The position numbers and the translations under genes were made by a program. Source: a virus. Taken from it: 37,698 nucleotides of DNA. The stretch is taken from positions 1-37,698 of the IMG/VR virus record IMGVR_UViG_3300032797_000019; one strand, 5' to 3'. The notes beneath the pieces were generated by a model. That model was given only the letters and a program-made list of their open reading frames with translations. It did not search any database and was not told where the DNA came from. Positions 1 to 37,698 of this stretch are shown piece after piece. Position 1 is the first letter of the stretch. Each line of letters starts with the position of its first letter.

Positions 1-20
1 AGATAGGGAACGGCGTAGAT

Positions 21-161
21 GTTAACAGATGTTTCCTGATGTAAACAGATGTTGCCGTATTAACGTCCGTTAACAACTTCTGTTTTGTTTTTCTAGGCTT
101 GTAGTAGATGTTTAAACGCCTTTCCTTAATATGGACAACGCCTTGCTTAACATCTGTTAAC
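21..161. repeat. 13-bp inverted repeat GTTAACAGATGTT
   Basis: GTTAACAGATGTT at 21-33 is the exact reverse complement of AACATCTGTTAAC at 149-161. A near copy, GTAAACAGATGTT, lies at 41-53, and a further GTTAACATCT follows at 178-187. Iterated GTTAAC-based words at one end of a phage genome suggest protein-binding sites, but no partner can be named. Confidence 0.6.
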
Positions 162-245
162 AACGACGTTAAACGACGTTAACATCTATAAAGACTTGTT
201 AAGGGAAAGGCCCTAGGGTACTGGCCGTGGGTCGGCCCCACTCGA

Positions 246-338
246 AACTGTACATAGTATAGAGACACCCCTTTAACAAAGAAAAGACGTATTCTAGAGC
301 AGAAACAGATTTCTGATGTAGTGTAGCAACTGTACATA
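246..338. repeat. 11-bp direct repeat AACTGTACATA
   Basis: Exact copies at 246-256 and 328-338, spaced 82 bases apart, sit in the leader in front of the first rightward gene. They could be phage-specific promoter or regulator sites. A partial relative (TTGTACATT) occurs near 1512. No function is proven. Confidence 0.4.
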
Positions 339-362
339 AAACTGACATCGAAAGTAGGGGTA

Positions 363-704
363 ATGAAGTTGGGAGAGTCAGTTTTAGTGAAAGAAAGGAG
401 CTATAAAGTCTTTAGACTTTATAGAACAACATCAGGTATGGTGTATGGACAAGCAGTAGCTTTTAGCGATAAACCTACATTTCATATGGTTTTAGCAGCA
501 CGTTCTTTATTTAGATACCAAATGTACCTTTTAAAAGAACGAGGCATTTATAAAGATGGCCCTATAAGACTTGAAATTAGTTTACCAACAGATATATACC
601 ACTACTGGCACTTAATCTGTAAAGTAGACACAAGCGAATATTCTAAATGGGTGAGATGGAGTAAAGATTACTTTAAAAGGAAGGCTTGGAATGGATCAAG
701 ATAA
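363..704 (+). CDS. Hypothetical protein, first gene of the rightward operon
   Basis: A basic protein of 113 residues with many aromatic residues, which I do not recognise. There is no membrane segment, signal peptide or cysteine motif. The ATG follows a purine-rich GTAGGGG ribosome site. Its 3' end overlaps the next gene (terminase small subunit, from 691) by 14 bases, which suggests translational coupling. Position just ahead of the terminase genes hints at a packaging or early structural role, but this is only context. Confidence 0.75.
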   Translation: MKLGESVLVKERSYKVFRLYRTTSGMVYGQAVAFSDKPTFHMVLAARSLFRYQMYLLKERGIYKDGPIRLEISLPTDIYHYWHLICKVDTSEYSKWVRWSKDYFKRKAWNGSR

Positions 705-1182
705 GGCTCTTTCACAAGTAAAGTCAGATCAGCCTAAGCCTTTAACGCCAAAAAACAAGGCGTTTCTACAGCATTTGGCTGCTGGGCGTCCCACCCTAGA
801 GGCTTATTCGCTAGCGGGGTACAAGGGAGAGGCCCATGCCGCCTATCAATTACGTAGCGAGTTAAAGGCACATCTAGCAATATTGCTTGAGCAGGGCGGG
901 TTCTCTAGGGAGTCATTAGCAGCTGAAGTAAACAAGCTCAATGCCATCCCTCTTGATCCTTCTATTAAGAATGTCAATTTCAAGCAGAAACTAGACATCT
1001 TAAGGCTTATGGAAAAGGCTTTGCCCAAGCCTATTGAGAATCGTATTAATGTGAAGATCACTCCCTTTACCCTGGTAGGGATTCGAAAAGAGGCCCCTAA
1101 AGAAGAATTAAGGCAAGAGAGTGCGATAGATGCGGAGATCGTAGAGCCTGCCCCTAGAAGCGAGGGACAGGATGGCCTTTAA
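691..1182 (+). CDS. terS: Terminase small subunit
   Basis: A 163-residue protein predicted to recognise the packaging site on phage DNA and recruit the large subunit. Residues about 18-65 (LTPKNKAFLQHLAAGRPTLE onward) have the look of the helix-turn-helix N-terminal domain shared by phage small terminases, with the typical run 'K..FL..LAAG.PT.EAY..AGY'. The C-terminal third is charged and probably disordered. It overlaps the preceding gene by 14 bases and is followed after 3 bases by an HNH gene that separates it from the large subunit. Family call is by pattern; the neighbouring large subunit supports it strongly. Confidence 0.8.
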   Translation: MDQDKALSQVKSDQPKPLTPKNKAFLQHLAAGRPTLEAYSLAGYKGEAHAAYQLRSELKAHLAILLEQGGFSRESLAAEVNKLNAIPLDPSIKNVNFKQKLDILRLMEKALPKPIENRINVKITPFTLVGIRKEAPKEELRQESAIDAEIVEPAPRSEGQDGL

Positions 1183-1185
1183 AAT

Positions 1186-1449
1186 ATGAGTCATAGAAAA
1201 GAATACCTAGACTTTTCAGAGGATGATAAAAAAGAAGCATACCATCTTCAAACTGGTAGATGCGCTATTTGCCTTGATATTAAGCATATAGACGAACTTT
1301 ATATAGATCACGACCATGAGACAGACATGGTACGAGGTTTACTTTGCTGCAATTGTAATACAGGCATAGGTCAATTAAAGGATTCGCCTAGAATTTTAAA
1401 ACGTGCTATTTCATACTTAATTGTCAATGGTAAAACACGTCGTGAATAA
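1186..1449 (+). CDS. Endonuclease VII-like HNH (zinc) nuclease
   Basis: An 87-residue protein of the recombination endonuclease VII family, which cuts branched or site-specific DNA. It shows the zinc pairs C26-x2-C29 and C54-x2-C57, the catalytic DHDH core at 41-44, and the signature 'VRGLLCCNCNTGIG' at 49-62. T4 endonuclease VII is larger; this is the short free-standing form common in phages. It sits between the two terminase genes, a place where such genes are often mobile (homing) passengers, though a role in trimming packaged DNA is also possible. Its stop overlaps the start of the following mini-gene (TAATG). Confidence 0.85.
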   Translation: MSHRKEYLDFSEDDKKEAYHLQTGRCAICLDIKHIDELYIDHDHETDMVRGLLCCNCNTGIGQLKDSPRILKRAISYLIVNGKTRRE

Positions 1450-1562
1450 TGACTTGCCAGTGTCATCGGACTACCCCTGTGGTGCTGGTGTGGGACGAAC
1501 CGTTTGGACAGTTGTACATTTGTATCGTGTGTATGGGAACTGTAGAAAGGCATTATAGATGA
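1449..1562 (+). CDS. 37-residue cysteine-pair mini-protein
   Basis: A small open frame read directly from the sequence. Its ATG overlaps the stop of the HNH gene (TAATG), and its TGA overlaps the ATG of the large terminase gene (ATGA). Cysteines 3, 5, 25 and 28 (CxC and CxxC) could bind one zinc ion. The double overlap with both neighbours argues for a real, translationally coupled gene. The Shine-Dalgarno site is weak, however, and the frame could instead just be a coupling leader. No family is recognised. Confidence 0.5.
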   Translation: MTCQCHRTTPVVLVWDEPFGQLYICIVCMGTVERHYR

Positions 1563-2860
1563 ATATAACAGATTTTGTTCCTCATACCGGACAAAAGCTA
1601 GTCCTAGATAGTCCAAGGAGATATATTGCTACGATATCCGGTGTCCAAGGTGGCAAAACTACAGTGGGGGCCGTATGGTTCCTGCAAGAAATATACAAGG
1701 ACTTTGAAGCTGGAATAACGGGAGACTACCTAGTAGTAGCTCCGACTAATAAACTTCTCCAGCAATCGACCCTTGTTAAGTTCAAAGAGATGATACCTGG
1801 GGATTGGGGACAATACAGAGAGCAGAAGCAGGTGTATGAGTTAAAGTGGGGAAGTCGTATATTTGTCAGGTCTGCTGAGGACCCCAACTATCTAGAAGGC
1901 ATGACATTACGACGAGTGTGGGCTGACGAAGCTGGGCAGATGAAGGCTCAGGTTTGGATTATCCTACAAGCCAGGGTAGCGGTAAATAAGGGAAGAATCC
2001 TTATGACCTCTACACCCTATGCTCAAAACTGGTATTACAGAGACATATATAAAAATGCTGGTTGGTTGAACGGGGAACACCAACTGGAAAAAGACGAGGA
2101 CATCGAAGTAATCTCCTGGGGATCGACAGATAACCCTGCCTTCCCTAAAGATGAGATTGATAAGGCGAAAGCTAAGATGTCTCAGGCCCTCTATGAAAGA
2201 CGGTATTGCGGTATGTTTACGCAATTGGAAGGTCTAGTGTATCCGTTTAGCGAAACGGACATTGTTCAACCGTTCGATATTCCTGGAGATTGGAAGCATT
2301 TCGGTGGGATGGACTTCGGCAGATCAGAACCTACAGCCATCCTGGACATTGTTGAGGACCCCACTAGTCACATTTACTATGTTGCTTCTGAATACTACCG
2401 GAATAACGGCCTATTGAAGGACATGGCTGATTGGATATCTAACACTTCGATGGCGAGGGTGTTGGCTGATCCACAGTCCGCTCAGCTGATTGCTGAACTT
2501 AGACAGTATCATGGGTTGGGTCAAGTACAGCCAGCAGAGAATGAAATCAATTTAGGGATAGAACGTATCACTGCTCTATTAAAAGAGGGTAGATTAAAGG
2601 TATTTACTACCTGTAAGAACTTAATAGATGAATTTGGTACGTATCACTATCCTGCTCCAGACCCTGATAAGCAGCATCCAGACAAACCTGTGAGCAAAGA
2701 CGATCACGCTTTAGATGCATTACGTTATGCTTTTAGTAAGCCAGTAGAAGGACTTTTCTATAAACGACAGGAAGAAATTAAAAAGAAGCGGTCAAAGTAT
2801 GTGCCACTAGTTACAAGGTCTAGTTGGCATGCCACTCGTAATCCGCTTACAGGATACTAA
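1559..2860 (+). CDS. terL: Terminase large subunit (packaging ATPase/nuclease)
   Basis: The motor and nuclease that drives DNA into the prohead. The 433 residues are typical of the family. The Walker A motif is GVQGGKTT (28-35), Walker B is VWADEA (120-125), and the coupling motif STP is at 151-153. The C-terminal RNase H-like nuclease has acidic residues D252 (GGMDFGRSEP), D304 and the DDHALDALRY cluster (381-390). The ATG overlaps the stop of the upstream mini-gene and follows a GAAAGG ribosome site. The portal gene follows after 2 bases. Confidence 0.93.
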   Translation: MNITDFVPHTGQKLVLDSPRRYIATISGVQGGKTTVGAVWFLQEIYKDFEAGITGDYLVVAPTNKLLQQSTLVKFKEMIPGDWGQYREQKQVYELKWGSRIFVRSAEDPNYLEGMTLRRVWADEAGQMKAQVWIILQARVAVNKGRILMTSTPYAQNWYYRDIYKNAGWLNGEHQLEKDEDIEVISWGSTDNPAFPKDEIDKAKAKMSQALYERRYCGMFTQLEGLVYPFSETDIVQPFDIPGDWKHFGGMDFGRSEPTAILDIVEDPTSHIYYVASEYYRNNGLLKDMADWISNTSMARVLADPQSAQLIAELRQYHGLGQVQPAENEINLGIERITALLKEGRLKVFTTCKNLIDEFGTYHYPAPDPDKQHPDKPVSKDDHALDALRYAFSKPVEGLFYKRQEEIKKKRSKYVPLVTRSSWHATRNPLTGY

Positions 2861-2862
2861 TC

Positions 2863-4785
2863 ATGAACGATCAATATAAGAATCAGGAAGGCGAACAGCA
2901 ACTTCCTAATGTGCCTGATCGCTCTACAGAGCCTGATGACTCTGCTAGACCGATTCAGATACAGTACAATGATAAAGACCCCTTTACGGCCCAAGATGAA
3001 TTTGTGGGCCATTATATTGAGAAAGAGTTTACGAAGTGGGATAGCTGGCGCAAACCTTGGGAAAATCTTTGGAATGAATGTTATAAGCTCTATTTAAATA
3101 TATCAGAAATGATGAAAACGCCTACAAGGGCGCGTATCTTTATCCCTGCGGTATTCCAGGTAATTGAAGCTGCGGTGCCTAAGATTATGACTTTGATCTT
3201 TGGAGACACAGAGTTCTTTGATGTTGTGGCAGATGATCCTAAACGCCAAGGATTTGCAGACATTATAAAGAGACTTCTCAAATACCAACTTATGAAAGCC
3301 GACTTCTTTCTTAAGTTTATAGACTATACAAAGCAGCTTTTGATGTATGGCACATCTTACTTCTATGTGTATTGGAAGGTGGAACGAAAGTGGGTGCATA
3401 AGCGGACGCCTATTAGGGGCCCTAAAACATTTGGTGGATTCACAATCAGTAACAACGCTATCATTGGATGGAAAGAAGAAAAGGTATATGAAGTAACAGA
3501 ACGAAGGCCAGAGGTAGAAGTCCTTGATGTCCTTGATGTTTACCCTGATCCAGAAGCCAGATCAGAGAAAGATAGTAGAGCCATTTGGGTGAGAAGTTGG
3601 ATGGACCTATCAGAAGTCAAGGAATTGGGAGCGGGAAACTACCCTGTATTTGATCCGCAGAATGTGCTTCGAATTGAACATGGAACCAAAAATACTCTTT
3701 CGGAGAGTAGGCAAGTACGCAACTCTATGCGAGGTCTACAGACAGGTTATGTAGACTCAAATCAGGTTGAGTTGCTAACTAGGTGGGGGCTCTGTGATTT
3801 AGATGGTGATGGAATCCGTGAGGAAACCTTGATCGTCATTGCTAATAGGAAGTATCTTCTGAGGGCAATGCCTAATCCATTCGATCATCAGAAACGCCCT
3901 ATCTTAAAAAGTACTTTGTTCCCTGTGCCTTTGGAATGGTTTGGGATCGGACTTATAGAACCAATCATTCCTTTACAGCATGAACTTAATACAATTAGGC
4001 GACAACGTTTAGACAATGTTAACCTCATTCTTAATAGAATGTGGAAGGTTAATAGCTTTGCTGATATTGATATGGAAACGTTAGTGAGTAGTCCTAACGG
4101 TATCATCCTAACGGATGACATGAATGCAGTAGAAGCTTTAGAAACAGCAAATGTCACACAAGATGCGTATAATGAAGCTGCTTTAATTCAAAATGATATT
4201 GACTCTGCCACTACTCCTAAGTCTGTGCAAGGCACTCCTAACTCAGGAAGCCTTGGACGTACGGCTAAAGGAGCACAACTTATCATTGGACAAGCACTAG
4301 AAAAATTTGGAACTGCTACAAAGCTGGCTGAAGAAAGTGGCATCAAACGAATGTTACGGATGATGCATCAGTTAAATGAGCAGTTCATTGATAGCGAAGA
4401 AATGCTTAATGATCCTTCGGGATACGGTAAGTTGTTTACACAACTGGAGTTTCCAGTTACTCCTGAAATGATTCGTGCTGAGGTTAGTTTCCAGATGAAG
4501 GGTATCAGCGAGATGATTAATGCTGAAGCTAAGATTAATCAGATCGTTAGCTTCCAAGGTGTATATGGACCTGCATTAGCTCCTGAAAGTACTACAGCTT
4601 TAATGAAAAAGATGTGGAAACTTATGGGATTTGATCCTGATGAAGTCAATCTAGCAGCAGTGGCTCCGCTCCCTGAGCTTCGTGAAGCAGCAGGTGAGGG
4701 AGCAACAGATGCTAACGTGGCTCAGATCAAACAAAATGGACAGATGAATGCAGTTCCTGGAGTGGCCTCACAACCGAAAGGATAA
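2863..4785 (+). CDS. Portal protein (head-tail connector)
   Basis: A 640-residue protein placed directly after the large terminase, as portals are. It has the features of large podovirus portals: an acidic start, a helical region with 'YGTSYFYVYWKVE' (about 162-174), the segment 'LDVYPDPEARS' (about 225-235), and a long helical C-terminal barrel with 'NSGSLGRTAKG' (about 461-471). Twelve copies would form the ring through which DNA enters and leaves. A GGATACTAATC sequence precedes the ATG. The call rests on position and general pattern. Confidence 0.85.
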   Translation: MNDQYKNQEGEQQLPNVPDRSTEPDDSARPIQIQYNDKDPFTAQDEFVGHYIEKEFTKWDSWRKPWENLWNECYKLYLNISEMMKTPTRARIFIPAVFQVIEAAVPKIMTLIFGDTEFFDVVADDPKRQGFADIIKRLLKYQLMKADFFLKFIDYTKQLLMYGTSYFYVYWKVERKWVHKRTPIRGPKTFGGFTISNNAIIGWKEEKVYEVTERRPEVEVLDVLDVYPDPEARSEKDSRAIWVRSWMDLSEVKELGAGNYPVFDPQNVLRIEHGTKNTLSESRQVRNSMRGLQTGYVDSNQVELLTRWGLCDLDGDGIREETLIVIANRKYLLRAMPNPFDHQKRPILKSTLFPVPLEWFGIGLIEPIIPLQHELNTIRRQRLDNVNLILNRMWKVNSFADIDMETLVSSPNGIILTDDMNAVEALETANVTQDAYNEAALIQNDIDSATTPKSVQGTPNSGSLGRTAKGAQLIIGQALEKFGTATKLAEESGIKRMLRMMHQLNEQFIDSEEMLNDPSGYGKLFTQLEFPVTPEMIRAEVSFQMKGISEMINAEAKINQIVSFQGVYGPALAPESTTALMKKMWKLMGFDPDEVNLAAVAPLPELREAAGEGATDANVAQIKQNGQMNAVPGVASQPKG

Positions 4786-4789
4786 TTGG

Positions 4790-5095
4790 ATGGATGCCAA
4801 TACAAGAGCAAGATTGGAATCAGCAAAAGTAGATGCGTCAGTGATGCGAGAGTTTGTACAACATCCTGGCTACCAGATTTTAGTAAGAGAAATTCAAGCA
4901 CAGATTACTGACTCTAAAAGTAAATGGCTTGAAGCTCCTAACGCTGATGAAGCGGAGAAGATTCGATTGGCTGCAAAGCCGTGGGGTGATGTCCTCAACC
5001 TCATTAAAGCAATTATGATGCGCGGCATGAATGCCCAACGCACCGAAGCATACTTGGACTCCCAAGGGAGCAACCAAGAAAGAGAGGACAAATAA
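4790..5095 (+). CDS. Small hypothetical protein between portal and scaffold
   Basis: A helical, charged protein of 101 residues. I chose the ATG at 4790 rather than the in-frame ATG at 4748, because AAAGGATAA at 4778-4786 makes a ribosome site for 4790 and the upstream start would run far into the portal gene. The stop (5093-5095) is directly followed by the scaffold start. No domain is recognised; its position suggests a role in head assembly. Confidence 0.75.
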   Translation: MDANTRARLESAKVDASVMREFVQHPGYQILVREIQAQITDSKSKWLEAPNADEAEKIRLAAKPWGDVLNLIKAIMMRGMNAQRTEAYLDSQGSNQEREDK

Positions 5096-5096
5096 A

Positions 5097-5921
5097 ATGG
5101 ACAATACCCAAGCACCAGCAGCAGATGCTACAACTCTAGCGAGTAATGTGGTTCCTGCTCAGGATGCAGGCAATACGGCGTCAGGTACACCGAACAAAGA
5201 TGTAGCAGCTACCACACCAAAATCGGGAGTAGTTGACCAACCAGTTAAAGACACAGCCCCTGCTGTGGACTACGCTGCCGAGTATAAGAAACTTCAACGC
5301 GCTTATACGCAAGAGACTCAGAAGCGTTCCGCTCTTGAAAAGAGATGGGACACAATGGAAGCAAAGCTTGATGAACAGGCTAAGCATCTTGCAGATTTGC
5401 GGAAAGTACCTTATGATCGGGAGAAGTTTTTGGCTGAGTTTCAAGATAAAGGGCCAGAAGTCCTGAAACCCTATTGGGAACAGGATGTTAAATCGGTGAG
5501 AGATGAGTACAGTAAGCAGTTTGCGGAGCGTGACTCGCAGTTACGCACTCTACAAACTAGGATGGTAGTGAACGAAAGGCGTATGGATATTGAGAACTAT
5601 CCCGACTTTCGTAAACTTGAGCCTATTATTGGAGAGATGCTTGACGATCCCAACTGTCCTGTTGATTTCTCTAAGCCGATGGATCAAGTGATTGATGCCC
5701 TTTACCAATTGGCTCGACAAACAAGTAGCGCCGATGCGATTAAACAGGCTGAAGCTTCAGGCCGTAAACAAGCCGAAGCGAATCTCGTCAAAGAGTCTAA
5801 AGCGACTGTGACGGGTGGTGGTAAAGCTGCCAGTATTACGACTCCTGATCTTGGCAAGATGGACATGAAGCAGTTACGAGAATACTTCGTAAATGTTAAT
5901 GGCGTCATTGACCGAGACTAA
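5097..5921 (+). CDS. Capsid assembly scaffold protein
   Basis: A 274-residue, charged, low-complexity protein lying between portal and major capsid genes, where phage scaffolds are found. The N-terminal 60 residues are Ala/Thr/Pro-rich and likely disordered. Residues about 63-180 are predicted coiled coil ('EYKKLQRAYTQETQKRSALE' and onward). A small basic C-terminal part may contact the coat. The start at 5097 follows AGAGAGGACAAATAAA; an in-frame ATG at 5031 lies inside the previous gene and is rejected. The function is inferred from context and composition. Confidence 0.75.
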   Translation: MDNTQAPAADATTLASNVVPAQDAGNTASGTPNKDVAATTPKSGVVDQPVKDTAPAVDYAAEYKKLQRAYTQETQKRSALEKRWDTMEAKLDEQAKHLADLRKVPYDREKFLAEFQDKGPEVLKPYWEQDVKSVRDEYSKQFAERDSQLRTLQTRMVVNERRMDIENYPDFRKLEPIIGEMLDDPNCPVDFSKPMDQVIDALYQLARQTSSADAIKQAEASGRKQAEANLVKESKATVTGGGKAASITTPDLGKMDMKQLREYFVNVNGVIDRD

Positions 5922-5939
5922 GCGTAAACGAGACAAATA

Positions 5940-5957
5940 GCCCTGTAATTTCAGGGC
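5940..5957 (+). promoter_or_regulatory. Hairpin ahead of the capsid gene
   Basis: The 6-bp stem GCCCTG/CAGGGC encloses a 6-base loop and ends just before the AGG of the capsid ribosome site. There is no following T-run, so it is not a standard terminator. It may stabilise or process the capsid mRNA. Confidence 0.5.
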
Positions 5958-5969
5958 AGGTAATATACA

Positions 5970-6911
5970 ATGGCATTTCCTGATAGCCCGCAAGTCCCTG
6001 GGTCTGGAGTTGGCGTCCAAGTCGCTCCTGACTTTTATTATGATAAGCAGTTCTTGGACAGACTTGAACTTAACCTGATGTTCGATCAGCTTTGCGAGAA
6101 AAAGAAGCTGCCGAAGAACATGGGTGGTCAAGTTACCTGGACACGATATAATAACTTCGCTGCGAATGTTACTCCGCTTTCACCTGGAGTCATCCCCGCT
6201 GCGATTAATATGTCGGCTGCACAGATTAGTGCGATTCCCTTGCAGTATGGGGACTTCGTCACTCTGTCTGATGCGATTGAGTTGAAAGCGATTGATCCGA
6301 TTGTTGAATCGGCTAATGAACTTTTGGCTTATCGTGCGGCTCTGTCCATTGACACGCTCATTCGTAATCAACTTCATGGCAATTGCACTACGCAGTATGC
6401 GTCTGGTGCGGTTTCTGAGTCTGCGGTTACGGCTGTTGTGTCAGCGGCTGATGTTCGTAAGGCTGTTAAGACTTTAAAAGTGGTTGGCACGAAGCCGTTT
6501 GATGCGGACTTCCGTGGCTTGGTTCATACGGCTACTGCGTATGATCTTATGTCCGAAACTGGTGTGGGTGGATTCATCGACATCACGAAGTATACGGACA
6601 AGCAACCCCTGCTGAAGGGTGAACTTGGGAAACTGTGGGGCGTTCGCTTCATGGAATCTCCTAACGTTCAAACTGGCGTTAATGGTAGTGCGGCAACGAC
6701 TTATCGCAATTACATCGTTGGAAAAGGTGCAATGGGTATCGTTGACTTGGCTGGAAAACTGTCAGTTGAAACGTTCCGCAAGCCTCTTGGCTCTGCTGGA
6801 GCGGCTGATCCGATTAACCAGATCAGCACTGTTGGTCACAAATTCTGGATGGTGGCTAAAGTGTTGGATGCGAATCGGGCAGTTGAACTGATTGGGACTT
6901 CAGCGTACTAA
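5970..6911 (+). CDS. Major capsid protein, N4-gp56 family
   Basis: The shell protein, 313 residues, HK97-fold class. Recognised features of the N4-gp56 family are the N-terminal 'DFYYDKQFLDRLELNLMFDQ' segment, 'LPKNMGGQVTWTRY' (about 48-61), and 'IPLQYGDFVTLSDAIELKAI' (about 90-109). A C-terminal region carries 'YIVGKGAMGIVDLAG'. Codon choice and spacing differ slightly from neighbours, as expected for a highly expressed gene. Hairpins lie on both sides (5940-5957 and 6923-6952), which may set its mRNA apart from the rest of the operon. Start chosen at the ATG after CAGGGCAGG. Confidence 0.92.
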   Translation: MAFPDSPQVPGSGVGVQVAPDFYYDKQFLDRLELNLMFDQLCEKKKLPKNMGGQVTWTRYNNFAANVTPLSPGVIPAAINMSAAQISAIPLQYGDFVTLSDAIELKAIDPIVESANELLAYRAALSIDTLIRNQLHGNCTTQYASGAVSESAVTAVVSAADVRKAVKTLKVVGTKPFDADFRGLVHTATAYDLMSETGVGGFIDITKYTDKQPLLKGELGKLWGVRFMESPNVQTGVNGSAATTYRNYIVGKGAMGIVDLAGKLSVETFRKPLGSAGAADPINQISTVGHKFWMVAKVLDANRAVELIGTSAY

Positions 6912-6922
6912 TTAAATCCTAC

Positions 6923-6952
6923 CCCACTGGGGGGAGCAATCCCCCTGGTGGG
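6923..6952 (+). promoter_or_regulatory. Strong GC-rich hairpin behind the capsid gene
   Basis: A 13-bp stem (including two G-T pairs) closed by a GCAA tetraloop of the stable GNRA type, 11 bases after the capsid stop. No T-tract follows. It could be a partial terminator or a processing/3' protecting structure that raises capsid expression relative to downstream genes. Confidence 0.7.
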
Positions 6953-6975
6953 AATAGGTAGAAAAGGATAATCAA

Positions 6976-7263
6976 ATGCCTAAATTGCCGATAGATCAAT
7001 TTAAAGGACTTGAACTAAAACCTGGAGATAAAGTCATGCTTACTGTGGCTTCTATTGGAAATGGAGAAGTTCAATTCGAATATGTGGATGCGAAAGATCG
7101 ACCATTGGCTAAAGCAGTTGATTATATTAAACCAGTGAAACAACCTGACAAGCCTATTGTGGATGAGAAAGAGGCTGAAAAAATGTCAGTAAAAGATTTG
7201 CGAGATAGGATGCCTGTAGTGGATGAAGATGGAGAAGCAGATAAGAGTAAGGAAGTAGAATAA
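6976..7263 (+). CDS. Small hypothetical virion-region protein
   Basis: A 95-residue acidic protein. Residues 1-55 look beta-rich ('LELKPGDKVMLTVASIGNG'). The tail is very acidic and probably disordered ('MPVVDEDGEADKSKEVE'). It follows the capsid gene and its hairpin and has an AAAAGGATAATCAA ribosome site. A capsid-accessory or decoration role is possible from position; no family is recognised. Confidence 0.7.
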   Translation: MPKLPIDQFKGLELKPGDKVMLTVASIGNGEVQFEYVDAKDRPLAKAVDYIKPVKQPDKPIVDEKEAEKMSVKDLRDRMPVVDEDGEADKSKEVE

Positions 7264-7291
7264 CGACTAGGGCTGTATAAAGGAGACTAAA

Positions 7292-8479
7292 ATGGCAGAC
7301 ATACTTGGTAGTGTAGTTATTCAAGACCTCACATACACACAAAAGAAACACGGTACTGAGGTACAGATTTCATATTTAAATGGTGGAATTGCTGGTAGCG
7401 AGGTTGTTAGTGTTACGAGTAACCATATTAGAGTTCGTATTGCTAGTGGTACGTCTACAGCAACACAAATCAAAGCGGCTGTCGAAGCGCATTATGAAGC
7501 TTCCTTGCTTGTTACTGTGACAGTTAGCGGTACTGGTTCAAATACTCAGGTTTCTTGTGTTAGTGCGTCTTTGTCTGGTGGTACAGTGGTTGCTACTGCT
7601 TCATTGGTAGTGGATGCAATTAAATTCACGGCTGTTACTGCTGGAACTGCTGGCAATAGTGTTAGGATTAAACTTATTGGTGGAGCCACAGCAGGAAGTG
7701 AAGTAGTTACAGTATCTACAAATGATATTGAGATTCAGATTGAAGAGGGTATTAGTACATATACACAAGTAAAGACAGCTTATGATCTAGTAGGTGCAGC
7801 TACTGCTTTAGCAACAACCTCTAGTTCTGGATTGGCACTTAGTAATAGAGCAAGAGTTGCACATTGTCCAGCGTACACAAATCTTGCTGGGGGTGTAGCG
7901 GCTACTGCTGCGGCTGTTGTTGTTCAAGATCTTACTTATGCTGCTGATGCCACTGGTGTTGCTGCTAATGGTAAGACTATTACGTATACAACTGGAGCTA
8001 CGGCAGGTGCCGAGGTTGTCACAGTTACTAGTGGCAATGTTAATGTTCAAATTGAGAATGGAGTGAGTACAGCGACACAGATTGAAACAGCATTGAATCT
8101 AGTAGCTGGATTTACTTCAGTGTATAATGTTACTGTTTCAGGAACTGGGTCTAATGTACAGAAAACAGTTAATAGTGCAATATTTAGTGGAGAAGCAACT
8201 CCTTCTACTAAGAACTACTATTGTGATCAGACTATTACAGCTTTAACCACGTCATTTGTAGCGCAGCACTTTGGTTTTCATGCGCAAACAATTGTGCTAC
8301 GTAATGACGAATCCTCTGGCAGTGATACAGTTAGTTGGAGTTTCGATGGAGCAACGGTGGGTGGAGTGTTGAAGCCAGGAGAATCAGTTGTCTTAGATCG
8401 AGTCAACAACGGTATTGCTATTATTAGTCTTAAGAGTAACGCTGCTGCTGATTATAGACTTGATGTTGTAGGTGTGTAA
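7292..8479 (+). CDS. Structural protein with three tandem domain repeats
   Basis: A 395-residue, Thr/Ser/Val/Gly-rich, beta-type protein. Three copies of a domain of about 95 residues can be aligned by eye (about 7-100, 106-200 and 207-300). Each carries 'AG(S/A)EVV(S/T)V', then a charged strand, then '(E)xGxST.TQ(I/V)'. A different C-terminal domain (about 308-395) contains 'FGFHAQTIVLRNDESSGSDT' and ends in strands. Such repeats are common in head decoration and fibre proteins. The ATG follows a strong AAAGGAG. Position after the capsid suggests a head-surface or neck protein; the exact role is unknown. Confidence 0.75.
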   Translation: MADILGSVVIQDLTYTQKKHGTEVQISYLNGGIAGSEVVSVTSNHIRVRIASGTSTATQIKAAVEAHYEASLLVTVTVSGTGSNTQVSCVSASLSGGTVVATASLVVDAIKFTAVTAGTAGNSVRIKLIGGATAGSEVVTVSTNDIEIQIEEGISTYTQVKTAYDLVGAATALATTSSSGLALSNRARVAHCPAYTNLAGGVAATAAAVVVQDLTYAADATGVAANGKTITYTTGATAGAEVVTVTSGNVNVQIENGVSTATQIETALNLVAGFTSVYNVTVSGTGSNVQKTVNSAIFSGEATPSTKNYYCDQTITALTTSFVAQHFGFHAQTIVLRNDESSGSDTVSWSFDGATVGGVLKPGESVVLDRVNNGIAIISLKSNAAADYRLDVVGV

Positions 8480-8520
8480 ACTAATCACTTTCCAGTTTAG
8501 GGGGTTCTGGATAGCAAAAA

Positions 8521-8539
8521 CCTTCTTCAATTTAGAAGG
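8521..8539 (+). promoter_or_regulatory. Hairpin covering the ribosome site of the next gene
   Basis: CCTTCT at 8521-8526 pairs with AGAAGG at 8534-8539, so the stem includes most of the AGAAGGAG Shine-Dalgarno sequence in front of the ATG at 8547. Translation of that gene would be reduced unless the stem opens. A second weak stem (TCCAG/CTGGA, 8491-8511) lies just upstream in the same gap. Confidence 0.55.
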
Positions 8540-8546
8540 AGAGTAA

Positions 8547-8900
8547 ATGTCAGATTTCGACTCAGGAAAAACAGAAGTAACTAATCTTCCTCTAACACAA
8601 CCTATTAGTGGAAGTGTTACAGTATCAAATATTCCAGTATCTGTTGCTACTGCTACTGTTCTACCAGTTACTGTTAGTCCAATAGTAGCAACTCTTTTAG
8701 CTACTAATCCAGCTAGGATTCTTGCTGTGATTTGGAATGAGACTGGAACTCTGTATGTCAAAGCTGGGACAGGAGCATCATCTTCTTCTTATACATGGAG
8801 ACTCACTGCGAATACAGAATTAGATGTCGAAAATTATACAGGAGCTATAACCGCTACTAAAGCATCTGGTACTAGTACGTGCTTAGTTACTGAATTTTAA
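8547..8900 (+). CDS. Small virion protein, beta-type
   Basis: A 117-residue Thr/Val/Ser-rich protein. The N-terminal half has the alternating 'LPLTQPISGSVTVSNIPVSV' pattern seen in small phage head or tail surface proteins. The C-terminal half ('ILAVIWNETGTLYVKAGTGA' and onward) is predicted as beta-sandwich. It lies in the structural block and is translated from a ribosome site inside a hairpin. No named family can be given with confidence. Confidence 0.7.
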   Translation: MSDFDSGKTEVTNLPLTQPISGSVTVSNIPVSVATATVLPVTVSPIVATLLATNPARILAVIWNETGTLYVKAGTGASSSSYTWRLTANTELDVENYTGAITATKASGTSTCLVTEF

Positions 8901-8914
8901 TAAAGGATTATTTA

Positions 8915-10084
8915 ATGCCTATTTATCCCAGTAGTTTTTCAATGGCCGAAGATCTCCCAAGACGACTAGTATGGAGTACTGATACAGACTGGAATAAAGG
9001 AAATCTTGACTCCAATACTGAAGTATCTGGCACTGGAGCATCAACTATTATTAGACCTAAGTCTTATGATGTACCTGCTGATTTCATTTATTTAGCCTGG
9101 AACTTTAATGAACTAAGTGGTCCTACTGTAATTGATAGTTCACAATATGGACGTGATGGAACACTTGTTACACCAGAAGGATATCAACCAGCACAATTTC
9201 TTACTGGAAAACTACTTAATGCCTACTACAATCCAGGTGAATATGAAGCAGCAGATTACATAGATGGTGGCAATGTTGCTGGTTTTGAATGGAGTCAACC
9301 CTTTAGCATCGATTGTTGGATAAAACCATCCCCAGGATACGGTACATTAACTATTGCTAGCAAATATGATACTGTTAATAATACTGGTTGGATGTTTCAA
9401 TGGCAGGATGATTATCTTCGTTTAGATTTGAGTGGTGATGCCACTTATAGATTTCAAACATATGCTGATACGGCTCTTTCCGGTGATGGTAATTTTCATC
9501 ATGCTGTCGTAACATACGATGGTTCTGGAATCGCTGCTGGGGTAAAATTTTATATAGATGGAGTTTTAGTTGGCAATAGTACGTATTATGATGGATTAGC
9601 TAGTACTACAATTATAAATAGTGAAAATTTTCGTGTAGCAGCAATGTCTGGAGCTGGGTGGATTGGTGGAATAGACGCTTTTAATATATATACAAAAGTT
9701 TTAAGTCAGACAGAAGTTGATACACGATATAATGCTGGTACTGGAACTGAAAGTCCTCTTGCGTTAACTCCATGGTTTTATACAACTGCTCATTATGAAA
9801 CTAACGCATTTGATTCAGGTGTCGCTGGACAACTTTGGAAAGAATTAGGCGTAAGTAGGACTGTTCCATCAGGAACAACTGTGGTTGTTAAAGCTAGAGC
9901 CGCTGCCGATGATGGAAATATGGGAAGTTATAGCAGTGCTTTAACTATTGGAGACTCTTTAGAATTGACTGGACGATTCATTCAATTCTCTATAGATTTT
10001 ACTGGAACTACACTAGAACGAGCTATAGTAGACACTTTAACGGTGCTATATATAGCTCCAGACATACAGAATATGACACCATAA
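8915..10084 (+). CDS. LamG/concanavalin A-like lectin-domain virion protein
   Basis: A 389-residue protein with a LamG-type carbohydrate-binding fold at about 65-275. It begins 'LAWNFNELSGPTVIDSSQYG' and continues with 'FSIDCWIKPSPGYGTLTIAS', 'NFHHAVVTYDGSG', 'VKFYIDGVLVG' and 'GGIDAFNIYTKVLSQTEV'. This is the standard sequence course of the family. Flanking beta regions probably anchor it to the virion. The likely job is binding surface sugars of the host or of mucus. Its stop overlaps the ATG of the next gene (TAATG). Confidence 0.8.
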   Translation: MPIYPSSFSMAEDLPRRLVWSTDTDWNKGNLDSNTEVSGTGASTIIRPKSYDVPADFIYLAWNFNELSGPTVIDSSQYGRDGTLVTPEGYQPAQFLTGKLLNAYYNPGEYEAADYIDGGNVAGFEWSQPFSIDCWIKPSPGYGTLTIASKYDTVNNTGWMFQWQDDYLRLDLSGDATYRFQTYADTALSGDGNFHHAVVTYDGSGIAAGVKFYIDGVLVGNSTYYDGLASTTIINSENFRVAAMSGAGWIGGIDAFNIYTKVLSQTEVDTRYNAGTGTESPLALTPWFYTTAHYETNAFDSGVAGQLWKELGVSRTVPSGTTVVVKARAAADDGNMGSYSSALTIGDSLELTGRFIQFSIDFTGTTLERAIVDTLTVLYIAPDIQNMTP

Positions 10085-10320
10085 TGAATAAAGTATGGGA
10101 TTTATTTAATATTAAAGGTGGATCAATCATGGGGTTGTTCACTCTATGTATGATATCGCTTATTATTTATGTTACACTCACACAAAAGACTTTAGACTCA
10201 GGTGTAGTGGCAGCATATAGTATTACTGTAGGTGCATTTGCCTATAGTAAGAAAGGGGTTAAGAAGAATGTTAGCGTCAACGTTTCAGAAGAACCTGAAG
10301 AAACTGAACCCAAGTCTTAA
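10084..10320 (+). CDS. Small two-segment membrane protein, holin candidate
   Basis: A 78-residue protein with two hydrophobic segments (about 16-33 and 39-55) and a charged, acidic C-terminus, the plan of small class II holins. The ATG at 10084 overlaps the stop of the LamG gene but lacks a good ribosome site. A second in-frame ATG at 10129 has AAAGGTGG seven bases upstream and would give 63 residues. Both may be used. It lies far from the lysis block at 21.6-22.5 kb, so a structural or membrane role other than lysis is also possible. Confidence 0.7.
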   Translation: MNKVWDLFNIKGGSIMGLFTLCMISLIIYVTLTQKTLDSGVVAAYSITVGAFAYSKKGVKKNVSVNVSEEPEETEPKS

Positions 10321-10735
10321 GATTTACTGTGGTGATAATAAGCATTTGCCAGCAGGTATCTACCACATCGTAGCTGGGGAGTACGAAGAAATCTGCGGCG
10401 TAGAAAAGAATGAAGTACCAGAGTATTCAGAATATAATAGCTTTGGTAAGATGATTAAAGGTGGATGGCGTAGAGTATTACAAATACTTATCGCTAAGAA
10501 ACTAATAGACCGTAGACGATCTTATGCGTATTTTGGACATTGGGATGAACATAGTAAGCCTTCGTATACAGTGGAACAAACAGAAGTTGATAAGGCTATC
10601 GCTGATATGGAGTCCCGAAAAAGGTATACAGGTAAGATTGAGAGTCCGTTAAATCCTGGTCAAATGGTTGACAATTGGGTGTCAAGGACAGATGACGTCG
10701 TTGATATCGGTAGGATGATACGGAAACAAAAATAA
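10268..10735 (+). CDS. Conserved-looking hypothetical phage protein
   Basis: A 155-residue protein beginning 'MLASTFQKNLKKLNPSLKIY'. The ATG at 10268 was chosen, 53 bases inside the preceding membrane gene; an earlier in-frame start at 10232 lacks support. Features are 'CGDN..LPAGIYHI', 'EYEEICGVEKNEVPEY' and 'KGGWRRVLQILI', a course I associate with conserved phage proteins of unknown role. No catalytic motif is clear. Spacing to the adaptor gene is filled by a hairpin. Confidence 0.7.
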   Translation: MLASTFQKNLKKLNPSLKIYCGDNKHLPAGIYHIVAGEYEEICGVEKNEVPEYSEYNSFGKMIKGGWRRVLQILIAKKLIDRRRSYAYFGHWDEHSKPSYTVEQTEVDKAIADMESRKRYTGKIESPLNPGQMVDNWVSRTDDVVDIGRMIRKQK

Positions 10736-10740
10736 CGGTC

Positions 10741-10771
10741 TGGCCTCACCGCCTTCATGGAAACGGGGCCA
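10741..10771 (+). promoter_or_regulatory. Hairpin ahead of the adaptor gene
   Basis: TGGCCTC (10741-10747) pairs with GGGGCCA (10765-10771) through seven pairs, one of them G-T, around a 17-base loop. It sits in the 53-base gap between two genes, just before the TTTGAGGAG ribosome site. Confidence 0.45.
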
Positions 10772-10788
10772 CAATTTGAGGAGCTAAC

Positions 10789-11490
10789 ATGCAAGCAAGC
10801 GAGTTAATTACACAAATACGTAGCGAACTTGTAGAACCTATTGCTGGGTTCTGGACTGATGCTGAACTACTTGGTTGGATTAATAGGGCTGAAGCTGACT
10901 TTGTTAATCGAACACGTATTCTAGATGACCGTGATTATACCTCTACTATACAAGGTGTAACTGAATATCCATTACCTTCAAATTGCTTGAGCATTCGTGG
11001 TGTTATGTACAACCGAGCATTAGCTACTGAGACTCCAGATTGGACAAGACTTGTGCCATCAAATCTTGAAAAGACTATGCAGCAAACGCCTAATTTCCCT
11101 AATTTAGATGTAAACGCACAAAACGATCCAGGAGCATATATGGTGTGGGGTAGAACACTGATAGTTTTTCCTACTCCTAAGCGTACTCAATCAGACAATA
11201 TTATCCTATACTATAAAGCAAAGCCTATTCCTTTAGCCTATGTGACAGATCAAATCAATTTAGATGATAGTCTTAGAGAAGCTATTATAGCATATGTATT
11301 ATGGAAGGCTTTAAAAAAAGGGCAAGAAGATGAGAAAGCTATTGAACAAGCACAGATTTATGAAGTATATGTAAAGCAAGGACTTCGCTGGACTAAAAAA
11401 CAAAGCGGAGATCAAAGGTATCGAATCGACATCGTTAGTCCTACGCCATTTGAAGGACCATTTGATAGTCGGTTTAATCCCTTACAATAA
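10789..11490 (+). CDS. Head-tail adaptor protein
   Basis: A 233-residue protein matching the general look of podovirus adaptor/head-completion proteins that sit under the portal. It has an N-terminal helical part ('ELITQIRSELVEPIAGFWTD' and 'ELLGWINRAEADFVNRT'), a central beta part ('EYPLPSNCLSIRGVMYN'), 'LIVFPTPK', and a long C-terminal helix about 170-205. The TTTGAGGAG ribosome site is strong. The role is assigned from pattern and from position between capsid and tail genes. Confidence 0.75.
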   Translation: MQASELITQIRSELVEPIAGFWTDAELLGWINRAEADFVNRTRILDDRDYTSTIQGVTEYPLPSNCLSIRGVMYNRALATETPDWTRLVPSNLEKTMQQTPNFPNLDVNAQNDPGAYMVWGRTLIVFPTPKRTQSDNIILYYKAKPIPLAYVTDQINLDDSLREAIIAYVLWKALKKGQEDEKAIEQAQIYEVYVKQGLRWTKKQSGDQRYRIDIVSPTPFEGPFDSRFNPLQ

Positions 11491-11502
11491 GAGGAGACTA
11501 AA

Positions 11503-11946
11503 ATGCAAGACAATATGAAACTGACAGGCTACATTCGGTTCGATCTTTTTGATGCCGAGGGTAATCTGAAACAGCACGAAGAAGTGAAGAACGTTGTTGT
11601 GACTGTGGGAAAGAACTATCTGGCTGCGTGGCTTATGGCTGCGTCACAGTCTGGATATTTTATGCAGTATCTGGCACTTGGGACTGGATCAACGGCTGCT
11701 TCAGCCTCTGACACCACCCTTGAAACTGAACTTGCTACACGTGTTGCAGGTACTCTGACATCGAGTACAAACGTTTGGCAGAATCAGGGAACCTTTGGTG
11801 CAGGTGTAAATACTGGTGCTATTACTGAAGCAGGTATCCTCTCAGCGTCGTCTGCTGGAACAATGCTTGCGAGACAGACATTTCCAGTTATCAACAAAGC
11901 TGCTGGAGATAGCTTGCAGGTGACGTGGCAGATCACGCTTAGCTAA
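11503..11946 (+). CDS. Structural protein, tail or head surface
   Basis: A 147-residue beta-rich protein with 'KNVVVTVGKNYLAAWLM', 'YLALGTGSTAASASDTTLET' and a final strand set 'LQVTWQITLS'. The 'xxLGTGSTAA..D..L' run is common in small phage virion proteins near fibre genes. The ATG follows AAGAGGAGACTAAA. Exact position in the virion is unknown. Confidence 0.7.
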   Translation: MQDNMKLTGYIRFDLFDAEGNLKQHEEVKNVVVTVGKNYLAAWLMAASQSGYFMQYLALGTGSTAASASDTTLETELATRVAGTLTSSTNVWQNQGTFGAGVNTGAITEAGILSASSAGTMLARQTFPVINKAAGDSLQVTWQITLS

Positions 11947-11950
11947 TATA

Positions 11951-11966
11951 AGCGTTATTAAACGCT
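11951..11966 (+). promoter_or_regulatory. Hairpin directly joined to a ribosome site
   Basis: AGCGTT (11951-11956) pairs exactly with AACGCT (11961-11966) around the loop ATTA. AGGAG follows immediately. This places a stem flush against the Shine-Dalgarno site of the fibre gene at 11978. Confidence 0.55.
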
Positions 11967-11977
11967 AGGAGTCTCAT

Positions 11978-12952
11978 ATGGCAAACTATCCAAGTTCCGC
12001 ATCTACAGATGCAAATCTATACGTGGCTGTCAATTCGCTAGCTACTTCGCTAGCGGGTGCTCTCACGTCCAGTGGTGGAAATAATGGCTCCGACATTGAA
12101 GTGGTGAGCACGGCAGGATTTCCTGCTACAGGCTTTATCACTATAGATCAAGAAGCTATCTCCTATACTTCTTTACTGAGTGCTCCTCCTCGGTTCAGTG
12201 GCATAGTGAGAGGTGCTGATGGTACGATTGCCTCGGCTCATAGCGGTGGATCAACGACAAAACACAACGTGATTGCTGCGCATCACAATGTGTTGAAAGA
12301 AGAAGTGAAGGCTATTGAAACTGACTTAGTGGGGATTAATGCTTCTATTACTCCTGTCACTGCTACAAACACGTCTACGAGTCTTTTAAACCGTATTGCT
12401 ATGATTGTTAACCAAATCAAAGTAGGATTTGGACTAACAAACTGGTATGACACTATTAGTGCTGCTGTCTTAGTGGCTACAGATCAGTCAATTGCTGGTA
12501 TTAAGACATTCACTGGTCAGTTGATTGGAAAAGGAACAGCCACAAACGATTCTGCTTCCGCTGGTTACATTGGAGAATACATTTCATCTGTTGTTGGATT
12601 AACCAACGCGCCCACTTCTGGGAACTATGGAGATTTAACGAGTATTTCTCTTACAGCGGGTGATTGGGATGTAACAGGTATAGTGCATTGGGACGGCAGC
12701 GGGTCAACTGCAACTAGCTATCTAGGGGGCATTAGTACAACTTCCGGAAATAGTGGAACCGGATTAACGGTAGGAGATAATGAGTCTCTCGTAAATCCTA
12801 CTGCTGGTTTCCCAATAAACCAAGTAGACAATATTATCCCAGCCTATAGGGTATCCATAGCTTCCACGACTACTTACTATTTGAAATTTAGATCGGTCTA
12901 TGTCGTAACCCCAGTAGCCTATGGTCGTCTCTCAGCCAGGAGGGTGCGTTAA
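11978..12952 (+). CDS. Tail fibre-like protein
   Basis: A 324-residue Ser/Thr/Ala/Gly-rich protein. The N-terminal third has a module 'TAGFPATGFITIDQEAISYT' followed by 'FSGIVRGADGTIASAHSGG', often seen in phage virion proteins. The middle has 'QSIAGIKTFTGQLIGKGTAT', a common fibre linker. The C-terminal part is a beta domain ending in 'LSARRVR'. It probably helps contact the host surface. Start at ATG after AGGAGTCTCAT. Confidence 0.75.
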   Translation: MANYPSSASTDANLYVAVNSLATSLAGALTSSGGNNGSDIEVVSTAGFPATGFITIDQEAISYTSLLSAPPRFSGIVRGADGTIASAHSGGSTTKHNVIAAHHNVLKEEVKAIETDLVGINASITPVTATNTSTSLLNRIAMIVNQIKVGFGLTNWYDTISAAVLVATDQSIAGIKTFTGQLIGKGTATNDSASAGYIGEYISSVVGLTNAPTSGNYGDLTSISLTAGDWDVTGIVHWDGSGSTATSYLGGISTTSGNSGTGLTVGDNESLVNPTAGFPINQVDNIIPAYRVSIASTTTYYLKFRSVYVVTPVAYGRLSARRVR

Positions 12953-12953
12953 C

Positions 12954-13118
12954 ATGAAACTCTACACCTCTGATTGGAATGTATACGATGGCATGGACGA
13001 AGAAACTGTTATTCGTCTACGTGCTGAACTAGGAAAGACTACAAAGTTCATTACGAAAGAAGTATACGAAGCACAGCAGACACTTGAACAAGTCAATAAA
13101 CGAATGGAAATAATCTAA
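12954..13118 (+). CDS. Small hypothetical protein
   Basis: A 54-residue charged helical protein (MKLYTSDWNVYDGMDEETVI). I used the ATG at 12954, eight bases after a strong AGGAGGG, instead of an in-frame start at 12921 inside the fibre gene. The stop overlaps the next ATG. Function unknown; perhaps a fibre assembly helper by position. Confidence 0.65.
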   Translation: MKLYTSDWNVYDGMDEETVIRLRAELGKTTKFITKEVYEAQQTLEQVNKRMEII

Positions 13119-13579
13119 TGATGTACAATGAGGATACTTATAACACTAATAACTATAACGTAGGTATTCTTATACTTGCTCTACTTGAATCCATTTCTTC
13201 TAGCGACAGTCAAGTAAAGGATGGCTCTCTTTTAAAGACTGAACTACTTACAATTGTAGATGTACTTCAGAAGTTCTTTGGTGGAGAATACCTAGTTGAA
13301 ACAATAAGTATGACGGATGTTCAATTAAAAACATATTCTTTGAATAGGTTAGAGAGTATTGCATGTACAGATGCCCGTGTAAATACAACACTTAAAGTAT
13401 TGATAGAAACAATTTCAGCCAGTGACCTTCGTACATTGGCTTATACAATGAATCAGGTGGACTCGATTACACTTTCTGATTTTATTGCTAAGGCTATTAC
13501 AGACAAGAAGTTCTTAGAGTCTATTCGATTGCAGTCTTGGCTTAGCGTTAAAAAGACTGGCGATCAGTGGAGTAACTAA
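13118..13579 (+). CDS. Virion protein built of 18-residue repeats
   Basis: A 153-residue protein made mostly of a repeated unit '(L)(V/I)E(S/T)I..(S/T)D', seen at residues 22, 59, 77, 95, 113 and 132, with a degenerate copy near 41. The period is 18-19 residues. Regular short repeats of this kind suggest a beta-solenoid or an extended repetitive stalk. It overlaps both neighbours by single bases, so it is part of a tightly coupled tail block. No family name is recognised. Confidence 0.7.
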   Translation: MMYNEDTYNTNNYNVGILILALLESISSSDSQVKDGSLLKTELLTIVDVLQKFFGGEYLVETISMTDVQLKTYSLNRLESIACTDARVNTTLKVLIETISASDLRTLAYTMNQVDSITLSDFIAKAITDKKFLESIRLQSWLSVKKTGDQWSN

Positions 13580-16500
13580 TGAAATCTGTTGAATTTACTT
13601 TACCTGCGGAGTCTTGGAAGGGGATAGTCACAAAGTATCCTATTGACTCAGGCTTCGTTGGGGCTGATGACTTCATTGAAGGCTCCTATAACTTTGTCAC
13701 TAATGTTCGTGGTGTAATCACAAAGCGTGAGGGTGGCATTAACTATAATCCTACGCTTCTTCCTGCGCCTATTGAGGATCAATACGAGGCCGTATTCACG
13801 ACAGGTGTGAGACATATGCTTGTCATGTCCAACGGCACCTTACACTACAGTAGTGGTGGTGGAACGTTTAGTAGTGTAACCTCTGGCTATTCAGCTAATG
13901 CTAATATGGAGTTTGCTGCATATAAAGATCGTGTGTACTTCGGTAATGGTGTTAACCAACCGGGAGTGTACGATCTTGGCGATAGTTATGGTGGTAATGC
14001 CTTCGTTGTGCCTAAGACAAAAGTGATGGGTGCTCAGCCTCCTGCTACTGCTCCTACTGGAACAGCCGTTGCTGGAGCTGGGGTAGCTGATGGATCATAC
14101 AAGTACAAAGTGACGTACATGTACTATGGTTTTGAAGAATCTAATGGCTCAACAGCTAGTAGCATTATAACAACGGCTGGCCCTAACAACCAAGTGAATC
14201 TAACGATTCCTACTGTTACCACACTGTACGGTGTTACGGCTAGGAAGATCTATAGAGCCATTGGGCCGTCGTATGATGTGTATACTTTAGTTGGCACTGT
14301 GTCGGACAATACGACTACAACGTTCTCTGACAACACGACTATCGGTACGTTGCCTATTCCTACTGACAATAACGTGCCTCCTGTCTTTGGGCTTATTGTT
14401 AACCACCTCGATAGGCTATGGGTGGCAGGAGTGAATGATAGCCAGTCTACAATCTACTGGAGTGAGGCTGGATTACCTGATGTCTTTAGCGCTTTTAACT
14501 TCTTACTATGTAATCCTAAAGATCCTATTCAGGGCCTTTATGTGTATAATGATAGGGTAATTGTCTTTAATAAGAACAGTATGGGACAGATCCTAGGTCG
14601 TACTTCTGCTGACTTTAAATATAGCGAAATATCTCCTAGCGTAGGATGTGCGGATAATCGCTCTATTCAGAGCCGTACTATCCAAGGTGTGCCTACGTTG
14701 ATCTGGCTTAGTACTATTGGCCCATATGAGTTTAACGGCTCGTCTATCAATCAGATTGGAGAAGACATTGAGAATCTCTTTAAGCTAAACATTCAGCAGG
14801 CTACACAGGTGAAGGGTAAGAACAGCGAATCTGCATTCACTAGCGGTACTCCCTCAGAAGGGATAGAACGCTCAGGTGGACGTCTTACCACCCCTAATCC
14901 TCAGAAAGAATGGGACGATCAGGTGGAGTGGGAAGAAACTAATGCTGCGTATGTTACTGTAGCTACGAAAGATGCTGGAGATATTAAGGTGCCTTTGGCT
15001 ACATCTCCTGCTTACAGCACTGGTACGTCTAGCAATACAGTTGTGTCTGGAAGTAATCTACAGATTCCAACTCAAGCCAACTTTACTGGTGAAACGACAT
15101 CTCGGTATACTCAGATAAATCTGACGGCTAGCAGAAAAATAATGGCTACGCCTATCATTCCTACTGTCTCTGGAACGATGACACAGATTAACTTAGACTT
15201 CACTGGATGGCACATCACTTATTCTGACTTAGAAAATCCAGCTAACTTCAGTGTTCGCTTACGTGTTTATGGAGATAGCGCAGGTACTCCTAGTGGAGAC
15301 TTGTACGTAGGCCCCCTAATTCCTACTGGCAGTGCAACAGGTATAGAGAGTGTGTCTATTCCTATGACTGGTGGACAGCGCTATTGGATCGCATGGGAAT
15401 GTAATCCTTCTGCTGGATTCTGGACAAAGATTCCGATGAGGATGCACCCTAGTATCAGCATACCGGGGCCTTGGATTGCTTCAGGTGGTTGGGGATTAGC
15501 TGGAACTACTGGTGGTGGAAGTTGGGTGCCTATGGGTACGACAGGCAACGCTAACACAGCCTTTGCTTATAACTATAGCTATGTGGCTAATGCTATTGCA
15601 GGATCAGGTATCTGGTATAGTCCAGTGTATGACTCTAAAGCACTGAATGCAGTGCCTACAACTGTGACGCATACGGCTTCGTTTCCTAGTGGCACGTCTA
15701 CTGTCACTACAGTAGCTACGTGCAGTAATGGAAACTTTAGTAGTCCTACAGCCTACAGTGAGCAGACCTTTGCTAATTTGAACGGTGTGGGTACGATCAC
15801 AACGATTACGCCACAACGTTACTGGCTAATTAAAGTTCAGATTGTATCTACTGACAATCGTTATACAGCTACAGTCAATCCAGTGACTCTAAAGTTCACA
15901 CAGACTGTGCAATGGACTAGTGCTCCTATCAATCATAATGCTCCTGAGTTTGCTGGAATTGCTGGGCATGACGTGCTGACATTAGACTCTCTTACATATA
16001 CTGGGACAGCTCCCGGTGGCACAAGTGTAACCTTAGAGGTGGCAACATCTGCTGATAATATTACCTATAGTTCTTACACTGACCGTACTCTTGCTACTCC
16101 TAATAAATGGAGCAAAGTTAGAGTCACGTTATCAAGCGATGCAGCTAATGTCACTACTCCTACAGTTAGCAGACTGGAGTATACTTGGACACTACGTAGT
16201 ACCTTTGTCTCTTCAGTCATTGATACTGGAGCAGTGCCTGCTGGTTGGGAACTATTCCAGACAGACGCTATTGACAATGGTGGAACATTGTTATTTGAAT
16301 TTAAATCGGCTGCTTCAGTGCCGGGGCTTGTTGGAGCTACGTGGTATACAGTTACGAACGGTGAGTTCATTGCAGTGCCAGCGTATCAGTATGCTCAGTG
16401 GCGTGTGACGATTACATCCACTAACACGCATCTGCCTACAGTGGATAGTATCACGATCAACTGGTTCATCCAGACAGCTACGAGTATTCGAGTGGCTAGC

Positions 16501-17091
16501 TTGTTCTATGATAAGAACTACTACTTAGCTGCTGCTGAGTACGGTAATACTACAAACAATGTAGTCTTTATGTACGACCAAGATAGCAATTGGAAGTTCT
16601 TCAGAGGACTTACAATCAATACGTTCTGTACCTTCTTTACTGATGCCTACTATGGCTCGTCTTTAGTGGGACAGATTGTGAAGTTCATAGCCAGTAATAC
16701 GGTTGGAAACAACACGGATCAAGGCACGAACATCGCTATGGACATGCGTACGAAAGCCTTCTCTAGAGAGCTTATGAGCGAAGAAAAGACTAAGTATCTG
16801 AGACAGGTGATTCTACGTGGACTTGGTACTGGTGCTCGTCTTACGCCTACGTACTCAATAGACGGCGGTACAACTTACCTCCCATTAGTGGATATTGAGA
16901 CAGGTTTACAGTACGTCGACACTATAAACGATGGAAAGATCTTCAGTAGACGCTTTAGCATCATGCCAACTACAAAAGTAGATGGTAAGACGATCATTCT
17001 TAGGGTATATAACAATGATGAATATGGTGTAGAAATCCATACGATTCGTGCTAAATGCTGGATCAGTGATAGAGAGGTATTAAATGGCTAG
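13579..17091 (+). CDS. Large tail nozzle/stabilisation-like protein
   Basis: The largest gene, 1170 residues, beta-rich. The N-terminal 400 residues ('FIEGSYNFVTNVRGVITKRE', 'EFAAYKDRVYFGNG', 'VNHLDRLWVAGVND', 'ISPSVGCADNRSI') look like the beta-propeller proteins that close podovirus tails (P22 gp10 or T7 gp12 type). The middle, about 480-1000, is an insertion of Thr/Ser-rich beta domains that may bind the host. A C-terminal part returns to 'KNYYLAAAEYGNTTNNVVF' and 'VDGKTIILRVYNND'. The stop overlaps the next gene by 8 bases. Role inferred from pattern and place. Confidence 0.75.
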   Translation: MKSVEFTLPAESWKGIVTKYPIDSGFVGADDFIEGSYNFVTNVRGVITKREGGINYNPTLLPAPIEDQYEAVFTTGVRHMLVMSNGTLHYSSGGGTFSSVTSGYSANANMEFAAYKDRVYFGNGVNQPGVYDLGDSYGGNAFVVPKTKVMGAQPPATAPTGTAVAGAGVADGSYKYKVTYMYYGFEESNGSTASSIITTAGPNNQVNLTIPTVTTLYGVTARKIYRAIGPSYDVYTLVGTVSDNTTTTFSDNTTIGTLPIPTDNNVPPVFGLIVNHLDRLWVAGVNDSQSTIYWSEAGLPDVFSAFNFLLCNPKDPIQGLYVYNDRVIVFNKNSMGQILGRTSADFKYSEISPSVGCADNRSIQSRTIQGVPTLIWLSTIGPYEFNGSSINQIGEDIENLFKLNIQQATQVKGKNSESAFTSGTPSEGIERSGGRLTTPNPQKEWDDQVEWEETNAAYVTVATKDAGDIKVPLATSPAYSTGTSSNTVVSGSNLQIPTQANFTGETTSRYTQINLTASRKIMATPIIPTVSGTMTQINLDFTGWHITYSDLENPANFSVRLRVYGDSAGTPSGDLYVGPLIPTGSATGIESVSIPMTGGQRYWIAWECNPSAGFWTKIPMRMHPSISIPGPWIASGGWGLAGTTGGGSWVPMGTTGNANTAFAYNYSYVANAIAGSGIWYSPVYDSKALNAVPTTVTHTASFPSGTSTVTTVATCSNGNFSSPTAYSEQTFANLNGVGTITTITPQRYWLIKVQIVSTDNRYTATVNPVTLKFTQTVQWTSAPINHNAPEFAGIAGHDVLTLDSLTYTGTAPGGTSVTLEVATSADNITYSSYTDRTLATPNKWSKVRVTLSSDAANVTTPTVSRLEYTWTLRSTFVSSVIDTGAVPAGWELFQTDAIDNGGTLLFEFKSAASVPGLVGATWYTVTNGEFIAVPAYQYAQWRVTITSTNTHLPTVDSITINWFIQTATSIRVASLFYDKNYYLAAAEYGNTTNNVVFMYDQDSNWKFFRGLTINTFCTFFTDAYYGSSLVGQIVKFIASNTVGNNTDQGTNIAMDMRTKAFSRELMSEEKTKYLRQVILRGLGTGARLTPTYSIDGGTTYLPLVDIETGLQYVDTINDGKIFSRRFSIMPTTKVDGKTIILRVYNNDEYGVEIHTIRAKCWISDREVLNG

Positions 17092-17338
17092 ACAACAACG
17101 TAGGCCATTAGCTCCTCCCTTAGAAACAGATAAACTCTTTAGGGACTATACAGCAGTAATTCAAGATAACTTAGATGAGCTCTTTAATGTTGCTCATGTG
17201 CATACAGTGCGAACAACCGTTCCATTAGCTAGTGAAGGATCAGTTGGAGATATTGTTATAGTTAATTTAACAGGAACTTATTACATCTACGCTAAAGTAG
17301 ATAGTGCTGTTTGGAAGAAAACAGCAGCATTAAGTTAA
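17084..17338 (+). CDS. Small hypothetical tail-region protein
   Basis: An 84-residue protein with a basic start (MARQQRRPLAPP), a helical middle, and a C-terminal beta part ('GSVGDIVIVNLTGTYYIYAK') that resembles a short fibre-tip or attachment module. The ATG lies within the end of the tail nozzle gene (AGAGAGGTATTAA before it). No family is certain. Confidence 0.65.
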   Translation: MARQQRRPLAPPLETDKLFRDYTAVIQDNLDELFNVAHVHTVRTTVPLASEGSVGDIVIVNLTGTYYIYAKVDSAVWKKTAALS

Positions 17339-17350
17339 AGGAGTAATACA

Positions 17351-18142
17351 ATGGCTTGGGGAACAGCATTAGCAGCAGGTGCATCAGTTTTAGGTGGATT
17401 AATGTCACGCAAAGGGGGAGGAGCTGCTAGTCCTCCAGATATCACACAGCAGTTATCAGAAGCAAGGAAACTAAGAGAAAAACAGGGACGGGCTGTACAA
17501 GATACGTATGCCCGATTACCTGGCCTTACCCAAGACTACTCTGCCCAAACCCAGGCTGGGATAGAGGACATTCGAAATCGTGTAGGTGAAGGAAGCCAAC
17601 AGTATCTTGGAGACATTGGACAGAATGTCGAACAAACTAAGGATGCTCTACGGCGTTCTTTGTATGGCAATACTTTCAGCGGTGTGCCTGCGGCTATGCA
17701 AGCCGTGAGAGAAGCAGGGGCTGCTGGGGCTGGAGTAGGTAGTGGAGCATACCTTCGTGGCGTAGAGGGAGTAGGAGAGAATATAGCACAACGTCTAGCT
17801 ACAGGAGAGCAGGATATTCAGGCTAAGGGATTAGAAACAATGGCCGATGCTCGTACTCGTACTTATGATACATTCTCAAATCTTGAGTCTAAACTAGGCT
17901 CAGCTAACCTAGATCGCATCGCTAAGGTTATGGATACTGGTAGAGCAGATGAATTGCAACGGTTATCATTAGAAATGGGACTTAATGAAGAAGAAACACA
18001 GAGTCTTATTGATCTAATGAACTTTCAACAGTCTGGTAAATTAGCTTCAGAAACAGCAGCGAATCAAAATAAGAACGATTTAAGTAATGCATTGCTAGGT
18101 ATTGGTGGTCAAATTGCTGGAAGCTACTTTAGTAAGAAATAA
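17351..18142 (+). CDS. Internal virion (DNA ejection) protein A
   Basis: A 263-residue Ala/Gly/Gln-rich protein. It starts with a hydrophobic, Gly-rich helix (residues 2-17, TALAAGASVLGGLM), continues as long helical stretches, and ends with another Gly/Ala helix (about 245-258). This plan resembles podovirus internal core proteins that leave the head with the DNA and form a channel across the envelope (T7 gp14/P22 gp7 class by analogy). It opens a block of three such genes. Start after AAAGGAGTAATACA. Confidence 0.65.
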   Translation: MAWGTALAAGASVLGGLMSRKGGGAASPPDITQQLSEARKLREKQGRAVQDTYARLPGLTQDYSAQTQAGIEDIRNRVGEGSQQYLGDIGQNVEQTKDALRRSLYGNTFSGVPAAMQAVREAGAAGAGVGSGAYLRGVEGVGENIAQRLATGEQDIQAKGLETMADARTRTYDTFSNLESKLGSANLDRIAKVMDTGRADELQRLSLEMGLNEEETQSLIDLMNFQQSGKLASETAANQNKNDLSNALLGIGGQIAGSYFSKK

Positions 18143-18153
18143 GGAGTAATGTC

Positions 18154-18909
18154 ATGGCTCTTAATGTAAATCGAAATCTTCCTTCCTTCAGTGAGATGTT
18201 CTCTGCTATGCAGAATAAAGACAGCCTAGCTGAAGCGATTAAATCTGGCTATCAAGGCTACTTGTCTGGTGTAGAATCTACTAGAAAGGGTCGAGAAAGT
18301 GAGGCTGAGATAGAATTGAAATCTGCTCAAGCCAAAGAAGCTTTATCTAAAGCCAACGCTGATCCTATGAAGGATTACACTGACATTAGGGCCCTTGCGC
18401 CCAATCTTACCAAAGAACAATATGATACATTGGCTGCTACTGCTACGCCATTAGGTGACAAACTGATGGTAAAGAAAAGTGAAGTAGCTAATATGATTCC
18501 ATTAGTAAAGGAACAAGGTACTGAACGACGGGCTGAACTTGCTAGGGCAGAGCAAGAAAAAGCTAGACTTGCTGCTGAGAAACGACAGTTAGATGTTATT
18601 AAGGCTCTATCTGATAGACAACAGAAAGCTTTAGATGCTGCTAATGCAAAACAAGAACAGGCTCAAGCCTTACAAACATCCCAGGCAGAATTAAAAGAAG
18701 CAGAGAAACGTCCTGGACTTATGAAAGGTGTAGATTACTTCTTTAATACCGCACAACAACAGCGGATTAAAGCTGCTCAACAGATTAGAGATAGAGCTTT
18801 ACGATTACAACCTGGAGAGACAGAGATGGTGGGGCCTGATGGCATAGTCATTGCTGTGCAGCCAGAAGAAATTGCAGAATATATGCAGAAAGGATACCAC
18901 CAGAGATAA
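18154..18909 (+). CDS. Internal virion protein B, coiled coil
   Basis: A 251-residue Ala/Glu/Lys/Gln-rich protein with a long coiled coil at about 115-195 ('ELARAEQEKARLAAEKRQLD' and onward). The C-terminus is compact ('LQPGETEMVGPDGIVIAVQP'). It sits between the other two internal-protein candidates and probably packs inside the head and is ejected with the DNA. The ribosome site AAGGAGTAATGTC is strong. No named family. Confidence 0.65.
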   Translation: MALNVNRNLPSFSEMFSAMQNKDSLAEAIKSGYQGYLSGVESTRKGRESEAEIELKSAQAKEALSKANADPMKDYTDIRALAPNLTKEQYDTLAATATPLGDKLMVKKSEVANMIPLVKEQGTERRAELARAEQEKARLAAEKRQLDVIKALSDRQQKALDAANAKQEQAQALQTSQAELKEAEKRPGLMKGVDYFFNTAQQQRIKAAQQIRDRALRLQPGETEMVGPDGIVIAVQPEEIAEYMQKGYHQR

Positions 18910-18912
18910 TCA

Positions 18913-21615
18913 ATGGCTAGAATACTAGGAAAGTTAGATCAAGAAGGTAATATCGTTCCTGAACAACAGGAAGATAGTATCGTTAATAAGCTTGCTTCTA
19001 AGATAGAATCTGTTACTAAACCTATAGGACAGGCAGTAGAGAAAGTTACTGCTCCTATTGGACAAGTGGCTGGCCGTATGATTTCAGTCGCTGAATCTAC
19101 ACCTCCTATTGCTAGGCCATTAGCTGAAGCTGCTATCGCTCCAGTAAGAGTCCTTCAAGGTGCTGGCATGGCACTAGGTGCCCTAGAAAAGGGTGGTGAA
19201 ATGGCTGCTGAAGAACTAGGCAAAGCTGGGGTTAATCCTAATATAGCTGCTGGTGTTGGTACGTTGATATCCAAGGCTCCAGACATTATAGGTACAATCA
19301 CAGGTGGTGGACAACTCATTAAACTGGCAGGTAAGTCTGCTGCTCGTAAGGCTGCTCTTAGAGCGCTGAATGACAGTGCTGCTGATATTGCCAAACTTCC
19401 CACACAAGTACCCCTTCCATTAGGCGAAGTAGAGAACGTGGTTAAACCTATAATGAAATTAGAGAAGATGACGGCAGCGATTAAGAAGCCTACAGGTGAG
19501 ATTGTCTCAGGCCATGGTAGATCAGTAGCTCAGATTCAACGAGAGATGTTTGATCTAGAGAAGGCAGGACAACCAGAAGCTGCACATAAACTCTTTGAAG
19601 ATACAGTAAAAGCTAAAGGCTTAATGAATGCTGAGGGTAAGTTCTTAACACCAGACGAAGCTATTAAACTATTAGAAGGACAAGGACAGGCTGCTCAAAA
19701 AGGCTTTGCTAGAGAACTTCCTTTTATCTCTAGTAAGTCAGGTATTACACCAAAGCCTGTACTTCCAGCTAAAGATGCTATTAAATTCACACGACAAGAT
19801 GTACTAGATTTGAATAAGAAAGCTGGATTAAAACTACAAGTACCTGAAGAACAAATAAGTTTGTTTAAGAAACCTGTATCTAAAGGCGTTCCTACTGAGC
19901 CTATTGTTGAACCTCCACTGCCCAGTAAGTATCTACCTGGAGCAGAAGTACGCCTTGCGTCATTCAAAGAAACTCCAGCTACGGAGATAGGCAAACGTAA
20001 CCCTCTAACGTCTAGAGTAGAGTATAATAAGAAACTAGGTAAACTTGAGGATACGGCTTATCAACAGTATAAAGTCATGGGTGAGCAGGCTAATAAGGCT
20101 GAAGAAGCCACAAATGCTATTAGACGTAGTGCGATTCCAGAGTTCAAGCCTAAGTCTATTGAGTCAGAAACTCTGTTTAATTATATTGAGAATCCTAATA
20201 AGACTGAGTTTATGAATCAACTTACTAATGCTGATCCTACATTAGCACAGCAGATAAAGGTGATCGAGCCTAGGGTTAGACAGATTTATGACGAGCTATT
20301 GAACAAAGTGAATAGGGTGAGACAGGCTGAAGGATTAGCCCCTATTGTTAGACGTGAGAACTATGTCACACACTTTGATGAAATTTCTATTCTAGATGCC
20401 ATCGGAGAGTTACGAAAGGTGGGAACACCAGAAGGTACGGAACTAGCACAGGCTATCATACGTAGTTCAGAAGAAGTGGCGAAGGGTACGAAATTCGCAC
20501 ACGTTGCTGACATTACGTTTAGGCACATTAGGAGAGCGTTAGGACAAGACACTGAAAAGGATGCTGTCTCCGCATTAGCGAGATACAGCAAAGCCGCTAA
20601 TAACTACATTCATATGCAGCCCGTAGTGAATGAGATGCACGAATCAGCTAATCTGCTTAAAGCTAGGGCGCCTAATGCAGCTAAGTATATTGAAGATCAG
20701 GCTGATTTCTTAGCTGGAAAAACACAGTTCTTAGATCAAGCGTTAGAGGATATGTTTGGAAAGGAAGCGACAAATCTGCTCTATAAGATAAGCAGTAATG
20801 CAAAGAGCAACATTCTATTAGGACGTGCCAGCACCATCCTTCATCAGGCTCAGGGATTACTCCCTACCGTGGCTGACAATAGCCTGAATAGCGTAAGGAA
20901 GGGCATGAGCAGCTTGTTTAATACGAAGATGGAGGACTTTGCCTTGGCCAATAGTAATACGTTGCAGGCTAGGGCGTTGGATGCAGCCTCTAGAAAGATA
21001 GGAGCAGGTCCTGTACGTAAATCCTTACAGTGGATGCTGTATCAGGCTGACTATCAGTTCGCTAAATTGTCCTGGTTTACTAGACTCCATGAGCTTAGAG
21101 CGAAGGGATTGCCGTTAGATCAGGCTATTAAAGGGGCAGAAGAATTTGCAGCCATGTCCCAAGGACACACTTCCTTGGTCAATACGCCTCCCTTGCTTAG
21201 GGCTAAGGCTGTACAGGAAGCAGCAGCCTTCCAGAATCAGGCTGTAGCGAACGCTAGGTATTTGTCACAGCACGTTTGGAAGGGCAAGAAGCCAGTGGAA
21301 GCAGCACAAGCAACCCTTAAATTAGGTACAATGCTCTATACCTTACAGGCTGTAGAGGAAGCATTGCTAGACAAGCAGAAACGTACCGGAATTGTAGAGC
21401 AGTTCGCTCCTATGATGTCTGCTTTGACAAGAGGGTTAACAGGTCCAGGTATGAGTGTGCTTATAAATCCATTAAAGGCTAAGACTACAGATTCCTTTAT
21501 CAAAGCAGCTATTAAGTCAGCGTTCTTAGCTCAGAATGTTATCCCTGCTGGTGGATTAGTAGGCGAGTATGTGGCTAAAGGAGTAGTGGGAGAGCCACAG
21601 AATACTGGAGAATAG
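18913..21615 (+). CDS. Large internal virion (DNA ejection) protein C
   Basis: A 900-residue helical protein, Ala/Lys/Glu-rich, the size class of the largest core proteins of podoviruses. The first 190 residues contain amphipathic and Gly/Ala-rich helices ('IAAGVGTLISKAPDIIGTIT', 'GGGQLIKLAGKSAARKAALR'). The middle has 'RENYVTHFDEISILDAIGEL' and long helices. A hydrophobic pattern near the end ('TLKLGTMLYTLQAVEEALLD') could insert in membrane. No lysozyme or transglycosylase motif is visible. The role is inferred from its place as third in the ejection-protein block. Confidence 0.65.
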   Translation: MARILGKLDQEGNIVPEQQEDSIVNKLASKIESVTKPIGQAVEKVTAPIGQVAGRMISVAESTPPIARPLAEAAIAPVRVLQGAGMALGALEKGGEMAAEELGKAGVNPNIAAGVGTLISKAPDIIGTITGGGQLIKLAGKSAARKAALRALNDSAADIAKLPTQVPLPLGEVENVVKPIMKLEKMTAAIKKPTGEIVSGHGRSVAQIQREMFDLEKAGQPEAAHKLFEDTVKAKGLMNAEGKFLTPDEAIKLLEGQGQAAQKGFARELPFISSKSGITPKPVLPAKDAIKFTRQDVLDLNKKAGLKLQVPEEQISLFKKPVSKGVPTEPIVEPPLPSKYLPGAEVRLASFKETPATEIGKRNPLTSRVEYNKKLGKLEDTAYQQYKVMGEQANKAEEATNAIRRSAIPEFKPKSIESETLFNYIENPNKTEFMNQLTNADPTLAQQIKVIEPRVRQIYDELLNKVNRVRQAEGLAPIVRRENYVTHFDEISILDAIGELRKVGTPEGTELAQAIIRSSEEVAKGTKFAHVADITFRHIRRALGQDTEKDAVSALARYSKAANNYIHMQPVVNEMHESANLLKARAPNAAKYIEDQADFLAGKTQFLDQALEDMFGKEATNLLYKISSNAKSNILLGRASTILHQAQGLLPTVADNSLNSVRKGMSSLFNTKMEDFALANSNTLQARALDAASRKIGAGPVRKSLQWMLYQADYQFAKLSWFTRLHELRAKGLPLDQAIKGAEEFAAMSQGHTSLVNTPPLLRAKAVQEAAAFQNQAVANARYLSQHVWKGKKPVEAAQATLKLGTMLYTLQAVEEALLDKQKRTGIVEQFAPMMSALTRGLTGPGMSVLINPLKAKTTDSFIKAAIKSAFLAQNVIPAGGLVGEYVAKGVVGEPQNTGE

Positions 21616-21616
21616 T

Positions 21617-21787
21617 ATGAGCATGAAGCAATTAGAAATCGAGATTGTTAACCATTTAAAAGAAGCCCCTATTGTTAAAGCACATCTACAAACGTTAGAT
21701 TGGAAGATGAATTGGGTGATGGGACTAATCAGTGCCACCTTTGTAGCCACACTTGGGGCTTTATTGGCTTTAATGATTAGGAGATAA
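21617..21787 (+). CDS. Holin-like small membrane protein
   Basis: A 56-residue protein with an N-terminal amphipathic helix ('KQLEIEIVNHLKEA') and one C-terminal membrane segment (about 34-54, 'VMGLISATFVATLGALLALM') ending in RR. This plan resembles the XhlA class of haemolysin/holin accessory proteins. The ATG lies one base after the stop of the previous gene, and a GGAG at 21607-21610 serves it. It begins the probable lysis cassette. The function is inferred. Confidence 0.65.
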   Translation: MSMKQLEIEIVNHLKEAPIVKAHLQTLDWKMNWVMGLISATFVATLGALLALMIRR

Positions 21788-21789
21788 TT

Positions 21790-21954
21790 ATGCCTTATCC
21801 ACAGAGTTATGATAAACAGGATGTTGTACGTGCAGTTATGCACAAGTACAAGAAAGGCTCATTAAAGTCTGGTGGGTCTAAGAGTGAAGTGCAAGATAGG
21901 AAACAGGCTATTGCTATTGCACTGTCGGAGGGTAAGAAATACGGCCATAAGTAA
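21790..21954 (+). CDS. DUF6496-like small protein
   Basis: A 54-residue basic protein. The course 'VMHKYKKGSLKSGG' followed by 'VQDRKQAIAIALSEGKK' matches the small phage and bacterial proteins grouped as DUF6496, whose function is not known. The ATG lies two bases after the previous stop and uses TTAGGAGATAATT. It is a compact helical protein and may bind nucleic acid because of its charge, but that is a guess. Confidence 0.75.
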   Translation: MPYPQSYDKQDVVRAVMHKYKKGSLKSGGSKSEVQDRKQAIAIALSEGKKYGHK

Positions 21955-21965
21955 GGTGGTGTGTC

Positions 21966-22124
21966 ATGCCGATGTGTCCGAAGTGTAAAAGAAAGCGGCG
22001 TGTGATAGAGAAGTTAGAACGACAGAATGGAAAGAAATACTTTATTGGACGCTGTATTAGTTGTAAAACACCTGTTGAAATGGAAGAATACAAGAATGAA
22101 CGAAATCCTAAACTTGAGTCTTAA
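21966..22124 (+). CDS. Zinc-ribbon mini-protein
   Basis: A 52-residue protein with two cysteine pairs, CPKC at 4-7 and CISC at 30-33, set in a strand-turn pattern typical of a rubredoxin-type zinc ribbon. It is basic between the pairs. AAGGTGGTGTGTC precedes the ATG. It overlaps the DUF5675 gene by 29 bases. The role is unknown; such ribbons often bind nucleic acid or protein partners. Confidence 0.7.
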   Translation: MPMCPKCKRKRRVIEKLERQNGKKYFIGRCISCKTPVEMEEYKNERNPKLES

Positions 22125-22491
22125 GCGCACCGTATTCTATAGTGACTGCACCATCGGAGAACTTTACTCTAACGGGCAGTTTGAATGTTTCACTCTTGAG
22201 GATGTGCCTAGAACTGAGAAAGTCTACGGTCAGACGGCTATCCCTGTAGGTGAGTATAGGATAACCGTTGATTACTCGAATAGATTTAAACGTCATCTTC
22301 CTCTGCTTCATAATGTTCCTCAGTTTGAAGGAGTTCGGATTCATCCTGGTAATACGGCAAAGGATACGGAAGGTTGTATTCTAGTGGGCAGGAAAGTGAA
22401 TGGTCATTCAATTGAAGAATCTCGCCTGGCATTTAACTCTCTCTTTCCCAAGATAGAAGCTGCTTCACAATGTTCCATAACGATTTCTTAA
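22096..22491 (+). CDS. DUF5675 family protein, lysis enzyme candidate
   Basis: A 131-residue protein of the DUF5675 family. It shows 'SLKRTVFYSDCTIGELYSNG', 'TAIPVGEYRITV', 'FKRHLPLLHNVPQFEGVRIH' and the hallmark 'RIHPGNTAKDTEGCILVG' (81-98). The H-x-G and G-C-I parts of that hallmark recall the H...(S/T)xGC motif of L,D-transpeptidases (YkuD), so action on peptidoglycan is possible but unproven. No other endolysin is seen in the window, and it follows a holin-like gene. The start at 22096 was chosen over 22027, which would lie deep within the zinc-ribbon gene. Confidence 0.8.
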   Translation: MNEILNLSLKRTVFYSDCTIGELYSNGQFECFTLEDVPRTEKVYGQTAIPVGEYRITVDYSNRFKRHLPLLHNVPQFEGVRIHPGNTAKDTEGCILVGRKVNGHSIEESRLAFNSLFPKIEAASQCSITIS

Positions 22492-22585
22492 TAGGCTTAA
22501 ACACTACCTTCCCTGATTTAGTTAAACGCAATTCTGACTGAGTCCCATCTGAATAAACAATAGTACCGATCTTTCTAGATGACAT
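22406..22585 (-). CDS. Small hypothetical protein, last gene of the leftward operon
   Basis: A 59-residue basic protein (MSSRKIGTIVYSDGTQSELR and onward) with a beta-like N-terminus and a helical C-terminus. A very strong AAGGAGG lies eight bases before its ATG, inside the end of the upstream gene. Its last 86 bases run antisense to the end of the DUF5675 gene, so the two operons overlap tail to tail. Function unknown. Confidence 0.65.
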
Positions 22586-22859
22586 GTAAATCCTCCTTGG
22601 TCATAGGCTGTCGTACAAAGTGTCCATCCTTCCACACACCTAATCCAGCATCATCAGCATAGTATGTAGCCTTGTTACCGAAGTGTGTAGTTAAAGCTGA
22701 GTCCTCTTTTAATGGCACACCTATGGCTAAAGCCCCATCCATAGCTCGGTTAAACATACCCCCTGCATAGCTTTGCCTACCATCTGCATAGCGTCTAGCC
22801 ATCCAGTGAATGTCTAAGATGATAGATTGTAGTTTCTGGCAGCGTTCACAGTCTTTCAT
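22575..22859 (-). CDS. Hypothetical protein with CxxC motif
   Basis: A 94-residue protein beginning 'MKDCERCQKLQSIILDIHWM'. The start at 22859 is fixed by AGGAG upstream and by ATGA overlap with the previous gene. One CxxC pair (4-7) and a conserved-looking 'ALAIGVPLKEDSALTTHFGN' segment are visible. No family or function is recognised. Confidence 0.7.
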   Translation of the reverse strand: MKDCERCQKLQSIILDIHWMARRYADGRQSYAGGMFNRAMDGALAIGVPLKEDSALTTHFGNKATYYADDAGLGVWKDGHFVRQPMTKEDLHVI

Positions 22860-23002
22860 TCGAAATCTCCTATGTGACCTTTTTTCCAGCAGGATAGTAA
22901 TTCTTTTAACGTTGTAGACCAGCAATTTTTTCTACAAATGAATAGAAATACGCCGTATTCTTTGAATCGTTTTCGTACCGTTCTCCAAGGCGGGCATTTC
23001 AT
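22856..23002 (-). CDS. Basic mini-protein
   Basis: A 48-residue, strongly basic protein with cysteines at 3, 23, 27 and 38. Both ends overlap neighbours by ATGA, and GGAGG lies nine bases before the ATG, so it is very likely translated. Cysteine spacing is not that of a standard ribbon. Function unknown. Confidence 0.65.
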   Translation of the reverse strand: MKCPPWRTVRKRFKEYGVFLFICRKNCWSTTLKELLSCWKKGHIGDFE

Positions 23003-23280
23003 CTAAACAACCTCCATCCTCTAGGCTTATACTTAGTTATAATACACAATGCTATAATACAGAATACTAAGGCAGCTATCTCTAAGGCCATCCCCACCCA
23101 GTTACTATAGATCATAAGACCTACAATAGTGAACACGTACTTGATTAGCTTGTAAAGATACGCAGAAGATGACACATCCTTGCTATGTTTTGTACGTAAA
23201 GTCTTAGCGATCTGCTTCCAATAGCTGAGGAGTTCCAATAGAACAGCAATAGCTACACAGAAGATTCCTATAGTATGCAT
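22999..23280 (-). CDS. SemiSWEET/PQ-loop-like small membrane transporter
   Basis: A 93-residue protein with three hydrophobic segments (about 3-20, 40-56 and 60-83). SemiSWEET sugar transporters are 85-100 residues with three helices and work as dimers. The loop after the first helix, 'YWKQIAKTLRTKHSKDVSSS' (20-39), matches the family pattern 'PQ..K..KTKS..D(V/I)S', with WKQ in place of PQ. The start at 23280 has AGGAGC upstream; a longer reading to 23385 is rejected. The likely role is small-solute passage across the inner membrane, or a reused helix bundle. To my knowledge such genes are rare in phages. The substrate is unknown. Confidence 0.6.
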   Translation of the reverse strand: MHTIGIFCVAIAVLLELLSYWKQIAKTLRTKHSKDVSSSAYLYKLIKYVFTIVGLMIYSNWVGMALEIAALVFCIIALCIITKYKPRGWRLFR

Positions 23281-23281
23281 C

Positions 23282-23452
23282 TTAAGCTCCTGGTGGTGTC
23301 TTATTGCTCCATGGAATACCCATGTTAGGCTTCTCATCCTCATCCATTTCAATGTAGGTTCTAAAACACTGAGGACATCTACCACACCAGTCTAATTTAT
23401 CAGCAGCGAAGTACTGTTGACACATCACACATATCACACCTAATGTCTGCAT
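23282..23452 (-). CDS. Zinc-ribbon mini-protein
   Basis: A 56-residue protein with CVMC at 8-11 and C23-x2-C26-x2-C29, enough for one zinc site and a spare cysteine, then a Pro-rich acidic tail. The ATG overlaps the stop of the upstream gene (TAATG), and the stop is just ahead of the SemiSWEET-like start. Function unknown. Confidence 0.7.
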   Translation of the reverse strand: MQTLGVICVMCQQYFAADKLDWCGRCPQCFRTYIEMDEDEKPNMGIPWSNKTPPGA

Positions 23453-23703
23453 TATTTATTCTCCATTACAATCTCAACATCTTTAGGTTGCTCAATGATC
23501 TGAGCCTGACCATCTTGTATCTGTATTACTACTTTCTTCTTACGTGTGCGCTTCGTAGTCTTACGTTGGTCTTGTTCCATGTCATAGAAGTACTCTTTGA
23601 CAAGGATGGCAAATGTAGCCATGCCGAATAGAAGCTCTCCAGTTAAAATAGCAAACAACCAAAGAGGTTCCCATATGCCGAGGTACAGATTAAGACCTAG
23701 CAT
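23452..23703 (-). CDS. Single-pass membrane protein with basic tail
   Basis: An 83-residue protein with a long hydrophobic N-terminal part (about 4-36, 'WLFAILTGELLFGMATFAIL') followed by the very basic 'RKTTKRTRKKK' and a beta-like acidic tail. The basic stretch after the helix suggests the C-terminus faces the cytoplasm. The gene is in the middle of a run of small membrane genes. No family is recognised. Confidence 0.7.
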   Translation of the reverse strand: MLGLNLYLGIWEPLWLFAILTGELLFGMATFAILVKEYFYDMEQDQRKTTKRTRKKKVVIQIQDGQAQIIEQPKDVEIVMENK

Positions 23704-23830
23704 TTTTAGCCTCCTTCTTAAGCTTACGTGCTATTGTCTTGTTGTACTGAAACACTTTGTTACGCTCACTCTTTCTAGTCTTACGACTAGGAGTATCTTT
23801 CTCTGTTAGGTAAGGCTTATACGCGCTCAT
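23690..23830 (-). CDS. Lysine/arginine-rich mini-protein
   Basis: A 46-residue protein, about one third Lys/Arg (MSAYKPYLTEKDTPSRKTRK and onward), overlapping the next gene by 14 bases. GAGGAATAACC precedes the ATG. It may bind nucleic acid because of its charge; nothing more can be said. Confidence 0.55.
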   Translation of the reverse strand: MSAYKPYLTEKDTPSRKTRKSERNKVFQYNKTIARKLKKEAKNARS

Positions 23831-23832
23831 GG

Positions 23833-23961
23833 TTATTCCTCATAGTATCCATTGTGTCTACAAATCGTATCGAATACGATAGTTGATAGTAAGAAAGTTA
23901 CTGTAAACGTTAGAACGATAAGCAGTATTCTTTTTACCACACTAACACCATCCAAATGCAT
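23833..23961 (-). CDS. Tiny membrane protein
   Basis: A 42-residue reading with a hydrophobic helix at about 11-30 (RILLIVLTFTVTFLLSTIVF). It overlaps the upstream 27-residue peptide in another frame by 28 bases. The ATG at 23961 has only a weak ribosome site, and a GTG at 23940 could be the true start. The stop is two bases from the next ATG. Confidence 0.5.
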   Translation of the reverse strand: MHLDGVSVVKRILLIVLTFTVTFLLSTIVFDTICRHNGYYEE

Positions 23962-24017
23962 CCAGTTAATGCAAGTAAATACAATGTTAGTACTATAGCA
24001 AGAGCCTTAAGTGTCAT
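23934..24017 (-). CDS. 27-residue membrane peptide with lipobox-like end
   Basis: A tiny hydrophobic peptide. 'LYLLALTGC' (12-20) has the form of a lipoprotein signal (LTGC) but only seven residues follow the cysteine. The ATG overlaps the upstream stop (ATGA), which supports translation. It could be a toxin-like or regulatory membrane peptide; it could also be a chance frame. Confidence 0.45.
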   Translation of the reverse strand: MTLKALAIVLTLYLLALTGCIWMVLVW

Positions 24018-24442
24018 AGTGTTTTCCAGAAGTTTGAATGTTTATACCCTGGCACTACACCTTCAAACAACTCTCCAAAGTCAGCCATGCTAACGATCTC
24101 TTTATAGAGATGAGGCCATTTCTGTACAGCTTTCTTATACCTCCAAGCGTATAGACGCTGCTGGATTGGAATGACTACCATGTTCAAGAGATTGAATATC
24201 CATGAACTAGAGAGCCAGAAGTCTAACTGCATAGGCCACCATTTAGGATACCAACAATGTGATGGACGCCAGATAGAGTATAGTCCATGCCATCCAAATA
24301 AACAGTATACACGTACTGTACCATACTTCTCCTTATAATCTAGCACACTAACACGTGCATAGGTCTTAAGCCAATGCGCTATATAGTAAGCAGCGTCATT
24401 AATACCATCCCAATCCACATCTTCATCTCCCCATTGATGCAT
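24014..24442 (-). CDS. Tryptophan-rich conserved hypothetical protein
   Basis: A 142-residue protein with many Trp and Tyr residues ('WDGINDAAYYIAHWLKTYAR', 'EKYGTVRVYCLFGWHGLYSI', 'QKWPHLYKEIVSMADFGELF'). I associate this sequence course with a conserved phage protein family of unknown role. The middle is hydrophobic (about 78-93) and may touch membrane. The start overlaps the neighbouring stop by one base. Confidence 0.75.
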   Translation of the reverse strand: MHQWGDEDVDWDGINDAAYYIAHWLKTYARVSVLDYKEKYGTVRVYCLFGWHGLYSIWRPSHCWYPKWWPMQLDFWLSSSWIFNLLNMVVIPIQQRLYAWRYKKAVQKWPHLYKEIVSMADFGELFEGVVPGYKHSNFWKTL

Positions 24443-24684
24443 TATAAATCCTCCAATTTAATTAAATCTTTTCGTTTGACATTCTTACAGATCGTGACTA
24501 GATTAGGGAATAATTCACTTGTCGCTTTTAGTTTACACTGAGGATAGTCGCACTTTCGTTTACAACGGCATGATCCTATACCATCTTGCCTACGTTTAAG
24601 ACAGTCTCGATGTATATCACAGAAGCAGAAAAAGTGACTCTCTTTCTTGCTATACACCCATTGTTTCCATGCCTTAATGTCCAT
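24442..24684 (-). CDS. Cysteine-rich zinc-binding small protein
   Basis: An 80-residue basic protein with cysteines at 20, 22, 28, 39, 41, 45, 50 and 66 and a His at 25, enough for one or two zinc sites. The ATG at 24684 follows AAGGAGATTCTTAA and lies 11 bases inside the end of the protease gene. The C-terminus ends 'KRKDLIKLEDL'. No named family. Confidence 0.7.
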   Translation of the reverse strand: MDIKAWKQWVYSKKESHFFCFCDIHRDCLKRRQDGIGSCRCKRKCDYPQCKLKATSELFPNLVTICKNVKRKDLIKLEDL

Positions 24685-25288
24685 TTAAGAATCTCCTTAG
24701 TTGCAGATTGCTAGTTGTTATACCCACTAATGGAGGCATACTAAACAATGCTTGAGCTATGCCATAGAGTTCTCCGTCTAGTGTAAATACTGGTCCACCG
24801 CTCATTCCTGGCCCTATCATAGCGTCGATAATTACTTTGCCCCAGGTATCAAACTCGCCGCTGACAATACCTGATGTCATTATAATTGGAAGAACTGAAG
24901 GTGCTCCAGCAACTGCCACTGTAGTACCGATACGGACGCTACTAACTTGGCATACACGTATATCCCTATACTTATTAAAGCCATCACATTGGAGCAAAGC
25001 AAGATCACGCTTGCTGTCTTGGCGTATGATTCTACAGCCAGCTTTCTCTCCACTCTGCTTAACTGCGATAATGGCTCTTCCTCTTTCGGATACGACATGG
25101 TTAGCTGTCACTACCTTTCCTTTACTAATAATTACTCCACTCCCACCTACATTGCCCTCTTGTGTATCATAGACACGTATTTGTACAGTTCTATTTAGAG
25201 CTACTTTCCCCACCTTCTGGTACGACGGTTGTATCCACAACGATAGGTTGGTTAGAATTACTGCTAACGACAACAGGATCACTGGCAT
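24674..25288 (-). CDS. Membrane-anchored trypsin-like serine protease
   Basis: A 204-residue protease of the chymotrypsin/HtrA fold. The catalytic triad is visible: His64 in 'VVTANHVV', Asp95 in 'RDLALLQ', Ser163 in 'GPGMSGGPVF'. The oxyanion segment GxSGGP is intact. The N-terminus is a hydrophobic anchor (2-19) with no clear cleavage site, so the enzyme probably faces the periplasm or cell exterior. There is no PDZ domain. The ATG at 25288 is set by AAAGGAG; longer readings lack a ribosome site. It overlaps the previous gene by 98 bases. The target is unknown: an envelope protein or a rival-exclusion role are both possible. Confidence 0.85.
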   Translation of the reverse strand: MPVILLSLAVILTNLSLWIQPSYQKVGKVALNRTVQIRVYDTQEGNVGGSGVIISKGKVVTANHVVSERGRAIIAVKQSGEKAGCRIIRQDSKRDLALLQCDGFNKYRDIRVCQVSSVRIGTTVAVAGAPSVLPIIMTSGIVSGEFDTWGKVIIDAMIGPGMSGGPVFTLDGELYGIAQALFSMPPLVGITTSNLQLRRFLNGH

Positions 25289-25451
25289 TTGTAGACTCCT
25301 TTGTTTGTGGCATTCCATTAGGATAATTGAAGTTGTAGTTACGCACACGATCATGCACCCAATGCACAAACGCTTTCCTCTGTACTTTATTCATATAAGC
25401 CAAGGATGCATTGACAGCCTGTACGAATTGTTCTGGACTATTAATCTCCAT
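25191..25451 (-). CDS. Hypothetical protein with disordered tail
   Basis: An 86-residue protein. The N-terminal half is helical ('SPEQFVQAVNASLAYMNKVQ' and 'KAFVHWVHDRVRN'). The C-terminal 40 residues are low complexity (Ser/Asn/Val-rich) and lie in the region that also encodes the start of the protease. GGAGAGG lies ahead of the ATG at 25451. Function unknown. Confidence 0.6.
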   Translation of the reverse strand: MEINSPEQFVQAVNASLAYMNKVQRKAFVHWVHDRVRNYNFNYPNGMPQTKESTNASDPVVVSSNSNQPIVVDTTVVPEGGESSSK

Positions 25452-25659
25452 AAGGATCAACCTCTCCTTCTTTGCATAGATTCCACCATTCCTCAGCCAC
25501 AGTATCCCATTGCACAGGCTGTCCATCTCCATACTTTGTCTTACTCCTGAGTAATTGAGTCCAATCCCATATAAGACTGTGATAATCTCCAGCCTTCATA
25601 TGCATCTTGTACTCGCTCTGTTCTTCAGGAAGATTAAACGTTATCGTTGCTTTCGGCAT
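25441..25659 (-). CDS. Conserved small phage protein
   Basis: A 72-residue acidic protein with 'ATITFNLPEEQSEYKMHMKA' and 'SLIWDWTQLLRSKTKYGDG', a course I recognise from many phage genomes without a known role. The start at 25659 is chosen for GGAGGTGTCAG upstream. It ends 11 bases into the next gene. Confidence 0.7.
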   Translation of the reverse strand: MPKATITFNLPEEQSEYKMHMKAGDYHSLIWDWTQLLRSKTKYGDGQPVQWDTVAEEWWNLCKEGEVDPYGD

Positions 25660-25822
25660 CTGACACCTCCAAGAAGTCACTAGGATTGCCGCCTCGTCTA
25701 ATGTAATCATGACCTCCATCTACAAAGATGGCACCACAATTGCATGTTACAAAGTCATGCCTATGTTTAGACTCGATTACGCTTTTGCATACTCTGCACA
25801 TTGCTCTATTACGTGCTATCAT
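25634..25822 (-). CDS. DUF7695-like zinc-ribbon protein
   Basis: A 62-residue protein with C9-x2-C12 and C27-x-C29 and the typical line 'VIESKHRHDFVTCNCGAIFV' followed by 'DGGHDYIRRGG'. Small proteins of this kind are widespread in tailed phages. Their function is not known; a zinc ion is probably bound. The start overlaps the end of the exonuclease gene by ATGA. Confidence 0.8.
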   Translation of the reverse strand: MIARNRAMCRVCKSVIESKHRHDFVTCNCGAIFVDGGHDYIRRGGNPSDFLEVSDAESNDNV

Positions 25823-26595
25823 ACCTTCCTCACTATTAATTTAGTCATAGTCTTGCCCTTCTGCCACGCTCCACACTTAGGGCATCTATGCTGACGGTAC
25901 ACGTGCACTTTACCATGCCTGGGATGACCTTCTAACATCTTGCCTCTGTGTCCACAAGTACCGCACTCATTGGCTCTATCAGTAAACAAATAGGCATCAG
26001 GGAATGTTTCAGGAGCCCATGCTCTTACCTTTGTGTACAGTTCTTCTGTAGCCAATACATCAGCTATGTTGTATTTCTTCATCTCATTCCATGCATCTAT
26101 CTTACCTTCTAAACAAGCCCTCCATAAGGCAAAGCCTGGATACTTGCGATGGTATGACTTCACATGTGTCGTGTTTAGATTAGCAGCCAAGTATTCTAGC
26201 TTGTTGGATGTAAAGTCTGCCACTCTCCTTGCTAACTGATACGTATCGAAATGTTTGTATGGCTTCGGCGGCTTCATACGATGAAACATAAACCTAGCAT
26301 TGATCCGTCTACTGTCAAAATTCTGTCCATTCTGTGTAATCACAACATCAGCCTCATTGAGTAATTCCCATAGTGGCTTAAGGATTCCTTTATCATCACC
26401 TGGAGGTGTATCACGCTTATCGTAGTATACTTGTGTAGTCTTAGGCGCACCTAACCATTTAGCCGACCATGCCATGATATACCTATCTGTATGTATCTGA
26501 TTAACCGCTACGTTCTGATCATACAAGTCCCATACATAAGCTAGGATAGGAGCCGTTTCAATATCTAGTACAAGTACGTTAGCTTTAATAGCCAT
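25819..26595 (-). CDS. DEDD-type 3'-5' exonuclease with C-terminal zinc ribbon
   Basis: A 258-residue RNase H-fold exonuclease. Exo I is 'LVLDIETAP' (about 8-16), exo II is 'TQNGQNFDSRRI' (about 86-97), and exo III is 'YNIADVLATEELY' (about 173-185), giving a DEDDy set. A zinc ribbon (CGTCGH and CPKCGAW) closes the protein. Similar stand-alone enzymes occur in phages and bacteria (YprB type). It may trim or degrade DNA during replication or host takeover. The start at 26595 follows GAGGAGGTTCACA; the upstream in-frame start at 26637 lacks support. Confidence 0.85.
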   Translation of the reverse strand: MAIKANVLVLDIETAPILAYVWDLYDQNVAVNQIHTDRYIMAWSAKWLGAPKTTQVYYDKRDTPPGDDKGILKPLWELLNEADVVITQNGQNFDSRRINARFMFHRMKPPKPYKHFDTYQLARRVADFTSNKLEYLAANLNTTHVKSYHRKYPGFALWRACLEGKIDAWNEMKKYNIADVLATEELYTKVRAWAPETFPDAYLFTDRANECGTCGHRGKMLEGHPRHGKVHVYRQHRCPKCGAWQKGKTMTKLIVRKV

Positions 26596-26740
26596 TGTGA
26601 ACCTCCTCTGGCTTAAAGTCAAACAAGTACTGACCACAATTTATGCACATTCTATATGGAGATTCATCTTCATCGAGCCTAAACAACTCTCCACCACAGG
26701 AACATTTAGGAGCGTACTGCTGCCATAGATCATTATACAC
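26585..26740 (-). CDS. Zinc-ribbon mini-protein with GTG start
   Basis: A 51-residue protein with CSCGG at 13-17 and CINCGQ at 31-36, a clear zinc ribbon. No ATG lies at the right place. The GTG at 26740, eight bases behind AAGGAG and overlapping the stop of the HNH gene, is the best start. A longer frame to 26890 runs through the HNH gene and is rejected. Confidence 0.65.
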   Translation of the reverse strand: MYNDLWQQYAPKCSCGGELFRLDEDESPYRMCINCGQYLFDFKPEEVHNGY

Positions 26741-27128
26741 GCTTCTTCTCCTTTTTCTTCCTTGTCTTTTTCCTTGTCTCTGCACGTTCACCACGTTCTT
26801 TAGCTGTCTTTTCATCGTGGCATTTCTTGCACAGTACCTGTAATCCTTCAGGTGTACAGAACATACGCCTAAGATACGTGCATACAGCACATTGGCAATT
26901 AGCTAGATCATCTTGAAATGCCTGTGGTTTAGCGGGGTCTTTAACAGGCAAGATATGATCCACTGTAATGGTACGTTTACGAGGTTCCTTCTTATACGCT
27001 TGTAAGCATAACGCACATTTGTATAAGTTCTTACCTACCTTCGCTGCCTTAAGAGCCTGATACCTAGCCCACCATCTATACGATATCTTACGCAATTGCC
27101 AAACAATCCAAGTTTGAAATGGTATCAC
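26733..27128 (-). CDS. HNH endonuclease
   Basis: A 131-residue nuclease. It has C38-x2-C41, the catalytic 'ITVDHILPV' (54-62, D57-H58), then 'LQVLCKKCHDEKT' (97-109) with C100-x2-C103 and His104. The tail is highly basic. The start codon is GTG at 27128, seven bases behind AGGAGG. It sits directly after a LAGLIDADG gene and close to the polymerase gene, suggesting a mobile (homing) element, although a packaging or recombination role is possible. Confidence 0.85.
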   Translation of the reverse strand: MIPFQTWIVWQLRKISYRWWARYQALKAAKVGKNLYKCALCLQAYKKEPRKRTITVDHILPVKDPAKPQAFQDDLANCQCAVCTYLRRMFCTPEGLQVLCKKCHDEKTAKERGERAETRKKTRKKKEKKRV

Positions 27129-27131
27129 TCT

Positions 27132-27509
27132 TTAGCCTCCTTTTCTTGGTACAATTGGCCCTTTTCGTTTTCGCATTGCAGCTAAAGTTGTAATAGCTTG
27201 CATAACTTGTTTCTTCTTTTTGTCTGTTTGAAGATATGGAAGCAGTGTATTAGCTAAACTTAAAGCATGCGAATTTGAAACTACTAGTGTAAATACTTTA
27301 CCGCCATAATGTGACTTATACTTTGGATATAGCACAGAAATAGAACCAGTTCCTAAATATGACTTAATCTTATTTAAGATTTGCTTCTCATTCTGAGCAA
27401 AGGAAAGTTTAAACGAATACGACCTATACTTTCCACACTTACGACGATAGCATCCAATACTTCCTTCACCTTCAAAGAATCCAGCCAGCCATTCATAAGA
27501 GAGTTTCAT
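27132..27509 (-). CDS. LAGLIDADG homing endonuclease, single motif
   Basis: A 125-residue protein with one LAGLIDADG motif, 'WLAGFFEGEGSIG' (7-19), so it would work as a dimer. The rest fits the fold, with 'LSFAQNEKQILNKIKSYLGT' in the middle. It starts one base after the polymerase stop, using the AAGGAG formed by the last polymerase codons. It is thus a free-standing gene in the operon rather than an intron or intein passenger. The probable target is the polymerase gene of related phages. Confidence 0.88.
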   Translation of the reverse strand: MKLSYEWLAGFFEGEGSIGCYRRKCGKYRSYSFKLSFAQNEKQILNKIKSYLGTGSISVLYPKYKSHYGGKVFTLVVSNSHALSLANTLLPYLQTDKKKKQVMQAITTLAAMRKRKGPIVPRKGG

Positions 27510-27510
27510 A

Positions 27511-29217
27511 CTACTCCTTCGCTTCTCGCCAATTGTAGCCTAAATGTACATCTACATCTAATGGTACTGACAACTGTACTACACTATTCATAATGCATCG
27601 TATGTTCTTTGCAATATTTCTAATTCCTCTTGGGTCATCTTTTCTAAATTCAAAGAGGAGTTCATCATGTACTTGTAAGAGGGGATTGTAGCCAGATTGG
27701 GCAACGCTAAGCATTGCGACTTTAATAATATCCGCAGCCGACCCTTGAATGATGTAATTAACTGCCGCACGTTCCCAATGCATTCGTTCAAATTTTTTCC
27801 TGCTATTAATTTCGGGAAGTGGAATCCACCTACCTGACATTGTCGATACACCTCGCTGAGAACGTGCCATAAACTTGACCCGTTCAATCCATGATTTGAC
27901 ACGTGGTAGTACAGCCCAGTATTTCCGAAGAAAGGTGTCTGCTTCAGATTCTGATACTCCTGCTGTAATCGCAATCTTACCTGCCTGAGCCCCATATATG
28001 GAGGCAAAGTTAAGTGTCTTTCCGATATCTCTTGAAGCACCAAGTAAACGTCCAGTAGTTTCATGGACATCTCCGCCAGTTCTAAAAGTTTCAAGCAACG
28101 CTGGCTCTTTACTGAAGTGCGCCAAGAGCCTGTATTCGATTTGGCTATAGTCTGCATCTATCATCACCATCCCATCTCTAGGAATAAACAATTCTCTTAG
28201 TTTAGTTCCATCCTTCTTCGCGGGGATGTTCTGAAGATTGGGATTATTACTACTAAGTCTCCCTGTTCTGATCCCTTTGAAGGTTCCTCCGTCTTGTATG
28301 GATACTTGATTAAATGTTGTGTGGATGTAAGGCAATGTCGGTAGATTTCTAAAAGCGTCCACATACGTTGAAGTAAGCTTTGAGATACGTCTATGACGTA
28401 GTAAAGTATCGACAATAGGTTGTCCTTTAAAAGGTAGCAAAGCGACCTTGTCAGTTCCAGCAATGTTAATCCCATGTTTCTTTAATACCTCAACAGTCTG
28501 TTTCGGTGAGCGAGGATTCCATTCAGCATCGTACACTTTCAATGCATCTTCAATAGTTTTAAGCTCGTCACCAAACTCTATCTTTAATTCGTTAAGCCGT
28601 TGTACATCTATCTTAATTCCTTTTACTTCCATGTCCACTAGACTACGGTACACAGGTAATTCGATCTGCTCATATAACTTACGCTGTGCTGGCATAAATA
28701 TCTTATCGAAATGATAATGTAAATCCCAAGCGTCTATTGCATCTTGGCAGCAGTACTCAGCAACAAATGTTACGTCCTGTTTATCAAGAGTTTTCTTATC
28801 CTTACCTTTGCCTACGATATCCTTATAACTAGGACGTGTACGCTGAAGCTCATCATGTGCCACATCTTTAAGACCTTGTGATTCTCTATTGCTGTTCACC
28901 ACGTAAGACATAATCATTGGGTCACTGAATATCTGGCTCGATGTGACAGGCACACCTGCCTTCAGGAGCCAATGAAAGTCAGTCTTAACGTTGTATCCTA
29001 TAATCTTTTTACCAAACACATACGTTAATAGTTTGAGATGATTGGTAACGTAGACACAGTTAACGCCATCATAGATGCCGCATCCAACGAAGTTATCCTT
29101 CTCATCTGTTTCAATGTCTAATGAGATAGGATCATTAAGCTGGACGTTACTGGGGTCTATCTGTACTTTTATTCCGTGGCTCGATGGTCCCCATGACAAT
29201 CCATTTGATGAGAGCAT
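27511..29217 (-). CDS. Family A DNA polymerase with 3'-5' exonuclease
   Basis: The replicative polymerase, 568 residues, of the Pol I family without a 5' nuclease. Proofreading domain: exo I DIE (34-36), exo II 'YNVKTDF' with D80, exo III 'YCCQD' (Y155, D159). Polymerase: motif A 'DADYSQIE' (354-361), motif B R396...K400...F404...Y408-G409, motif C VHDE (516-519). Phe at 404 matches E. coli F762, not the Tyr of T7. The size is small for the family. The start at 29217 (GAAAGGATTCT) lies 71 bases inside the upstream membrane-protein gene. No intron or intein is visible. Confidence 0.95.
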   Translation of the reverse strand: MLSSNGLSWGPSSHGIKVQIDPSNVQLNDPISLDIETDEKDNFVGCGIYDGVNCVYVTNHLKLLTYVFGKKIIGYNVKTDFHWLLKAGVPVTSSQIFSDPMIMSYVVNSNRESQGLKDVAHDELQRTRPSYKDIVGKGKDKKTLDKQDVTFVAEYCCQDAIDAWDLHYHFDKIFMPAQRKLYEQIELPVYRSLVDMEVKGIKIDVQRLNELKIEFGDELKTIEDALKVYDAEWNPRSPKQTVEVLKKHGINIAGTDKVALLPFKGQPIVDTLLRHRRISKLTSTYVDAFRNLPTLPYIHTTFNQVSIQDGGTFKGIRTGRLSSNNPNLQNIPAKKDGTKLRELFIPRDGMVMIDADYSQIEYRLLAHFSKEPALLETFRTGGDVHETTGRLLGASRDIGKTLNFASIYGAQAGKIAITAGVSESEADTFLRKYWAVLPRVKSWIERVKFMARSQRGVSTMSGRWIPLPEINSRKKFERMHWERAAVNYIIQGSAADIIKVAMLSVAQSGYNPLLQVHDELLFEFRKDDPRGIRNIAKNIRCIMNSVVQLSVPLDVDVHLGYNWREAKE

Positions 29218-29338
29218 AGAATCCTTTCAGTGTGTAGAACGAAATAAACAATAGCCCTAGTACGTATAGAAGTGGAAACAATACTATAGCACTAGCTATC
29301 TCTAGAAGGGCAAGTCCGTATCTTTTGGCGGTATCCAT
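29147..29338 (-). CDS. Small membrane protein overlapping the polymerase start
   Basis: A 63-residue protein with a long hydrophobic region at about 8-40 (LALLEIASAIVLFPLLYVLG and onward), probably one or two short membrane helices. The start follows AAAGGATGACAG. Its last 71 bases encode the start of the polymerase in another frame. No family is recognised. Confidence 0.6.
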   Translation of the reverse strand: MDTAKRYGLALLEIASAIVLFPLLYVLGLLFISFYTLKGFYALIKWIVMGTIEPRNKSTDRPQ

Positions 29339-29652
29339 CTGTCATCCTTTCCTAAATGATATTTCTCAAACTCTAACAAGAACATAATGTTGCATCCAGC
29401 ATGAGCCAGATGAGACAGTCCTGACTCTGCATCCTTATCCTCACCACGTAGCCAAGCGAAGATATGGCGTAATAGACAGTGCGCTACACGTGTCCATTCG
29501 AAGCCACCACGCCAGTTGTTATCACCGTACTTCTTAGCACCGAATGTAAGCACCTTAGCGATTTCTTCCATAGCAACAGGACTAAGCAATGCCATTCTAG
29601 GCTTGCCATCATCGTGCCTCTTGCCTGTGAGTTTGTCCATCTGACCTTCCAT
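29302..29652 (-). CDS. dATP/dGTP diphosphohydrolase-like protein (DUF5664)
   Basis: A 116-residue protein matching the phage family described as dATP/dGTP diphosphohydrolase (formerly DUF5664). It has 'RMALLSPVAMEEIAKVLTFG', 'AKKYGDNNWRGG', 'LLRHIFAWLRGEDKDAESGL' and 'HLAHAGCNIMFLLEF'. Members are MazG-like helical enzymes that remove pyrophosphate from purine dNTPs and adjust the nucleotide pool. The Glu/Asp residues around 71-76 would bind the metal. AAGGAG lies ahead of the ATG. No purZ-type gene is present, so use of 2-aminoadenine DNA is not indicated. Confidence 0.82.
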   Translation of the reverse strand: MEGQMDKLTGKRHDDGKPRMALLSPVAMEEIAKVLTFGAKKYGDNNWRGGFEWTRVAHCLLRHIFAWLRGEDKDAESGLSHLAHAGCNIMFLLEFEKYHLGKDDRWIPPKDTDLPF

Positions 29653-29653
29653 G

Positions 29654-29764
29654 CTAGTCTCCTTGTGCGTTACCTGAGCCCATGCACCATGAACAGGGTC
29701 GTTCTTCCCATGTGGCTGTATCTACTACTTTCCCTTTGCCTTTACAGTGGGGGCATTTAGACAT
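29654..29764 (-). CDS. DnaJ-type zinc-finger mini-protein
   Basis: A 36-residue protein with two motifs, CPHCKGKG (4-11) and CSWCMGSG (24-31), the CxxCxGxG pattern of the DnaJ cysteine-rich domain, here as a single zinc unit. GGAG precedes the ATG, and the stop lies just ahead of the next gene. It overlaps the upstream gene by 40 bases. Small stand-alone forms are known in phages; the partner is not known. Confidence 0.65.
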   Translation of the reverse strand: MSKCPHCKGKGKVVDTATWEERPCSWCMGSGNAQGD

Positions 29765-30102
29765 GGTAGTTTAGCTCCTTCAAAACAATTGCCATTCTCT
29801 GCCGCTTTCACTTCTTCATGAGGATTCACTATCCACTCATTAAACTGAAAGAACGCTAGGTCTGCGGCTGTATCTACATCAGCCTTCTCAAAGTTCTTGC
29901 AGTGTTCTTGCACCAGTATAATTGTCTCACCGCAATGGTATACGTTACGGAGTGTCTTACGAATCTCATGGATAGTGGCCCATCTAGGATTCTCATTATA
30001 CTTCTTGAGTGCCCAGTTAGCAAAGAGCCAACACATATCCCCTACCTCTTTGGCTTGATCTTTTAGCGTTTCTTCTTGGGCTGCTTTAGTTGTGTGTGGC
30101 AT
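29725..30102 (-). CDS. Hypothetical helical protein
   Basis: A 125-residue protein beginning 'MPHTTKAAQEETLKDQAKEV'. The start at 30102 follows AAAGGAGAGAAGAAA; an earlier frame start at 30201 lies in another gene. It is mostly helical, with 'TIHEIRKTLRNVYHCGETII' and an acidic middle. No domain is recognised. Confidence 0.65.
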   Translation of the reverse strand: MPHTTKAAQEETLKDQAKEVGDMCWLFANWALKKYNENPRWATIHEIRKTLRNVYHCGETIILVQEHCKNFEKADVDTAADLAFFQFNEWIVNPHEEVKAAENGNCFEGAKLPCLNAPTVKAKGK

Positions 30103-30244
30103 TTTCTTCTCTCCTTTTACGATCTTGATAGTGTGCAATTTCCATATAGTCACAACATGAGCAACAATACTTTGACTCACCTTCAGATAGACAGTCATCA
30201 CACTGGCCGCAATGCCGACCTGAACAGAAGTACGAATGAATCAT
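30086..30244 (-). CDS. Cysteine-rich zinc mini-protein
   Basis: A 52-residue protein with eight cysteines at 7, 12, 15, 18, 27, 28, 30 and 31 and a charged helical tail. The pattern could bind two zinc ions. The start overlaps the stop of the upstream gene (TAATG). It ends 17 bases inside the next gene. No family is recognised. Confidence 0.6.
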   Translation of the reverse strand: MIHSYFCSGRHCGQCDDCLSEGESKYCCSCCDYMEIAHYQDRKRREENATHN

Positions 30245-30753
30245 TAGAGTATAAACCCCCTCACCTGTTCAATAAAGAATCTAATAAGGGTACGATTAAG
30301 CATCTTAAGTCTCCACCATATCCGTTTTCGTCGTGTACCAAATAGCTTTATGATCGTAGTGACAGCTTCTTCTGGTGTACCTACAATGATGTCATCCTCT
30401 AGACAGGCGATAGAATAGAATCCTTGTGCATGTCTAGGACTAATCCTAATAACAGGACGCCAGTAACAATATCGCATCAGTCCTACTTCATGTTCTCTAC
30501 CTTCTGACTTCAAATCAGCGGCGGCATCAATGAGGCAGAATGAATGACGTATAGCCTCTTTATCTAGCCGCCACTTAGGAGGGAGGGTAGCTGCTGACGC
30601 AGTGAGTTTCTCATGCTTGTTCTTTAATCCTTCTTCAAGAACAGGATGAAACACTCTAAACCCTGCCGCCTTAAGTAGATCAGTGATATGATTAGCATCC
30701 TTTATTAGCTTAGCTTGGTCTTGCCCTGTCATACTACATGCCACATAAATCAT
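30244..30753 (-). CDS. Nucleoside 2-deoxyribosyltransferase-like protein
   Basis: A 169-residue protein. The N-terminal domain has 'IYVACSMTG', 'LLKAAGFRVFHPVLEEG', 'FCLIDAAADLKSEGREHEVG' and 'LMRYCYWRPVIRIS', which fits the nucleoside deoxyribosyltransferase fold: D76 and E89 lie where substrate-binding acids are expected. Such enzymes exchange or cleave bases of deoxynucleosides/nucleotides. The last 35 residues are basic and aromatic, an unusual extra part that may bind membrane or nucleic acid. The next gene's start overlaps the stop. Confidence 0.7.
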   Translation of the reverse strand: MIYVACSMTGQDQAKLIKDANHITDLLKAAGFRVFHPVLEEGLKNKHEKLTASAATLPPKWRLDKEAIRHSFCLIDAAADLKSEGREHEVGLMRYCYWRPVIRISPRHAQGFYSIACLEDDIIVGTPEEAVTTIIKLFGTRRKRIWWRLKMLNRTLIRFFIEQVRGFIL

Positions 30754-30754
30754 A

Positions 30755-31027
30755 TTAAGCTCCTAGTATTTTAGCGGCTACACTGCCGATCACTCCAGCA
30801 ACGTGTTCTTCAAATCCCTTCGGTAGTTTCTTATGCTTATCATAGCAGCGAAAGAATACGTGTGTCATCTCATGAAAGAATGTTTGTACCGATCTTTCAC
30901 CTGTTGTATTGCTTCTAAGAAAGACATCTATGATAGCAGGATTACGTGTAGTCGTAACTCCATAGCACTTCTTTTCTAGTTTAGACACTGGCCTACGCCA
31001 TTCGATATTAACCGCTACCTTTTTCAT
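30755..31027 (-). CDS. Small zincin-type metalloprotease-like protein
   Basis: A 90-residue protein with the zinc-protease motif HEMTH (52-56) in 'TFFHEMTHVFFRCYDKH', and Glu73/Glu74 as candidates for the third ligand ('GFEEHVAGVIG'). This is a minimal form of the ImmA/SprT-like class. The start at 31027 is supported by the ATGA overlap with the upstream mini-gene; an earlier frame start at 31102 is not. The substrate is unknown; a role in removing a host regulator is possible. Confidence 0.7.
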   Translation of the reverse strand: MKKVAVNIEWRRPVSKLEKKCYGVTTTRNPAIIDVFLRSNTTGERSVQTFFHEMTHVFFRCYDKHKKLPKGFEEHVAGVIGSVAAKILGA

Positions 31028-31122
31028 GATAGTAACCACCCACAAAATTCTTTCCAACAGATATCGTGAAAGCCACCTGAATGTTTCTTGCCACACCACC
31101 AACAGATAATCTTATTTCCCAT
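31024..31122 (-). CDS. 32-residue zinc-finger mini-protein
   Basis: A tiny protein with CWWC at 7-10, His14, His19, and Cys22 and Cys27, rich in Trp and Gly. GGAGG lies ten bases ahead of the ATG and the TGA overlaps the next start (ATGA), so it is well supported as a gene. Function unknown. Confidence 0.62.
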   Translation of the reverse strand: MGNKIICWWCGKKHSGGFHDICWKEFCGWLLS

Positions 31123-31720
31123 AGGGGCAATCCTCCAATCCGAAAGCCCATTTCTCAAAGACATACATACTGTGTACTGGAAACTCTAAGTTAATCTGTG
31201 CCAATGGGTCACAATGATTAAATACTTTCTGTACTGACCCACCTACCACACGTATCTCATTACTAGGAAAACAGTCTTGTATCCACAACTGATTCGAATT
31301 ATGCATGATGCGTATCTTACGTAATGGCTCATTGATATCAGGCACCACACTCCAATTTGGATTCAAAGCGCAGAACTTTTCAGCAATCATCTTAAACTTC
31401 TTTGTATTAATTAAGTCGGCTTGTTCTATATCTAACTTACTTGCTTCTTTATACTTACTAGGCTTAGCCCAGCTTACTATATTACCACTACTAGGTGGTA
31501 GAGTGTATGGTCCTGATGTAATCGTTACTGTAGTTATATTATCACTATATATTACTGACCCTGGTCTAGGTGTTAGTGTAGGATTCAGTTGCATATTAAT
31601 GTTATCAACACACTCATTCTTAACACGATTTATTTCTTCTTGTATGCCTTTTAATTCGTTGCCATCTAGTGGCGTGTTACTCATTCCCATCACATACTTG
31701 GCTTTAGATATTAAACTCAT
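31112..31720 (-). CDS. Hypothetical protein
   Basis: A 202-residue protein. The first 45 residues are helical; a Pro/Thr/Ser-rich linker follows (about 46-80). The C-terminal half is mixed ('FKMIAEKFCALNPNWSVVPD', 'RIMHNSNQLWIQDCFPSNEI'). There is no motif I recognise. It lies directly behind the primase-helicase gene, with ATGA overlap, so a replication-linked role is possible. Confidence 0.7.
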   Translation of the reverse strand: MSLISKAKYVMGMSNTPLDGNELKGIQEEINRVKNECVDNINMQLNPTLTPRPGSVIYSDNITTVTITSGPYTLPPSSGNIVSWAKPSKYKEASKLDIEQADLINTKKFKMIAEKFCALNPNWSVVPDINEPLRKIRIMHNSNQLWIQDCFPSNEIRVVGGSVQKVFNHCDPLAQINLEFPVHSMYVFEKWAFGLEDCPYGK

Positions 31721-33342
31721 GATAAACTTATCCCCATGCTTTCAAACTTTGTATACTTAGTCTTAAACATAAGTTGTGTGATGCCGCATTTACCATATCT
31801 ATTCTTTGCTACCTTCACCATTATCGGGACATCCTCTCCTTCAACAGTCTCTTTATGTAGGAGAATGACAACTTGAGCTTCTTCTTCAATTGTACCACAT
31901 CCTTTCAGATGGTGCAGTTCAGGTGTTACACCTTCAGCAACAGCACCCCTATGAAGCTGACTAGCCACAAGCACAGCCACGTTAGCTTCCATAGCAATTG
32001 ACTTAAGGGCTCTTGTGAATCTGGAAAGTTCCTTATACTCATTGTCACCCCCAGCTATATGCTGTATATGATCGAAGATAACTACGTCAGGTTTAAACTT
32101 CTCAATAGACTTCCTAACGGCGTGTGCATCTGGCTCGTAGATGTTAATGATATCGAGGCTAAACTTTTCAAAGATCGGTAGGTATGCATCACGCTTTCGT
32201 TTGTCCTCATCAGTGAAGGTGCGAGTGACGAAACTAAACGCAGGAATTTCTGCGCCACTGGCGATGAACTTATTAAAGAGTTCTTCGTGAGACATCTCGG
32301 TGGAAAAGAACAACACTCGTTTACCAACCTTGCATAGGTTCGAAGCGATGTTAACAAATAGGCTACTCTTACCAACTCCTGGTCGTGCGCCAACTGTGTA
32401 TAACTCGCCTCGCTTAAGACCCCACGTAGCTTCATCAAGCTCCGCAATTCCTGTTGGAAGTTCAACTTGTCCAAGTCCAGTAGGCTCTGATAGTCGTTGG
32501 ACATACTGTTGGAGATGCTCTCTTGGATTAAAGGATTCGATTTCTTTCGCTTCACTTGGTACCTCCAGAACTAATTGCTCATATGGCTGTTGATAACTAC
32601 TCTTGTACTGTCCCTTCTTAAACCTACCATAGACATCATTCAACTGTTTAACTACTTCTTGCTCATCAATAGGTGGACTATTCTTTTTGTTCCATTCTAA
32701 TAGCGCGTGCTTAGTATAGTCATAATTATGTCGAGGCAATAAATAACAAGCCATACGGATCAACGCCTTGTGTCTATTGCCTGAACTGACGCCATTCAAA
32801 AGGCCTGAGATAGAACAACTTTGACTAGTGTTACTTGGAGTTATAGGAATGTTAGCATTATTAGTAGTTAACTTTGACGTAGGCCAATCGGGTAATGTGC
32901 CTAGGTTTGGCGTCTGCCCACCTAGCCATGAGTACCGCTTGCCGTTAGGATGCACACTAGGTGGTGCCACTACATATCCACCCTCGCCTTTAGTATCAAG
33001 ACCATCCCATTTCTTAATTGTATTATTAAGATTGCCTAGTTTATAATAGAGTTGCTTACCTGATCCTGTGATTACAGTGAATGGACTGTGCAATCCTAGC
33101 TTCTGCAACTGTGTCAATCCATCAGCACCATCTGCGTCCACCACTCCAAGGTTAGACAACTTGCCTGTGACTATGCCGATGTTCAGTTCATCCTTATCAA
33201 ACCACTCCTTAATCTCCGCATCCTGTGCAAATTCTTTTTGATACTTAGACCACTTAACAGCAGGTTTTTTGGCATTCTTTTCTATCGGTATAACTGACCA
33301 TCCATTAGCCTGATACTTCTTGGCTTGTGAGTATACACTCAT
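31717..33342 (-). CDS. Primase-helicase: prim-pol domain fused to DnaB-like helicase
   Basis: A 541-residue replication protein. N-terminal primase-polymerase (AEP/prim-pol) domain, about 3-150: catalytic 'VVDADG' (D69, D71), then 'TGSGKQLYY' (92-100), then 'TKGEGGYVVAPPSVHPNG' (117-134). A helical linker (about 185-250) follows. The C-terminal RecA-like helicase has Walker A 'GARPGVGKSS' (318-327), Walker B 'VVIFDHIQHI' (420-429), and further DnaB-type segments. In the prim-pol motif II the usual His seems to be Gln97. Start chosen at 33342; a longer frame begins at 33378. The nuclease gene lies immediately upstream. Confidence 0.9.
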   Translation of the reverse strand: MSVYSQAKKYQANGWSVIPIEKNAKKPAVKWSKYQKEFAQDAEIKEWFDKDELNIGIVTGKLSNLGVVDADGADGLTQLQKLGLHSPFTVITGSGKQLYYKLGNLNNTIKKWDGLDTKGEGGYVVAPPSVHPNGKRYSWLGGQTPNLGTLPDWPTSKLTTNNANIPITPSNTSQSCSISGLLNGVSSGNRHKALIRMACYLLPRHNYDYTKHALLEWNKKNSPPIDEQEVVKQLNDVYGRFKKGQYKSSYQQPYEQLVLEVPSEAKEIESFNPREHLQQYVQRLSEPTGLGQVELPTGIAELDEATWGLKRGELYTVGARPGVGKSSLFVNIASNLCKVGKRVLFFSTEMSHEELFNKFIASGAEIPAFSFVTRTFTDEDKRKRDAYLPIFEKFSLDIINIYEPDAHAVRKSIEKFKPDVVIFDHIQHIAGGDNEYKELSRFTRALKSIAMEANVAVLVASQLHRGAVAEGVTPELHHLKGCGTIEEEAQVVILLHKETVEGEDVPIMVKVAKNRYGKCGITQLMFKTKYTKFESMGISLS

Positions 33343-33986
33343 TTGGACCACGCCCCCTTGTGATTGACGAAATCCCACAACTCTCTAGCGTTTAGGAATA
33401 CATTTCCATAATGTTCTAAATCTTTGTACGCCTTATTCTGTATCGTGTATCCACCACGTTTCTTAGGCTTCTTATCCATGCGTACAATCAGCCCATGCTT
33501 AGGTGCATTGTCAGTAGCCTTCCAGTATCCACCTAACTGCACACCCATAGTGTCATAGATACCTGACGATGTTTTCCAATCAGCTAGGATAGGACCGTTA
33601 TGATAGCCGAGTCCTTTAAACAAACCTGTTACCTTAACGATGCCATCGAAGGTGCCATGATACCTATGCTCAGCACTAACTACCTTCTTCTCTAGTTCAA
33701 TAGGCTCTACCTCAAATGGCTTGACAAACTTCTCAAAGAAACTATCTGCCATCTTAGTTGCTTCAACTGTGACAGGTACATCTGGAACTGAGCCATTGAA
33801 ACGTGCGTAGATTTCAGCATGTACCTGTGTACCTAGATCACCTGTACTATCGAGGATACGCTTGGCCTCATCTGTTCCTACCTTAGCATACCACTTCATT
33901 AACTGTGGCTTAGCTATCACACCTACTACTTGTGTGACAGAAGGCCATGTGTCTCCATCAGGGCCAACAAAATCAATATGAGGCAT
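33339..33986 (-). CDS. PD-(D/E)XK nuclease (RecB/Cas4-like)
   Basis: A 215-residue nuclease. It has 'PSVTQVVGVIAKPQLMKWYA' near the start, 'GTQVHAEIYARF', then the core 'YHGTFDGIVKV' with its Asp, 'ILADWKTSSGIYD' (D-W-K), and 'QLGGYWKATD' with the conserved Gln-Tyr. This matches phage exonucleases of the RecB/Cas4 fold, which take part in recombination or replication. I chose the ATG at 33986 (TAATG overlap); a GTG nine bases upstream is possible. It overlaps the primase-helicase gene by four bases. Confidence 0.87.
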   Translation of the reverse strand: MPHIDFVGPDGDTWPSVTQVVGVIAKPQLMKWYAKVGTDEAKRILDSTGDLGTQVHAEIYARFNGSVPDVPVTVEATKMADSFFEKFVKPFEVEPIELEKKVVSAEHRYHGTFDGIVKVTGLFKGLGYHNGPILADWKTSSGIYDTMGVQLGGYWKATDNAPKHGLIVRMDKKPKKRGGYTIQNKAYKDLEHYGNVFLNARELWDFVNHKGAWSK

Positions 33987-34117
33987 TAAGTCCACCCCAT
34001 CATTTGTGCGTCCAATTGCTCGTAAATAGCGTCCTCTTCGTACGTATCAGAACCTGTGACAGAGATGACATGTGACCAGTAACCAGCAGGTTCCCAATCA
34101 AACGATACTGTAATCAT
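33986..34117 (-). CDS. Acidic mini-protein
   Basis: A 43-residue acidic protein (MITVSFDWEPAGYWSHVISV and onward). TGAGG lies eight bases ahead of the ATG. Both ends overlap neighbours (TAATG), so it is likely real. Function unknown. Confidence 0.6.
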   Translation of the reverse strand: MITVSFDWEPAGYWSHVISVTGSDTYEEDAIYEQLDAQMMGWT

Positions 34118-34224
34118 TATTTAAACCTCAGTGTATTCATGATGTAGACAGCGAACACTATACTCAAGAACGCATACAAATATACAGTCATGAATTTAAT
34201 TATCAATTCAGCAGTAGCTAACAT
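34117..34224 (-). CDS. 35-residue membrane peptide
   Basis: One hydrophobic helix (about 13-29) in a short peptide, preceded by AAAGGAATACTTGT and overlapping the next gene by TAATG. No known family. It is one of several tiny membrane proteins of this operon. Confidence 0.55.
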   Translation of the reverse strand: MLATAELIIKFMTVYLYAFLSIVFAVYIMNTLRFK

Positions 34225-34394
34225 ACAAGTATTCCTTTCTTATCGAAGTACTCATGTGCCCATTGTACCAACTCAGACTTATCTTGATCTAAGTATTCTT
34301 TAGTCCATGCTAAGTTATCCTCCATTCGGGATAACATCTTCTTATTCCACCAATAGGATAGCATGTCATTGAGGACTGACTCATCAGTAGCCAT
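34218..34394 (-). CDS. Small acidic helical protein
   Basis: A 58-residue protein (MATDESVLNDMLSYWWNKKM and onward), helical and acidic, with its start overlapping the previous stop by one base (TAATG) and its end overlapping the next gene by 7 bases. Function unknown. Confidence 0.6.
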   Translation of the reverse strand: MATDESVLNDMLSYWWNKKMLSRMEDNLAWTKEYLDQDKSELVQWAHEYFDKKGILVC

Positions 34395-34564
34395 TACTTA
34401 ATCCTGTTCTCGAAGTCCACTAGCCATTGAGGATGAAGATCGGAAGCAATAGAGTTAGCGCGAAGGTAATTGCCTATCAGTCCAGTAAATAGACTCGGAT
34501 AGTTACCGCCGTGTATCCATAGTCTATTATCTATGACAGTTGACTGTGCCGTTAAACTTAGCAA
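34394..34564 (-). CDS. Small hypothetical protein, probable TTG start
   Basis: A 56-codon frame ending in TAATG overlap with the next gene. The only usable start is TTG at 34564 behind AAGG, a poor ribosome site. The course 'LWIHGGNYPSLFTGLIGNYL' looks protein-like. No function is known. If it is not a gene, the roughly 190 bases here are without content. Confidence 0.42.
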   Translation of the reverse strand: MLSLTAQSTVIDNRLWIHGGNYPSLFTGLIGNYLRANSIASDLHPQWLVDFENRIK

Positions 34565-34588
34565 CTACCTTACGTATATCAGCCGTTG

Positions 34589-35044
34589 TTATTCCTTCAC
34601 CCATTTGAGCATAGCCTCCGCTAATAGGATACCTTCTTTCTCTAACTGTTCTCTATTAGAAACGTGTCCACTCATAGCTTGTACTGCCGCCTGTATCACA
34701 CCTGACCTAGCGATGCGTTGATCCTTAGCAATAGCATAGTCTGACACTGGCTTACCATATTCATTCAGTGGTCGTGTATCTTTAGGCTTCTCAACTTCAA
34801 GTATAGGTGCGCTTGAATTAAACTGAGGATTAAGTAAAGGTTCTGTTGGAACACTAGTGATATTCTGAATGACCTTGTTAATAAACTTACCTCCCTTAGT
34901 ACCTGTGTATACTTCGACTGAATAGGTGGAACCACGTTGGAACATACCCACTGTCATACCCTTGCCTAGTTTATACCACGTACCTCCACTATTCACACCA
35001 TATGGACCAACAGCAGTAATCTTTAGCAGTTCAGTAGTAACCAT
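34589..35044 (-). CDS. Hypothetical protein, possible DNA-binding/recombination role
   Basis: A 151-residue protein. Residues 4-60 are beta-rich ('WYKLGKGMTVGMFQRGSTYS') and may form an OB-type barrel. A Pro-rich linker follows. The C-terminal helical part 'DYAIAKDQRIARSGVIQAAV' resembles ends of some phage single-strand binding or annealing proteins. The ATG at 35044 is 6 bases from AAGGAG; the ATG at 35047 is too close. The call is weak. Confidence 0.55.
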   Translation of the reverse strand: MVTTELLKITAVGPYGVNSGGTWYKLGKGMTVGMFQRGSTYSVEVYTGTKGGKFINKVIQNITSVPTEPLLNPQFNSSAPILEVEKPKDTRPLNEYGKPVSDYAIAKDQRIARSGVIQAAVQAMSGHVSNREQLEKEGILLAEAMLKWVKE

Positions 35045-35054
35045 CATGATCTCC

Positions 35055-35186
35055 TTAAGGTAGTAACTTAAATAGTGTTAAGCAAAGTGCGCAACAAAAT
35101 AAAGACGCTATATATCCATGTCCAAATGGAAGTGCAAAGCATAAGCTAAACAATGCACCTGCCATCACAGCTAGATAGAGTTTCAT
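35055..35186 (-). CDS. Small membrane protein
   Basis: A 43-residue hydrophobic protein with two possible membrane helices (3-17 and 24-40; MKLYLAVMAGALFSLCFALP and onward). The ATG at 35186 overlaps the stop of the upstream gene (ATGA). No family. Confidence 0.58.
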   Translation of the reverse strand: MKLYLAVMAGALFSLCFALPFGHGYIASLFCCALCLTLFKLLP

Positions 35187-35392
35187 TTCCCCGCCGCCTT
35201 GCGCCACATTTTTAAATCTTTCTTTCCATCCTCGTCTAAGCACCAAGAGTCACTACAGAAACCATCGCAAAACTTCTCCGCCGCTTCTAGACGAGCAAGC
35301 AAGTCTAATACGTATTGCCCACTAATGTAGCCTGATCCTATCTTGGCAATACTATCTTTGAGTCCTTGAACCTGCGCGTCGGTGAAGGTCAT
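35183..35392 (-). CDS. Small hypothetical helical protein
   Basis: A 69-residue protein with 'FTDAQVQGLKDSIAKIGSGY' and a cysteine cluster 'FCDGFCSDSWCLDEDGKK'. The start follows AAAGGGAGTAAAGA and overlaps the upstream stop by ATGA. Function unknown. Confidence 0.65.
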   Translation of the reverse strand: MTFTDAQVQGLKDSIAKIGSGYISGQYVLDLLARLEAAEKFCDGFCSDSWCLDEDGKKDLKMWRKAAGK

Positions 35393-35922
35393 TCTTTACT
35401 CCCTTTAATCTTATTAATCTTCTTTGTGATAGCATCTTGTATAGCCATAACTTTCTTAGCTTCTTTAATTGTAGTAAAGCTACTATTATCTAGCGCATCG
35501 TATAGTCGTTGTAGTAATACAACCAAACAATCGCCTTGCTCAAGTTCATCCACTGTCACACTGACTACTAGTGTATTAGGATTGTATTCAACTGCTGTCT
35601 CAGATACAGTAGGCATAGTAATTCCTTTCGCTTTATCTGCAATAGATTTACGGATAGCATTAGGGTCTTTAGGCAGAGCACTTGCCTCACCTACAAGATG
35701 TTCTACCATCTCGATCTTAGTGAGGGTAGGGGATAGAGTGGCATGGCCTGATTGTGCCTTCTCTTCCTTGCTTTCATGCACCACCACCGTATGCCCTGTC
35801 TTAGGTTCGGCGTCTGCACTACATCCAAAGCATAGGCCAGCTATCCCTGGTTGATTCACTGCTTGCATGATAGGTGTGCCACACTTCTGACAACATCCTA
35901 ATCCTTCTTGTCTTATATTCAT
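35389..35922 (-). CDS. Hypothetical protein with N-terminal zinc ribbon
   Basis: A 177-residue protein. The first 36 residues form a zinc ribbon (CQKCGTPIM at 11-19, CFGC at 31-34). The middle is disordered. The C-terminal half (about 100-175) is beta then helical, with 'LVVSVTVDELEQGDCLVVLL'. GGAGG lies 11 bases before the ATG. The stop overlaps the next start (ATGA). No known family. Confidence 0.68.
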   Translation of the reverse strand: MNIRQEGLGCCQKCGTPIMQAVNQPGIAGLCFGCSADAEPKTGHTVVVHESKEEKAQSGHATLSPTLTKIEMVEHLVGEASALPKDPNAIRKSIADKAKGITMPTVSETAVEYNPNTLVVSVTVDELEQGDCLVVLLQRLYDALDNSSFTTIKEAKKVMAIQDAITKKINKIKGSKE

Positions 35923-36419
35923 GAGTTACCGAACCTCCAAAAGATTCCAGTGACTAGCTTTGTATCGGTGTCGATACCTGAATACAAACTAAAGTTACTT
36001 AACTTACGCCACTGTATCCTATAAGATATGGCAGTGAAAGCGTTGGGGTATAACGGATACAAGTTAACACCTACCAACCATCCTAGTCTACGCCAGAACG
36101 CAAGCTCACATGTAATGTATAGTCTATTACGTTGACTGTATGCTAACCCTGCATCAAACACCCATCCTTTAGTGCGTGGTTTCACATCTACTTTACCGTC
36201 TGGTTTGACGGTGATAATCGTACCGTGATTATAGGTGGTTTGTGTCGTGGTATTTTGATGCGTCTGTGTTACTATTCCTGACGGCTTCACTGTCACCACT
36301 GCTGTCACATTCGTAGGTAGATTTGTGGATGTATCCACCTTATCTCTATCACAGTAGCGTAACAAAGCGACAAGTCCGACGGCTGAAAGCAATCCTACAA
36401 TGTATCTTTTCCTTGGCAT
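35919..36419 (-). CDS. N-terminally anchored hypothetical protein
   Basis: A 166-residue protein. Residues 6-21 form a hydrophobic anchor after a basic start (MPRKRY). A Thr-rich linker follows (about 28-80), then a beta-rich C-terminal domain ('GWVFDAGLAYSQRNRLYITC', 'LVTGIFWRFGNS') that looks like a beta-barrel or beta-sandwich for the envelope. It is the first gene of the leftward operon, behind the structured leader, with ATAGGAGGACACG ahead of its ATG. The role is unknown; an envelope-directed function is possible. Confidence 0.7.
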   Translation of the reverse strand: MPRKRYIVGLLSAVGLVALLRYCDRDKVDTSTNLPTNVTAVVTVKPSGIVTQTHQNTTTQTTYNHGTIITVKPDGKVDVKPRTKGWVFDAGLAYSQRNRLYITCELAFWRRLGWLVGVNLYPLYPNAFTAISYRIQWRKLSNFSLYSGIDTDTKLVTGIFWRFGNS

Positions 36420-36483
36420 CGTGTCCTCCTATAATATGTCCCCTAAACAGGGGTATCGTAAGACATCTTCGACTGTAAAATGT

Positions 36484-36550
36484 TGCGCCATCCTCACCAG
36501 AGCCGTCGATCAAACGGAAGGAATCGAACCTTGCATGTCCTAATGGCGCA
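36484..36550 (-). ncRNA. tRNA-like folded leader element
   Basis: An 8-bp closing stem (TGCGCCAT 36484-36491 with ATGGCGCA 36543-36550) encloses two 4-bp stems, each with a 7-base loop (36503-36517 and 36518-36532), and a weak 3-bp stem (36493-36502). On the minus strand one loop reads GGTTCGATTCC, like a tRNA T-arm, and the other TTGATCG, like an anticodon loop. The arm order does not match a true tRNA. It lies in the leader of the leftward operon. Confidence 0.45.
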
Positions 36551-36656
36551 TATAGATTGCCGTATCCTACTTCAACGCTTGGTAGGAAACAGTCGTCGCA
36601 TTGTTGCCTCATCCCCTAGGATTTAAGGCTACGGCAAAACGGTAGAAGTTAATCTA

Positions 36657-36751
36657 GGTATGGAAGTTTTCTATCTTTCGATACGAAAACTTAACGACGT
36701 AATAACATGACGCTACGCTGTTATTACAAACTGCCACTACCTTGCCATACC
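36657..36751. repeat. Nested hairpins
   Basis: GGTATGG (36657-36663) and CCATACC (36745-36751) bracket two perfect stems: AAGTTTTC/GAAAACTT (36664-36671, 36685-36692) and GTAATAACA/TGTTATTAC (36699-36707, 36719-36727). Confidence 0.6.
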
Positions 36752-36783
36752 GATTAACATTCCTTAACATCAAGTCAACTTTA

Positions 36784-36882
36784 CAATAGTCTTTATACTG
36801 AACGGACGTTCATGACTTTCGATTTTAAACTAAGACTTTTAAAATCTTAGTCATTCACTTCCTCTCAGTATAAAGTCTATTG
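36784..36882. repeat. 18-bp inverted repeat with inner palindrome
   Basis: The arms 36784-36801 and 36865-36882 match in 17 of 18 positions as reverse complements. The core holds a 21-bp near-perfect palindrome (36830-36850, one mismatched pair). Each arm carries TATAAAG pointing outward. It lies 52 bases from the end of the HTH-protein gene and could be its operator, a promoter pair, or an origin. Confidence 0.65.
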
Positions 36883-36903
36883 CTTTACATCTACAACACT
36901 GCA

Positions 36904-36941
36904 AGTTTTAAATCCTTTCTGCGCAGAAAGTCTTTAAAACT
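36904..36941 (-). terminator. Hairpin at the end of the HTH-protein gene
   Basis: A 38-base palindrome: AGTTTTAAA ... TTTAAACT-type outer arms (9 bp), a TC/TC mismatch, and the perfect 16-base core CTTTCTGCGCAGAAAG. The stop codon of the gene at 36934-37338 lies inside its outer arm. No T-run follows the stem, so it may be a transcription or processing stop, not a classical terminator. Confidence 0.5.
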
Positions 36942-37338
36942 CTACATCCTTTACACCATTCAACAACTTCTTTAACTTCTTGCTACATCTACCTAAGTAC
37001 AATTGGACTGTGCCTTTTTTAATCTTCAATTCTGTTGCTACTTCTGACATGCTTTTACCTGCTGTATATAATCTTAATACTTGATTCTCTTTAGGGGATA
37101 GAGTAGGGAAGTTACCTTGCTCGTCTAAGAATCTGCTTATTAATATCTTAGCCATGCTCTTGTCTCCTCTATTAGCAAAGAAATTATTCTCAGGTTTATC
37201 TTCTAACTGATCGGGATTAGCTTCAACTGGTTCATTAAGATAGCCATGCTGTTCAATCCATTGATGATAGGGACTCTCAAAGTCATGCCTATATTCTACT
37301 ACCTTAGTGTCTTGTTGTTTAATCGTATGCTTAGACAT
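36934..37338 (-). CDS. Sigma-region-4/LuxR-like helix-turn-helix protein
   Basis: A 134-residue DNA-binding protein. The first 75 residues are charged, probably flexible. Residues about 80-126 form a helix-turn-helix of the sigma-70 region 4 type: 'LSPKENQVLRLYTAGKSMSE' then 'VATELKIKKGTVQLYLGRCS'. There is no region 2, so it is not a complete sigma factor; it may activate phage promoters or act as a repressor. It adjoins the inverted repeats at 36784-36941, which suggests control of that region. AGAGGAGATTAACT precedes the ATG. Confidence 0.8.
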   Translation of the reverse strand: MSKHTIKQQDTKVVEYRHDFESPYHQWIEQHGYLNEPVEANPDQLEDKPENNFFANRGDKSMAKILISRFLDEQGNFPTLSPKENQVLRLYTAGKSMSEVATELKIKKGTVQLYLGRCSKKLKKLLNGVKDVEF

Positions 37339-37462
37339 AGTTAATCTCCTCTAATCCAATCGAATAATCATACTCGTTATGTGCTAAGAAAGTTTCTAAG
37401 TTATCGAGAGTTCTTTCCTTGCTTGTTGTTTTTATTGTAAGCACGATGGTTATTGTTTCCAT
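37331..37462 (-). CDS. Acidic mini-protein
   Basis: A 43-residue protein (METITIVLTIKTTSKERTLD and onward) with an acidic C-terminus. AAAGGTGATAACAA lies ahead of the ATG, and the stop is 8 bases inside the HTH gene. Function unknown; perhaps a partner of the HTH protein by position. Confidence 0.55.
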   Translation of the reverse strand: METITIVLTIKTTSKERTLDNLETFLAHNEYDYSIGLEEINYV

Positions 37463-37658
37463 TTGTTATCACCTTTTGTTGGTGCTTATTCATTTCCCAT
37501 TCAACTTCTCTAGTGAACTGACGTTCTAATTCATTAGCTAAGTTAATCATACTCCACGCTAGACTAGGACTAGGATACCCTTGCATACCACCATGATTCA
37601 TCTTACTACCAGCATTAACTATGATCCCATACTTGGGTTCATTAGAATGTATACACAC
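37401..37658 (-). CDS. Hypothetical protein at the contig end, start uncertain
   Basis: An 85-residue frame with 'HGGMQGYPSPSLAWSMINLA' and 'NELERQFTREVEWEMNKHQQ' followed by an Asn/Lys-rich tail. The frame is open up to the adapter junction (37663), so the true start may be missing; the ATG at 37658 has no ribosome site in view, and another ATG lies at residue 20. It overlaps the next gene by 62 bases. Function unknown. Confidence 0.5.
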   Translation of the reverse strand: MCIHSNEPKYGIIVNAGSKMNHGGMQGYPSPSLAWSMINLANELERQFTREVEWEMNKHQQKVITNGNNNHRAYNKNNKQGKNSR

Positions 37659-37663
37659 ATTAG

Positions 37664-37697
37664 AGATCGGAAGAGCGTCGTGTAGGGAAAGAGTGTA
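37664..37697. other. Illumina adapter sequence left on the contig
   Basis: From 37664 the sequence reads AGATCGGAAGAGCGTCGTGT and continues as the TruSeq universal adapter (reverse complement) to 37697. It is not phage DNA. The final base (37698) no longer matches. Confidence 0.97.
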
Positions 37698-37698
37698 A

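Follow-up and report, generated by a model that had tools for sequence, protein, structure and literature searches.

The locus analysed here raises the question whether a phage carries a small membrane carrier of its own and, if so, for which kind of solute. A sequence-only reading had described an open reading frame of 93 residues at 22999-23280 as a gene for a three-helix SemiSWEET/PQ-loop-like transporter. The source is a 37.7-kb record of an uncultured virus, which was analysed over its whole length (the window) and for which no close cultured relative was found. The reading frame is present as described. It is encoded by the minus strand, a point on which that reading had been silent; the plus strand across the same interval is full of stops. 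Its ATG at 23280 follows one base past the stop of a preceding 56-residue gene. As lysine replaces the proline of the PQ motif in the window protein, we refer to the protein and its relatives as KQ-loop proteins. The gene and its start region are as follows.

22999-23280, minus strand: KQ-loop gene, coding for a 93-residue three-helix protein with a predicted PQ-loop/SemiSWEET fold and KQ in place of PQ.
23281-23292, minus strand: ribosome-binding site AGGAG (CAGGAGCTTAAGATG), about 6 bases 5' of the ATG; it overlaps the last bases of the preceding gene.

The gene is located two genes on from a single-TM gene (23452-23703) and near the end of a minus-strand run that includes replication genes, among them a family-A DNA polymerase, and the structural genes on the plus strand run towards it. 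The polymerase (up to about 35%) and the portal protein (about 25%, to cyano-, roseo- and pelagiphages) gave only remote matches, and no host was assigned. Directly downstream of the polymerase gene a possible LAGLIDADG-type homing endonuclease (27132-27509, minus strand, LAGFFEGEGS) was recognised by eye. The minus-strand gene at 29302-29652 encodes a member of the dATP/dGTP diphosphohydrolase N-terminal family (PF18909, E = 7e-35), a family linked to phages with modified bases; by eye, no PurZ-like gene is evident among the open reading frames of the window.

Six other phages in IMG/VR encode a KQ-loop protein with 46-65% identity to that of the window (L003 65%, L057 57%, L001 55%, L004 49%, L058 and G004/L056 46-47%). 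In most pairs the synonymous sites are near saturation while amino-acid change is restrained (pN/pS 0.23-0.53). The reading frame is thus more than a chance one, being encoded in six further phages with pS values of 0.67-1.03 against pN values of 0.18-0.43. Across the seven members 24 positions are invariant, and they cluster in the cytosolic part that follows TM1, in the NWV preceding TM3, at a glutamic acid in TM3 and in a C-terminal KP..W. No close relatives were found in INPHARED, and a scan for short conserved peptides found none in GTDB (one genome per species, about 85,000 prokaryote species), a kind of scan that remote cellular relatives would escape.

To place the protein among known families we used profile searches. 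The best Pfam match of the window protein is PF04193 (E = 0.0016) with 18.6 bits, below the cut-off of 22, and the SemiSWEET model of NCBIfam (SemiSWEET_2, NF037968) matched with E-values of 0.007 and 0.0043 and with 16.5 bits, likewise below its cut-off of 80; several other KQ-loop members gave no direct Pfam match. Five canonical phage PQ-loop proteins, with no KQ-loop member among them, were the sole input of another profile (A7). It found the window gene (E = 1.2e-6, matching from position 10 to position 91 of 93) as well as the KQ-loop genes of L004 (3.3e-5) and L057 (1.3e-4). An hhalign comparison with the PQ-loop group gave P = 7.9e-5 over 32 columns. When the ungapped score to LbSemiSWEET was compared with class-preserving shuffles, which keep the hydrophobic pattern, the score of the window protein was reached by none of 1000 shuffles and those of the six others by 0-15 of 1000. 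DUF6785, ATP synthase I and YnaI were also matched weakly by the single sequence; we judged these matches to be chance, YnaI because it disappeared with the seven-member profile and left SemiSWEET alone. The proposed relationship was borne out by the matches to PF04193, the NCBIfam model and the A7 profile, and the KQ-loop protein is very probably homologous to the PQ-loop group.

The structure prediction points in the same direction. AlphaFold2 with the seven sequences gave a model of moderate confidence (pLDDT 70.8, pTM 0.53) with helices at residues 2-29, 38-57 and 61-84, in agreement with the three helices proposed before; in simple hydropathy TM1 and TM3 are clear and TM2 is only partly seen. 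A Foldseek search of the PDB placed SemiSWEET chains at all of ranks 1-13, with probabilities of 0.87-1.00 and TM-scores reaching 0.69 (query) and 0.77 (target). Their E-values of 0.02-0.6, none below 0.02, are weak owing to the small size of the protein and the moderate model, and the next match, an unrelated one, had E = 0.69. It is the consistent ranking rather than the E-values that argues for the fold: an earlier model from four sequences again had SemiSWEETs at ranks 1-13, and the best matches among the viral models of BFVD are named SemiSWEET or PQ-loop. A SemiSWEET monomer fold, as first suggested from the letters alone, is thus supported by the predicted model.

A closer look into the residues of the pocket shows how far the KQ-loop proteins have moved from the bacterial SemiSWEETs (LbSemiSWEET 4QNC, TySemiSWEET 4RNG, EcSemiSWEET 4X5M), with which they share the length of about 90 residues, the three helices and the predicted monomer fold. 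In LbSemiSWEET the glucose pocket is formed by Thr13, Trp48 and Asn64 and the proline of the PQ motif acts as a hinge; activity fell strongly when the Trp or Asn was exchanged for Ala in the proteins of E. coli and L. biflexa, and likewise when the PQ proline of EcSemiSWEET was replaced (PMC5972207). We anchored the comparison on the glutamine of the PQ motif, which is retained in the KQ-loop proteins as invariant Q23 within the loop KQIAKTLRTKHSKDVSSS (residues 22-39 of the window protein). Also kept is the stretch of the intracellular gate after TM1 (Q..K..T-K..V-S), of which T-K and V/I-S are shared with the bacterial proteins. In contrast, the counterpart of the hinge proline Pro19 is K, R, K, K, K, R and Q in the seven members, that of Thr13 in TM1 is Glu or Asp in all of them, and that of Trp48 is Thr or Ala, with TM2 being free of any Trp throughout. 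Asn64 is missing, and its place is taken by the invariant Glu67, the TM3 glutamic acid present in all seven members, or by the preceding hydrophobic residue if a one-residue gap in TM2 is assumed. With the residues of the sugar pocket replaced in every member, the sugar facilitator of the sequence-only reading is unlikely, and to judge from these residues the protein probably moves a solute other than sugar, if it is a transporter at all. In all seven members acids stand where the sugar pocket has neutral side chains that bind hydroxyls, and this led us to propose a cation or an amine as the solute, or else a coupling to protons. The acidic pocket suggests this by analogy with cystinosin, a PQ-loop protein in which membrane-buried aspartates couple protons and hold the amine of the substrate (PMC9385667). 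Cystinosin and other proton-coupled PQ-loop carriers share the superfamily and the intramembrane acidic residues with the KQ-loop proteins but have seven helices per chain and two PQ motifs, and the likeness of the acidic pockets is one of analogy and not of alignment.

Taken together, we favour a divergent, phage-specific SemiSWEET-fold protein with a switched pocket that is encoded by an accessory gene and most likely acts as a homodimeric carrier for a small solute, perhaps a cationic or proton-coupled one; we give this reading a probability of roughly 0.45. From the fold, the N-terminus would face outwards and the C-terminus inwards, and two parallel protomers would form one central path opening alternately to the periplasm and to the cytoplasm. 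The acidic pocket and the K, R or Q beside the invariant Gln would suit a small cation or amine, or a coupling to protons like that at Asp305 and Asp205 of cystinosin. Expressed by the phage from the minus-strand operon during infection, the protein would alter the flow of that solute across the inner membrane of the host. The narrower proposal of a phage-only subfamily that works during infection as a proton-coupled carrier or as a carrier of cations or amines, for example a polyamine or a cationic amino acid, is considerably more doubtful.

A scaffold with PQ-loop fold that does not transport at all and instead modifies the envelope or a membrane protein of the host, for example in superinfection exclusion or signalling, seems rather unlikely. 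Non-transporters such as trafficking receptors do occur in the PQ-loop superfamily (PMC9385667), the loss of the proline hinge speaks against the usual gating motion, and the outer loop YSNWVG and the C-terminal KPxxW are strongly conserved. However, the conserved ionizable residues within the helices resemble a functional pocket.

Another function, in lysis, would be compatible with the surroundings of the gene, which include the following features.

23452-23703, minus strand: single-TM gene, 83 residues, whose product has a Glu buried in the membrane; each of the seven carrier phages has it, six of them close upstream of the KQ-loop gene.
23282-23452, minus strand: CxxC-rich (zinc-ribbon-like) gene, 56 residues, directly upstream; no significant family match.
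22575-22859, minus strand: gene of unassigned function, 94 residues, downstream on the same strand; no family match.
22096-22491, plus strand: DUF5675 protein, convergent (PF18925, E = 1.8e-34).
21617-21787, plus strand: single-TM protein, 56 residues, XhlA-like by appearance; no Pfam match.

The proposed run of small membrane genes is therefore only partly seen: the genes at 23452-23703 and 21617-21787 do encode single-TM proteins, whereas those between or beside them are not membrane-like. In the relatives, small genes like that at 21617-21787 sit convergently beyond the KQ-loop gene, and in L057 a DUF5675 gene overlaps the end of the KQ-loop gene. Each of the six phages with enough flanking sequence encodes a peptidoglycan hydrolase (M15 or GH108) or DUF5675 no more than about 2 kb away, the hydrolase being usually separated from the KQ-loop gene by other genes. 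The window also encodes a trypsin-like serine protease whose N-terminal part includes a hydrophobic segment (24674-25369, minus strand; PF13365, E = 1.5e-21); similar proteases occur in the same neighbourhood in L001, L003, L004, L057 and L064, which is unusual for a replication run of a phage. Also near the KQ-loop gene is a conserved Trp/Tyr-rich protein of 133-142 residues that has no family match (24014-24442, minus strand, in the window and L001:4112-4513).

Such a neighbourhood would suit a lysis protein, that is a three-TM class I holin or antiholin whose partners would be the single-TM proteins and the peptidoglycan hydrolase encoded nearby, and the three TMs, the length (about 95 residues in class I holins), the basic C-terminus and the XhlA-like genes beyond would fit as well. 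We nevertheless regard this as improbable. At permissive thresholds no match to a holin family was obtained in Pfam (E up to 10) or PHROGs, and the predicted fold is that of a SemiSWEET. In holins the cytosolic loop is not known to be the most conserved part, but it is in the KQ-loop protein. Furthermore, phages with the same backbone, including DUF5675, do without the KQ-loop gene. In L064 (G010) a trypsin-like protease, the single-TM gene and an HNH gene are followed by the convergent DUF5675 gene with no KQ-loop gene between them, showing that the KQ-loop gene is accessory, and none of 25 relatives found by their exonuclease or terminase has it. The KQ-loop gene is an accessory gene near the lysis region.

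As for the claim that such a gene would be an auxiliary gene of a new kind, annotated PQ-loop proteins already exist in Bacillus phage vB_BcoS-136, Sporosarcina phage Lietuvens and Geobacillus phage GR1 as well as in several large or giant viruses, and staphylococcal phages may encode further, unannotated relatives, many of these matches being weak. The claim does not hold in this form: a phage PQ-loop gene is already known, and what is new is the KQ-loop subfamily, a variant that lacks the proline and has an acidic pocket. In the open-access literature searched we found no paper studying PQ-loop proteins as phage genes. The annotated proteins are phage-borne and have three TMs like the KQ-loop proteins, and the same profile finds both, but they keep the PQ motif, show only 17-26% identity to the window protein and are encoded in other neighbourhoods, often of nucleotide metabolism. 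In GR1 (L013), Lietuvens (L012) and Staphylococcus phage RQ1 (L067) the canonical PQ-loop gene adjoins a nucleoside 2-deoxyribosyltransferase gene or lies a few genes from it, often amid genes for ribonucleotide reductase and dUTPase, and the canonical protein of these three phages is possibly a carrier of nucleosides or bases. A corresponding link of the KQ-loop gene to nucleoside salvage fails, the similar-looking proteins of the window and of L006 being without a Pfam match.

Two sister phages, those of L001 and L057, have a second, canonical PQ-loop gene in addition to the KQ-loop gene.

L006:1357-1656, minus strand, in G001: canonical PQ-loop gene, PF04193 above cut-off.
L057:1258-1536, plus strand: canonical PQ-loop gene, PF04193 above cut-off.

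The phages of G001 and L057 each encode a pair of SemiSWEET-fold proteins, one canonical and one of the KQ-loop type. Directly 3' of the canonical gene in L057 lies a gene (L057:1536-2171, plus strand) whose product, like that of the minus-strand gene at 35919-36419 of the window, has a TM or signal segment at its N-terminus and resembles a small beta-barrel in its C-terminal part. The KQ-loop protein could be pictured as one subunit of a heterodimer, as in the mitochondrial pyruvate carrier, with the canonical PQ-loop protein or the single-TM neighbour as partner. We consider this very unlikely: the single-TM gene accompanies the KQ-loop gene in all seven phages and the canonical gene in two of them, but a canonical copy was not found in the other five records, the window among them, although records may be incomplete, and shortened relatives of the single-TM gene occur in two of the 25 phages without a KQ-loop gene. 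These shortened relatives weaken a strict partnership and point to a shared neighbourhood rather than proving a complex. Equally improbable is a SemiSWEET homodimer that passes glucose or sucrose down its gradient through the host membrane, which would agree with the fold, the relationship and the retained gate stretch but not with the replacement of Trp48, Asn64, Thr13 and the hinge proline in all seven members, since such Trp, Asn and Pro changes cut activity (PMC5972207), nor with the surroundings, in which no sugar-metabolism gene was seen.

In the KQ-loop proteins the minimal carrier fold is kept while all known sugar-holding residues are replaced, which would make them a small test case, provided by nature, for substrate change in a SemiSWEET fold. 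If the proposal of an acidic-pocket carrier is true, phages would have in them a first functional class of PQ-loop carrier, with a pocket switch within a minimal three-helix protein, and a carrier would point to a so far unrecognised solute need of the phage during infection. Should the protein rather serve lysis, a transporter fold would have taken on that role, which would likewise be of interest.
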